A stretch of 64,000 nucleotides of DNA, from assembly GCA_031261485.1 (NCBI GenBank), contig JAISJO010000031.1:1-64000 (forward strand). The letters run 5' to 3'. Position numbers and translations under genes: made by a program. Numbering within the stretch: position 1 is the first letter of the stretch; each line of letters opens with the position of its first letter. The notes under the pieces are model-generated. The model was not told the DNA's origin, did not search any database, and saw nothing but the letters and a program-made list of their open reading frames with translations. Origin of the DNA: Propionibacteriaceae bacterium. GTDB taxonomy: Bacteria; Actinomycetota; Actinomycetes; Propionibacteriales; Propionibacteriaceae. Positions 1-64,000 of this stretch are shown here, piece after piece.

Positions 1-1085
1 TCCCGATGGAGCGCGTGTACTCAATCGACGCCAACCAAGTCGTCGTCTCGGGCGCCCTCAATGCCCGCCGATTCCTGCGCCGAGAAGGGGAATCGCTCGT
101 CGGTGAAGATTTCCTCGACAAACATGTCATCCGTCGAGGGGCCACGACCGCATCGCTGATCTATGACATCTCCATGACAGCCGGTCGCGCGGGCGAGTGG
201 GAAATCAACCAAGTCGCTCTGCGACCTGTGCCCAAAGGTCTGTTCTCTTCCTCTCGCGGGGCGCTCACCGTCGTCAAGTGGTACGAGATACCCGAACTGT
301 CACCCCAGCCCACGGAATCTGAAGCCGACCAGTTGTCCGAATTGCTCGACATGAAACCCGCCGACGTGGCTCGGGAATTGCACGAGATGGAGGAGTCACG
401 CCGTCTCCAAGTCGCGCAGGCCATGGACGACCACCGACTGGCGGAGGCCATCGAGGAATTGCCCGAAGATGAGCAGGTGGCTCTCATCTCCATCCTCGAC
501 CCCGAACGGGCAGCCGATGTCCTGGAGGAAATGGACCCTGACGACGCGGCGGACTTGATTGCCGATTTGCCCTCTGACACCGCCGAAGTCTTGCTCACTC
601 GAATGCGGCCCGAGGACGCCCAAGATGTGCGTGACCTGCTGAGTTACGGGGAGGACACCGCCGGAGGCATGATGACTCCCGAGCCGGTCATCCTTCCCGC
701 CGACGCCACGGTCGCTGACGCTCTGGCTCGTGTGCGGGATGAAGACTTGCCAGTTGCCCTTGCCGCCATGGTCTTCGTTGTACGTCCTCCGCTGGAGTCG
801 CCCACCGGCAAGTATCTCGGAGCCGTCCATTTGCAGCGACTCTTGCGCGAGCCGCCATCGTCCATGGTGTCCTCCATGATCGACCCTGAATTGGAACCCT
901 TGACGGTGGACGCAACGCTTGCCACCGTCAGTCGCTTCTTTGCGACGTACGACATTGTCGCGGCCCCCGTCGTGGACGATCAAGGTCACCTGCTCGGCGC
1001 CATCACAGTCGATGACGTCCTTGATCACATGCTGCCCGAGGACTGGCGCGGCATCCAACTCGACGAATCTGAATCTCAGAATTGA
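1..1085 (+). CDS. MgtE N-terminal/CBS domain protein, 5' end cut by window edge
   Basis: The reading frame is open to the left edge. The first Met in the window (base 6) aligns with an internal position of actinobacterial homologues, so about 60 N-terminal residues (the start of a PRC-barrel-like domain) lie outside. The visible part has the rest of that domain, an acidic MgtE N-terminal helical domain (about residues 100-210, with 'EMDPDDAADLIADLPSD') and two CBS motifs (about 220-345). There is no MgtE transmembrane channel, so this is probably a soluble Mg2+/nucleotide-sensing relative rather than a transporter. It is followed by a DUF1003 gene and mrp, an order known from mycobacteria. 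The substrate or partner is unknown. Confidence 0.85.
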   Translation, partial: PMERVYSIDANQVVVSGALNARRFLRREGESLVGEDFLDKHVIRRGATTASLIYDISMTAGRAGEWEINQVALRPVPKGLFSSSRGALTVVKWYEIPELSPQPTESEADQLSELLDMKPADVARELHEMEESRRLQVAQAMDDHRLAEAIEELPEDEQVALISILDPERAADVLEEMDPDDAADLIADLPSDTAEVLLTRMRPEDAQDVRDLLSYGEDTAGGMMTPEPVILPADATVADALARVRDEDLPVALAAMVFVVRPPLESPTGKYLGAVHLQRLLREPPSSMVSSMIDPELEPLTVDATLATVSRFFATYDIVAAPVVDDQGHLLGAITVDDVLDHMLPEDWRGIQLDESESQN

Positions 1086-1115
1086 CCCTAATGACCCACT
1101 CTCAGGGAGGTGACC

Positions 1116-1655
1116 ATGGCCCGACCACGCAAACACGTCGACGCCCGACTTGATACGCCCGCGCCCCGGAGATGGAGTTTCTTCCGTAGACAGAGGTCTT
1201 CGGACTCCGACCGATTCGGTCGTTTCGCCGAGGGTTTCGCGCGCGCCATGGGCACCCCCGTCTTCCTGCTGTGGATGACCTTGTTCGTCATCGCCTGGAT
1301 TCTTGCGAATATCATCCTGTTCAACGTTCTGGGCCGAACATGGGACCCCTACCCGTTCATTCTGCTCAATCTGTTCTTCTCGGTTCAGGCTTCGTACGCT
1401 TCTCCGCTCATCCTGCTCGCCACCAACAGGCAGGAAGCCCGTGACCGTATCACCATGGAGGCCGACCGCAAACAAGCCGCACAATCGCGGGCTGACATGG
1501 AGTTTCTCGCCCGAGAGATCGCCAGTGTGCGCATGAGGTTGGGAGAGATGGCCACTCGTGACTTCATCCGCTCCGAATTGCGGACCATGCTGGAGGAACT
1601 GGATCGGCGAGAAGAACACGACGAGGTTCTGTCAGATAAGTCCAACCCGTTGTAG
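1116..1655 (+). CDS. DUF1003 membrane protein
   Basis: A 179-aa protein. The start is the ATG at 1116, five bases after a strong ribosome site (AGGGAGG, 1104-1110); a GTG at 1110 lies inside that site and is unlikely to be used. An Arg-rich cytoplasmic N terminus is followed by two hydrophobic segments (about residues 50-75 and 85-110, with 'FILLNLFFSVQASYASPLIL'), the usual DUF1003 core. A charged helical tail with 'NRQEARDRITMEADR' completes the family signature. It lies 30 bp after the CBS/MgtE-N gene and is probably co-transcribed. Function is unknown; membership of the same operon hints at a link to Mg2+ or membrane homeostasis. Confidence 0.85.
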   Translation: MARPRKHVDARLDTPAPRRWSFFRRQRSSDSDRFGRFAEGFARAMGTPVFLLWMTLFVIAWILANIILFNVLGRTWDPYPFILLNLFFSVQASYASPLILLATNRQEARDRITMEADRKQAAQSRADMEFLAREIASVRMRLGEMATRDFIRSELRTMLEELDRREEHDEVLSDKSNPL

Positions 1656-1756
1656 GCGTTCTTGAGGAATTGACGCTGCAACCAATGTCGCCTGTTGAGC
1701 CACGCGCTTGGTGACATTGCGCGCCGAGTCGGGCTGGGCAAGGTAAGATACCGCGA

Positions 1757-2917
1757 ATGAGTGAACACCGACTTCTTCCCGCCGTACAAGCAGCCTTGGG
1801 CACCGTCATGGACCCCGAACTGGGCCGTCCCATCGCCGACTTGGGCATGATCGACTCCATCGACATCGACGACCAGGATCGCGTGACCGTGACCGTCCTG
1901 CTGACAACGGGCGGGTGTCCCCTGAGAGATCATCTCACCCAGGATGTCACGCAGGCCGTCCTCTCCGTTGAGGGTGTGACCGACGCCCGGGTCACCATGG
2001 GAGTGATGAACGAGGAACAACGCGAAGCTGTGCGCGCGACATTGCGGGGTGGGACTCCTGAACCGGTCATCGCCTTCGCACAGCCTGGATCGACCACCCG
2101 TGTCATCGCCATCGCCTCCGGCAAGGGCGGCGTGGGCAAGTCGTCGCTGGCTGTGAACCTGGCATGCGCCCTCGCCGCTGCGGGCAAGAAGGTCGGCCTG
2201 CTGGATGCCGACATTTACGGCCATTCCATTCCGGACATGTTGGGTATCGGCGAGGACGAGGGTCCGACTGTCATCGAGGACATGGACCTCATGTTGCCCG
2301 TCGAGGCGCACGGGATCACGATGATGAGCATCGGCATGATGAAGCCCGACCGTCACGACGTCGTCGCTTGGCGCGGACCCATTCTCGACCGGGCCCTGAG
2401 TCAATTCCTCACCGATGTGCATTGGGGAGACCTCGATTACTTCCTCATCGACCTGCCGCCCGGCACAGGCGACGTGGCGATCTCCATCGGCCAGAAGCTA
2501 CCGAATGCCGAGGTCATCGTGGTGACCACACCGCAGATGGCCGCCACCGAGGTCGCCGAACGCGCGGGCACTATGGCCTCCATCATGAAGCAACGAGTCC
2601 TTGGCGTTGTGGAGAATATGAGCTACCTCGATACGTCGTGCCCCCACTGCGGGCAGTCCCATCGTGTGGATGTTTTCGGCACAGGCGGTGGCGCCGAGGT
2701 CGCAGCATCACTGACGAGCCGACTGGGATACGACATTGCGCTGCTCGCCGAGATTCCCCTGGAACCCGACTTCCGCGTGGCCGGTGACAAGGGCACCCCG
2801 TCCGTCGTCATCGATCCGACCAGGCCCGCCGCTGCCGCCATTGTGTCTTTGGCGGACAGACTCATCAACACAAAGCGCAATCTGGCTGGGTTCCGACTGA
2901 ATCTTGGGGTGGAGTAA
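1757..2917 (+). CDS. mrp: Mrp/NBP35-family iron-sulfur cluster carrier ATPase
   Basis: A 386-aa protein. Residues about 1-85 form a DUF59/MIP18 domain ('GGCPLRDHL'). A ParA/MinD-like P-loop ATPase follows, with the deviant Walker A motif GKGGVGKSS and the Mrp motif 'DLPPGTGDVA'. A C-terminal 'CPHCG' pair fits bridging Fe-S cluster binding in a dimer. The family loads or carries Fe-S clusters in the cytoplasm. It follows the DUF1003 gene by about 100 bp, and the ribosome site before the ATG is weak. Length and domain order are typical of actinobacterial Mrp. Confidence 0.93.
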   Translation: MSEHRLLPAVQAALGTVMDPELGRPIADLGMIDSIDIDDQDRVTVTVLLTTGGCPLRDHLTQDVTQAVLSVEGVTDARVTMGVMNEEQREAVRATLRGGTPEPVIAFAQPGSTTRVIAIASGKGGVGKSSLAVNLACALAAAGKKVGLLDADIYGHSIPDMLGIGEDEGPTVIEDMDLMLPVEAHGITMMSIGMMKPDRHDVVAWRGPILDRALSQFLTDVHWGDLDYFLIDLPPGTGDVAISIGQKLPNAEVIVVTTPQMAATEVAERAGTMASIMKQRVLGVVENMSYLDTSCPHCGQSHRVDVFGTGGGAEVAASLTSRLGYDIALLAEIPLEPDFRVAGDKGTPSVVIDPTRPAAAAIVSLADRLINTKRNLAGFRLNLGVE

Positions 2918-2979
2918 GGGTTAGTGGGGCCTTCCTGGCCCAACAACCCACGCCACTGAACTGTGCGGTGGAGCGCCGC

Positions 2980-3189
2980 TTACCCTCCGACATTCATGAT
3001 GATGCCGAAGATCCAGTGCCCGAAAACGAACAGGGCCGTCGCAGCGGCCACGAAACCGACAGGCCACAAAATACGGGCCCTCTTCTTCGAGCCGGTGCTC
3101 ATCACCTGAGTGGGTCCCCATTCGCCCGTCTGCGGTTGCACACGGACAGGGGTGTTCTCATGGAGGTTGAGGTCAGTGAAAATCTTCAC
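2980..3189 (-). CDS. Small single-pass membrane protein, unknown function
   Basis: A 69-aa frame with a GTG start, preceded by a G-rich ribosome-site-like stretch. The N-terminal half is polar ('MKIFTDLNLHENTPVRVQP'); the C-terminal third is one hydrophobic helix ('LWPVGFVAAATALFVFGHW'). It converges on mrp and starts about 100 bp from the 3' end of ligA. I do not recognise the family. The clear topology and good codon use favour a real gene, but length alone gives limited support. Confidence 0.55.
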   Translation of the reverse strand: MKIFTDLNLHENTPVRVQPQTGEWGPTQVMSTGSKKRARILWPVGFVAAATALFVFGHWIFGIIMNVGG

Positions 3190-3289
3190 CCCACCAGTGT
3201 AGCCCGGTCGCGCCCACGGCCCGAAGGCACTCGCTGAGACTAGCGTCCGTATGCCTGACTATGGAAAGCAGCACACAACGCGCAATTAC

Positions 3290-5530
<2,241 letters not shown>

Positions 5531-5576
5531 TCACGAGCAGAGTAATCTAGCCTGAGCTTATCAAGATAGGACCGTC

Positions 5577-7859
5577 GTGACTCAACCAGTGCTGCCTCCT
5601 CCTCCGGCTGATGCCAATCTCGGCGCAAGCCTCGACGAGACCGGGTGTACGTTCGCCTTATGGGCGCCGCGTGCCATCCGTGTGGAATTGGCTCTCATTG
5701 CCCGTGATCGCTCTCAAATCAACCATGACATGGTCCTGGGCGACGGTGGGGTCTGGTCCGTCCATGTCGACGGAGTGCGCGCCACGCAGATGTACGGCTT
5801 CCGCGTCCACGGCATGTGGGAACCCAAGACAGGCCAGCGCTTCAATCCCGCCCGTCTCCTGCTCGACCCCTACGCCAAAGCCATCACCGGCGGCGTCGAT
5901 TACTCCGGGCCCATCCACGACCACACGTCTGAGTCCGATTACCTGCCTGACACGGCGGATTCCTCGCACGCCGTGCCCATCTCCGTCGTCGTGGAGCCAA
6001 CACCTGCTCCCATCCCACTCGCCTCCCCCATCGCAGCGCAGGACCGGGTCATTCTGGAAACCCATGTCAAGGGGTACACCCTCAAGCACCCACTCGTCCC
6101 CGAGCATCTGCGCGGGACCTTCGCCGGTCTGGCCTACCCTGCGCTCATCAATCACCTGCAGAACATCGGCGTGACCACCGTCGAGTTGCTGCCCATGCAC
6201 CACTTCGTGTCTGAGCCGTTCATTGTGCGCGCTGGTCTGAGCAACTACTGGGGTTACAACACGATGGGGTTCTTCGCGCCGCATGCCGCCTATGCCTCCG
6301 TGGGCACCATGGGCGAGCAGGTGGACGAGTTCAAGAACATGGTCTCCGCTCTTCACCAAGCTGGCATCGAAGTCTTCCTGGATGTGGTGTACAACCACAC
6401 GGGCGAGGGCAACCATGAGGGGCCGACCCTGGGCTTCCGAGGCATCGACCACGCGGGGTATTACCGCTTGACAGACAATATGTACGACGACTACGACGTG
6501 ACGGGCACAGGCAACTCTGTGGACTCCTCCCAGCCTGGCGTCCTTCGTCTCATCCTCGACTCGCTGCGCTATTGGGTCTCTGACATGGGCGTTGACGGGT
6601 TCCGTTTCGACTTGGCCACCACGCTCATCCGCGACGAGCAACACCACGTCGACCACAACCATCCTTTCAAGCAAGCTCTCGCCACCGACCCTGTCTTGTC
6701 CAAAGTGACGACCATCGCAGAACCATGGGACATTGGTCCTTACGGATATCAACTGGGCGCCTGGGGTCCGGGCTGGGGCGAATGGAACGGCCAGTACCGC
6801 GACTACGTGCGTGACTTCTGGCGGGCTCAGGTCGGTGGGGTCCAAGAACTGGCCGCGCGTCTGTCCGGGTCCCCTGACCTCTTCGAGTATGAAGGTCGCC
6901 CGGCCACCGCGTCCGTCAATTTCATCACCGCCCATGACGGTTTCACCATGCGCGATTTGGTCTCCTACGACGGCAAACACAATGAAGCCAACAATGAAAG
7001 CAACCGCGACGGGACTGACGACAACCGCTCGTGGAACTGCGGATTCGAAGGCGAGACTGACGACCCGGCCATCATCGCTCTGCGCCAACGCCAGGTTCGC
7101 AATTTCCTGACAACCCTCGTGTTCAGCCATGGCACACCCATGATTGTTGCGGGCGATGAGTTCGGGCGCTCCCAGCAAGGCAATAACAATGCCTACTGTC
7201 AGGACTCTCCCATCTCCTGGGCCTCATGGGCCGAAGAGGACACCTGGGACGAACTGGCCCCCTTCCTGGGCAACCTGACCTCCTTGCGCGCGGCTCATCC
7301 GGCCTTGCATCCGCACGACTTCGTCCACCATGACCCGGTCCTCGACGCCAAGGGCAAAGACACCAAGAGATGGGCACTGGCCTGGCTCAACGGCACGACA
7401 GGCGAGATGGGCGAGGACGATTGGCATGACATGGGCCGCAAGTTGCTCGGCATGTACACATCCACTGCCGACGAGGCTTTCATCCTGTGGGTGTACTCCG
7501 ACTACGAACCCACTGACCTCACCTTGCCTCCGACACCGTGGGGTTCGACGTACCAAATCCTTCTCCACACAGGCGAGGAATCCGAACTGCCGCTTCCCGG
7601 TGAGGTGCTCGAAGCAGGCTCGACGTTGACCATCCCTGGTCGCACGGCAATCCTCATGCAGGCCAATGTCGCACCGGTGGCTAAGTCCGTCTCGAAACCA
7701 GCGTCCCCAGTGACCGCCGCTCCCGTGACCGGTGTCGCTTCCCTGACCGCCACTGAGACGCCGCTAGCAACGCCGACAACGCCTGACCAGACGGCTCCCG
7801 AGTCCGCTTCACCGCCCATATCCGCCACTCCAGTCACACAAACCAACACGGAAGCATAG
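5577..7859 (+). CDS. glgX: Glycogen debranching enzyme (isoamylase type)
   Basis: A 760-aa protein with a GTG start and AGGA six bases upstream. An N-terminal CBM48 domain is followed by a GH13 barrel with the nucleophile Asp in 'VDGFRFDLA', the acid/base Glu in 'TIAEPWDIG' and the third acid in 'TAHDGFT'. It hydrolyses alpha-1,6 branches of glycogen or limit dextrins in the cytoplasm. The last 60 or so residues are an Ala/Thr/Pro-rich low-complexity tail not usual for GlgX. It is the first gene of glgX-glgE-glgB; glgE starts 5 bp after its stop, so the genes are probably co-transcribed. Confidence 0.95.
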   Translation: MTQPVLPPPPADANLGASLDETGCTFALWAPRAIRVELALIARDRSQINHDMVLGDGGVWSVHVDGVRATQMYGFRVHGMWEPKTGQRFNPARLLLDPYAKAITGGVDYSGPIHDHTSESDYLPDTADSSHAVPISVVVEPTPAPIPLASPIAAQDRVILETHVKGYTLKHPLVPEHLRGTFAGLAYPALINHLQNIGVTTVELLPMHHFVSEPFIVRAGLSNYWGYNTMGFFAPHAAYASVGTMGEQVDEFKNMVSALHQAGIEVFLDVVYNHTGEGNHEGPTLGFRGIDHAGYYRLTDNMYDDYDVTGTGNSVDSSQPGVLRLILDSLRYWVSDMGVDGFRFDLATTLIRDEQHHVDHNHPFKQALATDPVLSKVTTIAEPWDIGPYGYQLGAWGPGWGEWNGQYRDYVRDFWRAQVGGVQELAARLSGSPDLFEYEGRPATASVNFITAHDGFTMRDLVSYDGKHNEANNESNRDGTDDNRSWNCGFEGETDDPAIIALRQRQVRNFLTTLVFSHGTPMIVAGDEFGRSQQGNNNAYCQDSPISWASWAEEDTWDELAPFLGNLTSLRAAHPALHPHDFVHHDPVLDAKGKDTKRWALAWLNGTTGEMGEDDWHDMGRKLLGMYTSTADEAFILWVYSDYEPTDLTLPPTPWGSTYQILLHTGEESELPLPGEVLEAGSTLTIPGRTAILMQANVAPVAKSVSKPASPVTAAPVTGVASLTATETPLATPTTPDQTAPESASPPISATPVTQTNTEA

Positions 7860-7864
7860 GTGTC

Positions 7865-9868
7865 ATGAGTTCCACACCCCGCCGAACTCGGCGCACCCTC
7901 GACCTCGCCCCTCGTGACCCCCACTTGCCGCGCGGAGTCGGACGTATCCCGGTCGTCAAAGTCGAACCCGTCATCGAGGGCGGTGGATATGCGGCACAAG
8001 CAGTTGTCGGCGAGTCCTTCCCTGTGACTGCCCGAGTCTTCCGGGAAGGCCACGATGCCGTCAACGCGACAGTGGTCCTCACCGACCCCAAGGGCAAGGA
8101 AACCTCATTCCCCATGGTCCAAATCTGGCCGGAGGGCCTCGACATCTGGCAGGTCGAGGTACACGCCGACTCTCCAGGGGCGTGGACGTTCCGCGTCGAG
8201 GCTTGGTCCGACCCGTGGACGACATGGTTCCATAATGCGGATATCAAATTGGAAGCGGGCATCGACCAGGACCTGGTCCGGATCGAAGGGCTCGATCTGC
8301 TGCAGCGGTCCATCACAGCCATCATGGGCAAGAAGGGGGTCGGGAAGCTGCGCTCGTACGTGCCGCGCTTCTCCCCCACGGCTGAACCATCCTCCCTCCT
8401 CGACCTGGTCCGCGACCCCCAGTTCCGTGAGGTGACAAGGAAAAACCCTGTACGCGAACTAATCAGCCCCACCGCAGATTTCCCCCTGTGGATCGACCGC
8501 AAGGAAGCCCTTTACTCCTCGTGGTACGAGATGTTCCCCCGCTCCCAAGGCGCGTATCAGGCAGAAGATGGGACCTGGGTCTCGGGCACTTTCGACACGG
8601 CCGCCGAACAACTCGAACGCATCGCTTCGCTGGGGTTCACCGTCGTTTACCTGCCGCCCATCCACCCCATCGGACAGGCATTCCGCAAAGGGCGCAACAA
8701 CACACTGACTCCTGAAGAGGGCGATCCTGGTTCTCCTTGGGCAGTGGGCTCAGCAGAAGGCGGTCACGACGCCATCCATCCCGAGCTTGGCGATTTCGCT
8801 TCCTTCGCCCGCTTCGTCGCCCGCGCCCACGAATTGGGTCTCGAAGTCGCCCTTGACTTCGCCCTTCAAGTCTCCCCCGACCATCCCTGGGTGAAAGACC
8901 ATCCGCAATGGTTCACCACTCGCCTGGATGGGACCATTGCTTACGCTGAGAACCCGCCCAAGAAGTACCAAGACATCTACCCCATCAATTTCGACAACGA
9001 CCCTGAGGGCATTTACGCCGAGGTTTTGCGCCTGCTGGAGTTCTGGACCGATCTGGGCGTGACCATTTTCCGAGTGGACAACCCCCACACCAAGCCTGTC
9101 CAGTTCTGGGCTTGGGTCGTGGAGCAGATGAGGCGGCGCCACCCGGAGGTGCTCTTCCTCGCCGAGGCGTTCACACGCCCCGAGATGATGCACGCCTTGG
9201 GCAAGGTCGGTTTCCACCAGTCGTACACCTATTTCACCTGGCGCACCGAGAAGTGGGAGATCGAGGAGTACCTCAAGGAACTGTCCAGCGACATGGCCCC
9301 CTTCTATCGGCCCAATTTCTTCGTCAACACCCCCGACATCAATCCCCTCTACCTCAGAGACGGCAATCCGGCCGCCTTCGCCATTCGCGCGATTTTGGCC
9401 GCCACACTGAGCCCGTCGTGGGGGGTGTACTCCGGGTTCGAGTTGTACGAGCATGAGGGATTGCCGGGCAGAGAAGAATATGCCAACTCTGAGAAGTACG
9501 AATACCGTCCCCGCGACTTCAGCGCCGAACCCAATCTCAGCCTCCTTATCGGCGCACTCAACCGTATCCGTGCCGAGCATCCCGCGCTCCAGCAGCTGCG
9601 CCATATCACTTTCCATTCCACGACCAACGACAAAGTCATGTGCTGGTCGAAGATCGATGGCGACGACCGCATCATCGTCGTCGTCACACTGGACCCTGAA
9701 ACAGGGCAGTCGGCAAAAGTCGACCTCGACCTTGGGGCTCTGGGATTGCCACCTGACAAGGTCTTTCATGTGCGCGACGAGCTGACTGGCGCGACCTGGG
9801 AATGGGGCGCACACGACTGGGTCAACCTGTGGCCCGCCCAACCCGCCCATATTCTGAGCATCCACTAA
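7865..9868 (+). CDS. glgE: Alpha-1,4-glucan:maltose-1-phosphate maltosyltransferase
   Basis: A 667-aa protein of GH13 subfamily 3. It extends alpha-glucan by transferring maltosyl units from maltose-1-phosphate. Visible signatures are 'FRVDNPHTKPVQFW' with the nucleophile Asp, and 'LFLAEAFTRP' with the acid/base Glu. The N-terminal region ('GVGRIPVVKVEPVIEGG') matches GlgE rather than other amylases. The ATG at 7865 follows AGGTG. It lies between glgX and glgB, so chain extension, branching and debranching are encoded together. No treS, pep2 or glgM is in the window, so the source of maltose-1-phosphate is not shown. Confidence 0.95.
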   Translation: MSSTPRRTRRTLDLAPRDPHLPRGVGRIPVVKVEPVIEGGGYAAQAVVGESFPVTARVFREGHDAVNATVVLTDPKGKETSFPMVQIWPEGLDIWQVEVHADSPGAWTFRVEAWSDPWTTWFHNADIKLEAGIDQDLVRIEGLDLLQRSITAIMGKKGVGKLRSYVPRFSPTAEPSSLLDLVRDPQFREVTRKNPVRELISPTADFPLWIDRKEALYSSWYEMFPRSQGAYQAEDGTWVSGTFDTAAEQLERIASLGFTVVYLPPIHPIGQAFRKGRNNTLTPEEGDPGSPWAVGSAEGGHDAIHPELGDFASFARFVARAHELGLEVALDFALQVSPDHPWVKDHPQWFTTRLDGTIAYAENPPKKYQDIYPINFDNDPEGIYAEVLRLLEFWTDLGVTIFRVDNPHTKPVQFWAWVVEQMRRRHPEVLFLAEAFTRPEMMHALGKVGFHQSYTYFTWRTEKWEIEEYLKELSSDMAPFYRPNFFVNTPDINPLYLRDGNPAAFAIRAILAATLSPSWGVYSGFELYEHEGLPGREEYANSEKYEYRPRDFSAEPNLSLLIGALNRIRAEHPALQQLRHITFHSTTNDKVMCWSKIDGDDRIIVVVTLDPETGQSAKVDLDLGALGLPPDKVFHVRDELTGATWEWGAHDWVNLWPAQPAHILSIH

Positions 9869-9937
9869 TCCAAACTGAATACCAAGCCGAGCCCAACGTG
9901 ATGGACTAGGCTGAAGACACCTGACAAGGAGATTGAC

Positions 9938-11881
9938 ATGGCACATTACGACCTGGCTGGAGAACTCAGCGGATTCGACATGGATGGGCTCGCTTCCGGC
10001 GGCGACACAGAGTTGTGGAAGCGCTTGGGCGCCCATGTGACGACCGTTTACGACTCCGATTCCGGAACACGCATCCCCGGCGTGCGCTTCGCGGTTTGGG
10101 CTCCGAATGCTCAGCGCGTCTTAGTCAGCGGCGATTTCAACTTCTGGGGCGGCGACGACATGGTCAAGCTGCCAGGCACCGGCGTGTGGTCCCGGTTCAT
10201 CGAGGCCCGTGGCGCAGGCACACAGTACAAGTTCAAGGTCTTGGGCGCGGACGGTGTGTGGCGTGAAAAGGCCGACCCGATGGCCCAGTACGCCGAGTCC
10301 GATGGCAAGACTGCCTCCATCGTCTTCGATTCTCACTATGAGTGGGAAGACAAGGCGTGGATGGATTACCGCGAAGCGTGGAAGGCCTGGGAGTCCCCCG
10401 TGTCGATCTACGAGATGCACCTCGGTTCGTGGCGCAAGGGCAAAGGTTACCGCGAGATCGCTGACGAACTCATTGAGTACATTACCTGGCAGGGCTACAC
10501 CCATGTCGAGTTCATGCCCTTGTCAGAACATCCTTTCGCTCCTTCGTGGGGTTACCAGATCACCGGCTATTTCGCGCCGACGTCGCGTTACGGCAATCCC
10601 GACGACCTGCGTTACCTCATCGACCGACTGCATCAAGCCAAGATCGGCGTCATCATGGATTGGGTGCCGGGCCATTTCGCCACCGACGAATGGAGCCTGG
10701 TCAAGTTCGACGGGACGAGCCTGTACGAGCATGAGGACCCTCGCCAGGGCTTCCACCAGGACTGGGGGACGTACATCTTCAACTACGGCCGTTCCGAGGT
10801 CAAGTCCTTCCTGGTCTCCAACGCCCTCTACTGGCTCCAGGAGTTCCACATCGACGGCCTGCGCGTGGACGCTGTGGCCTCCATGCTCTACCGCGACTAT
10901 TCGCGCAAAGACGGCGAGTGGGTGCCCAATATCTACGGTGGGCGGGAGAACCTCGAAGCCATCGACTTGCTGAAGTATGTCAACAATCACCTGTACAAGC
11001 GCTGCCCCGGTGTGATGATGATCGCTGAGGAGTCCACGTCGTTCGCAGGGGTCACCAAGCCGGTCGACCAGGGCGGACTGGGCTTCGGCTTCAAGTGGAA
11101 CATGGGCTGGATGAACGACTCCTTGCGGTACATCGAGTTGGACCCGGTCTACCGCCAATGGCATCACAACGATGTCACATTCTCCATGGTGTACGCCTAT
11201 TCGGAGAACTTTATCCTTCCGATTTCGCACGACGAGGTTGTGCATGGCAAAGGGTCGATGATCGACAAGGTGCCGCAGGATGATTGGCGCAAGTTCGCCA
11301 CGTTGCGGGCGTTCTATTCGTACATGTGGTCGTGGCCGGGCAAGCAACTCATCTTCATGGGCCAGGAGTTCGGGCAGAGGCGTGAGTTCACCGAGCAGGA
11401 ATCGCTGGAATGGTGGGTCTCCGACCTATGGGGCCACCACGGCTTGCAATACCTCTTCCACGACATGAACATGATTTACCGCACGAACAGGGCGTTCTGG
11501 CGCAAGGACAACGAACCTGCTGGATTCCAGTGGATCGTCGGCGACGACTCGGCCGCCAACGTCTTCGCCTGGCTGCGCACCGACGGACAGAACCGTATCG
11601 TGGCCTGCATCACCAACTTCTCGGCCGCTCCCCACGAGCGGTACCGTTTGGGCTTGCCGCAAGGCGGGTCGTGGAGGGAAATCCTCAACACGAACGCGAG
11701 CCAGTACGACGGGACCGGTGAGTTCCTCAATGGCACTGTCGAGGCTGTCTCCGAGGGCCACAAGGGTTTCCCCTTCCACATGGATGTGAAGATCCCCGCA
11801 CTCGGGTCTGTGTGGCTGGAGTGGGTCCCCGAACACCACGAGGCTGAGCACACCGCCCCCGAGGTCACCAAGATTGTGTGA
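9938..11881 (+). CDS. glgB: 1,4-alpha-glucan branching enzyme
   Basis: A 647-aa protein with ATG after AAGGAG. A CBM48 domain ('GVRFAVWAPNAQRVLVSGDFN') precedes the GH13 barrel with 'GLRVDAVASMLYRDYSR' (nucleophile), 'MIAEEST' (acid/base) and 'ISHDEVVHGK'. It introduces alpha-1,6 branches into the alpha-glucan made by GlgE or a glycogen synthase. It ends about 90 bp before a long hairpin that could terminate the glg operon. Confidence 0.96.
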   Translation: MAHYDLAGELSGFDMDGLASGGDTELWKRLGAHVTTVYDSDSGTRIPGVRFAVWAPNAQRVLVSGDFNFWGGDDMVKLPGTGVWSRFIEARGAGTQYKFKVLGADGVWREKADPMAQYAESDGKTASIVFDSHYEWEDKAWMDYREAWKAWESPVSIYEMHLGSWRKGKGYREIADELIEYITWQGYTHVEFMPLSEHPFAPSWGYQITGYFAPTSRYGNPDDLRYLIDRLHQAKIGVIMDWVPGHFATDEWSLVKFDGTSLYEHEDPRQGFHQDWGTYIFNYGRSEVKSFLVSNALYWLQEFHIDGLRVDAVASMLYRDYSRKDGEWVPNIYGGRENLEAIDLLKYVNNHLYKRCPGVMMIAEESTSFAGVTKPVDQGGLGFGFKWNMGWMNDSLRYIELDPVYRQWHHNDVTFSMVYAYSENFILPISHDEVVHGKGSMIDKVPQDDWRKFATLRAFYSYMWSWPGKQLIFMGQEFGQRREFTEQESLEWWVSDLWGHHGLQYLFHDMNMIYRTNRAFWRKDNEPAGFQWIVGDDSAANVFAWLRTDGQNRIVACITNFSAAPHERYRLGLPQGGSWREILNTNASQYDGTGEFLNGTVEAVSEGHKGFPFHMDVKIPALGSVWLEWVPEHHEAEHTAPEVTKIV

Positions 11882-11970
11882 GTGCCGCCCACTCAATGTG
11901 GGCTCAGTCTGACGGCTTGCCTGATGGAGGGCCACTCCCCTGGTGGCGAGTGGCCCGTCCCCTGGTAGAG

Positions 11971-12060
11971 AAAAGCCCGCCGCGAGCGGGACTTCATCAA
12001 TGACCAGGTGCTTGGGACCTGATGCCTGCGTGTCAGTCGCCACTCGCGGCGGGTTTTGCT
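11971..12060. terminator. Long-armed hairpin between convergent glgB and ABC ATPase genes
   Basis: Left arm 11971-11986 (AAAAGCCCGCCGCGAG) pairs with 12043-12058 at 15 of 16 positions plus a G-U pair. The right arm ends in TTTT and the left arm starts AAAA, so either strand could terminate. The 56-nt loop holds a smaller hairpin (12005-12009 with 12017-12021). Such a loop is large for a simple terminator. Confidence 0.65.
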
Positions 12061-12081
12061 TACTGGTAGTTGCCTGCCGGT

Positions 12082-12828
12082 CTAGGCAGCCGACCTGTTC
12101 TTCTTCGGTGTGGACAGGCGACCAGACGTCAACTGCTGAGTCTCGTCCGTGGCCCTGGCCACCTGGTTGGAGTGAGTGACCAGGATGACGCACTTGCCGT
12201 CCTCGTGAGCCAGTTTCTGGAAGATCTCCATCACCTGCTGGCCGGTCTCGGCATCCAGATTCCCTGTCGGCTCATCAGCGATGACCACGTCAGGGTTGTG
12301 AGCCAGAGCCCGGGCGATACCCACGCGCTGTTGCTCTCCACCGGAGAGCTTCAAGACCTTCCTGGACGCCTTCTCGCGGTCGATGCCGACCTTCTCCAGC
12401 AACTCATAGGCCAGTTCCTTCTTTTTGCCCTTGACGCCGCTGATCTTCATGGACAGCACCATGTTGTCGATAACGGTGGCATTAGTGAGCAAGTTATAGG
12501 CCTGGAAAATCACGCCGATGCTCTTGGCGCGATAATCATCACGATTCATTTTCGTCAAATCGACCCCGTCATAGGAGACCGTGCCCGAGGTGGGCACATC
12601 CAGTCCCGAAATGAGAGACAGAAGTGTCGATTTTCCTGCACCGGATTTTCCCATGACGGAATAGAGCTTGCCTCTGGCGAAAGACGCTGAGACATTCTTG
12701 AGAACATCGCGCTTTTTGCCATCGCGGTAGGCGTAGGTCACCGAATCAAGGGTGAGAGCGGCGTCGTCTTTTGTCAATTCATCCACGTTTTTTGTTGTTT
12801 CCTTCATTTCTTCAATCACTTGCGTCAT
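12082..12828 (-). CDS. ABC transporter ATPase, MacB/LolD type
   Basis: A 248-aa protein. The ATG at 12828 follows AGGG and sits 13 bp after the permease stop; an upstream extension would run into the permease gene. Walker A is GKSGAGKST, the signature is 'LSGGEQQRVGIARAL', Walker B is 'VVIADEPTGNLD' and the H-loop is 'LVTHS'. It powers the adjacent FtsX-type permease, probably for export or for extraction of a lipid, peptide or drug from the membrane. Codon use is more AT-rich than in the neighbours (Lys/Asn-rich), suggesting transfer. Confidence 0.92.
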   Translation of the reverse strand: MTQVIEEMKETTKNVDELTKDDAALTLDSVTYAYRDGKKRDVLKNVSASFARGKLYSVMGKSGAGKSTLLSLISGLDVPTSGTVSYDGVDLTKMNRDDYRAKSIGVIFQAYNLLTNATVIDNMVLSMKISGVKGKKKELAYELLEKVGIDREKASRKVLKLSGGEQQRVGIARALAHNPDVVIADEPTGNLDAETGQQVMEIFQKLAHEDGKCVILVTHSNQVARATDETQQLTSGRLSTPKKNRSAA

Positions 12829-12841
12829 ATCAGTAAATCCC

Positions 12842-14194
12842 TCAGTTCCGATCCGAAAGGATTTCCATGGGCTCATAGCGCATGACAGACACGATGCTGA
12901 CAACTGACGCGAGGACAGCGAGAAGAATCGCCATGAGCGCGATTTCTCCGACAGCGCCAGCCGACAGCGAAATGTCCACCTTGTCCAGTGCGGTCAGAGG
13001 CGCTGCGCCAGGCAAGCCGCCCGCTTCCATCGTTTGCGATGTGGCTCCTGCTGTTTGCTGTGCCGCTTCGATTTGCCCCTGGAGAAGGGAGTTCGTGATG
13101 GGCTGTGACACGGCGGCGCCGACGCCGAATCCGACGACGAGGCACAGCGCAGTCAGCGCGAGCATCTCAGTCACGAATCCAGCCGCGAGCTTGAACTTCT
13201 TCATGCCCATGGCTCGCAGGACGCCAATTTCGTACTTGCGTTCGCGGATGGCGAGTGTGGACATCAGAAGCACAATCACGCCGCCCAGGGCGAGGACAAC
13301 GACCATGAACGCGTTGGTGACTTTGGACATCTTCTCGACCGGACCAACGACCGCGTTGAAGCCTGCCTCGTCGGTTCTCACGTCATAGTAGTTCGGCAAG
13401 CCTTTGGCTTGGATCTCCTTGGTGAAGTCGGCCAGCATGGCCGGGTCTTTGAGGAAGAACTTGGCGGACACTGCGCCAAGAGAGCCAACGGATTCCGCAT
13501 TGTCGATAGTTCCAATTATCTCATTGTTACGGTTGGTGACAGGATTCTTTCCCATGAAATCGGCAGCAGCCCCGCCATCTTTCTGGGTATTGTCTTCATA
13601 AATACCGACGATTGTCATTTTCTGAAGAGGCTTGTCATTCCCACGATTCAACTCAATTGTATCTCCAACCTTCAGGCCATTGAGCTCTGCAAATTGCTGG
13701 GAAATAATGACTTCACCACTGGCGGCGAACTGCCTGCCGTCGATGATTCTGCGTTGGCCATGCTCGAACTCAGAGCTGATCGTCTTCAGATTGGTGCCGA
13801 TGAGCATCCCGCGCACGATCATGTCGTCTTCGGGAACTTCGTCCAGAGCTTTCAAGCCAGGAAAGTCGATCATCGTGGAAGAGGTGAGCTGAACTTCCTT
13901 GAGGTAGTCAGACTTCGCGAACTCCATGTACTTCTGAGGGGGGATTTCGTCGACACCCTCCACGCCCTCGTAGGCTTCTGACTGACCGCTCTCGACGGCT
14001 CTCTGATAATTCATGTCAAGGGAGACCTCGGAGCCAAAGCGACTCCGGTAGTCCGCGATGACGGCTGATGTCGTCATGTTGATGAGAACGCTTACTGAGA
14101 TTGCCGCAATAATAAGTGCCAAAACGACACCCATGAGTATGTTTCGGCCTCTATTACGCCCCAGATTCTTTAGGGCATTTCCAATGACGTAAAT
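12842..14194 (-). CDS. FtsX/MacB-type ABC permease, apparent ATT start
   Basis: About 450 aa. The first ATG in frame (14134) falls at the start of the first membrane helix. Twenty codons upstream in the same frame encode 'YVIGNALKNLGRNRGRN', the basic pre-helix leader expected in this family. The codon in front is ATT (14194-14192), with a GGATGG ribosome site seven bases upstream. An in-frame TGA lies seven codons further up, with no ATG/GTG/TTG between. TM1 is followed by a large extracellular MacB-like domain ('YRSRFGSEVSLD') and three C-terminal helices. One segment inside the gene (13501-13560) is only about 38% G+C. Confidence 0.8.
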   Translation of the reverse strand: MYVIGNALKNLGRNRGRNILMGVVLALIIAAISVSVLINMTTSAVIADYRSRFGSEVSLDMNYQRAVESGQSEAYEGVEGVDEIPPQKYMEFAKSDYLKEVQLTSSTMIDFPGLKALDEVPEDDMIVRGMLIGTNLKTISSEFEHGQRRIIDGRQFAASGEVIISQQFAELNGLKVGDTIELNRGNDKPLQKMTIVGIYEDNTQKDGGAAADFMGKNPVTNRNNEIIGTIDNAESVGSLGAVSAKFFLKDPAMLADFTKEIQAKGLPNYYDVRTDEAGFNAVVGPVEKMSKVTNAFMVVVLALGGVIVLLMSTLAIRERKYEIGVLRAMGMKKFKLAAGFVTEMLALTALCLVVGFGVGAAVSQPITNSLLQGQIEAAQQTAGATSQTMEAGGLPGAAPLTALDKVDISLSAGAVGEIALMAILLAVLASVVSIVSVMRYEPMEILSDRN

Positions 14195-14322
14195 TGTGTG
14201 TCCATCCTTTTCTCATACTATTGTCGCCCCCGCATTTGGGGCACTGGTTATTCTCTCGCCCTTTGAGCGAGTGTCATCATCGGTTCTGCTATTAGCATGG
14301 GGGCAGAGACAGAAGTGACTAC
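14195..14322 (-). other. Structured leader of the ABC permease operon
   Basis: The predicted transcript leader (about 128 nt) contains two short hairpins: 14267-14271 with 14255-14259, and 14238-14242 with 14226-14230. Neither is followed by a U-tract. They could protect the mRNA or tune initiation at the ATT codon. The rest of the lsr2-permease gap (14358-14474) shows no gene. Confidence 0.35.
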
Positions 14323-14328
14323 CTACAG

Positions 14329-14357
14329 ATTCTACCAGCACACTGGCAATGAGACAA
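14329..14357 (-). promoter_or_regulatory. Sigma-A-type promoter for the ABC permease operon
   Basis: On the minus strand, TTGTCT (14357-14352) and TAGAAT (14334-14329) are separated by exactly 17 bases, close to the housekeeping consensus. Transcription would begin near 14322, in the gap between lsr2 and the permease, and read toward the permease. Confidence 0.55.
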
Positions 14358-14474
14358 GGGCTACGCCATTGTCACTTGCAAGTATGGGAAAGCAGCAAGA
14401 CTTGAAGCGTCCTGATTGGACGTCGAACACCTAGTGGCGAAACCTGCTGAAAGTGAGAGGGTGAACTAGGCGAC

Positions 14475-14810
14475 TTACTTGTCGTTGGCGCGTTCGTACG
14501 CCTCGACGAGGGCGAAGGAAAGACGCCCGCGATCAGACACTTGGTAGCCATGATTGGCTCCCCACGCCTTGATGGCGGCGACGTCGGACTTCGAACGACG
14601 CACAGAACTGGACTTGTCGGCCTGAGCTGATGCGGAACCGCGTCGCACCTTGCGTCCGGCCTGGACGTAGGCGGCGACGCCATCCTGCAGATCGGAGAAC
14701 TCTTCGTCCGTCAAATCGACTTCGTAGGTGTCCGCTCCAATCGAGAAATCACGAGTCTTTGCGCCTGTGGCACCGGAGATGTCCGACAAAATGACGATTG
14801 ACTTGGCCAT
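14475..14810 (-). CDS. lsr2: Lsr2-family nucleoid-associated silencer
   Basis: A 111-aa protein. The ATG at 14810 follows AAAGGA. The N-terminal dimerisation domain starts 'MAKSIVILSDISG'. The C-terminal DNA-binding domain carries the Arg-Gly-Arg AT-hook-like motif in 'VSDRGRLSFALVEAY' that inserts into the minor groove of AT-rich DNA. Lsr2 silences horizontally acquired AT-rich genes in actinobacteria. Here the adjacent downstream operon is the AT-richer ABC transporter, a plausible local target (inference). Confidence 0.93.
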   Translation of the reverse strand: MAKSIVILSDISGATGAKTRDFSIGADTYEVDLTDEEFSDLQDGVAAYVQAGRKVRRGSASAQADKSSSVRRSKSDVAAIKAWGANHGYQVSDRGRLSFALVEAYERANDK

Positions 14811-14955
14811 AGAAATCCTTTCAGAGATAGTACTACCTATAATTCTTTCACACTTGCGCGAAAAGTGCTTCACCTAAAGACGATGGGCTGAATCAATGCG
14901 CTTCGGGCGCAAGGCCACATTCTTTCGCCTCACTAGGGAAATTGAGGAGAAACGA

Positions 14956-16665
14956 TCAGTTGGGCGTGGTGCGCGAAATCTGAAGCAGGAACTCCCTATT
15001 GGACTCGGTCTTCTTCAACTGCTTGAGCAAGGTCTCTGTCGCCGCAGTTCCCTCCATACCGGACAGGACACGGCGCAGTTTCCAGATGATGGCGAGTTCC
15101 TCGCGGCTGAGCAGCAGTTCTTCGCGTCGGGTGCCCGAGGCGTCCACGTCGATGGCGGGGAAGATGCGCTTGTCGGCCAAGTCGCGGCGCAGGCGCAGTT
15201 CCATGTTGCCGGTGCCCTTGAACTCCTCGAAAATGACTTCGTCCATCTTGGAGCCGGTCTCAATGAGGGCGGTGGCCAAAATGGTCAGTGACCCGCCATT
15301 CTCGATATTGCGCGCTGCGCCGAAGAACTTCTTCGGTGGGTACAAAGCAGCCGAATCAACACCGCCGGACAGGATGCGCCCAGAAGCGGGAGCGGCCAGA
15401 TTGTACGCACGGCCCAACCGGGTGATGCCATCAAGGAGGATGACCACATCGCGGCCCATCTCGACCAGGCGCTTGGCCCGCTCAATGGCCAGTTCTGAGA
15501 TGGTCGTGTGGTCGTCGGCGGGACGGTCGAAGGTCGAAGCGATGACTTCCCCGGACGTGGTGCGCTGGAAGTCGGTGACCTCTTCAGGCCTCTCATCGAC
15601 GAGGACGACCATGAGGTGGACTTCAGGGTTGTTGGTCGTGATGGCATTGGCGATGGCTTGCATGATCATGGTCTTGCCAGCCTTGGGCGGCGACACGATG
15701 AGGCCGCGCTGGCCTTTGCCGATGGGAGCGATCATGTCGACGATGCGCCCGATCATGCCTGTGGCTTCCGTTTCCAGGCGCAGTCTCTGCTGGGGATACA
15801 GCGGAGTCAGCTTGGAGAACTCAGGGCGGTCTTTCGCCTTCTCCGGGTCAAGGCCGTTGACCGTTTCCAGAGCCACGAAGGGGCTGAACTTCTCTCGCCT
15901 GTCGCCTTCGCGCAGCGTGCGAATCTGGCCGGTGACCACGTCGCCCTTGCGTAGGCCGTACTTCTTCACCATGCCCAGCGGCATGTAGGCGTCGTCGGGA
16001 CCAGCGATGTACCCGGATGTGCGAACGAAAGCGTATCCGTCCATGACGTCCACGATGCCGCGAACCGGGGCGAGCACGTCGTCTGCGGAGACCTGTGGAT
16101 CGGAGTCGATGCGCTCCAAGCCTGTGCGGCGACGGTTCTGGCGGTCGCGGTTGCGGCGACGGCGTGTGCGTCTGCTCGTGGACTCGTCATCGCGGTCAAC
16201 ATCGGAAGCCGGCTCAGGCTGAGGGCCCGTGGCCACGACATCCATCCCCATGGCGGCCAATCGTGCACCGACCTCCTGGGAGGTTTCGGCGTCCACTGGG
16301 GTGGGTTCGCGGTTGTCGCGGTTGCGGCGGTTTCTGTTCTGTTTCTGCTCGCGTGGCTCCTGACCGGCTTGGCCATCGTCTGGCGAAGCAGCGCTGGAGT
16401 CCTCGACAAGGGTGGGCTGTGGGGCCGATTGCTCGGTGGAGGACCCTTCCTTGGGCGGGCGTTGGTCAGCGCGGTCAGGGCGCTCTTTGCGCCCTTCCTT
16501 CGCCTTCTTCTCTCCAGAACCTGATTTGGGCGCTGACCCGGCCTGAGCCTGTGTGATCAGGGCAACCAGGTCTGCTTTGCGCAGTCCTGTGGTCTTGGGC
16601 ACGCCCAATTCTGCGGCAAGTGTCTTCAACTGCGGGAGCAGCATGGAATCCAGCGATGTGGCCAC
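14956..16665 (-). CDS. rho: Transcription termination factor Rho with N-terminal insertion
   Basis: About 569 aa. The start is the GTG at 16665 ('VATSLDSMLLPQLK'), after GGAGAGGA; a longer frame upstream lacks a ribosome site. A Rho N-terminal helical domain is followed by about 120 residues rich in Arg/Asn/Asp/Gln/Glu, then the RNA-binding OB fold ('GYAFVRTSGY'). The RecA-type ATPase carries 'PPKAGKT', 'VLVDERPEEVTD' and the Q-loop. It is an RNA helicase that terminates transcription. The basic insertion is common in actinobacterial Rho and probably adds RNA contacts. Confidence 0.96.
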   Translation of the reverse strand: MATSLDSMLLPQLKTLAAELGVPKTTGLRKADLVALITQAQAGSAPKSGSGEKKAKEGRKERPDRADQRPPKEGSSTEQSAPQPTLVEDSSAASPDDGQAGQEPREQKQNRNRRNRDNREPTPVDAETSQEVGARLAAMGMDVVATGPQPEPASDVDRDDESTSRRTRRRRNRDRQNRRRTGLERIDSDPQVSADDVLAPVRGIVDVMDGYAFVRTSGYIAGPDDAYMPLGMVKKYGLRKGDVVTGQIRTLREGDRREKFSPFVALETVNGLDPEKAKDRPEFSKLTPLYPQQRLRLETEATGMIGRIVDMIAPIGKGQRGLIVSPPKAGKTMIMQAIANAITTNNPEVHLMVVLVDERPEEVTDFQRTTSGEVIASTFDRPADDHTTISELAIERAKRLVEMGRDVVILLDGITRLGRAYNLAAPASGRILSGGVDSAALYPPKKFFGAARNIENGGSLTILATALIETGSKMDEVIFEEFKGTGNMELRLRRDLADKRIFPAIDVDASGTRREELLLSREELAIIWKLRRVLSGMEGTAATETLLKQLKKTESNREFLLQISRTTPN

Positions 16666-16793
16666 GGATATCCTCTCCGGTGATGGTGTACACCCAGCAA
16701 TCCCCGTCATTCAAGGTGTGAGTGTTGTTTGCGTCAATACGCTTGAGGCAGCTTAGGCGCTTGGCAGCGGGTGCCTCGAACTTTGATTACTGT

Positions 16794-16814
16794 ACCACAA
16801 GGTGACCAAGTGGT
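16794..16814. promoter_or_regulatory. Near-palindrome upstream of rho
   Basis: The outer arms ACCAC/GTGGT and the inner GGT/ACC are symmetric around the centre; the two AA pairs break the symmetry. On the minus strand it directly abuts TACAGT, a possible -10 element reading toward rho, but no -35 fits at 16-18 bp. It may be an operator or simply a hairpin. Confidence 0.3.
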
Positions 16815-16889
16815 GGGCACACCCAAGATTTCGCGTCCTGCAAGCGGGAGGCCCAACCCTGGGTGGGTGGACAGTGTGGAGACGGCCAG

Positions 16890-17510
16890 CTAGACCAGCG
16901 GGCGTGAAGACACGGCGATGAGAGATTGCTTGAGTTCGTCGTACGTCTTCGACACCGGCAAAGTGGGGAACTCGTCGATGACCTTCTGCGGCGGGTTGAA
17001 CAGGATGCCGTGGTCGGATTCGAGGAGCATGGCCGTGTCGTTGTACGAATCTCCGGCTGCGAACACGGCGAAATTGAGGGCCTTCAGGGCCTTGACAGCG
17101 TTCTTCTTCTGGCTGGGCATACGCAACGCATATCCTGAGATCATGCCGCGATTGTCCGTGATGAGGTTGTGGCAGAACAGCACGGGCTGGCCCAACTGGT
17201 TCATCAGGGGCGAGGCGAACTCATAGAAGGTGTCCGAGAGGATGATGACCTGGAAGTTGGATCGTGCCCATGTCAGAAACTCGAGGGCTCCAGGCAGTGG
17301 CTTCATCGCGGCGATGACGTCTTGGACGTCCTTGATGCCAATCTTCTCCTTTTCCAGAATGGCGAGACGATAGGTCATCAATTGGTCGTAATCGGAGATG
17401 TCGCGCGTTGTCAGACGCAGTTCCGGGATTCCTGTTCGCTCGGCGACATTGATCCAGATCTCAGGGACGAACACGCCTTCCAAGTCGAAGCAGACGATTT
17501 CCATCCCCAT
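16890..17510 (-). CDS. thrH: ThrH: phosphoserine phosphatase / homoserine phosphotransferase
   Basis: About 206 aa, close over its length to Pseudomonas ThrH. Motifs: 'CFDLEGVFVPEIW' (nucleophile Asp), 'VIILSDTFYEF' and 'AAGDSYNDTAML'. This HAD enzyme can dephosphorylate phosphoserine and can transfer the phosphate to homoserine. The ATG at 17510 begins one base after the hom stop and follows GGAGGG inside hom, indicating coupled translation. It occupies the place where most actinobacteria have thrC-thrB, so it may supply O-phosphohomoserine; it may also serve as the serine phosphatase for serA, encoded 10 kb away. Confidence 0.9.
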   Translation of the reverse strand: MGMEIVCFDLEGVFVPEIWINVAERTGIPELRLTTRDISDYDQLMTYRLAILEKEKIGIKDVQDVIAAMKPLPGALEFLTWARSNFQVIILSDTFYEFASPLMNQLGQPVLFCHNLITDNRGMISGYALRMPSQKKNAVKALKALNFAVFAAGDSYNDTAMLLESDHGILFNPPQKVIDEFPTLPVSKTYDELKQSLIAVSSRPLV

Positions 17511-17511
17511 G

Positions 17512-18816
17512 TCAGTTGCCCTCCACTGCGTACACGCGAATGTCACCGTGGACCACGTCGGTGAGAGTCTTCAGTTCAGCGACGGAATCCTGCACGTCTC
17601 CCCAACGTGAGCAGTGGGTCGTGATGTCGAGGACGGCTGATCGTGCGTCGGACGGGCCTTGGTGGACAGTCGAGATGGAGACTTGGTGGGCAGCGAACAC
17701 CGAAGCGATACGGGCGAGGACACCTGGGGAATCGGCGACGGTCAGGGCGATGTACGCCGATGTCATGGCGTCACCATGGGAAGCGGCGCGCCGACTGCCA
17801 GAATCCATGGTGGGCGGAAGATGGACTCCTGCGACCCTGTTGCGAGCCACTGTCACGAGGTCTCCAAGAACGGCGGAAGCGGTAGGCGCTCCCCCAGCGC
17901 CTGGGCCCATGAACATCAAGCGTCCAGCGTTGCGCGATTCGACGAAGATGGCATTGTTCCCACCGTGGACATTGGCCAGCGGATGCGACAGGGGAACCAT
18001 GGTCGGACGCACCCAGACGGATATCTGCGTCGGGTCGGCGTCCAGAGGTTTGGCGCAGGCCAGAAGTTTGATGACATACCCCAGTCGATTCGCCGCCTCG
18101 ATATCATCGGTGGTCACTGACGTGATGCCGTCACGGGAGACCTCGTCGCCCAGGATTTGGGTACGGAAACCCAGGCTGGCAAGCAAAGACGCTTTGGCTG
18201 CAGCATCGAATCCCTCCACATCGGCGGTGGGGTCTGGTTCGGCGAATCCCAGTTCTTGCGCGAGCCCCAGGGCGTCGGCGAAGGACATGCCCGAGTTGGT
18301 CATCTCGTCCAGGATGAAGTTGGTGGTCCCATTGACGATGCCTTTGACGCATAGGATTTCGTCGCCCACTAAGGATTCCCGCAGGGGTCGGATAATGGGT
18401 ATGGCTCCCGCGACGGCAGCTTCGAAGTAGAGGTCCACACCGTTGGCCTCAGCAGAGGCGTACAGTTCGGGCCCGTGGGCTGCCAAGAGGGCTTTGTTGG
18501 CGGTCACGATGGACGCCCCGTGCGCCATAGCCCGCAGGATGAGCGTGCGTGCAGGCTCTATGCCTCCGATGACCTCGACCACGACGTCGGCGTCATCCAC
18601 GAGGCTCTCGGAGTCGGTGGTGAGCAGAGCAGGGTCGATTCCGGGGCGGGCCTTGTCCAGGTGGCGCACGGCTATGCCGGTGACCTGGAGCGGATGGCCG
18701 ATGTGGGCGGACAAGTCCGTGCCAGACAGCAGCAGACGGGCCACGTGGGAACCAACGGTGCCACAACCTAGTTGGGCCACACGGATGGGGGCATTGACAG
18801 CAATCACGTCATCCAT
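17512..18816 (-). CDS. hom: Homoserine dehydrogenase
   Basis: A 434-aa protein. The N-terminal Rossmann fold carries 'VAQLGCGTVGSHVARLL'; the catalytic domain includes 'GIVNGTTNFILDEM' and 'DVEGFDAAAKASLLA'. A C-terminal ACT domain starts around 'YIALTVADSPGVLARIASVF' and probably mediates threonine feedback inhibition. It reduces aspartate semialdehyde to homoserine. It lies downstream of lysA and is directly coupled to thrH. No thrB or thrC follows. Confidence 0.96.
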   Translation of the reverse strand: MDDVIAVNAPIRVAQLGCGTVGSHVARLLLSGTDLSAHIGHPLQVTGIAVRHLDKARPGIDPALLTTDSESLVDDADVVVEVIGGIEPARTLILRAMAHGASIVTANKALLAAHGPELYASAEANGVDLYFEAAVAGAIPIIRPLRESLVGDEILCVKGIVNGTTNFILDEMTNSGMSFADALGLAQELGFAEPDPTADVEGFDAAAKASLLASLGFRTQILGDEVSRDGITSVTTDDIEAANRLGYVIKLLACAKPLDADPTQISVWVRPTMVPLSHPLANVHGGNNAIFVESRNAGRLMFMGPGAGGAPTASAVLGDLVTVARNRVAGVHLPPTMDSGSRRAASHGDAMTSAYIALTVADSPGVLARIASVFAAHQVSISTVHQGPSDARSAVLDITTHCSRWGDVQDSVAELKTLTDVVHGDIRVYAVEGN

Positions 18817-18967
18817 TATGTCTCATGTGGAACAGGTGTCCGCGCAGGTCAGAACCGCCGCCCACTGTGTGACCCAGGGCACGTCCATGGGCCAGTCCTG
18901 CTGGGGAAGCCCAGACCAAAGACTTCTGCGGACCTCTGCCCTTCCGTGGGCGAGTCCCACTACAGGC

Positions 18968-20338
18968 TCACCCGAGGTCGAGTCGCAGCAAGTCATCCAG
19001 GGTTTCTCGTCGCATGATCGCCCGGGGGGTCCCCTCACCCACTGCGACGACCGGGACTTTGGTCGCCATGTTGTAGTTGGAGGCCATGGAACGGGTGTAC
19101 GCGCCACAGGCGGCCAAGGCGAGGACGTCGCCGGGGCGGGTGTCGGAAGGCAGATACCCATCATGGACGAGAATGTCGCCAGATTCGCAATGCTTGCCCA
19201 CGACACGCACGGCCATCGGAACAGCATCGGAGTGACGATTGGCCAGGACCCCCGTGTAGTCGGCGTGGTACAGGGCGGGTCGAATGTTGTCACTCATCCC
19301 ACCATCGACGCTGACGTACACCCTGGTCGAGCCGTCCTCCAGGACCTGTGGTTTGACCACGCCCACGGTGTACACCGCAACTCCGGCAGGTCCCACGATG
19401 GCCCGACCCGGCTCAATCGACAGCCTCAATGCCCCAAGCCCGAGGCGTGTACGGTTTTCCTCCACGATGGCGGCGAGTCCCGCATGGAAGTCCTCCACGG
19501 CGACGGGAGTGTCGGCGGGCGTGTACGCAATGCCCGCGCCTCCTCCGAGGTCCAGTTCTTCCAATTCGACCCCCGTGGCGTCGCGGAAGGCGGCCAGCAA
19601 GTCCATCGTGCGCTGGGCGGCCACCGAGAACCCGGCAGTGTCGAAGATTTGTGAGCCGATGTGGGAGTGGACGCCCGCCAAGGCTAGTCCAGGTGTTTCA
19701 TGGCACGCCACGAGGGCCGCAAGGGCGCGTTCATTCGTCAGAGAGAACCCGAACTTTTGGTCCGCGCCCGCCGTTGCGATGTACTCGTGAGTGTGCGCAT
19801 CCACGCCGGTTGTTACCCTGACAAGGACTCTCACATGCTTGCCGAGGTCGGAGGCAATCGCGGACAAGCGGGAAATCTCCTCATCGCAATCGACCACGAT
19901 CCTGCCCACGCCCGCCTCGACCGCCTGACGCAACTCGTCTAGCGACTTGTTGTTCCCATGGAACCCTATGCGTGAGGCGGGGAAGCCAACCGCAAGGGCT
20001 GTCGCTAACTCGTTACCGGAGCACACATCCAGTCCCAAGCCCTCTTCATCCACCCACCGGGCCACCGCTTTGGACAGAAAGGCCTTGCCCGCGTAATACA
20101 CGTCCCAACCGGAAAAGGCTTCGACCCAAGCCTTCGCCCGAGCGCGAAAATCGGTCTCGTCCAAAACGAGCAATGGCGTCCCGAAGCGCTGGGCCAACTC
20201 CACGACGGAGCAACCGCCGACGCACAATACACCCTGGTCGTCACGGACAGCGCCGCGAGGCCACATGGCACCAAGAGCGTTGAGGTTGGAGGGCACAGTC
20301 AACCAGTCGGGCAACGGTGGAAGCACAGATTCAGCCAT
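18968..20338 (-). CDS. lysA: Diaminopimelate decarboxylase
   Basis: About 456 aa; the ATG at 20338 ('MAESVLPPL') is the likely start, since the longer frame adds an unrelated 12-residue tail. It is a fold-III PLP enzyme with the lysine in 'DVYYAGKAFLSKA', 'HSHIGSQIFD', 'GGGAGIAYT' and the substrate motif 'CESGDIL'. It makes L-lysine from meso-diaminopimelate in the cytoplasm. The 150 bp between it and hom hold no gene or clear terminator. Confidence 0.96.
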   Translation of the reverse strand: MAESVLPPLPDWLTVPSNLNALGAMWPRGAVRDDQGVLCVGGCSVVELAQRFGTPLLVLDETDFRARAKAWVEAFSGWDVYYAGKAFLSKAVARWVDEEGLGLDVCSGNELATALAVGFPASRIGFHGNNKSLDELRQAVEAGVGRIVVDCDEEISRLSAIASDLGKHVRVLVRVTTGVDAHTHEYIATAGADQKFGFSLTNERALAALVACHETPGLALAGVHSHIGSQIFDTAGFSVAAQRTMDLLAAFRDATGVELEELDLGGGAGIAYTPADTPVAVEDFHAGLAAIVEENRTRLGLGALRLSIEPGRAIVGPAGVAVYTVGVVKPQVLEDGSTRVYVSVDGGMSDNIRPALYHADYTGVLANRHSDAVPMAVRVVGKHCESGDILVHDGYLPSDTRPGDVLALAACGAYTRSMASNYNMATKVPVVAVGEGTPRAIMRRETLDDLLRLDLG

Positions 20339-20423
20339 ATCCACACTGTACCGGGCAAGGCGCCAGGCGCTCATTCTTGCCCAAAGAGTCGCTGCTCGGT
20401 CTGGTAGAGTGGATGGCTGTCAA

Positions 20424-20495
20424 GCCCCCATAGCTCAGGGGATAGAGCACCGCCCTCCGGAGGCGGGTGCGGGCGTTCGAATCGCCCTGGGGGCG
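20424..20495 (+). tRNA. tRNA-Arg(CCG)
   Basis: A full cloverleaf is visible. The acceptor is GCCCCCA (20424-20430) with TGGGGGC (20488-20494). The anticodon stem is CCGCC/GGCGG with loop CTCCGGA, anticodon CCG at 20457-20459. The T arm is GGGCG-TTCGAAT-CGCCC. The discriminator is G and CCA is not encoded. Confidence 0.96.
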
Positions 20496-20621
20496 CAGTG
20501 CGACAAGTCCGACACGCGGACCAATTTGGCCAAACCTCTTGTAAAAGCGCTTCCACCGTGCCACTCTTGTATGGCTAGAGTTCTCGGAACCTACCCCACC
20601 CACTAAATGAGAAGGAGCACA

Positions 20622-20873
20622 ATGGATTGGCGTCACCAAGCCGCCTGCCTGACGGAAGACCCGGAATTGTTCTTTCCTGTGGGAAACACCGGACCCGCCT
20701 TGCTGCAGATTGAAGAGGCCAAGAAGGTATGTGCCCGCTGCTCAGTTCGAGACAAGTGTCTTCATTGGGCCTTGGAGGCAGGCCAAGACCACGGTGTGTG
20801 GGGCGGCATGAGCGAAGACGAACGTCGGGCGATGAAGCGTCGTCAGGCGCGCTCTCGCCTGCGCGGAGTCTAG
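20622..20873 (+). CDS. whiB1: WhiB1-type Fe-S transcription regulator
   Basis: An 83-aa protein. The ATG at 20622 follows GAAGGAG; a GTG/ATG 15 bases upstream lies before that site. Cys9, Cys37, Cys40 and Cys46 bind a 4Fe-4S cluster that reacts with NO or O2. 'GVWGGMSEDERRAMKRR' is the WhiB turn and basic DNA-contact tail. The sequence (start 'MDWRHQAAC', 'DPELFFPVGN') matches the essential WhiB1 subclass, which binds the housekeeping sigma factor region 4. It is divergent from tRNA-proximal lysA and convergent with pdtaS, as in Mycobacterium. Confidence 0.95.
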   Translation: MDWRHQAACLTEDPELFFPVGNTGPALLQIEEAKKVCARCSVRDKCLHWALEAGQDHGVWGGMSEDERRAMKRRQARSRLRGV

Positions 20874-20938
20874 GAAACCACTGAATTACTCTTGCCTTTG
20901 AGTCTTGCTCTTGGGGGTCGATGGCCATTGCTGATTCC

Positions 20939-22411
20939 CTAGGAGCGCAGCGGAATACGCACCGTCGCCACAGCACCAGCACCATCAGGATTGGGCTCCA
21001 GAATGAAAGTTCCGTGGAGGTCTTCCAACAGCGTCGTCACGATGCTCAGACCCAGCGATGTGCGTGCCTTGTCATCCAGGTGAAAGCCCTGTGGCAAACC
21101 GCGACCATCATCAATGACGGACACAGACAAAGACCCGTCCGACTCCCGCACAGGGCGGACGAGCAGATTGCCTGACCCGGACGCCATGCCGTGTTTGATG
21201 GCGTTTTGGCACAACTCAGTCAGGATCAGGGACAGTGAGGTCGACACGGCCGCCGGCACCTCGCCGAACGTGCCCTCGCGGCGCGCGTTGACGTGGCCTC
21301 GCTCCGTCGCCAAATCGCCCGCCAGGCGCAGCAGTCGGTCAGCCACATCATCGAAGACCATCGCACCTGTCATAGAGTAAGACAGGATTTCGTGGACGAC
21401 GGCGATGGCTTGGACTCGTGCCATGGCCTCCCGCAGAGCGTCGGCGGCTTCGGGAGATGTCATACGTCGGGCTTGGAGGCGCAAGAGGGCCGAGACGGTC
21501 TGGAGATTGTTCTTCACGCGATGGTGTATCTCGCGGATGGTCGCATCTTTGGTGACCAATTGGCGTTCGCGTCGGCGAAGCTCTGTGGTGTCGCGCAGGA
21601 TCACGAGAGTGCCGATGCGCTCTCTATCCCTTGTCAGAGGCAGAATCCTCATGAACACCGAACTGTGACCGGTGTCGACCTCAACCTCGTCGGAAGTTGG
21701 GGAACGGAAATGGGTGGACAAAGCAGTGTCCACGGGGTTGCCCGAGCGAGACGTCAACTCCATGATCAAGGGCACCAGGGGTTCTCCCACAAGGTCGGTC
21801 GTGAGTCCCAGCTTCCGGTGGGCAGTGACAGCGTTGGGGGTGGCATACTCCACCACGCCCGCGGTGTCGAGGAGCACCATGCCCTCCCCCACAGCCGGCG
21901 ACGCACTCGTCAGTCGTCCGTGGCCCTGGTCGGGAAACTCGCCGTGCCATGCCATCGACATGAGAATGTCAGCGATGCTCAGGTAATGGTCCTCCAAGTC
22001 CCCAGGCGCGCGCATCCCCATCTGGTTCGTGTGTCGTTCGATGATCCCCCAACACTTGCCAGCCATCATGAGCGGCACCGCCCAGACATCGACAGGAATC
22101 CCCGCCTGTAATTTGGCGTCCGAGGTCTGGCATATCTGAGAGGAGAGGTAAGCCTGAGTCACGAGGTGCTCGGGGTCATAGCAGATCGCTTCGCCGACCA
22201 CATCATCTTCCAAAGCTGTCGGTCCCGTTGTGGGCCGTATCTGGGCGATGGCGTAAAACTCGTTGTCGTCAATTCCGGGCACCCACAAGATCAAGTCCGA
22301 GAAGCTCAGGTCGGCGAGGATGTGCCAGTCGTCGATGAGAGCCTCGAAATATGCGGATTGTTGCTCGCCCAATTGGATGTGCGGCTTGATGTCGGCGGGG
22401 ATTCTCAGCAC
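20939..22411 (-). CDS. pdtaS: PdtaS-type sensor histidine kinase
   Basis: A 490-aa protein with GTG start after GGGAGA. An N-terminal GAF domain (about residues 1-150) is followed by a PAS domain (about 170-280). A HisKA_2 box ('REIHHRVKNNLQTVSALLRLQARR') carries the phospho-accepting His, and an HATPase_c domain ('SLILTELCQNAIKHG', 'DDGRGLP', 'LGLSIV') ends the protein. There are no transmembrane segments, so it is a cytosolic kinase. The usual partner is the ANTAR antiterminator PdtaR, not in this window. The neighbouring whiB1 is conserved context. Confidence 0.92.
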   Translation of the reverse strand: MLRIPADIKPHIQLGEQQSAYFEALIDDWHILADLSFSDLILWVPGIDDNEFYAIAQIRPTTGPTALEDDVVGEAICYDPEHLVTQAYLSSQICQTSDAKLQAGIPVDVWAVPLMMAGKCWGIIERHTNQMGMRAPGDLEDHYLSIADILMSMAWHGEFPDQGHGRLTSASPAVGEGMVLLDTAGVVEYATPNAVTAHRKLGLTTDLVGEPLVPLIMELTSRSGNPVDTALSTHFRSPTSDEVEVDTGHSSVFMRILPLTRDRERIGTLVILRDTTELRRRERQLVTKDATIREIHHRVKNNLQTVSALLRLQARRMTSPEAADALREAMARVQAIAVVHEILSYSMTGAMVFDDVADRLLRLAGDLATERGHVNARREGTFGEVPAAVSTSLSLILTELCQNAIKHGMASGSGNLLVRPVRESDGSLSVSVIDDGRGLPQGFHLDDKARTSLGLSIVTTLLEDLHGTFILEPNPDGAGAVATVRIPLRS

Positions 22412-22600
22412 CCGTCAAGTCTCCCGCACCTGGGCCATGCTTGCCAAAACCCGAAGTCACGACCCCGGGAAGCATGCCGGGACCACCCCTCAATCTCGGC
22501 GGAAATGAGCGCGAACCGCACGTCCAGCGTGCGTGGAGCCGACGGGTGTGGCAGACTGTGATGTCGCAGTATTAACGATAAATCACGAAGGAGAACGAAC

Positions 22601-22675
22601 ATGGGCAAGGGCGGACGCAAGCGCAGGGCACGCAAAAACAACAAGGCCAACCACGGCAAGCGCCCCACCGCCTGA
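22601..22675 (+). CDS. Ribosomal protein bL37, 24 residues
   Basis: A tiny, strongly basic protein (MGKGGRKRRARKNNKANHGK, then RPTA). It matches the actinobacterial large-subunit protein bL37 known from mycobacterial ribosome structures, including the near-invariant 'KANHGKRP'. AAGGAG at 22587-22592 gives a strong ribosome site. The gene stands alone between divergent pdtaS and the anti-sigma gene. It is commonly missed because of its size. Confidence 0.88.
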   Translation: MGKGGRKRRARKNNKANHGKRPTA

Positions 22676-22690
22676 GAACTCTTCAGTTCT

Positions 22691-22948
22691 TTAGTTCTCT
22701 AGACTCGCTTCGGCGAGGTGGATTTCTGCTGTGACCTTGTCCAGCACCGATGTCGGGCATTTGCCTGGTTCATAGGCGTGTTTGAGCGCCATACGAAGAC
22801 CTGTCCACGTCGTCACTTCATCCAGGCACGATTCGCAGGCGCCTAGGTGTTCCCTCACCTCGTTGGCGGTTTCTTCATCCAGTTCGTCGTCGAGGAAAGC
22901 GTTGACTCTCATCATCACGAAACTGCACATCTGAGACAGATCAGCCAT
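22691..22948 (-). CDS. RsrA/RshA-like zinc anti-sigma factor
   Basis: An 85-aa protein with ZAS-family spacing C8-X25-H34-X3-C38-X2-C41, the same as Streptomyces RsrA. In that family zinc and the Cys residues hold the sigma factor; disulfide stress forms a disulfide, ejects zinc and frees the sigma factor. It overlaps the 3' end of the sigma gene by 8 bp and is translationally coupled. The redox pair here would be Cys8 or Cys38/Cys41 by analogy. Confidence 0.9.
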
Positions 22949-23594
22949 GGTGTTCCTCCCCCCGTCCCAGAGACGCGCTCAGAGATTCACGCAGTTGTGA
23001 GCGGCCTCTACTCAGCCGAGACATCACTGTGCCGATGGGCACGTCCAGAATCTCAGCGATTTCTTTGTATGAAAAGCCTTCAATGTCAGACAGATACACC
23101 GCGTAGCGGTATTCGTCTTTCAGCGACCTCATCGCGTCCACAATGCGGGAGTCGGTGATATGCGAAAGGGCTTCCATCTCTGCTGACAGAGGCGGGGAAG
23201 CAGAGTGAGAGTCCGCTCGCGCCAACTGCCAGTCCTCGACTTCAGGCGACGGAGCAATCTGTGGAGAGCGCTGTGCCTTGCGATAGGTGTTGATGAAGGT
23301 ATTGGTCAAGATGCGATACAACCACGCCTTGAGATTCGTCCCCTCCTTGAACTGATAGAAGGACGAAAGAGCCTTGGCGTAGGTCTCCTGGACGACATCT
23401 TCGGCATCGGCGGGGTTGCGGGTGTATCTCAAGGCGGTGGAGTAGAGCTGGTCGATATAGGGCAGAGCATCACGCTCGAAACGCCTCACATGCTCCCGAG
23501 TATTATGCTCCGTCACGACATTCTCCATTGCACAAGAGAATATACCCTTGTGCCGCCTGCGAGCATCAGTGTGTTCAAGCATGAGAGTCGTCAT
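22941..23594 (-). CDS. sigR: ECF sigma factor of the SigR/SigH redox group
   Basis: A 217-aa protein from the ATG at 23594 (GAAAG five bases upstream). An alternative ATG at 23528 ('MENVVTEHN') gives 195 aa. Sigma region 2 is '[39 protein letters not shown]'-like (shown in part: '[13 protein letters not shown]'); region 4 carries '[20 protein letters not shown]'. It directs transcription of thiol-oxidation defence genes. A perfect SigR-type promoter lies just upstream, so the gene is probably autoregulated. Transcripts from it would start close to the 23594 codon, making either leaderless or downstream initiation possible. Confidence 0.92.
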
Positions 23595-23603
23595 AATTCT
23601 TTC

Positions 23604-23629
23604 AACGCCGCGATGTGCGGTTCTATTCC
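23604..23629 (-). promoter_or_regulatory. SigR-type promoter GGAAT-N18-GTT upstream of sigR
   Basis: On the minus strand GGAAT (23629-23625) and GTT (23606-23604) are separated by exactly 18 bases, the SigR/SigH consensus. It directs transcription into the sigma/anti-sigma operon. Confidence 0.75.
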
Positions 23630-23689
23630 CGATGTTGGCAAATTGGTCCAATCTGAGCCGAAGGCGGCTAAACATGGTAGAACTAAGCC

Positions 23690-24343
23690 ATGAGTTTGCT
23701 GAGGTTCGCCGCACGGTCCATGCTGGCCGGGTATTTCGTCGTCGATGGCGTCAAGGCCGTCACCCACCCCGCGTCTTTGGAGGTTGATGCCGAGCCATTC
23801 GCCACGACCGTGACCAACGCCGCCCAAAGATTCCTCCCCGAAACGCTGGCAGCAAAGATTCCTTCCGACACTCGCACACTGGTGCGCATCCATGGTGGGG
23901 TCGAAGTCGCCGGGGCGGTCATGATCGCCAGTGGAGTGGGTCGTCGCATCGGGGCGGTACTCCTCGGACTCGCATACCTGCCGAAGGTCCTGTCCGCGCG
24001 ACCTCGGATCAAGCCACTCAACGACCGAGTCTTCCTGCGCGAAGTGGCTCTGCTCGGCGGCGTGTTCGTCGTCGCCATGGATACCCAGGGCAAACCCAGC
24101 CTGGCCTGGCTGGCCTCTGATCGCAAGGCACAATTCGCCAAGACGTCCGCCAAAGTCATCGAAGACAAGAAGGCTGAACTGTCCCAAGCCTCGTCCAAGT
24201 TTGTCGCTGACTTGGGGGAACGCGCCCATGAAGGCGTCAAGGCCACGGGCAAGCAGGCCCGCAAGGCCGCTCGCGCGTTGTCCAAGAGTGCCCACAGGCA
24301 GGCGGATGCTCTGGCTGAGGCACTCTCGAACATTTCCCAGTGA
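23690..24343 (+). CDS. DoxX-family membrane protein
   Basis: A 217-aa protein. The N-terminal two thirds form the DoxX four-helix membrane bundle ('[17 protein letters not shown]', '[17 protein letters not shown]', '[15 protein letters not shown]', '[11 protein letters not shown]'). The last 75 residues are a charged Lys/Ala-rich helix, likely cytosolic. DoxX proteins have been tied to thiol-oxidative stress in mycobacteria. Divergent placement opposite sigR supports a redox role here, but no SigR promoter faces this gene. Its stop overlaps the aroA start (GTGA). Confidence 0.85.
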
Positions 24344-25608
24344 CCTGGTCAGCCCCCTTCGCGCACACTCCCGTCAAGGGGACTGTTCTGGTGCCCGGTT
24401 CCAAGTCGGCGACCGCTCGGGCCTTGGTCTTGTCCGCTCTGGCTGGCGAATCTGGCGTCATTCGTGGAGGATTGGCCGCGCGCGACACATCGCTGATGAT
24501 TGCGGCGTTGGGGGCTTTGGGGGCTTCCATCGATGATTCCGACCCTGCGATGTGGGTGGTCGCTCCCCTGGGCTCGGTCGCCACTGGCTCGGATCCTTCC
24601 CCCAATCCGACTCGAATCGACTGTGGTCTGGCTGGCACCGTCATGAGGTTCGTCCCTCCTGTGGCCGCCTTGGGTACCCAGTCGGTGTCGTTCTTCGGCG
24701 ACGAGGCGGCCAGTGCTCGGCCACAACGCCCCTTGTTGGAGGGATTGCGACAACTCGGGGTGCGCGTCGAGTCAGATTCTCTGCCGTTCCTTGTCACAGG
24801 GCCTCTTTCTGGGCATGAGGCGGTCATCGACTCCTCAGGCTCCAGCCAATTCGTGTCGGGGCTCATCTTGAGCGCGCCTCGATTCCCCCAAGGTTTGCGC
24901 CTCACTCATCAGGGACCCCCCATCCCGTCGCTGCCCCATATCGAGATGACCGTGGCCGCTCTCGCTGACCGAGGAGTGCGCGTGCGGCACGAAGGATGCA
25001 CGTGGGAAGTCGCGCCCTCCCCCATCGCCGCCTTGGATGAGACCATCGAACCGGACCTCACCACAGCCGCCGTCTTCTTTGCTGCCGCGCTTGTCACGGG
25101 AGGGTCCCTCACCGTTTCCGGCTGGCCCGCCTACTCGACTCAGCCGGGGGCGCGGGTCCCTGAGATTCTGTCTCTCATCGGGGGGTCCTTCATGTGGAGC
25201 GAGGCTGGTTTGACTGTTGTGGGTGACGGTGTGCTTCACGGGATCGATGTGGACCTACATGATGTGTCCGAGTTGACTCCGGTCGTCGCTGCTCTGGCAA
25301 CCCTTGCCGACTCCCCCAGCCGCATTCGCTCAGTCGCCCACATCCGAGGACATGAGACCGACCGCTTGGCCGCCCTAGCAAGCGAGATCACCGCGCTGGG
25401 CGGGGACTGCCGAGAGCATGACGATGGGCTCGCTGTGTATCCGCGTCCGCTTCACGCCGGGGTTTTCCATACCTACGCCGACCATCGCCTGGCCCATGCC
25501 GGGGCATTGTTGGGGCTTGTCACCGAGGGGATTTCTCTCGATGACGTGGCATGCACGGCGAAAACGATGCCGACATTCCCAGATGTCTGGGAAGGATTGA
25601 TTGAATGA
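24340..25608 (+). CDS. aroA: 3-phosphoshikimate 1-carboxyvinyltransferase (EPSP synthase)
   Basis: A 422-aa protein with GTG start overlapping the DoxX stop. Motifs include 'VPGSKSATARALVLSAL' (phosphoenolpyruvate/shikimate binding), 'DCGLAGTVMRFVPPVAAL' and 'YADHRLAHAGALLGL'. It catalyses the sixth shikimate-pathway step in the cytoplasm. The loop 'DCGLAGTVMRFVPP' has the glyphosate-sensitive class I arrangement. It is followed by rsgA with an ATGA overlap, as in Mycobacterium. Confidence 0.95.
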   Translation: MTWSAPFAHTPVKGTVLVPGSKSATARALVLSALAGESGVIRGGLAARDTSLMIAALGALGASIDDSDPAMWVVAPLGSVATGSDPSPNPTRIDCGLAGTVMRFVPPVAALGTQSVSFFGDEAASARPQRPLLEGLRQLGVRVESDSLPFLVTGPLSGHEAVIDSSGSSQFVSGLILSAPRFPQGLRLTHQGPPIPSLPHIEMTVAALADRGVRVRHEGCTWEVAPSPIAALDETIEPDLTTAAVFFAAALVTGGSLTVSGWPAYSTQPGARVPEILSLIGGSFMWSEAGLTVVGDGVLHGIDVDLHDVSELTPVVAALATLADSPSRIRSVAHIRGHETDRLAALASEITALGGDCREHDDGLAVYPRPLHAGVFHTYADHRLAHAGALLGLVTEGISLDDVACTAKTMPTFPDVWEGLIE

Positions 25609-26582
25609 ACCTTTTTGATGATGACCAGGAGGGTTTCGGCCGTCCGCCCAAGAGGACCCGTCCGCGCACGAAGGACCGCCCGGACTATTCGTCCCTGCCT
25701 CTGGGAAGGGTTGTGGGTATCGACCGGGGAAGGTACCGCTGTGTCGTGGACTCCGTGCCGGTCACAGCGGCCAAGGCAAGGGCCCTGGGTCGTAAGTCGG
25801 TCATTGTCGGCGATGTCGTGCGCCTGGACTCAGATGTGTCCGGTGATGAGGGGACTTTGGCGCGCATAGCCGAGGTGGAAGAACGGCACACGGTTCTGCT
25901 CCGCAGCGCTGATGATGTCGATTCCATCGAACGTCCCATCGTCGCCAATGCCAACCAAGTGGTCATTGTGACTGCGTTGGCCGATCCGCCTCCGCGCGTT
26001 GGCATGATCGACCGCATCCTCGTGGCAGCCTACGATGCCGGACTGACCCCTGTGCTCGCCCTGACGAAGACTGACCTCGGCTCGCCTGCTGAGATTCTCT
26101 CCGACTACGGCCCCCTCGACGTGGAGATGTACGAATTGCAGCCCGATTGCGACTTGGGACCCTTCCGCGAGGCTTTGCGCGACAAGGTCTCAGTCTTTGT
26201 CGGTCATTCGGGCGTGGGGAAGTCCACGCTTGTCAACGCCCTCATTCCGAGCGCTGAGCGAGTCACGGGAGAGGTCAACGACGTCACCGGCAGGGGCCGT
26301 CACACCTCGACTTCCGCTGTCGCCTTGGAACTGCCAGGAGGTGGGTGGGTCGTCGACACTCCTGGAGTGCGCTCCTTCGGTTTGAGTCATATCGAACCCG
26401 AACATATCCTCGCGGCCTTCTCTGATTTGGCGGCGATTGCCGAGGATTGTCCCAGAGGGTGTACACACATGGCCGACGAATCTGCGTGCGCCCTCGACGC
26501 TGCTGTGGAATCTGGTGTGCTTCCCCGCGCGCGTCTTGACTCTTTCCGCCGTCTCAACCCGTTAGCCTTATCCCATGGCTGA
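25605..26582 (+). CDS. rsgA: Ribosome small subunit biogenesis GTPase RsgA
   Basis: A 325-aa circularly permuted GTPase. An N-terminal OB fold is followed by 'LTKTD' (G4), then 'GHSGVGKSTLVNAL' (G1) and 'VDTPGVRSFG' (G3). A C-terminal zinc knuckle carries 'CPRGCTHMADESACAL'. It acts in late 30S maturation. Start overlaps the aroA stop and the end overlaps hisN by 8 bp, so the three genes form one operon. Confidence 0.94.
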   Translation: MNLFDDDQEGFGRPPKRTRPRTKDRPDYSSLPLGRVVGIDRGRYRCVVDSVPVTAAKARALGRKSVIVGDVVRLDSDVSGDEGTLARIAEVEERHTVLLRSADDVDSIERPIVANANQVVIVTALADPPPRVGMIDRILVAAYDAGLTPVLALTKTDLGSPAEILSDYGPLDVEMYELQPDCDLGPFREALRDKVSVFVGHSGVGKSTLVNALIPSAERVTGEVNDVTGRGRHTSTSAVALELPGGGWVVDTPGVRSFGLSHIEPEHILAAFSDLAAIAEDCPRGCTHMADESACALDAAVESGVLPRARLDSFRRLNPLALSHG

Positions 26583-27396
26583 CAACCTCATTGACGATTT
26601 GCGCCTGGCTCATCTCCTGGCTGACAACGCCGACTCCATCACGATGGATCGCTTCCGGGCCCAAGATCTCAGCATTTCCTGGAAGGCAGACCGCACGGTG
26701 GTGTCCGACGCGGACAAAGCCGTCGAAGAGTCGATTCGCCGATCCTTGGCCACCGCGCGCGGTCGTGACGCCATCCATGGCGAGGAATTGGAAGACTTCG
26801 GATGGGGTCCCAGACGGTGGGTCATCGACCCGATCGACGGAACCGCGAATTTCGTGCGGGGGGTTCCCGTGTGGGCGACACTCATCGCACTCATGGTCGA
26901 GGATCGCCCTGTGGTTTCTGTCGTGTCGGCTCCCGCCCTGTCGCGGCGCTGGTGGGCCCATTCGGGCGGAGGGGCGTACACGGGCAAGTCACTTCTGACA
27001 GGTCGGCCCATCCACGTGTCCAGTGTGAACCGCATCGAAGACTCCTTCCTGTCCTATTCCTCGTTGGGAGGGTGGGTGAAGTCCGGGCGTGGCCGTCAGT
27101 TCGGAACCCTGCTGCGCCTGTCGAAACGCACACGCGGATTCGGTGATTTCTGGAGCTACATGATGGTCGCCGAAGGCGGAGTGGACGTCGCCGCTGAACC
27201 GGAGTTGGCGCTGTACGACATGGCCGCGCTCGTGCCCATCGTGACTGAAGCAGGCGGCAGGTTCACCTCTCTTGACGGGGAGCCAGGTCCGTTCGGTCCA
27301 GGTGCCGTGTGTACCAACGGGAAACTCCACCAGGCGGTCCTCGACATCCTGACTCCCGACGATGGCGAGGATTCGCTCGTCATCCCCCGCGACTGA
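26575..27396 (+). CDS. hisN: HisN-type histidinol-phosphatase, inositol-monophosphatase family
   Basis: A 273-aa protein. The metal-binding motifs of the family are present: 'HGEELEDFG', 'WVIDPIDGTANFVRG' and 'YDMAALVPIVTEAGG'. The sequence fits the actinobacterial HisN subgroup, which dephosphorylates histidinol phosphate, better than the inositol or fructose bisphosphatase subgroups. The subgroup call is from memory of the family, so a different sugar phosphate remains possible. It is coupled to rsgA. Confidence 0.82.
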   Translation: MADNLIDDLRLAHLLADNADSITMDRFRAQDLSISWKADRTVVSDADKAVEESIRRSLATARGRDAIHGEELEDFGWGPRRWVIDPIDGTANFVRGVPVWATLIALMVEDRPVVSVVSAPALSRRWWAHSGGGAYTGKSLLTGRPIHVSSVNRIEDSFLSYSSLGGWVKSGRGRQFGTLLRLSKRTRGFGDFWSYMMVAEGGVDVAAEPELALYDMAALVPIVTEAGGRFTSLDGEPGPFGPGAVCTNGKLHQAVLDILTPDDGEDSLVIPRD

Positions 27397-27474
27397 ACTG
27401 AGACCCTGACGCAATCGTCGGGTCGCAGCAGGATGTCCAAGAGTCCGCCAATCCCCTCTGGGGCAACGGTTGTA

Positions 27475-28677
27475 TCAGGCGTCCCACCGTATCGAGGAGA
27501 CTCGCACAGTTTCAGGCAGGGCGCGCAACTCTTCGCCCAACCCCGGATGCTCCACTGAATTGATGTCGGTGATCACATAGCCAAGAGAGCCAAGCGTTGC
27601 CAATTGCTGAGCCTCGACGTTGACCTCGTGATCAGAGAAAATGGTGTTGAGTTTCGCCAAGACACCAGGAACGTTGCGATGGATATGTAGAATGCGCAAT
27701 ACTCCCGCCGGTTCCGCCTGGACCTGGGGAAGGTTGATCGAGAGAACGGTCGTTCCTCTCTCGACATAGTCGGCGAGTTTCCCTGCCACGAATCGGCCGA
27801 TGTCCTCTTGGGCTTCCATGGTGGACCCGCCGACGTGCGGGGTGAGGATGACGTTGGGCAGACCTTGGATGACATCGTGGAATGGGTCTCCCGAGGCGGC
27901 CGGTTCCGTCGGGAACACATCGACAGCGGCACCTGCTATAGCCCCAGAGACAAGGCCATCGCGCAATGCCTCATGGTCCACGACGAATCCCCGGCACAGG
28001 TTGATGAACAAGGCCCTGGGCTTCATGGCGGCGAACTGCTTGGGACCGAAGAAATGGCGGTTCTTCTCTCGACCGTCCACGTGGAGGGTCACGACATCCG
28101 CCAGCCGCAAGAGTTCATGCAGGGTGTCGCACTTACGTGCGTTGCCCAATGCCAATTTGTCCACGATGTCGTAGAACACCACGCGCATCCCGAGAGCCTC
28201 CGCGAGGACGGACAGTTGCGAGCCGATATTGCCGTAGCCCACGATGCCCAGGGTGCGACCACGTATCTCGTGGGACCCCTTCGCTGACTTGTCCCACACT
28301 CCCGACTGCATCTTGGCGTTCTGGTCGGTCACATGGCGGGCCAGGGCGATGATTTCGCAGATGGCCAATTCCACCACAGAGCGTGTGTTGGAGAAGGGCG
28401 CGTTGAACACGGCCACACCGGCCTCGGAGGCGGCGTTGACCTGTATCTGGTTGGTGCCGATGCAGAACGCGCCCACCGCCTTGAGATCAGGGCAGGTCTC
28501 GATGACCTTGGACGTGATGTGTGTCTGGGAACGGATGCCCACGAGGTCAAAACCAGGCAAGACCTCCAGGAGTTCAGCCTCGCTCAGTGCCTCGTGACGG
28601 GTCTCGACACTGTACCCCCGGTCGGTGAGTAGATTCTTCGCAGATTCGTGGATGTTCTCCAGGAGCAAGGCTTTCAT
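27475..28677 (-). CDS. serA: D-3-phosphoglycerate dehydrogenase
   Basis: A 400-aa protein of the short E. coli-like SerA type. NAD-binding motif 'GIVGYGNIGSQLSVLAE', active-site 'FINLCRGFVVDHEAL' and the catalytic His in 'ILTPHVGGSTMEAQ'. A C-terminal ACT domain ('ILHIHRNVPGVLAKLN') suits serine feedback. It lacks the extra ASB domain found in mycobacterial SerA (about 530 aa). It makes 3-phosphohydroxypyruvate for serine synthesis. It is monocistronic; thrH in this window could supply the phosphatase step. Confidence 0.93.
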   Translation of the reverse strand: MKALLLENIHESAKNLLTDRGYSVETRHEALSEAELLEVLPGFDLVGIRSQTHITSKVIETCPDLKAVGAFCIGTNQIQVNAASEAGVAVFNAPFSNTRSVVELAICEIIALARHVTDQNAKMQSGVWDKSAKGSHEIRGRTLGIVGYGNIGSQLSVLAEALGMRVVFYDIVDKLALGNARKCDTLHELLRLADVVTLHVDGREKNRHFFGPKQFAAMKPRALFINLCRGFVVDHEALRDGLVSGAIAGAAVDVFPTEPAASGDPFHDVIQGLPNVILTPHVGGSTMEAQEDIGRFVAGKLADYVERGTTVLSINLPQVQAEPAGVLRILHIHRNVPGVLAKLNTIFSDHEVNVEAQQLATLGSLGYVITDINSVEHPGLGEELRALPETVRVSSIRWDA

Positions 28678-28754
28678 GAGGGTCTATTCTGCCATTTCCT
28701 TTTCACCAAGCCACTTCAGGCCAGGTGATGGTCGGCCATTCGACGCCAGGACAC

Positions 28755-29528
28755 TCAGGCGTGGCCCAGCCTGGTGGAGGCCAGGAGTGTACGGGTGTAC
28801 TCCTCACGGGGGTTGTTGAGCACCTCGGCGGTTGGTCCCGCTTCGACGAGCGTGCCCTGGTACAGGACCCCCACGTGATCGCAGGTGTGACGCACGACGG
28901 CGAGGTCATGGGTGACCATGATGAGGGTCAGGCCCATGGAATCGACAAGGTCGTCGATGAGATTGAGAACGTGGGCCCTCACGGAGACATCCAAGGCCGA
29001 AACTGGTTCGTCAGCCAGCAGGATGGAGGGATTCGGGGCCAGTGCCCGGGCCAAGGCGATACGTTGACGCTGCCCACCGGAGAACTCGTGGGCGAACAAT
29101 CGCTGCGAGTCGGCGGGTAGTCCCACGGCGTCCAGCACCTCGGCGACACGTGCATCTGCGTCAGCGGGCACCTTACCCTTGACGAGCGGAGATCGCAGAG
29201 GTTCGGAGATGATGTCGCCGACCCTCATGCGCGGGTCGAGGGAGGAACGGGGGTCCTGGAACACCATCTGCACCGACGAGCGGAGGTCACCCAGTGTGGC
29301 TCGGTCGCGGATGTCGAGGCACTTGCCCATGAACAGCACCTTCCCCTCAGACGGAGAATCCAGACCGGCCAGAATCTTCAGCAGAGTCGTCTTCCCTGAC
29401 CCTGACTCTCCCACAATCCCCCACCGCTCATGTTCTTTCACACTCAGAGTCACATCATTGAGGGCCTGGGTGGAGCGACGACGGCTGCCGAATCGGCGCG
29501 AGACGTGGTCAATGGTGTACACACTCAT
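28755..29528 (-). CDS. Oligopeptide ABC importer ATPase, OppF/DppF type
   Basis: A 257-aa protein. ATG at 29528 overlaps the upstream ATPase stop (ATGA) and follows GGAGGAG. Walker A 'GESGSGKTTLLK', signature 'FSGGQRQRIALARAL', Walker B 'ILLADEPVSALD', H-loop 'MVTHDLAVVRH'. The C-terminal 'EYTRTLLAST' is typical of the Opp/Dpp group, though the usual Cys-rich C-terminal cluster is not obvious. It is last in the five-gene importer operon. Confidence 0.9.
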   Translation of the reverse strand: MSVYTIDHVSRRFGSRRRSTQALNDVTLSVKEHERWGIVGESGSGKTTLLKILAGLDSPSEGKVLFMGKCLDIRDRATLGDLRSSVQMVFQDPRSSLDPRMRVGDIISEPLRSPLVKGKVPADADARVAEVLDAVGLPADSQRLFAHEFSGGQRQRIALARALAPNPSILLADEPVSALDVSVRAHVLNLIDDLVDSMGLTLIMVTHDLAVVRHTCDHVGVLYQGTLVEAGPTAEVLNNPREEYTRTLLASTRLGHA

Positions 29529-30436
29529 CGTGATCTCCTCCACTGCCTCGGGCCGTACTGGGAGACCCAACGCCGAGGAAGTTCAGTGTGGCGCCCAGCA
29601 TTGTCTCTGTCGTCTGGAGTATAGAAGTCTTCGATGACGGGCAACCTCTCGCCCGGTTCCACCTGATCAATGCGCGCGGTGGCTAAGAGGCCACGGGTGT
29701 ACGGGTGGCGAGGAGAGTTCAGAACATCCTCGGTGGTGCCTCTTTCCACGATGCGTCCCGCGTGGATGACAGCGACTTCGTTGCACATCCGCGCCACCAG
29801 GTTGAGGTCGTGGGAGATGAACAGGCACGCCGCCCCAGACGCCGCCAGTTCCGAATCCAGGACATCCAGCACTTGGGTTTGGACTGTGGCGTCAAGGGCA
29901 GTCGTGGGCTCGTCACAAATAACCAAGGCAGGCCGGTTCATCAGTGCCATGGCAATGATGACCCTTTGTCTTTGCCCGCCGGACAATTCGTGAGGATAGG
30001 CGTTCGTGACCTTTCCGGCATCACTGAGCCCGACTCGGTCGAAGACCTGTTCGACACGGTCGCGGGTCGCCATGGGATTGCTGTCGCGGTGTAGAGAGAT
30101 CAACTCAGCGGCTTGCAATCCAACCTTCATCGTGGGGTCCAGTGCCGTCATGGGCTCCTGGAACACCATGGATAGCTTGCGGCCTCGTATCTTGGAGAAC
30201 TCCCTATCCCCCAGCGAGGCCAAGTTCGTCCCCCGGAAGAGGATCTCACCGCTGATATGGGCATTGTCGGGGAGCAGGCCCATGATGGCCGAGGCCAAGA
30301 CCGTCTTGCCCGAACCTGAGGCGCCGACCAGGCCGAGGCGCTGCCCATCGTCGACAGCCAGAGACACCTTGTCGAGGACAAGGTTGCGGTGGTGACCGAA
30401 GTCGACCGACAGGTCCTTTACATCGAGGACGCTCAT
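29525..30436 (-). CDS. Oligopeptide ABC importer ATPase, OppD/DppD type
   Basis: A 303-aa protein. Walker A 'GASGSGKTVLAS', signature 'LSGGQRQRVIIAMAL', Walker B 'LVICDEPTTALD', H-loop 'FISHDLNLVARM'. 'VFQEPMTALDPTMKVG' and 'HPYTRGLLAT' are characteristic of the OppD group. It pairs with the second ATPase to drive peptide or nickel/opine-like substrate uptake. It overlaps the genes on both sides. Confidence 0.91.
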   Translation of the reverse strand: MSVLDVKDLSVDFGHHRNLVLDKVSLAVDDGQRLGLVGASGSGKTVLASAIMGLLPDNAHISGEILFRGTNLASLGDREFSKIRGRKLSMVFQEPMTALDPTMKVGLQAAELISLHRDSNPMATRDRVEQVFDRVGLSDAGKVTNAYPHELSGGQRQRVIIAMALMNRPALVICDEPTTALDATVQTQVLDVLDSELAASGAACLFISHDLNLVARMCNEVAVIHAGRIVERGTTEDVLNSPRHPYTRGLLATARIDQVEPGERLPVIEDFYTPDDRDNAGRHTELPRRWVSQYGPRQWRRSR

Positions 30437-31236
30437 CGAACCTCCTGAAGCCGAGGGTCGAGGTAATCACGCACACCGTCGCCCAACAAGTTGAACCCGA
30501 GGACAGCCAAGGCGATGGCCGCGCCCGGGATAATTGCCTGCAAAGGCGCAGCGAACAGATTCGCGTCACGCAACATCCGTCCCCAGGTCGGCGTCGTGGG
30601 GGAAGCGGACAGTCCCAGGTAGGACAGACCAGCCTCAGCCAGGATGGCCATGGAGAAGGAGGCGGCCGCTTGGACTCCGAGCAAGGGGGCGATATTGGGC
30701 AGAACGTGGCGCAGAGCGATCATGGAACGCGGTGTGCCGGAGACTTCGGCGGCAAGGACATAGTCCTGGCTCATGATCGTCAAGGTGGCTGCCCTCGCCA
30801 TGCGCTGGAAGACCGGGATGGTGGCGATGCCGATGGCGACGGTGGCCGTGGTGACCGAGGCTCCCTTGGCGGCTGCCAAGAGGACAGCCAGGAGCAAGGT
30901 CGGCAGAGCGAAGAGGACGTCAGAGGCGCGACCAATGAGTTCTCCTGCGACTTTGCGGCCCATTCCTGCGATGATGCCCAAAGGCACGCCGATGAGTGCG
31001 GCGATGGCCACAGCGAGGATGCCCACCACCAGAGTCGTTTGTGCCCCGGTCATGATGCGCGAGAACGTGTCCATGCCGAGCCTGTCCGTGCCGAGAATGT
31101 GCGTCCATGACGGAGGCGAATAGCGGCTGGATGAGACGAGATTCGGGTTGTAGGGCGTCCATACCAAAGAGACAAGGGCAGACAGCGCGACGATACCGGC
31201 GAGTACCAGGCCAAACAGAACAGTGAAACGCTTCAT
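30433..31236 (-). CDS. Oligopeptide ABC importer permease, DppC/OppC type
   Basis: A 267-aa protein. The start at 31236 ('MKRFTVLFG') overlaps the previous stop; a longer frame upstream runs inside the other permease. An N-terminal helix and 'HILGTDRLGMDTFSRIMTGAQTTL' (the OppC signature region, here abbreviated) precede five further helices. The coupling EAA-like loop is 'AAEVSGTPRSMIALRHVLPN'. It forms the membrane channel with the upstream permease. Confidence 0.9.
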   Translation of the reverse strand: MKRFTVLFGLVLAGIVALSALVSLVWTPYNPNLVSSSRYSPPSWTHILGTDRLGMDTFSRIMTGAQTTLVVGILAVAIAALIGVPLGIIAGMGRKVAGELIGRASDVLFALPTLLLAVLLAAAKGASVTTATVAIGIATIPVFQRMARAATLTIMSQDYVLAAEVSGTPRSMIALRHVLPNIAPLLGVQAAASFSMAILAEAGLSYLGLSASPTTPTWGRMLRDANLFAAPLQAIIPGAAIALAVLGFNLLGDGVRDYLDPRLQEVR

Positions 31237-32195
31237 GCTCGCACCTGCCGTCGCAAACGAGGATCGATGGCGAAATAGAGCAGGTCGACCACGAAATTGA
31301 TGGCGAGCACAGCGAACACCAAGAGCATCCCCACTCCCTGGACTGTCATCAGGTCGCGGTTCAGAACAGAATCGATGAGCAGGGAACCCAGCCCGGGCAA
31401 GACAAAGACTCGCTCGACCAAGATGGCTCCCACAAGCAGGGACGCTGTCTGCATACCCAGGACTGTCACCAGCGACGTCGCCATGTTGCGCAGTCCGTGA
31501 CGCACGAGGCCAGCCCATTTGGTCCATCCGACAGAGCGGGCAGTGCGGTAATAGTCTTCGGTGAGGACGTCGATGAACCCGGCCCGGACATACCGCACAA
31601 GCAAACAGGACTGCACGATGACAAGAGAGGCCACGGGCAGGACCATGTGCCTCGCCCAATCAGAGAACCCCTTAGTCATCAGCGATGCGTACGAATTCGC
31701 GGGCAGCCAGCCAAGGATCACCGAGAACACGATGACCAGGACTGCGCCAGCGAAGAAGACAGGGATGGCCAGACCGATGTGGGACGCCCCATTGACAATC
31801 GCACCAAGGCCACGGCGGCGCATCATGGCTGCGACAAGGCCCAAGGGCACAGCCACGAGGGTGGACAGCGGAATGGACAGGGCCACCAGCCATCCTGTGA
31901 TGGCCAGACGCGGTGCGATCTGTCCGGAGACCGATTGGCCCGTGAGATAGGACGCGCCAAAGTCGCCGTGGAGCATTCCCAAGAGCCATTCGCCATAGCG
32001 CACTAGGAGAGGTCGGTCCAAGCCCCACTTCTGGCGTAGGGCCTCCACGGCGTCTGGGGTCGCGCCCAAACCGAGAGTCGCCTGAGCGACATCGCCAGGA
32101 AGCGCCTGGACGATGACAAATATGACCACTGAGGCGACCAAAGCCGTGCCGAGGAAGACGGCAAAGCGACGGGCGAACGCCCCGAGTAGGGTCAC
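31233..32195 (-). CDS. Oligopeptide ABC importer permease, DppB/OppB type
   Basis: A 320-aa protein with GTG start one base after the lipoprotein stop. N-terminal helix 'FLGTALVASVVIFVIVQAL' and 'PGDVAQATLG' are typical of OppB. The coupling loop is 'TEDYYRTARSVGWTKWAGLV', and 'VERVFVLPGLGSLLIDSV' is the conserved OppB C-terminal motif. Six membrane helices are apparent. Confidence 0.91.
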   Translation of the reverse strand: MTLLGAFARRFAVFLGTALVASVVIFVIVQALPGDVAQATLGLGATPDAVEALRQKWGLDRPLLVRYGEWLLGMLHGDFGASYLTGQSVSGQIAPRLAITGWLVALSIPLSTLVAVPLGLVAAMMRRRGLGAIVNGASHIGLAIPVFFAGAVLVIVFSVILGWLPANSYASLMTKGFSDWARHMVLPVASLVIVQSCLLVRYVRAGFIDVLTEDYYRTARSVGWTKWAGLVRHGLRNMATSLVTVLGMQTASLLVGAILVERVFVLPGLGSLLIDSVLNRDLMTVQGVGMLLVFAVLAINFVVDLLYFAIDPRLRRQVRA

Positions 32196-32196
32196 G

Positions 32197-33720
32197 TCAG
32201 CCCTTGGCAGCGATGGTCGTCACGTCGAAGCTCAGAGTCACAAGGTTCTCAGGAATGCCCGTGATCCCCACGCGAGCGACGATGAGATTCGGGAACATGA
32301 AGAGGAAGTCTGCGGCGGCGTCGTCGGCCAGAATCTTGGCGGCTGCCTTCATGTCCGTGATGAATTGGTCGCGGGGTTCCTGGTCGGCTTTGGTCAACAG
32401 AGCTTGGAAGGCGGGGTTGTCATAGTGCCAGTAATAGTCGGGGCTCGCCCATCTCGTGATGTCGCGCGCCTCGACGTGGGAGACGATGGTCATGTCGTAG
32501 TTCCCACCCAAGTACACGTCGGTCAGCCAGCGGGTGAAGTCGAGTTCCTCGATGGTCACTGTCACGCCCACCTGGGCCAGTTCGGAAGCGATGAACTGTG
32601 CGGCGGGGGTCGTGTACGGGGCGATGGGGATGCGCAGAGCCAGCGTGAGGCCGGAAGCGTAGCCCGCGTCGGCGAGGAGTTGACGGGCCTTGTCAGGGTC
32701 ATAGGGGTAGGTGTTGGACAGGTCCTCGTAGTAGGCGTCGGTCGGCACGTCCATCGAGCCGATGAGTTGTCCCTTGCCTCCCCATGCGGTGTTGACGAGA
32801 GCTTGGCGGTCAATGGCGTAATTGATGGCCTGACGCACCTTGAGATTGGACAGGGTCTCGCGGGAATGGTTGAAGCCGAGAACGACTTCCGCATTGGAGG
32901 ACCCTTCAATGATCTGGTACTTCGCCGTGTCGGAGAACTGGTTAAGCGAATCAGGGCTGGTCAACTCGCCGATGAGGTCGATGTCGCCGGACAGCATGGC
33001 GGAGACCATGGCGTTGGGGTCGGGGATGTAGCGGAAGACGACATGCTCGAAACGACCGGGCGTGCCCCAATAGGAGGGGTTCTTCTTCAACGTCACGCGG
33101 TCGCCCTGGACCCACGTGTCGTACATGTACGGGCCAGAGCCCATGGGGGCGGTGGCCAAGTCGGTGGCGGCGGGGTCGATGATGACCCCTGCGGTGGATG
33201 TCATGTCGTACACCCACAGGTTCGAGGGCCTCGACAAGGTGATGACCACTGTTCGAGTGTCCTTGGCCTCCACGGAGGAGATGATCGCCATGGACGACAC
33301 GATGGTGTTGTTCGTCGCAGTGCGCATCCGTTCGATGCTCGACTTCACCGCTTCAGCGTTCACCGGCGTGCCGGAAGCGAAAGTCGCCTTCGGATCGAGA
33401 TGGAAGGTGTACTTCAGGCCATCGGTGGACACTTCATAATCGGTAGCCAGCAGTGGTTTGATGGCACCGCTGGCATCCTGCTTGATGAGGGTTTCATACA
33501 CGTTGTAGAGCAGCACCTGCGGGATGGACGCAGCGTCTGAGACCGTGAGATCCAATGTGGCGGGTTCCAGCGTGAAACCCGCTGTCAGAGTGGTGGCGGC
33601 ACCATTGGTCGTGCCGGTGGTGGTCCCAGTCTCGTTGGGAGGTGATGGTGTACACCCCACCAGAACCGATAGGGCCGCAATGGCCGCGACACCGGCGACT
33701 GTAAGTCGGTTGAGCCTCAT
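32197..33720 (-). CDS. Oligopeptide-family substrate-binding lipoprotein
   Basis: A 507-aa SBP_bac_5 protein. The ATG at 33720 follows AAAGGA. A lipoprotein signal peptide (hydrophobic core 'VAGVAAIAALSVLVGC') puts the lipidated Cys at about residue 23. The mature protein carries 'TYPYDPDKARQLLADAGY', a family signature. It would capture peptides or related solutes outside the membrane. It is first in the operon SBP-permease-permease-ATPase-ATPase; spacing is 1-4 bp or overlapping throughout. Substrate cannot be read from sequence. Confidence 0.91.
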   Translation of the reverse strand: MRLNRLTVAGVAAIAALSVLVGCTPSPPNETGTTTGTTNGAATTLTAGFTLEPATLDLTVSDAASIPQVLLYNVYETLIKQDASGAIKPLLATDYEVSTDGLKYTFHLDPKATFASGTPVNAEAVKSSIERMRTATNNTIVSSMAIISSVEAKDTRTVVITLSRPSNLWVYDMTSTAGVIIDPAATDLATAPMGSGPYMYDTWVQGDRVTLKKNPSYWGTPGRFEHVVFRYIPDPNAMVSAMLSGDIDLIGELTSPDSLNQFSDTAKYQIIEGSSNAEVVLGFNHSRETLSNLKVRQAINYAIDRQALVNTAWGGKGQLIGSMDVPTDAYYEDLSNTYPYDPDKARQLLADAGYASGLTLALRIPIAPYTTPAAQFIASELAQVGVTVTIEELDFTRWLTDVYLGGNYDMTIVSHVEARDITRWASPDYYWHYDNPAFQALLTKADQEPRDQFITDMKAAAKILADDAAADFLFMFPNLIVARVGITGIPENLVTLSFDVTTIAAKG

Positions 33721-33806
33721 GAATAGTCCTTTCGTCATCTGGCCCGTACAGTCTAGTGGCATGTGTGTCAAGTGGCTCGCAAACCGTCCACAAATAGCTG
33801 TGTTCC

Positions 33807-33850
33807 AAAACAAAAGGTTCCTGACTCGCGTTTCGGCAAGTCAGGAACCT
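33807..33850 (-). terminator. Terminator after initiator tRNA
   Basis: A perfect 12-bp stem (33815-33826 with 33839-33850) is followed on the minus strand by TTTTGTTTT. It lies eight bases after the 3' end of tRNA-fMet. Confidence 0.88.
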
Positions 33851-33857
33851 CTATTCG

Positions 33858-33931
33858 TAGCGGGAACAGGATTTGAACCTGTGACCTCTGGGTTATGAGC
33901 CCAGCGAGCTACCGAGCTGCTCCATCCCGCG
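33858..33931 (-). tRNA. Initiator tRNA-Met(CAT)
   Basis: A 74-nt cloverleaf. The 5' strand starts CGCGGGA; position 1 (C) faces U at 72, the unpaired first base that marks initiator tRNAs. The anticodon stem has the three G-C pairs of initiators (loop CTCATAA between GGG and CCC), and the T arm has GGTTCAAATCC. CCA is not encoded. Confidence 0.96.
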
Positions 33932-34059
33932 TCGGTCTAACCATCTTACCGCGCCGAGCGACCAACCCCCAAACCCGCGGGCTGGCTCACGCTCCACAGC
34001 TCGCCTTCACACCATTGGCGATGCGCCACTGCCCGCGCATGCGCACTAAGCTAGGGCCT

Positions 34060-34515
34060 ATGGATAATTCTGACATTTTCATCTGCATCGATCACGTCGG
34101 CTATGCCGTCCTCAACCTTGATGACGCCATTGAGTTTCACACGAAGAAGCTGGGATGGCGCCTGCTTCACCGCGAAACCAATGAGGAACAAGGTGTTGAG
34201 GAGGCCATGCTCGGCACCAGTGAGCAGCTTCCCCAGTCCGCGCAGGTCCAACTCTTGGCCCCGCTCAATGACTCCTCGACCATCGCCAAGTGGATCGCCA
34301 ACAACGGTGGCAAGGGCGGTATCCAGCAGGTCTGCTACCGTGTGGCTGATATCGACAAGGCTTCCGAGCAACTGCGCTCCGCTGGCGTGCGCCTGCTGTA
34401 CACCGAACCCAAGATCGGCACTGGCGGCTCGCGCATCCAGTTCGCCCATCCCAAGGACACGGGCGGCATCTTGCTGGAGATCGTCGAACCTGTCGCTGGT
34501 GGACATCACGCATAG
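34060..34515 (+). CDS. mce: Methylmalonyl-CoA epimerase
   Basis: A 151-aa protein. The ATG at 34060 opens 'MDNSDIFICIDHVGYAVLN'; the longer frame runs through the tRNA and is not used. Two glyoxalase/VOC modules are visible, with metal ligands likely at His in 'CIDHVGYA', 'GIQQVCYRVADI' and Glu in 'GILLEIVEP'. It interconverts (R)- and (S)-methylmalonyl-CoA. A cobalamin adenosyltransferase 3.3 kb away supports a B12-dependent methylmalonyl-CoA mutase in this organism. Confidence 0.88.
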   Translation: MDNSDIFICIDHVGYAVLNLDDAIEFHTKKLGWRLLHRETNEEQGVEEAMLGTSEQLPQSAQVQLLAPLNDSSTIAKWIANNGGKGGIQQVCYRVADIDKASEQLRSAGVRLLYTEPKIGTGGSRIQFAHPKDTGGILLEIVEPVAGGHHA

Positions 34516-34557
34516 TAGCTAGTAGGCAACGACTTGTAGCTCGTAGGCAACTACTTG
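34516..34557. repeat. 21-bp tandem duplication after the epimerase gene
   Basis: Bases 34516-34536 and 34537-34557 are identical at 19 of 21 positions and directly adjacent, starting one base after the epimerase stop codon. Confidence 0.85.
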
Positions 34558-34590
34558 CGACCGCCCGTGGCATTGGGTGAGAGCATGAAG

Positions 34591-34629
34591 TACAATCGGG
34601 GTCATCCCAGGTTTTCTTGGGGTGACCCC
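34591..34629 (+). promoter_or_regulatory. Possible -10 box and 5' hairpin before the DivIVA-like gene
   Basis: TACAAT (34591-34596) resembles a -10 element. It is followed at once by a 12-bp stem (34598-34609 with 34618-34629, one G-U pair) and an 8-nt loop containing TTTT. No -35 at normal spacing is clear. The hairpin would be at the very 5' end of the transcript, about 26 bases before the start codon. Confidence 0.4.
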
Positions 34630-34655
34630 GCTTTCATGATGTGAAGGGAATCGTA

Positions 34656-35891
34656 ATGTCAGATTCGGACCAGGGCCTTGGGCTCTTTGAGGACAATGCC
34701 ACTGCGGCTGGGTCCTTCCCGCTCCAAATGCGCGGTTATGCCAAGGAGCATGTGGATGCGTACATCAAGAAGCTGGAGATCCAGTTGACGGACTTGCGCC
34801 ACCAGATCTCGACTGCGCCGACTGCTTCCTCCGCCGAGGCGCCTGCGGCCACACAGGGCGCGGCGGACATGAACCGGCTTTCCGGTCATGCTGCACAGAT
34901 TCTCCAAGCGTCTCAGGCCAAGTCTGACGAGATGTTGACTAGTGCCACCGCTGAAGCCCAACGCATCATCACCGAGGCGACCACTGCGGCTCAGGAATTG
35001 CGCTTGGCTGGTCAGTCCGATGTCGACGCCCTTCGCACCGCCGCTCAGAACAATCTCGCGTCTGCTCGGGAGGCCCAGACCAAGGAACTCCAGTCGATGC
35101 TCGACCGCGCCAAGGCTGATGTCGAATCGACCCGTGCGTCGGCACAGGCTCACGCGGAATCCCTGGTCACTCAGGCTCAGCATGACGCTGCGGGCATTGT
35201 GGACGCCGCCAAGCGTGAAGCGGAGCAGATTCGCAACAAGTCGGAACATGAGGCCACAACAGCACTTGCCACTGCGCAGGCTTCGCGTGACTCGCTCGTG
35301 GCTGAAGCCCACAAGACCATGGAAGAGGCACACGCGGCAAAGTCCGCTGCTCTGGCCGAAATCGCCGCACGTCAAGAAGCGTCTGCCACGAAGCTGGCTG
35401 ATGAGTCCCAATTGGCCGCTTCCATCCGCTCGACAGCCATCGCTGAAGCCGAGCAGATCCGCAAAGACGGCACAGCCCATGCCCAGCAATTGCTGGAAGC
35501 CGCCCACAACGACGCCTCTGCCCAACAGACCAAACTGGCAACGGAAGCTGCCAATCGTCGGACCAAACTCCAGGCGGACATCACCGCTCTCCAGCAGCGC
35601 AAGCGCGCCATCACCCAGCAATTGGGCAACCTGTTTGGCCTGGGCGCTGCGGCGGCTTCGGAGTTCCCAGAAGACCGTTGGGAAGACTTGCCTGAGGTGA
35701 CCTTCGAGAGGGCAGATGGCACTCCCGTCGCCGCTCGCGCCGTGGCGGCCCCGAGCGAGGGCGATGGTCCCGTCAGCGATGAGGCGGACGAGGATTCGAA
35801 TGTTTCCGCTCGCCACATGGTCGGCGATATCGAGGACGTGGTGGACTCCGACGATGAAACCCCCCAGAACTGGGTCGAAGAGACTGAGTAG
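34656..35891 (+). CDS. DivIVA-like Ala-rich coiled-coil protein
   Basis: A 411-aa protein. The ATG at 34656 follows AAGGGA. A short N-terminal DivIVA-type region ('FPLQMRGYAKEHVDAYIKKLEIQ') is followed by a long Ala/Gln/Glu/Thr-rich coiled coil (about residues 70-320) and an acidic C-terminal tail. Such proteins build polar or cytoskeletal scaffolds in actinobacteria (Wag31, Scy and FilP relatives). It is not the canonical divIVA, which lies in the dcw cluster. It stands alone, convergent with nucS. Repetitive 'AEAEQIRK'-type blocks suggest heptad periodicity. Confidence 0.75.
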   Translation: MSDSDQGLGLFEDNATAAGSFPLQMRGYAKEHVDAYIKKLEIQLTDLRHQISTAPTASSAEAPAATQGAADMNRLSGHAAQILQASQAKSDEMLTSATAEAQRIITEATTAAQELRLAGQSDVDALRTAAQNNLASAREAQTKELQSMLDRAKADVESTRASAQAHAESLVTQAQHDAAGIVDAAKREAEQIRNKSEHEATTALATAQASRDSLVAEAHKTMEEAHAAKSAALAEIAARQEASATKLADESQLAASIRSTAIAEAEQIRKDGTAHAQQLLEAAHNDASAQQTKLATEAANRRTKLQADITALQQRKRAITQQLGNLFGLGAAAASEFPEDRWEDLPEVTFERADGTPVAARAVAAPSEGDGPVSDEADEDSNVSARHMVGDIEDVVDSDDETPQNWVEETE

Positions 35892-35905
35892 GCGGGTAGG
35901 CGGTT

Positions 35906-35931
35906 GTCCAGCGTTCAGGTCCAGCGTTCAG
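35906..35931. repeat. Perfect 13-bp tandem duplication at the nucS stop
   Basis: GTCCAGCGTTCAG occurs twice without a gap (35906-35918, 35919-35931). The second copy contains the nucS stop codon (TCA on this strand, 35928-35930). Confidence 0.9.
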
Positions 35932-36599
35932 AACAACCGGTCGTCGTCGGGTTCTAGGCCGCGCAGTGCGTCGTAATCCACGCTGACGCACGCAATACCC
36001 CGGTCGGTGGCTAAGACTTTGGCTTGCGGTTTGATGACCTGAGCCGCGAAGATGCCCTCGACGTCGCCCAGTAGTGGGTCGCGCCTCATGAGGTCGAGAT
36101 ATCGGGTCAACTGCTCGACACCGTCGATTTCCCCTCGCCTCTTCACTTCGACCGCGACGTACGTCCCTGTGGCAGAACGGCATAGGAGGTCCACGGGTCC
36201 AATGGGGGTGAAATACTCTCGGCGAACCAGACTCAGGCCGGGTCGCAGACTCTCGGGGTGGTCGGCGAGCAACTCCTGGAGGTGCTTCTCCACCCCATCC
36301 TTCTCCAGGCCAGGGTCGATTCCGAGATCGTATTCTTGGTCAGACTCCACATCAGCCAGAGCGATTCTCAGGGTATCGGGGCCCTTGCTCGTGACGCGCC
36401 AGACCACGTCGTCGCCAGCCCGCTCAATGGTGAGGGTGCAGGGCGCACCCATCCAGTTGAGTGGTTTGTACGCCCCTCCGTCGCTGTGAATGGACACAGA
36501 ACCGTCCGATTTGATCATGATGAGGCGCTTGGCCATCGGAAGGTGGGCCGACAGACGGCCCGAGTAATCCACTTCGCAGGTGGCAACGACGAGTCGCAT
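35928..36599 (-). CDS. nucS: Mismatch-specific endonuclease NucS/EndoMS
   Basis: A 223-aa protein. The N-terminal dimerisation domain ('[19 protein letters not shown]') is followed by a RecB-like nuclease with 'GPVDLLCRS' and '[21 protein letters not shown]', giving the D-ExK catalytic set. NucS replaces MutS-MutL mismatch repair in actinobacteria by cutting both strands at mismatches. The ATG overlaps the stop of the cyclophilin lipoprotein gene (TGATG), so translation is coupled. The canonical clamp-binding C terminus ends here in 'DDDRLF'. Confidence 0.95.
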
Positions 36600-37369
36600 C
36601 AGCCGTTGACTTCAGCCACGGCCTTGATGTGCCCGCCTTCCTTGGGCGCCGAGCCTTGAGCGTTCGAGGGGTCCACCCCGCCTTGGGCGGCAATGGCCTC
36701 GATGACCTGCATCCCTGCTGCGTCGACCGAACCGAAGACTGTGTACGACGGCGCCAGTCGGACACCGTCAGCGATGATAATGAAGAACTGCGAGCCATTC
36801 GTGTTTGGCCCTGCGTTCGCCATGGCGAGGGTGCCGTAAGGATAGGTCTCTGTGCCCGTCAGTTCGTCGGCATAGCGGTAGCCGGGGCCGCCGCGACCTG
36901 TCGCCGTTGGGTCGCCGCACTGCAAGACGAAATCGGGAGCCAGTCGGTGGCACGATGTGTCGTCAAAGTATCCTTGGTCCGCGAGGGACTCGAAGGAATT
37001 GACCGTGCACGGTGCTTTTGAGCGGTCCATGGTCAATGTCACGTCGCCTGCGTCCATGTGCATGACGAACGAGACTGTTCCTGTGGCTTGGGCAGTGGAG
37101 GACGGAGGGGATACAGGTTTGGCTGCCGTCCCGTCTGCGAGATAGCCGCACTGGACCGTATCGCCTGACGTCGTCGTACCGTCCGTGCCTTGGCTCGCGG
37201 CCTGGGTGGCGGTGGCGGCACTTGTGGCAGGGGATGTCGCGGCGCTGCCAGTGGGGGCGGTGGCAGGGGCGCTCTGCGTCGTGTCCCCTATGGGCGCGCC
37301 GCATCCTGAGAGAAATAACAATGGGATGGCAAGGGAGAATGCGAGCGATGAGAAGCGGCGACCGTTCAT
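36599..37369 (-). CDS. Cyclophilin-type peptidyl-prolyl isomerase lipoprotein
   Basis: A 256-aa protein; ATG at 37369 follows AAAGG. The signal peptide ends in a lipobox 'FLSGC' (lipidated Cys about 23). A Ser/Thr/Ala-rich linker (about 25-85) precedes a cyclophilin domain with '[25 protein letters not shown]' features (quoted in part: '[12 protein letters not shown]') and 'NTNGSQFFI'. It would assist folding outside the membrane. The catalytic Arg is present in 'HRLAP', one residue off the usual 'FHRV' context. It is directly coupled to nucS. Confidence 0.9.
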
Positions 37370-37399
37370 GGATGAACCTTTCCACAGTACGATTGAGTC

Positions 37400-37975
37400 A
37401 TGGTGAACCTGACCAGAATATACACTCGCACGGGCGATCAGGGTCAGACGCGGCTGGCCAACAATGAATCCGTCCCCAAGACCGACCCGCGACTGTCGGC
37501 CTATGGGACTGTGGATGAGGCCAACTCGGCGCTGGGTTGGGCTCTGGCTGTGCCCGATATCGACCCCGGCATGGCAGATGTGCTCACGCGGGTGCAAAAT
37601 GACTTGTTCGACGCGGGAGCGGACTTGGCGACGCCCTTGGATGCTTCTTCGGATCGCCCGGCCCTGCGAGTGGAGCAGGCGTGGGTGGATCGTTTGGAAG
37701 ATTGGTGCGATACCTTCGGAGAAGACCTCCCGTCGTTGCGTTCCTTCCTCTTGCCAGGCGGCACAGAGCTGTCGGCTCGGCTCAACATCGTCCGTACAAT
37801 TGTACGGCGCGCAGAGCGAGAGGCGTGGGCCGCAGGCGAGGAGACTTCTGTGAACCCCCTTGCCCTGCAATACTTGAACCGCTTGTCAGACCTGCTTTTC
37901 ATCCTGGGACGTCACGCCAATCGTCTGGCCGGAGTTGATGAGGTTCTGTGGGTTCCCGCTGGGGACCATGCCTAA
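37400..37975 (+). CDS. Cob(I)alamin adenosyltransferase, PduO type
   Basis: A 191-aa protein. 'IYTRTGDQGQTRL' near the N terminus and 'NIVRTIVRRAEREAW' are the ATP- and cobalamin-site signatures of PduO-type transferases. It attaches the adenosyl group to reduced cobalamin to make coenzyme B12 for mutases. It overlaps the following small gene by 8 bp. The nearby epimerase indicates use in methylmalonyl-CoA metabolism. Confidence 0.93.
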   Translation: MVNLTRIYTRTGDQGQTRLANNESVPKTDPRLSAYGTVDEANSALGWALAVPDIDPGMADVLTRVQNDLFDAGADLATPLDASSDRPALRVEQAWVDRLEDWCDTFGEDLPSLRSFLLPGGTELSARLNIVRTIVRRAEREAWAAGEETSVNPLALQYLNRLSDLLFILGRHANRLAGVDEVLWVPAGDHA

Positions 37976-38246
37976 TACTCGGCGACTTTCGAAACATGTA
38001 CGACCGGCTCGGCCCCTGGCTGACGGGCATACGCACGCAGAGACCAAATCGGATGGGCGGTGGATTGTCCGTACAATGTCCGGCGCGCGTGCGGAGAAGG
38101 TGTATATCTGTCCCGGCTGCCAGTCCCCCATCCCGATGGGAACTGCCCACGTCGTCGTGTGGCCCCACACGCCGTCACTACTGACAGACAAGGCCGTGGA
38201 CGAACGCCGCCATTGGCACACGTCGTGTTGGGAGCGTCGGCGCTAG
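37968..38246 (+). CDS. Conserved actinobacterial small zinc-ribbon-like protein
   Basis: A 92-aa protein starting at the ATG at 37968 inside the adenosyltransferase gene. 'VYICPGCQSPIPMGTAHVVVWP' supplies a CxxC pair (shown within 20 residues as 'YICPGCQSPIPMG'), and 'RRHWHTSCWERRR' supplies His and Cys; together these could bind zinc. The pattern matches a widespread actinobacterial protein of unknown function found near nucS and adenosyltransferase genes. Basic residues at both ends would allow nucleic-acid contact. Confidence 0.75.
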   Translation: MPNTRRLSKHVRPARPLADGHTHAETKSDGRWIVRTMSGARAEKVYICPGCQSPIPMGTAHVVVWPHTPSLLTDKAVDERRHWHTSCWERRR

Positions 38247-38293
38247 AACGAACGACATTGTTGGTCGTGAACTCTTTGCCCTGTGCGAAAAGT

Positions 38294-41149
38294 TCAGTCG
38301 GCGAGGTCTGCCAGTCGCACACGCAGATGCCTGTCCCCGTACGCATTGTCCACGCGAGCCACAGGAGGCCAGTACTTGTCCGTGCCCTGCCCCAGAAGCG
38401 GCCCAGGGATGACACCGGTCGGGTAGACGGCTTCCTGGCGGGTGTAAGGATGGGTCCACTCACCGACGAGGCGACGGGCGGGATGCGGAGCGTTGACCAA
38501 AGGATTGTCGGCCTTGTCCCATTGCCCTGATGCGACCTTGTCCATCTCGGCGCGAATAGAAATCATGGCGTCGCAGAACCGGTTCAATTCGGTGAGGGAC
38601 TCAGATTCTGTGGGTTCGACCATAAGGGTTCCCGGCACAGGGAAGCTCATGGTCGGAGCATGAAAGCCGTAGTCAATGAGGCGTTTCGCCACATCGTCCA
38701 CAGTGATTCCCGTGTCATGGGTGAGGTCACGCAAGTCCAGGATGCACTCATGGGCGACCAGACCTGATTCGCCCACATAGAGAGTCGGGAAATAGCCACG
38801 CAACCGAGCCGAGACGTAATTCGCCCCCAAGACAGCGTCACTGGTCGCCTGCTTGAGCCCGCTCGCGCCCAGCGCCGCGATGTACGCATAGGTGATCGGC
38901 AAGAGCCCAGCCGACCCATGGGGCGACCCGGCGACCCAGCCCTGATCGGGCGCGTGCTCAGGGGACGGGGACGGCAAGAAGCCAGCCAAATGCGACTTGA
39001 CCGCGATGGGACCGACCCCAGGCCCGCCACCTCCATGCGGCATCCCAAAGGTCTTGTGCAGGTTCAGATGGCTCGCATCGGCCCCCAGGTCTCCCAGTCG
39101 CACGAGCCCGACCAGTGCGTTGAAGTTGGCCCCATCGACGTACACTTGCCCGCCGACACCGTGAACGACCTCGGCGACCTGGCGGATGTTCGCCTCGTAC
39201 ACGCCGTGGGTCGAGGGGTACGTGATCATGATGGCGGCGATTCTGGTGCCATACTCCCCCACTTTGGCCGCCAAGTCCTCCTGGTCAATCGCTCCATTTG
39301 CGCCGGTGCCGACGTTGACGACGCGCAACCCAGCCAGGGCCGCTGACGCGGCGTTCGTGCCATGGGCAGAGGCCGGAAGCAGGCAGATGTCCCTGGTCTC
39401 GCCTCGGGCCCGGTGATACCGCGTGATGGCCAACAACCCAGCGAACTCACCTTGTGAGCCGGCGTTCGGTGCGAACGAGAGGGCATCGTATCCGGTCAGG
39501 GCGAGGAGCCACTGCCCCAGTTCGTCCATCAGCTCGGCATACCCCTGCGCGTCAGCCTCGGGCGCGTGCGGGTGCAGCGAGGCAAACCCTTCCCGAGTGA
39601 TCGCTTCCATGGCCACAGCCGGATTGAGTTTCATCGTGCACGAGCCCAGCGGGATCATGCCCCTGTCCAAGGCGTAGTCACGGTCAGCCAGGGCCTTCAT
39701 GTACCTCATCATCGCGGTCTCACTGTGATAGGCCGAGAACACCGGCGCTGTGAGGAAGTCCGAGGCACGAGTGTGGTCGCCCAGACGAGAGGCCCCAGAA
39801 GCATTCGGCCCCTTTGGCGTGGCGGTCTTCCCCTGAGCGAGGCCGTCACCTTGCGCCACCAGAACATCCACCAAGATTGCCGCTGCGGACGCCGGCACAC
39901 CCTCACCGAACGTCACGCACACGACGTCGTCACTAGCCGCTCGCACTCCCACCCCACGGTCATGGGCTTGTTCAGCCACGACGCGCGCTCGAGACGTGCG
40001 AATGGCCACAGTGTCGAAGAAGATGTCGCTGACAAGCTCATATCCGGCCTGTTCGACCTCGTCGGCAAAGCGGGACGCCTGGGCGTGGACCTCGTTCGCA
40101 ATCCGGCACAGCCCTTGAGGACCGTGCCACATCGCGTAGAAAGCGGCGGTGACAGCGACGAGGACCTGAGCAGTGCAGATGTTGGAGGTCGCTTTCTCGC
40201 GCCGGATGTGTTGCTCGCGGGTCTGCAAAGCCAAACGGTAGGCCGGGACTGAATCGGCGTCCACGGACTCCCCCACGAGGCGACCAGGAATCTGGCGCTC
40301 CAGGCCGGACTTCACGGCGATGAATCCCGCCGCAGGACCTCCGTACCACAGAGGCGTCCCCAAACGCTGAGCGGAGCCCACCCCCACGTCGGCGCCCCAC
40401 TGGCCTGGTGCAGGCGTCACAGTTGCCGCCAACAGGTCGGCGGTCGCCACCACCAGAGCGCCCTTCGCATGGACAGCGTCGGCCAAAGAGCGCAAAGACG
40501 CCACAGAACGCATGTGCCCCAAGGCCCCAAATTGCGCGACGACAACCGCAAACGGAGTCTCTTCAGCCACCGCAGACTCTACATCGTCTGCCACCACGAC
40601 CCTGAGATCAAGTGCCGCGCAACGGGTGGAGACAACATCGAGAGTCGCCGGGTACACACGGGCATCCACGATGACGCAATCGCCAGTCTTGACCGCTCGA
40701 CGAGCCAGCGCCACTGCCTCGCCAGCAGCAGTCGCCTCATCCAAGAGGGAAGCCGTAGCCACAGGCAGCCCCATGAGGTCGGACACGAGGGTTTGGAAGG
40801 CCATGAGCACCTCCAGGCGTCCCTGGGAGATTTCGGCCTGGTAAGGGGTGTACGCCGTGTACCACGACGGGTTCTCCACTACGTTGCGTCGAATGACTGC
40901 AGGCGTCAGAGTGGGAAAGTGGCCCAACCCGTACATCGGAACCGTGAGATGGTTCTTCGCCGCCAATTCGTGCAACCGGTCGGTGACCTGTGCTTCGTCC
41001 AGAGGGTCGGGAAGACTCAGTTCTGTGCGCATCATCAGATCGGGCGGAATGGCCGAATCAACGAGGTCCTCTTCACTGGCGATCCCGATGACCTCCAGGG
41101 CCTTGGCCCGGTCTTCTCTATTCCATCCGACATGGCGCTCAATGAACAC
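38294..41149 (-). CDS. gcvP: Glycine dehydrogenase (decarboxylating), P-protein
   Basis: A 951-aa protein, the length of homodimeric P-protein. ATG after GAGGAGGAA. The PLP lysine lies in 'LNLHKTFGMPHGGGGPG', and 'GYDALSFAPNAGSQGEFAG' is the conserved C-terminal half motif. It decarboxylates glycine and loads the aminomethyl group onto GcvH. It is the last gene of a minus-strand set with gcvH, an FHA gene and two MerR genes. No glycine riboswitch was recognised in the 107 bp upstream. Confidence 0.97.
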   Translation of the reverse strand: MFIERHVGWNREDRAKALEVIGIASEEDLVDSAIPPDLMMRTELSLPDPLDEAQVTDRLHELAAKNHLTVPMYGLGHFPTLTPAVIRRNVVENPSWYTAYTPYQAEISQGRLEVLMAFQTLVSDLMGLPVATASLLDEATAAGEAVALARRAVKTGDCVIVDARVYPATLDVVSTRCAALDLRVVVADDVESAVAEETPFAVVVAQFGALGHMRSVASLRSLADAVHAKGALVVATADLLAATVTPAPGQWGADVGVGSAQRLGTPLWYGGPAAGFIAVKSGLERQIPGRLVGESVDADSVPAYRLALQTREQHIRREKATSNICTAQVLVAVTAAFYAMWHGPQGLCRIANEVHAQASRFADEVEQAGYELVSDIFFDTVAIRTSRARVVAEQAHDRGVGVRAASDDVVCVTFGEGVPASAAAILVDVLVAQGDGLAQGKTATPKGPNASGASRLGDHTRASDFLTAPVFSAYHSETAMMRYMKALADRDYALDRGMIPLGSCTMKLNPAVAMEAITREGFASLHPHAPEADAQGYAELMDELGQWLLALTGYDALSFAPNAGSQGEFAGLLAITRYHRARGETRDICLLPASAHGTNAASAALAGLRVVNVGTGANGAIDQEDLAAKVGEYGTRIAAIMITYPSTHGVYEANIRQVAEVVHGVGGQVYVDGANFNALVGLVRLGDLGADASHLNLHKTFGMPHGGGGPGVGPIAVKSHLAGFLPSPSPEHAPDQGWVAGSPHGSAGLLPITYAYIAALGASGLKQATSDAVLGANYVSARLRGYFPTLYVGESGLVAHECILDLRDLTHDTGITVDDVAKRLIDYGFHAPTMSFPVPGTLMVEPTESESLTELNRFCDAMISIRAEMDKVASGQWDKADNPLVNAPHPARRLVGEWTHPYTRQEAVYPTGVIPGPLLGQGTDKYWPPVARVDNAYGDRHLRVRLADLAD

Positions 41150-41256
41150 ATTTCCTCCTCAAGTCAACGGATAGCTTACCGACCCGAAGGAATCACGCAG
41201 TCATTTGGCGCCCGGCAGCCCGTCGCCATCGGAGGGCGACCATGACCGGGACAGTC

Positions 41257-41781
41257 TCACGCCACACGGCGCAACTTGCGCCTCTCGGACAATTCATCGG
41301 TCCACGTTTCGTCAGGGCTGCGCGTGGGGAGTTGGGCGAGGGTGCCTTCGATATCGTGCCACACACCGGACAAAGCGATGGCAAACATGGCTTGTCCGCC
41401 TTTGAGGAGGTCGATGATTTCGTGGTCCTCCGTGGCCTCGAAGACGGAGGTGCCGTCAGAAATGAGGGTGATCTGCGTCAAGTCAGAGGTGCCGCGCGCT
41501 CGCACATGAGCAATGGCCAAGCGAATTTGTTGAAGTGAGATGCCGGTGTCAATGAGGCGTTTGATGACTTTGAGCAGAAGCAGGTCGCGGAATGAGTAGA
41601 GGCGCTGCGTTCCCGAGCCCTCGGCCATGCGAATCTCGGGCACAACCAAGCCAGTGCGTGCCCAGTAGTCGAGTTGACGGTACGTGATACCCACCGCCGC
41701 ACATGCGACGGGGCCCCTGTATCCGACTTCTGGAGAGATCGCTGAGTAATCGCCTTCAAAGAGGGTGTCCTGGTTGTCCAT
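41257..41781 (-). CDS. MerR-family regulator (Rv1830-like)
   Basis: A 174-aa protein with ATG after GGAAGG. A MerR helix-turn-helix ('GITYRQLDYWARTGLVVPEIR') is followed by 'RLYSFRDLLLLKVIKRLIDTGISLQQIRLAI' (motif core 'YSFRDLLLLKVIKRL') and an effector region without Cys. The class is conserved between gcvH and gcvP in actinobacteria. Its targets are unclear; the position suggests a part in glycine cleavage or growth control. Confidence 0.87.
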   Translation of the reverse strand: MDNQDTLFEGDYSAISPEVGYRGPVACAAVGITYRQLDYWARTGLVVPEIRMAEGSGTQRLYSFRDLLLLKVIKRLIDTGISLQQIRLAIAHVRARGTSDLTQITLISDGTSVFEATEDHEIIDLLKGGQAMFAIALSGVWHDIEGTLAQLPTRSPDETWTDELSERRKLRRVA

Positions 41782-41928
41782 GGAGTGCCTTCCGACATCG
41801 TTCGAGGAACACGCTATTGCCGTGCCCGAACCGATTCAACGACCGTGGCCTTCTACGGCGTGGCGAGGGGCAAAGTCTGAACCAGAAGTGAAGAAAACGC
41901 GGTGGTCACAATGCGGGACAAGACTGCA

Positions 41929-42621
41929 TCACGCATCGCGGGCGTTGTCAAGAGCCACTTGAAGCAGAGCCGCATGGGCTTGCATCATGAACTCCGCGAC
42001 CTCGTAAATCGCCTGGCGGGCCCTTTCCGGGCGGTGGTTGTAGGGTGCCACTGCGTATTGAATCAACTCCACTTCCCTATCCGCAGCGATCTTGAGAATA
42101 CGCATCTGCCGGGCGTCGATGCCCCAGGGGGCGAACCGCGAGGCTACGACAGCAAGAGTGAATGCTTCCCATCCGTAGTGAGCAGTGCCTCGGCGCAATC
42201 GGATAATGCCTTGACGTTCCAACTCCACGAGAGTCGCCTCAGTCAGGCCGCTGCGTGCCAACAATTCGTCGCGCGTGAGTCGCATCTGTGGGCGTGGCCC
42301 CCCAATACTGGGTTCAGGCTGGAGGTGTGCGGCACGCGGTGGTTCCACAGGCTCTGGCATGACCGGTTCGATACCTTGGTCGATGAGGTCGAGATTCTCC
42401 TTGATGACTTTCAGAGGCAAGAAATTATCCCTCTGCGCATTCAGAATGTAGCGCAGGCGCTCCACATCGGCTTTGGAATAGCGGCGAAAACCCGACGGGA
42501 GGCGCTCAGGAGTGATAAGTCCCGATGTCTCCAAAAAGCGGATTTTAGAAATCGCCACATCCCCAAACTCAGGACGCAGCAACTCTTGCACTTTACCGAT
42601 GGACAGCCCCTGAGCCGCCAT
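41929..42621 (-). CDS. MerR-family regulator (Rv1828-like)
   Basis: A 230-aa protein; ATG at 42621 overlaps the FHA gene stop (TGATG). The winged helix ('LSIGKVQELLRPEFGDVAIS', 'SGLITPERLPSGFRRY') is followed by a second helical domain ('MRLTRDELLARSGLTEATL'). It matches mycobacterial Rv1828, a dimeric MerR regulator. The DUF151 nuclease gene found after it in mycobacteria is missing; 147 bp of non-coding DNA replace it. Confidence 0.87.
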   Translation of the reverse strand: MAAQGLSIGKVQELLRPEFGDVAISKIRFLETSGLITPERLPSGFRRYSKADVERLRYILNAQRDNFLPLKVIKENLDLIDQGIEPVMPEPVEPPRAAHLQPEPSIGGPRPQMRLTRDELLARSGLTEATLVELERQGIIRLRRGTAHYGWEAFTLAVVASRFAPWGIDARQMRILKIAADREVELIQYAVAPYNHRPERARQAIYEVAEFMMQAHAALLQVALDNARDA

Positions 42622-43106
42622 CACTCAACTCCGGCTGACCCCAAGAAGAAGACCATCTTGAACTTGCCAATCTGCACCTCGTCCCCGTTGCGCAAGAGCA
42701 CAGGCTCGCGCAGAAGAATGCGATTGACATAAGTTCCGTTGAGTGATCCAGCGTCCTCGACTGCGAACGAACCCTGGTCACGAGTGAAAACGGCGTGTTT
42801 GCGGGAGACAGTGACGTCATCAAGGAAGATATCGGATTTCGGATGGCGCCCTGCAATGTCTTGGTCGTCTTGCAAGAGGAACCGTTGTCCCGTGCCGGGA
42901 CCCTTCTCCACAATCAACAGCGCCGAGCCTGTAGGCAGGGACTCCAGGGCGTGGATATCTTCGGTGCTCAGCTCGTCAGTCAGCGTCTGATCGTCCAATG
43001 TGGGCATGACCATCGTGGACTCAACCTGGCTCAACCGCATTCCGCACTGGGAGCAAAACTTGGCATCGTCCGGCAACTGAAAACCACAGGAAGGACAGGT
43101 AATCAT
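42621..43106 (-). CDS. GarA/OdhI-like FHA protein with N-terminal zinc ribbon
   Basis: A 161-aa protein; ATG at 43106 follows AAAGGAG. Residues 1-25 hold two CxxC pairs (C4, C7, C18, C21). A linker with candidate phospho-Thr (T36, T41, T43) leads to an FHA domain (about 65-150) with 'AGRHPKSDIFLDD', 'VSRKHAVF' and 'SLNGTYVN'. In mycobacteria GarA, when unphosphorylated, inhibits 2-oxoglutarate dehydrogenase and controls glutamate metabolism. The exact 'ETTS' phosphorylation motif is not seen here. It lies between gcvH and the MerR gene, the conserved place. Confidence 0.88.
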   Translation of the reverse strand: MITCPSCGFQLPDDAKFCSQCGMRLSQVESTMVMPTLDDQTLTDELSTEDIHALESLPTGSALLIVEKGPGTGQRFLLQDDQDIAGRHPKSDIFLDDVTVSRKHAVFTRDQGSFAVEDAGSLNGTYVNRILLREPVLLRNGDEVQIGKFKMVFFLGSAGVE

Positions 43107-43180
43107 GTTGGCTCCTTTCGGTGACAAGTTTACCTAAGCTTTAGGTGTTGCGGGCACCTTTACTCAACAAGATTGGACAA

Positions 43181-43564
43181 TCAGGCAAACTGAACTCCAT
43201 ATGCAGCGGAATCAAGCAGACCGTCCAGTTCTTCAGAGTCAGACATGTCCACCTCGAAAAGCCAGCCATCGCCGTAAGGGTCCTCGTTGACGAGGTCGGG
43301 CGACTCGGCGACTGCTTCGTTGATGCGCGCAATGACACCGCTGACAGGGCTAAAGACTTCGGACACCGACTTTGTCGATTCCAGTTCAGCGACGGAATCC
43401 CCCGCTCTCACGGCATCGCCTGGGTCGGGCAGGGACACGAAGACGACATCGCCCAAGGCAGATGCGGCATAGTCGGTGATCCCCACGCGCACAGTTGTGT
43501 CATTTCCCTCTTTGACCCACTCGTGGTCAGCGGTGTACCTCAGGTCTTCGGGATAGTCGGCCAT
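43181..43564 (-). CDS. gcvH: Glycine cleavage system H protein
   Basis: A 127-aa protein; ATG at 43564 (an extra ATG lies one codon upstream) after AAGGAG. The lipoyl-lysine is in 'AELESTKSVSEVFSPVSG', and 'YTADHEWV' and 'GDGWLFEVDM' are standard. It shuttles the aminomethyl intermediate between P- and T-proteins. gcvT is not in the window. Confidence 0.95.
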   Translation of the reverse strand: MADYPEDLRYTADHEWVKEGNDTTVRVGITDYAASALGDVVFVSLPDPGDAVRAGDSVAELESTKSVSEVFSPVSGVIARINEAVAESPDLVNEDPYGDGWLFEVDMSDSEELDGLLDSAAYGVQFA

Positions 43565-43653
43565 CATTCTCCTTGTCATAGGTCCCATCCCATTGTGTCG
43601 CATGGGAAGGCAGTTGTCATGTGCTTGTCTCAATGAGCGCAGTGCACGGTTGA

Positions 43654-44262
43654 TCAGGCATTCTCCACTGGTGTACGACGGATGAAGGAGATGCCCTGGT
43701 ACATGTACAGGATGCCAGCCCACCAATACAGGAAAGTGGCCCATATGGCGACAGCCCATCCCATGACGAGGAAGACACTCGCGCCGTGGAAAGACTGCAT
43801 GCCGAGCAGAATGCACGGGAAGGCGTACAGCAGACAGAACGTGGCAATCTTTCCAAGGAAATGCACAGGCAGAGACGAGTAGCCACGCTTGCGCAGGCTC
43901 GGCAGCAAGGCGGCCAGCATCACGTCGCGGGCGATGACCAGAATCACCAAGACCCAGGGCAGGAATCCTCGGGCGGCAAGGGCGATGATGATCGCGCAAA
44001 TGTACACTCGGTCAGCGATGGGGTCGAGGACCTGTCCCAGTCGTGACACCTGGTGCAGAGTGCGGGCGAGCCACCCGTCGAAGAAGTCAGTCAGAGACGC
44101 CACCGCGATGACGACGACCGCCCACACATCCCAATGCGGTCCGAGGACGAACCAGAGGAAGAGAGGCACTCCCAGCAGACGGATGAAACTGAGGACGTTG
44201 GGAACGGTCCATATTCTCGTCGTGTCGTACGGCACAGGCTCAGCAGAGGGAGTTTCACTCAT
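43654..44262 (-). CDS. CDP-alcohol phosphatidyltransferase (PgsA2/Rv1822-like)
   Basis: A 202-aa membrane protein; ATG at 44262 overlaps the HIT gene stop. The motif D-x2-D-G-x2-A-R-x8-G-x3-D-x3-D is complete ('DFFDGWLART', 'GQVLDPIADR'). Five to six hydrophobic helices follow. Overall sequence fits mycobacterial Rv1822 rather than the phosphatidylinositol-phosphate synthase usually found next to the HIT gene. It could make phosphatidylglycerol phosphate or act as an actinobacterial cardiolipin synthase. Confidence 0.85.
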   Translation of the reverse strand: MSETPSAEPVPYDTTRIWTVPNVLSFIRLLGVPLFLWFVLGPHWDVWAVVVIAVASLTDFFDGWLARTLHQVSRLGQVLDPIADRVYICAIIIALAARGFLPWVLVILVIARDVMLAALLPSLRKRGYSSLPVHFLGKIATFCLLYAFPCILLGMQSFHGASVFLVMGWAVAIWATFLYWWAGILYMYQGISFIRRTPVENA

Positions 44263-44807
44263 GACCATGCTCCTGACAAGGTGTTTCGCGTGTCGGATAA
44301 GAGGGAAGGAAGAGCCTTGGTCGCGGCGATGATGGGGAAGAAATTGGAATCCCCACCCCATCGAGGGACGATGTGCTGATGCAGGTGAGCGGCAATCCCT
44401 GCACCCGCGACCGCACCTTGGTTCATGCCCAGATTGAACCCGTCGGGCTTGAGGGCTCTGCGGGTGACCTCCATGGCCTTTCTGGTCAGTTCAGCGATTT
44501 CCACGGTCTCTTCCAGCGTCAGCTCGGTGTAGTCCGCGACATGACGGTAGGGACACACGAGGACATGTCCGGGGTTGTACGGGAAGAGATTCAGCAAGAC
44601 GTAGGCAGTGTCTCCCCGGTGAACGATGAGTCCGTCCTCGTCGGTCCTGGCAGGTGCGGCGCAAAAAGGGCACACAGGGGTCGACTCACCCGTGTCATGA
44701 TGGGAATCGATGTACGCCATGCGGTGCGGGGTCCACAGGCGCTCGAAACCATCCTCAACCCCTGCGAAGGCGGAGGCTGCTTCGATGACGGGCTGAGTCT
44801 CGCTCAT
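44259..44807 (-). CDS. HIT-family AP4A phosphorylase-like protein
   Basis: A 182-aa protein. ATG at 44807, four bases after the thrS stop. A zinc-like 'CPFCAAPARTDEDG' near residue 45 and the histidine triad 'HLHQHIVPRW' mark the Rv2613c group, which phosphorolyses diadenosine tetraphosphate. ThrRS can make AP4A, so the thrS-HIT pairing is functionally sensible. Confidence 0.9.
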   Translation of the reverse strand: MSETQPVIEAASAFAGVEDGFERLWTPHRMAYIDSHHDTGESTPVCPFCAAPARTDEDGLIVHRGDTAYVLLNLFPYNPGHVLVCPYRHVADYTELTLEETVEIAELTRKAMEVTRRALKPDGFNLGMNQGAVAGAGIAAHLHQHIVPRWGGDSNFFPIIAATKALPSLLSDTRNTLSGAWS

Positions 44808-44811
44808 GGCA

Positions 44812-46797
44812 CTATGTCCGATTGACGATGACGGCCAGGATTTCGTCGATGGCTTGGGCCACCGGGACGCCGTTCTTCTGAGTCCCGTCACGATAGCGGA
44901 AGGACACAGCGCTCATCGCGACGTCATCAGCCCCAGCGATGAGCATGAAGGGCACCTTCGACTTGGTCGCATTGCGAATCTTCTTCTGCATGCGGTCCTC
45001 AGAGTCATCCAGTTCCACGCGAACACCCTGAGCGCGAAGTCGGCCGAGCACATCGCCCAAGTAGTCGTTGAAATCAGAGGCCACGGGGATGCCCACCACC
45101 TGAACAGGCGCCAGCCAGGCCGGGAAAGCCCCCGCATAATGCTCAGTGAGCACAGCAACCCACCGTTCGATGGAACCGAACAAGGCACGATGAATCATGA
45201 CAGGACGTTGGTGGGAGCCGTCAGGGGCGGTGTACTCCAACTCGAAACGCTCGGGCAGGTTGAAGTCCAACTGGATGGTGGACACCTGCCAGGTGCGTCC
45301 GATGGCGTCCTTGACCTGAACGGAGATCTTCGGACCGTAGAAAGCGGCGCCGCCCGGATCAGGGACCAGGGCCAGCCCGGAGTCTTCCGCGACTTGGCGC
45401 AGCGTCTCGGTCGCTTCGTCCCACGTCTCGTCGTCGCCCACAAACTTCTCAGGATTCTTGGTGCTCAATTCGAGGTAAAAATCGGTGAATCCGTAGTCGC
45501 CCAACAAATCCAGAACAAAAGTCAGCAGAGACGTCAGCTCGGACTTCATCTGGTCGCGCGTGCAGTAAATGTGGGCGTCGTCCTGGGTGAAGCCGCGTGC
45601 GCGCAGCATCCCTTGGACCACGCCGGACTTCTCATACCTGTACACGGTTCCGAACTCGAACAGGCGCAGAGGCAATTCGCGGTACGAGCGCTGGCGGGAA
45701 CGGAAGATGAGGTTGTGCATGGGGCAATTCATGGGCTTGAGGTAATAGTCCTGGCCTGCCTTGCGAACAGTGCCATCCTCGTTGAGTTCCTCATCCAGGT
45801 GCATCCCAGGGTACATTGCCTCTTTGTACCAGTCGAGGTGCCCGGAAATCTCGTAGAGCTGGCCCTTCGTGATGTGAGGGGTGTTGACGAAGGAGTACCC
45901 GGCTTCGATGTGGCGCTTGCGGGAGTATTGCTCCATCTCCATGCGCACGATGCCACCCTTGGGATGGAAAACGCTCAGTCCAGGCCCGATCTCCTCGGGG
46001 AAGGAGAACAGGTCCAACTCAGCCCCCAGCTTGCGATGGTCGCGTTTGGCGGCCTCCTCCATGCGGGTTTGGTAAGCGACGAGGTCCTCCTTGGAGGCCC
46101 ACGCCGTCCCGTACACCCTCTGCAAGGTGTCGTTCGCCTGGTTCCCACGCCAGTAGGCCGCAGACGTCTTCGTGAGAGCGACCGCAGGAATGTAGCCGGT
46201 GTGGGGGACGTGCGGACCACGGCACAGGTCTTTCCAGGCCACAGAGCCGTCACGGCGGACATTGTCGTACATGGTCAGCTCAGCTCCACCGACCTCGACG
46301 CTCGCCCCTTCTTCAGTGTGGGACCCCTTGTCACAGATGAGTTCCAACTTGTACGGCTCATTGACTTCTTCGATGCGGGCCTCTTCCTCGGTCACGACTC
46401 GACGCACAAAACGCTGGCGTTCTTTGAGGATACGTATCATGGACTTCTCAATGGTCTTGAGATCCTCAGGGGTGAGCGGGTCCACTCGGAAGTCGTAATA
46501 GAAGCCGTCGGTGATGGGCGGGCCCACCCCCAACTTAGCTTGCGTGAAAACGCTCTGGAGGGCCTGGGCGGTCACGTGCGCGGCTGAGTGTCGAATGATG
46601 CTCAGCCCTTCGTCGCTCGTCGCCAGAACAGGCTCGACTTCGGCTCCGTCCGGGACGGGGGTGGCCAAATCCACAGTGGTTCCGGCGACTTTCATAGCCA
46701 CGATTGCGTGGTCGTCGCCGAACAGCGTGAGCCCGGTAGTGTCCGTGTCCACCGCCTGCTCGATTCGCTCGTTGCCTCGTATGACAGTGATGGACAT
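44812..46797 (-). CDS. thrS: Threonine-tRNA ligase
   Basis: A 661-aa class II synthetase; ATG at 46797 follows GGAAAGGAAG. A degenerate TGS domain (about 1-65) is followed by the editing domain ('[11 protein letters not shown]'), the catalytic core ('[20 protein letters not shown]' region, '[10 protein letters not shown]') and the anticodon-binding domain. It charges tRNA-Thr and edits Ser-tRNA. No T-box leader was seen upstream. Confidence 0.96.
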
Positions 46798-46935
46798 TTC
46801 TTCCTTTCCGGGGCGGCATACCTGGCCGCACACCATCCTATTCTGCCCGATTCCGCAAAATATGCCGAATGACACCCCGCCCGCACTCATTGTGACTGTC
46901 GGGGAACAGATAAGGAGCAATGCCGCTAAACAGTG

Positions 46936-46947
46936 TCCTCTAGAGGA
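46936..46947. repeat. Perfect 12-bp palindrome upstream of thrS
   Basis: TCCTCTAGAGGA lies in the hpf-thrS gap, about 22 bp after the hpf stop and 140 bp before the thrS start. It could be a protein-binding site. The remainder of the gap shows no gene. Confidence 0.6.
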
Positions 46948-46968
46948 TTCTCAGTGGTTCCCTATCGC

Positions 46969-47586
46969 CTACTCCGACAGCTTGAGGTGAATGACGCCGT
47001 AATCGTAGGCCTTGCGGCGGTAGACCACCGACGGAAGCGCGGAGTCGGTGTCGACGTACAAGAAGAAGTCGTGGCCGACCAATTCCATTTCGTCGAGAGC
47101 CTGGGCCAGGGTGAGCGGGGTGGAATAGAACATCTTCTCGCGCACAACCATGGGGCCGTCGCCTTGGATTTCCAATCCGGCGATCTTCTTGACGGGCACC
47201 GATGCTGACGGTTCGGTCGCGGGAGGAACGCTCGGGCTGACCTCCGCAGAGGGGTCGACAAAACCGACCTTGCGCAGATTGCGATGTTCACGGCGACGGT
47301 CAGCAGCTTTGCGAAGTTGGGCCTTGAGATGGTCGAAAGCGCCGTCGAAGGCGGCGGTCTTGGAATCGGCGGTCGCCTCGGCACGGACCACCGGCCCCTT
47401 GCCTATCAGCGTGATCTCCACGCGAATCGACTCCGCTGTCCCCCGCTTCTCCTGGGTTTGCTGCGCTTGAACTTCAGCGCGAATGACCTTGTCAACACGG
47501 GAGTCGAGTTCGGCCATCTTCTTCTCGACAGCTTCTCGGAAAGTGTCGGTGATTTGGATCTTGCGGCCAGTGACGGTGACGTCCAT
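46969..47586 (-). CDS. hpf: Ribosome hibernation promoting factor, long form
   Basis: A 205-aa protein; ATG at 47586 follows AAGGAGG. The S30AE domain (about 1-105, 'GRKIQITDTFREAVEKKMAEL') is followed by a Pro/Ser/Val-rich linker and a C-terminal dimerisation domain ('VREKMFYSTPLTLAQALDEM'). Long HPF joins two 70S ribosomes into inactive 100S particles in stationary phase. Confidence 0.94.
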   Translation of the reverse strand: MDVTVTGRKIQITDTFREAVEKKMAELDSRVDKVIRAEVQAQQTQEKRGTAESIRVEITLIGKGPVVRAEATADSKTAAFDGAFDHLKAQLRKAADRRREHRNLRKVGFVDPSAEVSPSVPPATEPSASVPVKKIAGLEIQGDGPMVVREKMFYSTPLTLAQALDEMELVGHDFFLYVDTDSALPSVVYRRKAYDYGVIHLKLSE

Positions 47587-47729
47587 GATTCCTCCTTGAA
47601 GTCGGGCCCCATTGGGGATTACTCCTACCGTACCGCCAGTAGGTGTCCAATGCACCGTTTCTTCCCATGGAAATCGCCGATTCTGGCTAAACAGTTCTTC
47701 CGACGCGGGCACCAGTATGTCTTTTGTCC

Positions 47730-47808
47730 GTAACCCAGCGCGACTGGACCGTAACACTGGGACGAACAAACTTACGCGACCGTAACAAGATTCCCAGTGT
47801 CGCGTAAC
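47730..47808. promoter_or_regulatory. Phased GTAAC boxes upstream of amtB
   Basis: GTAAC begins at 47730, 47751, 47782 and 47804. The steps of 21, 31 and 22 bp are close to whole helical turns, so all lie on one DNA face. On the minus strand two copies read GTTAC-N17-GTTAC and GTTAC-N6-GTAAG, which recalls GlnR sites. A palindrome TTACG-CGAC-CGTAA spans 47772-47785, and a 9-bp inverted repeat pairs 47754-47762 with 47792-47800. Confidence 0.6.
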
Positions 47809-47831
47809 GAACAGGCGAAAGAGTCCTACCT

Positions 47832-49187
47832 ATGACACTCTTTGAGCTCTCTGCAGGCGACACCGCTTGGGTATTGATCAGCGCCGCACTGGTCATCCTC
47901 ATGACCCCCGGTCTCGCCATGTTCTATGGCGGTATGGTTCGGGCCAACTCGGTCCTCAACATGATGATGATGAGCGTATCGACCATGGCCATCGTCGGCA
48001 TCCTATGGATGTTCTACGGCTATGGTCTCGCTTTCGGTAACGATGTGGGCGGTGGCCTGCTTGGCAATCCCTCGGGTTTGGTCGGCCTTCAGGACCTTCT
48101 CGGTCCAGGCCCTGACGGAGATGGGGTCTTGTATGGAACCATTCCCGCCCTAGCCTTTGTGGCCTTCCAGTCGGCCTTCGCCATCATTACTGTTGCCCTT
48201 ATCTCAGGCGCAGTTGCTGACCGTATGAAGTTTGGTGCTTGGGCGATTTTCGCTGCGCTGTGGGCCACCTTGGTTTACTTCCCCGCAGCTCACTGGGTCT
48301 TCTCCTTCGACGGGTTCACCGCTGAAACCGGTGGTTGGATCGCCAACACCATCGGTGCCATCGACTATGCGGGCGGCACAGCCATCCACATTAACGCTGG
48401 TACAGCAGCTCTGGTGCTCGCCCTCGTCATAGGTCCGCGCGTTGGCTTCGGCAAGCGCCCCATGAGGCCCCACAACATGACGTTGGTTATGTTGGGTGCC
48501 TGCCTCCTGTGGTTCGGGTGGTTCGGCTTCAACGCTGGATCCGCCCTCGGAGCAGGCTGGCAAGCCTCCACCGCATGGGTCAATACTTTGGGCGCGACCG
48601 GCGCCGCCATTGTTGGTTGGCTAGTGACGGAGCGCATTCGTGACGGACACTTCACCTCCTTGGGCGCTGCCTCTGGTGCCGTCGCTGGCCTGGTCGCCAT
48701 CACCCCAGGTTGTGCAGCGGTCAGTCCACTGGGCGCGTTGTTCATTGGTTTCATCGCGGGCATCTTGTGCGCGCTAGCTGTCGGATTGAAGTTCAAGTTC
48801 GGATATGACGACTCACTCGACGTGGTGGGCGTCCATCTCGTTGGTGGCCTCACTGGCACTCTTCTCATCGGATTCTTCGCAGTTTCGACTGCACCCAACG
48901 GAGTCTCTGGAGTCTTCGACGGCGGCGGGTTCGCCCAATTGGGCGCGCAGGCTATTGGCGCATTCTCCGTCATGATCTACTCTGCAGTTGTCACTGCCAT
49001 CATCGCCCTTGTCCTCAAGGCCGTCATGAAGATTCGGGTGACTCCCGCCGAAGAGGTCGCAGGCATTGACCTCGCCGAGCACGCAGAAGTCGGGTATGAC
49101 CTCTCCAACGTGCGTTACACGTCCTATCAGGGTATTGGCCACCAATTGGTCGTTCCCGCAGCGAACAAGGAAGAGGTCTCAGCATGA
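47832..49187 (+). CDS. amtB: Ammonium transporter
   Basis: A 451-aa protein with eleven predicted membrane helices. 'GAIDYAGGTAIHINAG' holds the structural Asp and the first pore His; 'VVGVHLVGGLTGTLL' holds the second. 'MLGACLLWFGWFGFNAGS' is the family signature. It imports ammonium. The stop overlaps the glnK start (ATGA), and PII binding would plug the channel. The C-terminal cytoplasmic tail carries 'EVAGIDLAEHAEVGYD'. Confidence 0.96.
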   Translation: MTLFELSAGDTAWVLISAALVILMTPGLAMFYGGMVRANSVLNMMMMSVSTMAIVGILWMFYGYGLAFGNDVGGGLLGNPSGLVGLQDLLGPGPDGDGVLYGTIPALAFVAFQSAFAIITVALISGAVADRMKFGAWAIFAALWATLVYFPAAHWVFSFDGFTAETGGWIANTIGAIDYAGGTAIHINAGTAALVLALVIGPRVGFGKRPMRPHNMTLVMLGACLLWFGWFGFNAGSALGAGWQASTAWVNTLGATGAAIVGWLVTERIRDGHFTSLGAASGAVAGLVAITPGCAAVSPLGALFIGFIAGILCALAVGLKFKFGYDDSLDVVGVHLVGGLTGTLLIGFFAVSTAPNGVSGVFDGGGFAQLGAQAIGAFSVMIYSAVVTAIIALVLKAVMKIRVTPAEEVAGIDLAEHAEVGYDLSNVRYTSYQGIGHQLVVPAANKEEVSA

Positions 49188-49522
49188 AACTCATCACTGC
49201 AATCGTCCAACCGGAGAAACTAGCGGATGTGCAAATAGCACTCGCACAGCACGGTATCGCAGGCATGACCATCTCGGAGTGCTCAGGATACGCCCGTCAA
49301 CTCGGACACTCGGAGGTCTACCGAGGCGAAGAGTTCACCATCAACTTCGTCCTCAAGGTCAAAGTGGAAATCCTGGCCGCCGACACTGACGTGAGCGACA
49401 TCGTCGATATCATCGTCACTGCTGCTCGCACAGGCCAGGTCGGAGACGGCAAGGTCTGGGTCAGTTCCATCGACGAGGTCGTCAGAGTTCGCACTGGCGA
49501 GCGAGACGCCAAGGCGGTGTGA
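49184..49522 (+). CDS. glnK: PII signalling protein with Phe at position 51
   Basis: A 112-aa protein with normal PII length and ends ('MKLITAIVQPEKL', 'GDGKVWVSSIDEVVRVRTGE'). The T-loop reads 'YRGEEFTINF'. Counting from Met1, Tyr46, Arg47 and Gly48 are kept, but residue 51 is Phe where nearly all modified PII proteins have Tyr. It should therefore bind ATP, ADP and 2-oxoglutarate but not accept a uridylyl or adenylyl group on residue 51. It overlaps amtB and ends at a terminator; no glnD follows. Confidence 0.95.
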   Translation: MKLITAIVQPEKLADVQIALAQHGIAGMTISECSGYARQLGHSEVYRGEEFTINFVLKVKVEILAADTDVSDIVDIIVTAARTGQVGDGKVWVSSIDEVVRVRTGERDAKAV

Positions 49523-49538
49523 GCTCCGCAACGTTGGG

Positions 49539-49566
49539 AAGGAGGTGGCTTCGGTCACCTCCTTTT
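49539..49566 (+). terminator. UUCG-loop terminator after glnK
   Basis: The stem AAGGAGGTG/CACCTCCTT is closed by a C(TTCG)G tetraloop (49549-49554) and followed by TTTT. It ends the amtB-glnK operon 16 bases after the glnK stop. Confidence 0.88.
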
Positions 49567-49572
49567 CCATGT

Positions 49573-50232
49573 TCACGTGTGCAGGACGGTGGCAGCGACT
49601 GTGGCCATCCCTCGCACATCGCACCCGGCCCTCCTCAGGGCACGACTCGCCTCGGCTAGGCTCGCTCCCGTAGTCACCACATCATCGACCACAACGACCC
49701 AGCCACGCAGGCGAATCCCCTCCATGCCGCCTGTCAGGTTCTCCATCCTCTCTGCGGATGTCAACCCGCCTTGGTCTCGTGTGGGTCGCACAAGAACCAA
49801 GCCACGCCGGGCCCTCACCTCCAAGCCCGCGCGAGCCAGCACAGACGCCGCCTGGGATGCGAGTGAGGCCACAGTGTCCAGTCCCCTGGCTCGCACAGCG
49901 GAACCCGCTGACGGGACCGGCACCAGAACTCCCGGCCCTTCCAGCCGCTCTTGATCCGCTAATCCTGCCACTGACCAGGCCAGTCTCTGTGCGAGCAAGG
50001 CAAGCGCGTCCCAGCGATGTCGGTCTTTCGCTGCAGAGATAAGTCGTCGCACAGGGTCCACGTAGTCACCTGCCGCCCACACAGGCTCGGCGAGAAGCGC
50101 CCTCGTGCGTGGCCCGACTTGCCCAGCTCTCACGTCAGCAGCGCATGACAAGCACACACCGTGTCCTGTGCGGGAACACCCAGGGCACTGCCCTCCAGCG
50201 AACAAGTCGGCAGCCGCGTCCAAGAATCCCAC
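49573..50232 (-). CDS. comF: ComF-family phosphoribosyltransferase-like protein
   Basis: A 219-aa protein. An N-terminal zinc ribbon ('CPGCSRTGHGVCLSC') and a C-terminal PRTase fold with the PRPP loop 'VVVDDVVTTGASLAEA'. ComF supports DNA uptake in competent bacteria; in actinobacteria it is widespread and its role is unclear. It follows lpqB by about 80 bp and converges on glnK, the order seen in other actinobacteria (mtrA-mtrB-lpqB-comF). Confidence 0.9.
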   Translation of the reverse strand: MGFLDAAADLFAGGQCPGCSRTGHGVCLSCAADVRAGQVGPRTRALLAEPVWAAGDYVDPVRRLISAAKDRHRWDALALLAQRLAWSVAGLADQERLEGPGVLVPVPSAGSAVRARGLDTVASLASQAASVLARAGLEVRARRGLVLVRPTRDQGGLTSAERMENLTGGMEGIRLRGWVVVVDDVVTTGASLAEASRALRRAGCDVRGMATVAATVLHT

Positions 50233-50312
50233 AGTCAGACAATGCGATTCTGAGGCACACTGTGGTCACTTATCCACAGGAACGCACGCGGCGGCATGGC
50301 ATGTGGACATCA

Positions 50313-52052
50313 TCACCCCGGATAGGCGATAGCGCTGACGTTGTCCCCCACTTTCGCCCACTGCTGTCCCTCTTGATAGGTCCACACCTGCCCTTGTTCT
50401 TCCAAGACGCTGACTTGCTGCGCATGGGCGGCCATTTGCGTGGCGGCCCACTGTTCGGGATTGCCCCATTCTTCCACGCTCAATCCGTCTCGGTCTGTGT
50501 AGAACACTTCGGCGGCTCTGCCCTGCTGAGTCGCGCCCAGAAGAACCATGGATGAGGGTCCCATCCATGCCGCATCGATGATCGAGGTCATGACTGAGCC
50601 CTGGAAAGTCGCCTGAATCTGCTTGAAAGACACAATACTAGATGGTTGCCCATTTGTTGTTGTGATGAGAGCGACGCCAACCCGCATGGGTCCTTCAGGG
50701 TCTTGGACGGGGCGAACGAGCAAGAGGACTCGCCTTCCGTCTGGGGCCAACTGGAACCCCTGGACGACAAGTCCAGCCAAACCCGTGGCAGCGACCTGAT
50801 GCATAGTGCCGCCATATCTGGTCCACGCCGCAGTCCCCTGGGGGTTGGATGCCATGGCCCACAGTGTCCTGTCCGACGCGAACTGCGGCCGCAGAATACC
50901 GGGCTCGCTCAATTCGATAGTCAGTTCGCCGTCGAAGGCCCCACCCACCAACAGGCCATCAGGCGTCGCGGCAGCGATAACAGCAGAGTCACGGTTGACG
51001 GCGAAGGAGGAGATGTCGTGGGGGGTCGTTCCCCAGTCCGAGGGCAGGCGTGAGCGAGTCGTCGCGTCCGCCCTGTACACGTACCCGCTCGACACGAAAA
51101 ACAGGTCGGCGGGCGCGGAGGAGGACGCTCGGGTGTACTGGTCGGCGGCAACCTTGGCAAGCGCGTCATCGGTGGCGGCACCCATGCGAGGATCAAGGGC
51201 GAGTCCTTGGCCCGCCACGGTCAGGCGTATCCACACGACAGACGCCATATCGCGTGTGGTGGCGGCAATCTCCAGCGCCAATTGTGTGGCTGGCTGTATG
51301 TCCAATCCTGCCGCTTCGCCCGACAGTGGAACCGTCAGCACTCCCCCGCCTGACGTGTACACATCCGAGTCCAGTTCGACGCGGGAACGGTAGGTGTTGT
51401 CGGTGACGGGGGATAACCATGTGGAGGGACCGTTGAGGACCAGACGTACAGCCCTCGCCGCGTTCCACGACCCAATGGGCACGTACCTGGAATCAGGCAC
51501 AAGGACCGTGGCGGTATCGTCGAAGAAATAGGCCTCCACCCGTGTGTATGTCTGGGAGAACATGTACTGCGACAAGGCCAAACCTGTGGTTGGCCGCGAA
51601 ATACGCCATTGGTTGTCCTCAATGACCAAGCCGAAGTCATGAGTCCAGGACGGATTGTCCACCGACGAATAGGCGCCGTCAGCGCTCAACCGCCCCACCA
51701 ATGCGCCCGTGATGCTGACTTGGTCGCCGTTGACTCTAGGCGTGATGCCGGAAGCGTAGATGAGGGCTTCGGCATCGGGGGTCCACGCCGCAGACGCCGT
51801 GTGGGTGAGATACGCCCGCGCCGTCGCGTAACCCTGCTCTGAGTTGACCATGGCGTTGAGGAAACCCTGGACGATCTGGGAGGGACTGGCGCCTTGACTG
51901 GGCGGGTCGGGGATAATGGCGACATCGCCTGGGTCCTGACTGCTCCCTTCGCGCGGTGCTGAGCCGACGACGCCGGAGGTGGGCAAGCCTGTGCATCCGG
52001 CACATCCGATGACGAGGGCCAGAACGAGGAACCACCGAGCGAGATACTTCAT
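50313..52052 (-). CDS. lpqB: Lipoprotein LpqB
   Basis: A 579-aa protein; ATG overlaps the mtrB stop (ATGA). The signal peptide 'FLVLALVIGCAGC' offers two Cys, the second being the usual acylated site. A GerMN domain (about 170-300) and a beta-propeller-like C-terminal half follow. LpqB interacts with the MtrB extracellular domain and modulates MtrA phosphorylation in mycobacteria. Confidence 0.94.
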   Translation of the reverse strand: MKYLARWFLVLALVIGCAGCTGLPTSGVVGSAPREGSSQDPGDVAIIPDPPSQGASPSQIVQGFLNAMVNSEQGYATARAYLTHTASAAWTPDAEALIYASGITPRVNGDQVSITGALVGRLSADGAYSSVDNPSWTHDFGLVIEDNQWRISRPTTGLALSQYMFSQTYTRVEAYFFDDTATVLVPDSRYVPIGSWNAARAVRLVLNGPSTWLSPVTDNTYRSRVELDSDVYTSGGGVLTVPLSGEAAGLDIQPATQLALEIAATTRDMASVVWIRLTVAGQGLALDPRMGAATDDALAKVAADQYTRASSSAPADLFFVSSGYVYRADATTRSRLPSDWGTTPHDISSFAVNRDSAVIAAATPDGLLVGGAFDGELTIELSEPGILRPQFASDRTLWAMASNPQGTAAWTRYGGTMHQVAATGLAGLVVQGFQLAPDGRRVLLLVRPVQDPEGPMRVGVALITTTNGQPSSIVSFKQIQATFQGSVMTSIIDAAWMGPSSMVLLGATQQGRAAEVFYTDRDGLSVEEWGNPEQWAATQMAAHAQQVSVLEEQGQVWTYQEGQQWAKVGDNVSAIAYPG

Positions 52053-53614
52053 TGTTCCTCCTCAGCATCGACAGGGACCAGAGGCAATGGTGAATAGGTG
52101 ACCACACGGTCTTCAGTCTTGGGCAGAACGACCCGGAATTGTGCTCCATTGCCAGGTCTTCCCCAGGCATGAATCCATCCCTGGTGCAGGCGCACATCTT
52201 CCTGAGCGATGGACAGCCCCAACCCGGTGCCGCCGATATGCCGGGCGCGAGCGGGGTCGGCCCGCCAGAAGCGATTGAACAACTGCTTGCCTTCCTCGCT
52301 GGAGAAGCCCACTCCATGGTCGCGCACGGCGAAGGCGACGACATCGTTCGTTTCCGTGACTGTCAAGTCGACTGGCTTGCCCTCACTGTGCTCAATCGCA
52401 TTGCTCAGCAGGTTTCTCATCACCCGAGACACTCGACGCGGGTCCACATTGGCTATGCACGTTGATGAGGAATGAAGGATGACCTGCGTCTTCATGGAGG
52501 CGGTCACTTCTGCGAGGCCTTCAATCTCACGTTCGGCCATGTCGGTCAGGCTCACATCGTCCAGGGCCAGCAGGGCCGCACCTGCGTCGAATCGGGAGAT
52601 CTCCAGCAAGTCAGCCAGGAGTGCTTCAAAGCGGTTGACTTCTTCGTGGAGCAGTTCGATGGATTTACCCTCCATCTCGGGCAGCGTGTCGCGGCGGTCG
52701 TACAGCACGTCCGCAGCCAGGCGCACAGTGGTCAGAGGGGTCCGCAACTCATGGGAGACGTCGGACACGAAACGCTTCTGCACCTTCGATAGTTGTTTCA
52801 TGTCGCGTATTCGCGTTTGCAGTTGGTTGGCCATGTGGTTCATGGACGCGGCCAACTGCGCTAGGTCGTCGGTTCCCTTCACAGGCATGAGTTGGGTGAG
52901 TTCGCCAGAGCTGAGCCTCTCGGCGGCGCGGCGGGCGATGCGCAAAGGTCGAAGCGTCTGATGGGACAGCAGGTAAGCAACGAGGCCCATCCCAATGAAG
53001 ATGACCGCTGCCGAGAACGCGATGGCAGTACTCACCACTGTCAGGATTTGGTCTTGGACGGCGAACGAAAAGACGAAGAAGACAGCGAATCTGTCCGAGC
53101 CGCCCCCCGACACTGTGGAGCCCACCACATACCCCGGCACTGGTGGTGCCCCATTCAGGAAGTGCACTTCCGTGGGAACGTAGTGAACCATGTAGGGCTC
53201 GGCCCGAACGGCCTCACGAATGGAGTCAGGTATGGATGTCAGGTCGAGGGACGACGAGGCCCGAGCGCCCGTCGTCGTCATGAACTGGACAAGGTATCTC
53301 TCTGAAGCGTTGCCGCGCGAGATGGCTTGGTCGGCGATCCGGGCCAATGTGTCTCCGCCCAAGTGGTCGTATCCTGCGGAGCGCAGATTCGTTTCTATCA
53401 CGGCCATAGCCTCATTGGCGTCGCTGCGGGCGGCGGCCTGCGCCCCCTCAACGATTCCAGAGGTGATGCGATAGGACAGGAAGACTCCGGCGATGACGAG
53501 GGCAAGCAAAGTGCCGAGAAGGGCTGAAGACACCACACGCAGGGTCAGTGACGATTTCCACAAACGCACAGGAGCGCCCAGGGCCGACCACCAACGCGCA
53601 CTTTGGTCAGGCAC
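52049..53614 (-). CDS. mtrB: Sensor histidine kinase MtrB
   Basis: A 521-aa protein with GTG start overlapping mtrA by 8 bp. Two membrane helices flank an extracellular domain (about 55-185). HAMP, then a dimerisation/phosphoacceptor box 'DVSHELRTPLTTVRL', then HATPase_c ('NLLSNAIEHSE', 'DHGVGFS', 'GTGLGLSIA'). It phosphorylates MtrA to govern cell division and cell-wall remodelling genes. Confidence 0.95.
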   Translation of the reverse strand: MPDQSARWWSALGAPVRLWKSSLTLRVVSSALLGTLLALVIAGVFLSYRITSGIVEGAQAAARSDANEAMAVIETNLRSAGYDHLGGDTLARIADQAISRGNASERYLVQFMTTTGARASSSLDLTSIPDSIREAVRAEPYMVHYVPTEVHFLNGAPPVPGYVVGSTVSGGGSDRFAVFFVFSFAVQDQILTVVSTAIAFSAAVIFIGMGLVAYLLSHQTLRPLRIARRAAERLSSGELTQLMPVKGTDDLAQLAASMNHMANQLQTRIRDMKQLSKVQKRFVSDVSHELRTPLTTVRLAADVLYDRRDTLPEMEGKSIELLHEEVNRFEALLADLLEISRFDAGAALLALDDVSLTDMAEREIEGLAEVTASMKTQVILHSSSTCIANVDPRRVSRVMRNLLSNAIEHSEGKPVDLTVTETNDVVAFAVRDHGVGFSSEEGKQLFNRFWRADPARARHIGGTGLGLSIAQEDVRLHQGWIHAWGRPGNGAQFRVVLPKTEDRVVTYSPLPLVPVDAEEEQ

Positions 53615-54290
53615 TTGCCCGGTACCCCACGCCGCGCACGGTCAAGACGATTTCCGGGTTGTCGGGGTCCTGCTCGATCTTTGCCCGCAACCTCTGAATG
53701 TGCACATTGACCAGGCGCGTGTCGGCGGGATTCTGGTATCCCCACACCTGCTTGAGCAACTGTTCGCGGGTGAAGACATGTTTGGGGTGACGGGCGAGGG
53801 TCAAGAGGAGGTCGAACTCAAGCGGGGTGACCGGCACAAGTTGTCCCGCCTTGATGACTTGGTGAGATTCAATGCCAATTTCCAGGTCCCTGATGCTCAA
53901 GGTCTCGACACCAGAGGGAGCGACTTTTCGTAGGCGGGTGCGCACACGAGCCACAAGTTCTCTGGGCGCAAAGGGCTTGGCGATGTAGTCATCCGCGCCC
54001 GCTTCCAGCCCCTTGACAACATCCGACGTGTCCGACTTCGCGGTCAGCATGACAATGGGCACACCGGACTCGGCACGAATGGCGCGACATATCTCCACCC
54101 CTCCGCGACCAGGCAGCATGAGATCGAGAAGGACCAGATCGGGTTTCTCTGCATGGAAGGCATCGAGGGCGCGATCCCCGCGCGCACACCATGCCGTGGC
54201 GAATCCTTCCGCGCGCAACACAATCTGCAGCATCTCAGCCAACGACGCATCGTCGTCGACGACGAGAATCTTCCCGTCCACGTCTGTCAT
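53607..54290 (-). CDS. mtrA: Response regulator MtrA
   Basis: A 227-aa OmpR-family regulator; ATG at 54290 follows AAGGAGG. The receiver has Asp pair 'VVDDDAS', phosphoacceptor 'LVLLDLMLPGRGG' and 'LTAKSDTSD'. The C-terminal winged helix includes 'LTLARHPKHVFTREQLLKQVWG' (core 'TREQLLKQVWGY') and 'VNVHIQRLRAKIE'. It is the first gene of mtrA-mtrB-lpqB, essential in many actinobacteria. Confidence 0.96.
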   Translation of the reverse strand: MTDVDGKILVVDDDASLAEMLQIVLRAEGFATAWCARGDRALDAFHAEKPDLVLLDLMLPGRGGVEICRAIRAESGVPIVMLTAKSDTSDVVKGLEAGADDYIAKPFAPRELVARVRTRLRKVAPSGVETLSIRDLEIGIESHQVIKAGQLVPVTPLEFDLLLTLARHPKHVFTREQLLKQVWGYQNPADTRLVNVHIQRLRAKIEQDPDNPEIVLTVRGVGYRASA

Positions 54291-54341
54291 CCAGCCTCCT
54301 TGCCTCATGACCAATTTAGCACTGTGGGCAGGCATTGGGCC

Positions 54342-55841
54342 CTAGGGCGCCAGCCTCCCCAGAATCAACTCCCGCACGGCCGAGGCGTCGGCCTGGCCCT
54401 TCATCGACTTCATGACCGACCCGATGAGCGCGCCCACTGCGGCAGTCTTGCCCTCTCGGATCTTGTCCGCGACATCCGCATGTTCTGCGATAGCGGCATC
54501 CACGGCCTCCTGGAGCGCCGAGGAATCCGACACGACAGCCAATCCCTTCGCTGCCACAATCTGGCGGGGTTCGCCTTCGCCCGCCAGGACTGCGTCGATG
54601 ACCGTCCGGGCGATTTTGTCGTTGATCGCGCCTTCGTCGATGAGAGCCTGCACCTGCGCGACCTGGGTGGCCGTGATGGAAAGCTCCTCCAAGTCGACAC
54701 CTAGTGCGTTGGCCTGACGGGACAGTTCGCTCATCCACCATTTGCGGGCCGCTTGCGGCGACGCCCCTGCCTCGATGGTCGCGGCGATGAGATCGACGCC
54801 CTGTGCTGCGATGACGGCTTGCATCTCCAGTTCGGTGTACCCCCATTCTCCGCGCAACCTCTCGTAGCGCACCGCAGGCACTTCGGGGATGGTGGCTCTC
54901 AGCTCCTCCACCCATTCCCGCGAGGGTGCGATGGGCACAAGGTCGGGCTCCGGGAAGTACCGGTAGTCCTCCGCCTGCTCCTTGGAGCGCCCCGGCGCCG
55001 TGACTCCACTCACTTCCAGCCAATGGCGCGTCTCTTGCTTGACTCGGCCTCCTGAGGCCAATATCGCCCCTTGACGGCATATCTCATAGCGCAGCGCCTT
55101 CTCGATGGAACGCAACGAGTTGACGTTCTTCGTCTCGGTTCGGGTTCCCAACTGCGTCGAGCCTTTGGGCATGAGGGACACATTCGCGTCGCAGCGCAGG
55201 GACCCCTGTTCCATGCGCACGTCGGAGACTCCCAGTGCCTTCATCATGTCGCGCAAGAAGGACACGTACGCCCGTGCGACCTCAGGTGCTTTGGCTCCCG
55301 TCCCGTACACCGGCTTGGTGACGATCTCGATGAGCGGGACTCCAGCCCTGTTGTAATCCAGAAGGGAGTAATCGGCTCCTGCGATCCGCCCGGTCGCCCC
55401 GCCAACATGGAGGGACTTGCCCGCGTCCTCCTCCATGTGCGCTCGTTCGATGGGTATCTCGAAGCTCTCACCGTCGACGTCGATCTCGACATGCCCATCA
55501 AAACAGATCGGTTCGTCGTACTGCGATGTCTGGAAGTCCTTGGTCATATCCGGATAGAAATAGTTCTTTCGGGCGAACCGACACCACGTGGCGATGCCAC
55601 AATTGAGCGCCAGCCCAATGCGGATGGCGGACTCGACCGCCTTACCGTTGACGACAGGTAGGGAACCGGGCAACCCCAGGCACACTGGGCACGTCTGCGA
55701 GTTGGGCTCGCCACCAAATCCGGTCGAGCATGAACAGAACATCTTCGAGGCAGTGTTGAGTTCCACATGGACTTCCAGACCCAGAACTGGGTCGAAGCGC
55801 TCCATGACCTCGTCGTATTCCATCAGGTCGTCGTAGCTCAT
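54342..55841 (-). CDS. gatB: Asp-tRNA(Asn)/Glu-tRNA(Gln) amidotransferase subunit B
   Basis: A 499-aa protein; ATG at 55841 follows AAAGGAG and overlaps gatA (ATGA). The kinase-like cradle has '[10 protein letters not shown]', the '[12 protein letters not shown]' zinc/substrate motif and '[14 protein letters not shown]'. A C-terminal YqeY/tail domain binds tRNA. It activates the tRNA-bound Glu or Asp for amidation. Confidence 0.96.
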
Positions 55842-57334
55842 CGCGTCTCCTTTGCGAGCTGTGCAAGCATGGTGTGACCCCATACATCTTCCAAGGTCGA
55901 CTCCACAGCGCCGCCCACGCGGTATACCAGGTCGTCACGCATAGGCGGGGCCATGACCTGGAATCCAACGGGCAGACCATCCTCAGGGGCGAGACCCACA
56001 GGGAACGAACCAGAGGCGTTGCCCGCCATGTTCGACGGGATCGTGCACAAGTCCGCCTTGTACATCGCCAGCGGGTCGTTGATGCGCTCCCCCAGCTTGA
56101 ACGCTGTGGTCGGAGTCGTCGGCGAGACGAGGACATCGACCTTCTCGAAGGCGGCCGTGAAGTCGGCGATGATGAGTGTCCTCGCCTTCTGGGCCGAGCC
56201 GTAGTATTCATCGTAATACCCACTTGACAAGGCATAAGTCCCCAAGATGATACGGCGTTTCACTTCTTGGCCGAATCCAGCGCGACGAGTCAGTCTCATG
56301 ACTTGTTCTGCGGAATTGTTGCCATCATCGCCGACGCGAAGCCCGTAGCGCATCGCGTCGAAGCGCGCCAAATTCGATGAGGCCTCCGATGGCATGATGA
56401 GGTAATACGCGCCTAGGGCCAAGTCGAAGTGTGGGCACGAAACCTCCACGATCTCCGCTCCCGCTAGGGCGAGCGCCTCGACCGTCTCCTGGAAGCGCTG
56501 TTTGACCCCAGGATCGTACCCCTCGCCGCCCAGTTCCTTGACGACGCCAATCCTCATACCGGCGACATCGCGGACTCTGGCTGCTCCCACCACATCGGGC
56601 GCGGGCGCTGGTATGGAGGTGGAGTCGTGCGGGTCATATCCCGCGATGACCGCGTGTAGGAGAGCGGCGTCCGTCACAGTTCGAGCACAAGGACCAGGCT
56701 GGTCCAGGGACGACGCCATCGCGACCAGGCCGTACCGCGATGTCCCACCATAGGTCGGCTTGACTCCGACGGTCCCTGTCACAGCAGCGGGCTGGCGGAT
56801 GGAGCCCCCGGTGTCTGAGCCCAAGGAAAGAGGAGCCTCGAAGCCAGCCAGAGCAGCGGCCGATCCACCTCCTGAACCACCAGGAATACGGGCGAGGTCC
56901 CAGGGGTTGTGCGTCGGGCCGAAGGCCGAGTTCTCGGTGGAGGACCCCATGGCGAACTCGTCCATATTGGTCTTGCCGAGGATGACCATGCCAGCGCCCA
57001 GAATACGGTCCACGACCGTCGCATTGTAGGGAGGCATCCAGCCCTCCAGGATGCGCGAGCCGCAGGTCGTGGGTGCGCCGACATAGGTGAAGACGTCCTT
57101 GACCGCGATCGGGACGCCAGCCAGTGGGCCGAGCTTCTCCCCCGCCGCCAGACGAGAATCCACTGCCTTGGCCTGGGCCAGGGCCCGCTCGGCGTCGACG
57201 TACAAGTAGGAGTGGATATCCGGTTCGACTGCCGCAATATGGTCCACATGAGCCTGGGTCACTTCCCGAGACGACACGTCGCCTGAAGCGATCAGCGCGC
57301 CCAAGGTCTCGGCGGATTCGTGGATGAGACTCAT
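55838..57334 (-). CDS. gatA: Amidotransferase subunit A (amidase)
   Basis: A 498-aa amidase-signature protein. The Lys in 'IAVKDVF' and the Ser pair in '[13 protein letters not shown]' and '[12 protein letters not shown]' form the Ser-cisSer-Lys triad that frees ammonia from glutamine. The ATG overlaps gatC. Length is normal. Confidence 0.97.
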
Positions 57335-57627
57335 ATTTCCTCCCCCAGGATCTGCGGAACTCGGAACCGTCCTTCTTCAACGGCGGGCGCTGCGGCCAAG
57401 ACCGATTCGGCCGGAAGCGACGGAGCCACCACATCCTGACGGAAGACGTTGGTCAGTGCCAGCGCATGGGATGTGGGGGCAACATCGTCGCCTGCGGCGG
57501 CAGACACGGACGCGACGGCACTGAGGATGACATCGAGTTGCCCGCTCAGCAGGGTCAGCTCTTCGTCAGTCATCTCAATTCGCGCCAAGTCGGCCAAGTG
57601 GGCGACATCAGAGGCACTCAGAGGCAC
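57331..57627 (-). CDS. gatC: Amidotransferase subunit C
   Basis: A 98-aa protein with the GatC signature '[21 protein letters not shown]'-type start (first 13 residues '[13 protein letters not shown]'). It wraps around the GatA-GatB interface. It is the first gene of gatC-gatA-gatB. It is divergent from the ACT-domain gene across about 130 bp. Confidence 0.94.
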
Positions 57628-57673
57628 AGGACAACTCCTTTATCCTCGGGAGGAACCAGCCTGGCCGCCCCCT

Positions 57674-57705
57674 GTTACGATTCGTGGGTAATGAGGTTAC
57701 GATTC
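57674..57705. promoter_or_regulatory. Direct repeats GTTACGATTC spaced 22 bp
   Basis: Identical 10-mers lie at 57674-57683 and 57696-57705 in the gatC/ACT-gene divergent region, on the same face of the helix. The GTTAC half-site and two-turn spacing resemble the boxes upstream of amtB. Confidence 0.5.
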
Positions 57706-57761
57706 TACTCGACCGGCGAGGCAACTCACGTCGGGGCGTCCCGATAGGGAAGACTGGAGAT

Positions 57762-58379
57762 ATGTTCCTCTTCCGAGTACAGATGCCAGAGACCCCCGGC
57801 TCTTTGGGCCGTGTCGCCACCGCGATGGGCAGCGTCGGGGCCAACATTTTCGCTCTCGAAATCGTCGACCGCACTCCCGGCGCGGCAGTGGATGACTTTC
57901 TTGTCGACTTGCCTGAGGAAGTCCTGCCCGATTCGCTCATCGCCGCCTGCCAAGCTATCGGCGGGGTGAAGATCCTATGGGTGTCACGGGCGCATTCCGC
58001 ATGGACCATCTCTTCTGACATCGAGTTGCTCAATTCCATGGCTGACCATCCCGAACATGCCAAGGCCATTCTCACTTCCGACGCACCCACGGTCTTCCAT
58101 TCCTCATGGGCAGTCCTACTGGACGCGACACGCCATGTCGTCCAGTCGTCATCAACCGCACCAGAGTTCACTGCGGAGGGTTTGGCGGCCTTGGGCGACC
58201 TGAACGAAGTGCGCGCGGTCGACCTGCCCGACGGCTGGATGCCCTACTACGGAGAGTCACTCGTCGCCATCGCACCTCTCACAGATGGGCACGCCATTGT
58301 CGTGGGTCGTCAAGGTGGGCCAGAGTATCTCCCGTCAGAACTGACCAGGCTGCGTCATATGGCGGCCTTGGCGGGCTAA
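57762..58379 (+). CDS. ACT-domain protein
   Basis: A 205-aa protein from the ATG at 57762 ('MFLFRVQMPETPGSLGRVAT'); a GTG at 57684 would add 26 residues but overlaps the repeat region. One N-terminal ACT domain is clear ('PGSLGRVATAMGSVGANI'). The remainder has no motif I recognise. Homologues lie beside gatCAB in many actinobacteria. ACT domains bind amino acids, so an amino-acid-sensing role is likely. No catalytic domain is visible. Confidence 0.8.
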   Translation: MFLFRVQMPETPGSLGRVATAMGSVGANIFALEIVDRTPGAAVDDFLVDLPEEVLPDSLIAACQAIGGVKILWVSRAHSAWTISSDIELLNSMADHPEHAKAILTSDAPTVFHSSWAVLLDATRHVVQSSSTAPEFTAEGLAALGDLNEVRAVDLPDGWMPYYGESLVAIAPLTDGHAIVVGRQGGPEYLPSELTRLRHMAALAG

Positions 58380-58412
58380 GGCCAACCGAACCACTGATCA
58401 GTCAGCGGGTCC

Positions 58413-59723
58413 CTACAGGCGTTCCCATGTTTCGCGGGGCACATCCCAGCGACGCACGAGATTCGAACTGAGAACAAGCATGACCGCGAGGGTAAGGGCG
58501 AGCAGAATCTCGACGACCACAAGAATGATGCCGACTGGCGAGAACGAAACTAAGGTCACTTCCGGCGGTTGGGGCCAGAGCAGGTACCCGAGTGGCGCCA
58601 CAATGGCAGGCACGACGAAAAGCAGCAACTCGACCACGACCTGGGCGATGTTGTAGGTCTTCGAACACTGTGTCCCGCGTTTGTCGCTACGCTCGAATGC
58701 GAAATACTCCTGCCCGACGCGCTTCGCCAATCCGTATCCGATGTAGGCGCTGAGGGCGGCGATCTTGTCGTTGTGGACAAGGTAGAACCACCCGAAGATG
58801 AGCGTTAGCCCGGGGACTGCGAGAAGCAAGGCAGTGTAGTTCTCGTGGAGGAAGAAGAAACAAAGGATGGCCGTGAGGACAACGACGTTCAGCCACACGA
58901 AGACGTTGCGGGACTGAATGTGAGCAGTGGACTCCTTCTTCAGCGCGTCGTATTCATGGAGATGAATGTCGGCAGCCCCAATGGCTCCGCGACCGCGCAT
59001 ACGGTCCACCTCGGTCAAGAGATCGGCGTTGCGGTTGTCGGAAGCAGCAATGATATCTTCCAGGCGTCCCAAGTAGGGCGAGCCATTGTCGAGGCTGGCC
59101 AAGGTGTCGCGCAGTATCTGGGCGTGGTCGAATCCCAGGGACACGCGGCCTTCGGCGATGTTCTCCAAAGAGACCCACTCGACTCCCGCTGCGTCCGAAC
59201 CGGCTCTGGGTTCGGGGATGGTCTCACCGACCTGGTGGACGAAAACGAACGAATCGGACAGTCGCGGGTCTCGGCTGGCCCCCGTGTACAACCCGACGAA
59301 GTCCACGCCTTCGACGTCGATTCCGGTTTCCTCCTGAAGTTCCCGCACAGCCGCCTGATGGGGGCTCTCCCCTGCGTCGAGATGCCCGCCGGGAATGGCG
59401 TAGGTCCCAGCGAAGGGCGGATAGGCCCTTCGAATCAGCAGCACTTTCCGCTCAGCCACGGGACCAGCGAGAACCACAAGGTCGGCGGTCTGGTGGGCAG
59501 CATTGGAAATCGCGCACCGAGTCGCAGTCAGCGCCACTTCTTCAATGGTGGGGAAAGGGTATGCCGACGCGATGCGTGTCGCGCGCCGGTAGTCCTCGGC
59601 ACTGCCCACGATGTCTTCAGACAAAGGCTCGACCATCTCTTTCTCGATCACAGCGGCGGCTTCTCCATGTTGAGACGCACCATCTGATGCTGGTAGTGAT
59701 GTCACACGTTTCGCACGGGGCAT
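58413..59723 (-). CDS. NUDIX hydrolase fused to a four-helix membrane domain
   Basis: A 436-aa protein; ATG at 59723 follows GGGAGGA. A complete NUDIX box spans residues 113-135 (G113, E119, R127-E128-L129, E131-E132, G134-I135). After a helical linker (about 200-270) come four probable membrane helices at about 274-294, 296-317, 357-383 and 394-420. An amphipathic stretch 'HNDKIAALSAYIGYGLAKRV' lies between helices 2 and 3. The architecture recalls SLATT-like membrane modules linked to nucleotide signalling, but I cannot confirm homology. The NUDIX substrate is unknown. It converges with the ACT gene and has no operon partner. Confidence 0.85.
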   Translation of the reverse strand: MPRAKRVTSLPASDGASQHGEAAAVIEKEMVEPLSEDIVGSAEDYRRATRIASAYPFPTIEEVALTATRCAISNAAHQTADLVVLAGPVAERKVLLIRRAYPPFAGTYAIPGGHLDAGESPHQAAVRELQEETGIDVEGVDFVGLYTGASRDPRLSDSFVFVHQVGETIPEPRAGSDAAGVEWVSLENIAEGRVSLGFDHAQILRDTLASLDNGSPYLGRLEDIIAASDNRNADLLTEVDRMRGRGAIGAADIHLHEYDALKKESTAHIQSRNVFVWLNVVVLTAILCFFFLHENYTALLLAVPGLTLIFGWFYLVHNDKIAALSAYIGYGLAKRVGQEYFAFERSDKRGTQCSKTYNIAQVVVELLLFVVPAIVAPLGYLLWPQPPEVTLVSFSPVGIILVVVEILLALTLAVMLVLSSNLVRRWDVPRETWERL

Positions 59724-59887
59724 ATCAGTATCCTCCCTTGGGCTTTCCATTATCGCATGTACAGGTGTCCGTTCATGCAGAGCCGCCACTGGGCTAGGGT
59801 CCGGGAAGCGCTGACAATCAGTCACGTTCTGGGTCATCCACGCCAGCTGACAGCGTGGAACGATACCACGAGTCAATCAGCGATTTG

Positions 59888-61600
59888 TCAGGAATGAGCT
59901 TCCTTCTCAAGTTCGGTGTAGGCGATCTTGCCGACGCGGGTCATGGGGAAGGAATCGCGGAACTCAATGTCGCGGGGCACGGCCCACTTGATGAGTTCCT
60001 GCTTGCAGTACTCGCGCATTTCGCTGGACAGAGTGTCGGTCGGCTCGTACCCAGTTTCCAGGATGACGAAGGCTTTGAGGCGTGTCATTTGGTAATCGTC
60101 CGGCACTCCGACCACGCATGCGCGACTGACCGCAGGGTGAGCCTCTAAGACCTGCTCCACCTGCATCGGGTACACGGAAACGCCCGAGATTTTCAGAAGT
60201 CTCTTGATACGACCCTTGAAATAGAGGAACCCATCGGAATCCATAGTGCCAATGTCGCCTGTGTGCAGCCACAGGAGGCCATCATCGTGGAGGCGCAGAG
60301 CGTGAGCGGTGGCCTCCTCGTCGTTGACGTACCCGTTCATCATCGTCGGCCCGTACATGCAAATCTCGCCAGCGGTGTCGTAGGGCAACTCGACTCCGGT
60401 GTCAGGGTCGAAGACTCCCACGGTCGCACCAGGGATGGGGATGCCCATCGAACCGTCGCGGTAGAAGTGGCGAGGCGAGACCACACAGGCCGTCACGCAC
60501 TCCGTCATCCCATATCCCTCCACCAATTCGATGGTGCCGCCCTGACGAGTCAGCACCTCGTCGAAGCGGCGCTTGAGGTCGGGGGTGAGCAGGTCGCCGC
60601 CGGAATACGCGCCCTTCATGGCGGAGAAGTCCACCTTGGCGAACCGTGGGTCGCGCAGGAGGGCCTGGAACAGCGTCGGCACGCCAGCGATGAACGACGG
60701 TTTGTACTTGATGAGATTGTCGATGTAGATCTTCGGGGAGAACTCAGGCACCAAGATGAAGTTGGCGCCCACGCACACGGGCGTGTGGATGCACAACCCC
60801 AGCCCGAAGCCGTGGAAGGCCGGCAGAATCGCCAAGACGGAATGCCCTAGTGAGATGCCGGTGATCTCCCCCATGGAGATAGCCAGCGCATTGAAGTTGG
60901 CAGCCGTCAGTTCGATGCCCTTCGGAAGAGAGGTCGTGCCGCCAGAGAAGAGGACGACCGTGCCGCCGGTCACCGACGCACGACCTTGCCCCGAAGACGA
61001 CGGTTCGCCGCCCTTGCCTCGTCGGCCGCCCGCCATCATGTCCGCCCAGGTTTGTGTTCCTGGTGCGTCTTTGGGCACCGGCGCGATCTTGCGACCCTTG
61101 GTGAGCTTGAATCCGACCTTGAGCACAGGCTTCAGATAATCCCAAATATGGGCGATGACGAGGGTCTCCAGGGGAGTCGTGCCCACCAACTTGGCCAGCG
61201 AGGAATAGAACATGTCCACCGTGATGGCAAAGCGCGCGCCTGTCTGGGTGATGTAGTGCTCAAGCTCAGGGGTCGAGGACAGCGGGTGAGTCAAAACGGC
61301 CCGCGCGCCCAACTTGTTGACCGCATAGAACGCGATGACGACATTGGGGATATTGGGCAAGGAGACGACCACCGAGTCCTGGCTCGTCACCCCCGCCGCA
61401 GCCAGTCCGTCCGCACATTCATCCACGGCGGCGAGCAGCCACGAATAGGTGAAGTGGCGTCCCATGTACGCGATGACGAGTTGATCCGGCCATTTCTCGG
61501 CGCCGAGTGCCAGCATTTCATACAGGGTCTTGTCGGGAATCTCGACGTTCTCAGCGATATGTGCGATGTCCTCGTAGAACCTCAGCCAGGGCTTGTCCAT
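59888..61600 (-). CDS. AMP-dependent acyl-CoA synthetase
   Basis: A 570-aa ANL-superfamily enzyme; ATG at 61600 follows AGGAGA. The phosphate loop is 'LFSGGTTSLPKGIE'. 'EGYGMTECVT' and 'HTGDIGTMDSDGFLYFKGR' are the adenylate and hinge motifs, and the catalytic Lys is in 'MTRVGKIAYTELE'. It activates a carboxylic acid, probably a fatty acid, with ATP and CoA. It follows the E2-like acyltransferase gene by 7 bp. Confidence 0.92.
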   Translation of the reverse strand: MDKPWLRFYEDIAHIAENVEIPDKTLYEMLALGAEKWPDQLVIAYMGRHFTYSWLLAAVDECADGLAAAGVTSQDSVVVSLPNIPNVVIAFYAVNKLGARAVLTHPLSSTPELEHYITQTGARFAITVDMFYSSLAKLVGTTPLETLVIAHIWDYLKPVLKVGFKLTKGRKIAPVPKDAPGTQTWADMMAGGRRGKGGEPSSSGQGRASVTGGTVVLFSGGTTSLPKGIELTAANFNALAISMGEITGISLGHSVLAILPAFHGFGLGLCIHTPVCVGANFILVPEFSPKIYIDNLIKYKPSFIAGVPTLFQALLRDPRFAKVDFSAMKGAYSGGDLLTPDLKRRFDEVLTRQGGTIELVEGYGMTECVTACVVSPRHFYRDGSMGIPIPGATVGVFDPDTGVELPYDTAGEICMYGPTMMNGYVNDEEATAHALRLHDDGLLWLHTGDIGTMDSDGFLYFKGRIKRLLKISGVSVYPMQVEQVLEAHPAVSRACVVGVPDDYQMTRLKAFVILETGYEPTDTLSSEMREYCKQELIKWAVPRDIEFRDSFPMTRVGKIAYTELEKEAHS

Positions 61601-61607
61601 GTGTCTC

Positions 61608-62438
61608 CTAAATTGTCTGCAGCAGTGCTGGCTCGGCGAAGTATTTCTTGAACAATTCCAAGGCGCGTGCGTCGTAATATCCGTCGGCGATGCGCTCGTC
61701 GAGGGCAAACGTGAGGTCCACCACCTGTCTGACGACAGGGACATCTCCCTCACCCACGATAACAGCTTTGCGCACCTGTCCGATGCACATGAAAATCGAG
61801 CAGGTCCCCCACTCGATCAGGTGGTGGTAGGGAGCGCCCATGCCGACCGAGCCCAAGTTGGCAATGTACACCGAGCAGCGCAGAGGGTCCACGCCGCGCA
61901 AGAACTTGGGCGTGTCGAAATAGAAGTCCCATGTCTCGATGAGTTTGATGGCGATTCTCAACAGGAGGCGAGGCATCGAGTAGAACAAAGAGACAAGTTT
62001 ATCATCTTCTGTTTCGACTCCATCCTTGGCCAACCGGATTTCGCCCGTTAACTTCGCCTTCAGAGTCTCGGCGGTGTCGTCAGACTTCACAGCGACCAGG
62101 ACGTTCGTCTCTGTCGAATCTTCCTCCATGGCCCGGCGCGCGATGAAACTCAAGACCACGTCTTTGCGTTGGTACAGGCGCCGTCCTTGGATGTAGCGAT
62201 TCAGTTGAGGCCGAGCGCGCAGAATCTTGGTCAAAGCCGTCAGACATGCCTGGAAGAAGGTGATCTCGTGGTCAGTCCCCTTCGACTGGTCGATGTACTC
62301 CAGCAGGGCGTCCACTTCGACAGTCACCGGAAAGTAGGCGATGGAGTTGTTTCGGCCACGCATGATGTACGGGAACAAGCCGTTGAGGCTTGAGGGCAAT
62401 GTCACGCGCGTCGCGTCGTACCTATCCCCACGTCCCAT
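61608..62438 (-). CDS. Stand-alone E2-like (CAT-fold) acyltransferase, active-site His replaced
   Basis: A 276-aa protein; ATG after GGAGG. It corresponds to the 2-oxoacid dehydrogenase E2 catalytic domain alone, without lipoyl or peripheral-binding domains. The usual 'HRxxDG' motif reads 'ERIADG' (E248, R249, D252, G253), so the catalytic His is Glu. No E1 or E3 gene is nearby. Pairing with an acyl-CoA synthetase suggests an acyl carrier, transfer or regulatory role instead of keto-acid oxidation. Confidence 0.85.
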   Translation of the reverse strand: MGRGDRYDATRVTLPSSLNGLFPYIMRGRNNSIAYFPVTVEVDALLEYIDQSKGTDHEITFFQACLTALTKILRARPQLNRYIQGRRLYQRKDVVLSFIARRAMEEDSTETNVLVAVKSDDTAETLKAKLTGEIRLAKDGVETEDDKLVSLFYSMPRLLLRIAIKLIETWDFYFDTPKFLRGVDPLRCSVYIANLGSVGMGAPYHHLIEWGTCSIFMCIGQVRKAVIVGEGDVPVVRQVVDLTFALDERIADGYYDARALELFKKYFAEPALLQTI

Positions 62439-62496
62439 AGCGAATGCCTCCGTTTCCTCTGGTCAGTCGCCCATTCGACAGGCGCTCACGACTCAC

Positions 62497-62526
62497 TACG
62501 ATAGCGTAACTTTACGATACCGTAAC
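62497..62526. promoter_or_regulatory. Tandem palindromic operator upstream of the acyltransferase/ligase operon
   Basis: Two 14-bp units (62497-62510 and 62513-62526, 13 of 14 identical) each contain a palindrome: CTACG-ATAG-CGTAA and TTACG-ATAC-CGTAA. On the minus strand TTACGG and TATCGT within them are 16 bases apart and could be the -35 and -10, so a bound repressor would block the promoter. It lies about 60-90 bp before the acyltransferase start. Confidence 0.65.
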
Positions 62527-62648
62527 TTAGTAAGACGCTGATCATTCATGCAGCGCCCTGACACTTTGTCCAGAGGCGCCACCATGGCGATAGGCACGGC
62601 ACATCGCGGCACTGAGAACCGCTCGCCAATCCGATGAGATGCACGCCC

Positions 62649-63986
62649 TCAGAGCACCGGCAGGAACTTCGCCAGTTCCCATGCGGTCACCTGACGGCGG
62701 TACTCTTCAAACTCGGCACGCTTGTTCTTGAGGAAGTAATCGAAGACATGCTCGCCCAAGGTCTCGGCCACCAATTCAGAGCGTTCCATGACGTTGAGCG
62801 CCTCATCCAGATTGCGCGGCAACGGTGTAATGCCCATGGCCTTTCGCTCACGGTCGGTGAGGCTCCACACATCGTCCTCAGCTCCAGGAGGCAATTCCAA
62901 ACCCTGCTCGATGCCGTCCAGGCCAGCGTTGAGCATGAGGGCATAGGCGAGGTACGGGTTGGCGGCCGAGTCGATGGAGCGCAACTCCACACGCACAGAT
63001 GCGCCCTTGTTCGGCTTGTACCCTGGCACACGCACAAGAGCCGAGCGATTGTTGCGACCCCAGCAGATGTACGCCGGAGCTTCCAAGCCCGAAGCCAGTC
63101 GGGCGTACGAGTTGACCCACTGGTTCGTGACGGCGGTGATCTCGCCGGCATGGGCGAGCAGACCAGCCACGAACTGACGCCCGATACGGGAGAGATGGTA
63201 TTCGTCGGAAGCGTCGTAGAAGGCGTTGGTGTCGCCCTCGAAGAGCGACATGTGGGTGTGCATGCCTGACCCCGGCACATCCGTGAGCGGCTTGGGCATG
63301 AAAGACGCCTGGATGCCGAGGAGGGCGGCGACCTCTTTGACGACCACCCGGAAAGTCATGATGTTGTCCGCCATGGACAGAGCATCAGCGTAGCGGAGGT
63401 CGATCTCGTGCTGACCAGGGGCCGCCTCGTGGTGCGAGAACTCAACCGAGATGCCCATTTGCTCCAGCATGGAAATCGTCTTGCGCCTGAAGTCCGAGCC
63501 TTGACCCAGGTTCGTGTGGTCGAAGTACCCCGCATGGTCCAGCGGCTTCGGTGGCTGACCAGGTTTGGTGTTGGCCTGGAAGAGGAAGAACTCAATTTCA
63601 GGATGGGTGTAGAAAGTGAACCCCTTCTCCCCCGCCTTCTTCAAGGTCTTCTTGAGCACATAACGCGGATCGGCGTACGACGGCGACCCATCAGGCAAGG
63701 TGATGTCGCAGAACATGCGGGCGGTGGGCTTCGATTGATCCCGCCAGGGCAAGGTCTGGAAGGTCGCGGGGTCGGGATGGGCGATCATATCCGACTCGTA
63801 CACGCGGGCGAACCCCTCAATGGCCGACCCGTCGAAACCGATGCCCTCCTCGAACGCGCCTTCCACCTCGGCGGGCGAAATGGCGACGGACTTGAGGAAA
63901 CCCAAAACATCAGTGAACCAGAGTCGGACAAATCTGATGTCGCGCTCCTCCATGGCGCGCAACACGAACTCAGTCTGCTTATCCAT
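62649..63986 (-). CDS. glnA: Glutamine synthetase, type I, GlnA2-like
   Basis: A 445-aa protein close to mycobacterial GlnA2 from its first residues ('FVLRAMEERDIRFVRLWFTD'). Metal and substrate motifs: 'GFDGSAIEGFARV', 'HPEIEFFLF', 'HHEAAPGQHEIDLRY', 'GSGMHTHMSLF' and 'RVELRSIDSAANPYLAYA'. The adenylylation loop 'NLYDLP' of GlnA1 is absent (here 'MGITPLPRNLDEAL'), so it is not expected to be controlled by GlnE. The start is 14 bases from the right edge, so promoter signals are outside the window. Confidence 0.94.
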   Translation of the reverse strand: MDKQTEFVLRAMEERDIRFVRLWFTDVLGFLKSVAISPAEVEGAFEEGIGFDGSAIEGFARVYESDMIAHPDPATFQTLPWRDQSKPTARMFCDITLPDGSPSYADPRYVLKKTLKKAGEKGFTFYTHPEIEFFLFQANTKPGQPPKPLDHAGYFDHTNLGQGSDFRRKTISMLEQMGISVEFSHHEAAPGQHEIDLRYADALSMADNIMTFRVVVKEVAALLGIQASFMPKPLTDVPGSGMHTHMSLFEGDTNAFYDASDEYHLSRIGRQFVAGLLAHAGEITAVTNQWVNSYARLASGLEAPAYICWGRNNRSALVRVPGYKPNKGASVRVELRSIDSAANPYLAYALMLNAGLDGIEQGLELPPGAEDDVWSLTDRERKAMGITPLPRNLDEALNVMERSELVAETLGEHVFDYFLKNKRAEFEEYRRQVTAWELAKFLPVL

Positions 63987-64000
63987 ACTCGTACTTTGGC

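Follow-up and report, generated by a model that had tools for sequence, protein, structure and literature searches.

The window analysed here (the whole stretch of 64,000 nucleotides from a Propionibacteriaceae bacterium) carries an ammonium channel gene and the gene of its putative regulator side by side. The first, amtB (47832-49187, plus strand), encodes an ammonium transporter of 451 amino acids; the second, glnK (49184-49522, plus strand), encodes a PII protein of 112 amino acids, and the two overlap by four bases, the start codon of glnK lying across the amtB stop (ATGA). Upstream, on the minus strand, is a conserved flank of the locus (46969-47586), whose product we take, from recognition of its sequence, to be an hpf-like ribosome hibernation factor. 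Directly after glnK comes a comF-like phosphoribosyltransferase gene on the minus strand (49573-50232; the Pfam match falls just under the cut-off), preceded by a terminator-like hairpin (49530-49573, plus strand; -26.8 kcal/mol, z = -4.9). An earlier, sequence-only reading had placed a terminator and then an opposite-strand comF after glnK; the gene, its orientation and the strong hairpin are there, but the hairpin has a short T run only, and it was not picked up by a simple terminator scan. Ahead of amtB, at 47740-47786, lie two one-mismatch GlnR-box-like sites that share GACCGTAAC or CGACCGTAAC, 45-92 bases 5' of the amtB start; a GlnR box scan of the window gave fewer matches in total than chance would, and this pair is not significant by count.

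The glnK product, whose translation includes GYARQLGHSEVYRGEEFTINFVLKVKVE, belongs to the P-II family (Pfam PF00543, 7.7e-24, residues 1-106 of 112), and its best matches in the PDB, by sequence, are the PII structures 3lf0/3bzq and 6yc7/6yc6. Its T-loop reads GYARQLGHSEVYRGEEFTINFVLKVK, so that residue 51 is Phe, just as had been claimed; codon 51 (49334-49336, plus strand) is TTC, a single base away from the TAC (Tyr) of the family's glnD-linked copies. An actinobacterial GlnK that is modified (adenylylated) by GlnD needs Tyr51, and this one does not have it. Sequencing error at the codon is ruled out, since F51 is common to independently assembled relatives and recurs in the lineage when their T-loops are aligned. 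Both features expected of a GlnK that gates AmtB are present, an operon shared with amtB and Arg47 at the tip of the T-loop: the pore-blocking tip, Tyr46-Arg47-Gly48 (49319-49327, plus strand), is invariant in all readable copies, Arg47 included, and PII lies directly 3' of amtB in 93 of 94 copies. T29, Q39, K58, G87, D88, K90, R101 and R103 are all retained, position 9 being Gln and not Lys or Arg, and the alignment of relatives shows R47, Q39, K58, G87, D88, R101 and R103 conserved, with little or no variation in the nucleotide-binding residues. Selection on the protein is purifying (pN/pS 0.34 between the window copy and its nearest relative), as it is in other close pairs.

This is the only PII gene in the genome (2.82 Mb, 98% complete), and whole-genome searches with the PF08335 and TIGR01693 profiles found no glnD in it either, the latter as the sequence-only reading had supposed. 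Matches to PF08335, the GlnD domain, come down to the two halves of one protein, GlnE, and the GlnD model TIGR01693 finds weak partial matches only (best 1.2e-9, compared with 1e-64 to 1e-144 in glnD-bearing genomes). GlnE itself, with 986 amino acids and both nucleotidyltransferase halves, is encoded on contig C35 (L196 8506-11466, minus strand; NF010707, 1182 bits, cut-off 625), near a type I GlnA (L196 4928-6520, plus strand) in which the adenylylation-site motif, KDLYELPPEE, with its Tyr, can be read. The genome's other glutamine synthetase, a GlnA2-like protein of 445 amino acids, is the one in the window (62649-63986, minus strand), and it does lack the LYELPP site, as noted earlier. The larger claim, that covalent nitrogen signalling had apparently been lost, is too broad: both genes needed for a GlnE-GlnA adenylylation cycle are intact, so that the cycle would have been kept. 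On this gene content, GlnD-type modification of PII residue 51 is predicted to be impossible in this genome, and the classical cascade to have its PII-modifying half gone and its glutamine synthetase half intact.

How glnD left can be read from the neighbourhood. In relatives the locus runs hpf, amtB, glnK, glnD (where there is one), comF, lpqB, mtrB, with amtB, glnK and glnD pointing one way and the rest the other, and in glnD-less relatives glnD alone is missing. Because this order holds whether or not glnD has been lost, comF directly after glnK in the window means that glnD is cleanly gone, and the hairpin at 49530-49573 occupies its place.

We searched 148 related genomes, several of them fragmented assemblies, for PII, GlnD, GlnE and AmtB, and went through 92 PII sequences for the residue at position 51. 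Tyr occupies the aligned column in every one of the 42 PIIs read from glnD-bearing genomes (25 from the outgroup, 17 from the family), and among the 49 readable glnD-less copies 22 have Tyr and 27 do not (19 Phe, 3 Val, 2 Ile, 2 Met and 1 Leu). Loss of Tyr51, in other words, is seen only where glnD is missing. F51 is not fixed even in the window's own genus, whose eight genomes with PII have Phe in six, Tyr in one and Met in one. Across the class, a DNA pattern for the Tyr form of the T-loop matches 273 of 395 genomes and the Phe form only two, the window's genome and one other (G505), where the match lies outside any PII gene and was rejected. Saccharopolyspora oryzae (L034) has a PII with Tyr51.

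A tree of 65 AmtB rows, built from a single gene linked to glnK and without a panel of species markers, gathers 41 glnD-less rows into one clade (support 95/95). The state of glnD changes three times on this tree and the residue at 51 switches between Tyr and non-Tyr at least eight times, with all non-Tyr51 rows falling among the glnD-less ones. It is easy to make too much of this. The association of Tyr51 with glnD has a Fisher value of 1.5e-5 that is uncorrected and overstates the case, the independent-pairs test yields few pairs only, and, because glnD-less branches make up 72% of the tree length, eight of eight changes would fall there by chance with a probability of 0.07. Once branch length is counted, the family tree alone is not decisive on whether changes at Tyr51 are restricted to branches without glnD.

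Residue 51 is not the only position to move. Codon 9 of the window gene (49208-49210, plus strand) encodes Gln, as do 41 of the 50 glnD-less copies, this one included, whereas 40 of the 42 glnD-linked PIIs have Lys, and in other PIIs Arg9 is a salt-bridge ligand of 2-oxoglutarate (PMC8395244, our source for the roles of ligand residues). Also tracking the loss of glnD, along with Lys9 to Gln, are Gly37 to Ala, Pro57 to Leu, Thr or Glu, and Lys85 to Gln or Glu. Most likely, PII here senses by ligand binding alone, as had been proposed, but the change at position 9 complicates a reading of pure ligand sensing: Gln at a residue that contacts 2-oxoglutarate suggests a shift in the ligand response as well, and together with Gly37 to Ala it could alter the response to 2-oxoglutarate.

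The company that PII keeps points to AmtB. All 76 glnD-bearing genomes retain PII. Among the matches listed, the 72 glnD-less genomes of the family divide into 45 with PII and AmtB, 23 with neither, 4 with AmtB only and none with PII only (Fisher 4.5e-15, a value that ignores kinship); in the window's genus, again among the matches listed, 8 of 19 genomes have both and 11 neither; and PII without AmtB occurs in none of the 148 genomes among the matches listed (the lists of absences were partly completed by subtraction from those matches). GlnE behaves differently, being retained, among the matches listed, in 22 of the 27 genomes that lack PII. AmtB without any PII match is found in G022, G046 (genus g5), G069 and G020, the first three of them 99-100% complete, which means that AmtB does not strictly depend on PII.

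GlnD has its own history in these organisms. The glutamine sensors of GlnD are its ACT domains. In genera g2, g6, g10 and g16 and in genome G062, GlnD ends after the HD domain, and the proteins run through Pfam gave no ACT match; frames in genus g23 are equally short and likewise have no ACT matches, and in g20 and g26 two ACT stretches are found. Six such ACT-less frames, of about 575-627 amino acids, are L145:5367-7247, L143:2770-4503, L149:5410-7161, L152:3347-5167, L198:3365-5086 and L172:3253-5034; presumably, they are blind to glutamine. The short form occurs in the glnD-bearing genera nearest to the glnD-less ones and the full-length form in more basal genera, and since GlnD in these nearest relatives has no ACT domains, the loss of glnD looks stepwise. 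Given what the ACT domains do, the glutamine input probably went first and the enzyme itself later.

We think it likely, then, that glnD was deleted from an amtB-glnK-glnD operon in this branch of the Propionibacteriaceae and that PII would have persisted as an unmodified plug, controlled by its ligands, mainly for the neighbouring ammonium channel. Tyr51, with no enzyme to use it, would have come under relaxed constraint and been replaced many times, here by Phe, and adenylylation of glutamine synthetase by GlnE would carry on independently. Such a plug has precedent: E. coli GlnK with the Y51A substitution continues to bind and release AmtB as nitrogen status changes, and Arg47 at the tip of the T-loop has a role in the blocking (PMC4274968). 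One might worry instead that glnK is simply decaying and that F51 is one step towards a pseudogene, since more than half of the genus lacks both PII and AmtB and the T-loop varies at several positions that are otherwise conserved; with an open reading frame that is intact, under purifying selection and overlapping amtB in an operon, and with the nucleotide and AmtB-contact residues kept, we regard this as very improbable. Hardly more credible is the thought that PII continues to receive a covalent tag, whether from a different enzyme, for instance GlnE, a related nucleotidyltransferase that is at hand, or at a different residue such as Tyr46. Tyr46 is indeed invariant, but it is equally so in glnD-linked PIIs, and its invariance needs no special explanation; the PF08335 search found no further GlnD-family enzyme in the genome; and GlnE stays in most of the genomes that have no PII for it to act on.

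Two other possibilities deserve more respect, and we still doubt both. In one, a small adaptor akin to archaeal sP36 has taken the place of GlnD and bridges GlnK to AmtB on ammonium upshift, so that PII would not act through ligands alone. Homologues of sP36 are reported in Propionibacteriaceae, and organisms that encode it are reported to lack GlnD (PMC10714827), but no small open reading frame stands out by eye beside amtB-glnK in the window, and we rate the adaptor as rather unlikely here. The other, to which we give about the same modest credence, has unmodified PII controlling several targets by ligand binding, GlnE among them, and not mainly AmtB. In its favour, PII proteins elsewhere among bacteria act on a wide range of targets (PMC4285133), and this one retains its nucleotide-binding residues; against this, PII is missing wherever AmtB is missing while GlnE stays, and in Streptomyces coelicolor control of GlnE depends on neither GlnK nor GlnD (PMC10704036). 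The deletion of glnD with an unmodified PII left to serve AmtB can also be extended into an ordered dismantling, possible but offered tentatively, in which GlnD would first have lost its ACT domains; glnD would then have been deleted, with repeated decay of Tyr51, Lys9 giving way to Gln and PII becoming a channel-only valve that senses mainly the adenylate energy state; and PII and AmtB would at last have been lost together or fused in one polypeptide.

Parts of this picture are familiar. The GlnK proteins of Corynebacterium glutamicum, Streptomyces coelicolor and mycobacteria are, like ours, encoded in an amtB-glnK operon, but they are adenylylated by GlnD, whereas the window's genome has no glnD and a Phe at the modified residue; in C. 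glutamicum, GlnK Y51F is reported to have the same effect on AmtR control as deletion of glnK (PMC7919409). Many organisms have PII without evidence of modification (PMC4285133), and Archaeoglobus fulgidus, whose PII has no Tyr51, and Methanosarcina mazei have, as here, GlnK beside AmtB, no GlnD and no known modification (PMC10714827). What differs is that the state here is derived, glnD having been lost within the family, where many sister species retain Tyr51. The glnD gene has been called ubiquitous in actinobacteria (PMC4285133), yet Saccharopolyspora erythraea is reported to keep PII and lack glnD (PMC10704036), and so are sP36-bearing Propionibacteriaceae (PMC10714827). Unmodified PII and glnD-less Propionibacteriaceae are, that is, already on record. 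The portions of those two reports at hand describe no decay of Tyr51, no ACT-less GlnD and no co-loss with AmtB, and our literature search, partial in its coverage and so a weak negative, found no earlier account of Tyr51 decaying repeatedly once glnD was gone, of an ACT-less intermediate or of PII and AmtB disappearing together in the family; the stepwise decay series appears to be new. The enterobacterial GlnD-GlnB-GlnE-GlnA bicyclic cascade likewise has GlnE and a GlnA with an adenylylation site, but here the PII-modifying half is missing and GlnE stays even where PII is gone.

Why bother with a missing tag? What covalent modification of PII is for remains under debate, since an unmodifiable GlnK mutant behaves almost normally with AmtB, and this family is a natural experiment on that question in which the main glutamine synthetase is still under its own, separate tag. 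A single family covers the whole range, from full GlnD through GlnD that lacks the glutamine sensor, then absence of GlnD with Tyr51 retained or with Tyr51 replaced, to no PII at all, and permits comparison of what the tag added and of which PII targets depend on it. The series is an argument that no tag is required to gate AmtB and that this group retains GlnE even in the absence of PII.

Some arrangements of the two genes are stranger still. In L180 and L192 (genus g9), amtB-glnK is duplicated in tandem, with two copies each, glnD absent and Tyr51 kept. Fusion of AmtB and PII in the same frame does not serve as a general explanation, for there are many long stop-to-stop frames, but a domain search left only three true fusions: L147:1639-3327 (G025), L179:1763-3499 (G066) and L164:4923-6689 (G050). 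We found no published AmtB-GlnK fusion in a literature search of partial coverage. The domain order, from Pfam on L147, is PF00909 and then PF00543; the AmtB part of the fusions is very distant from the family's own AmtB, and in the PII part residue 51 is Val and the T-loop, its YRG tip apart, is degenerate.
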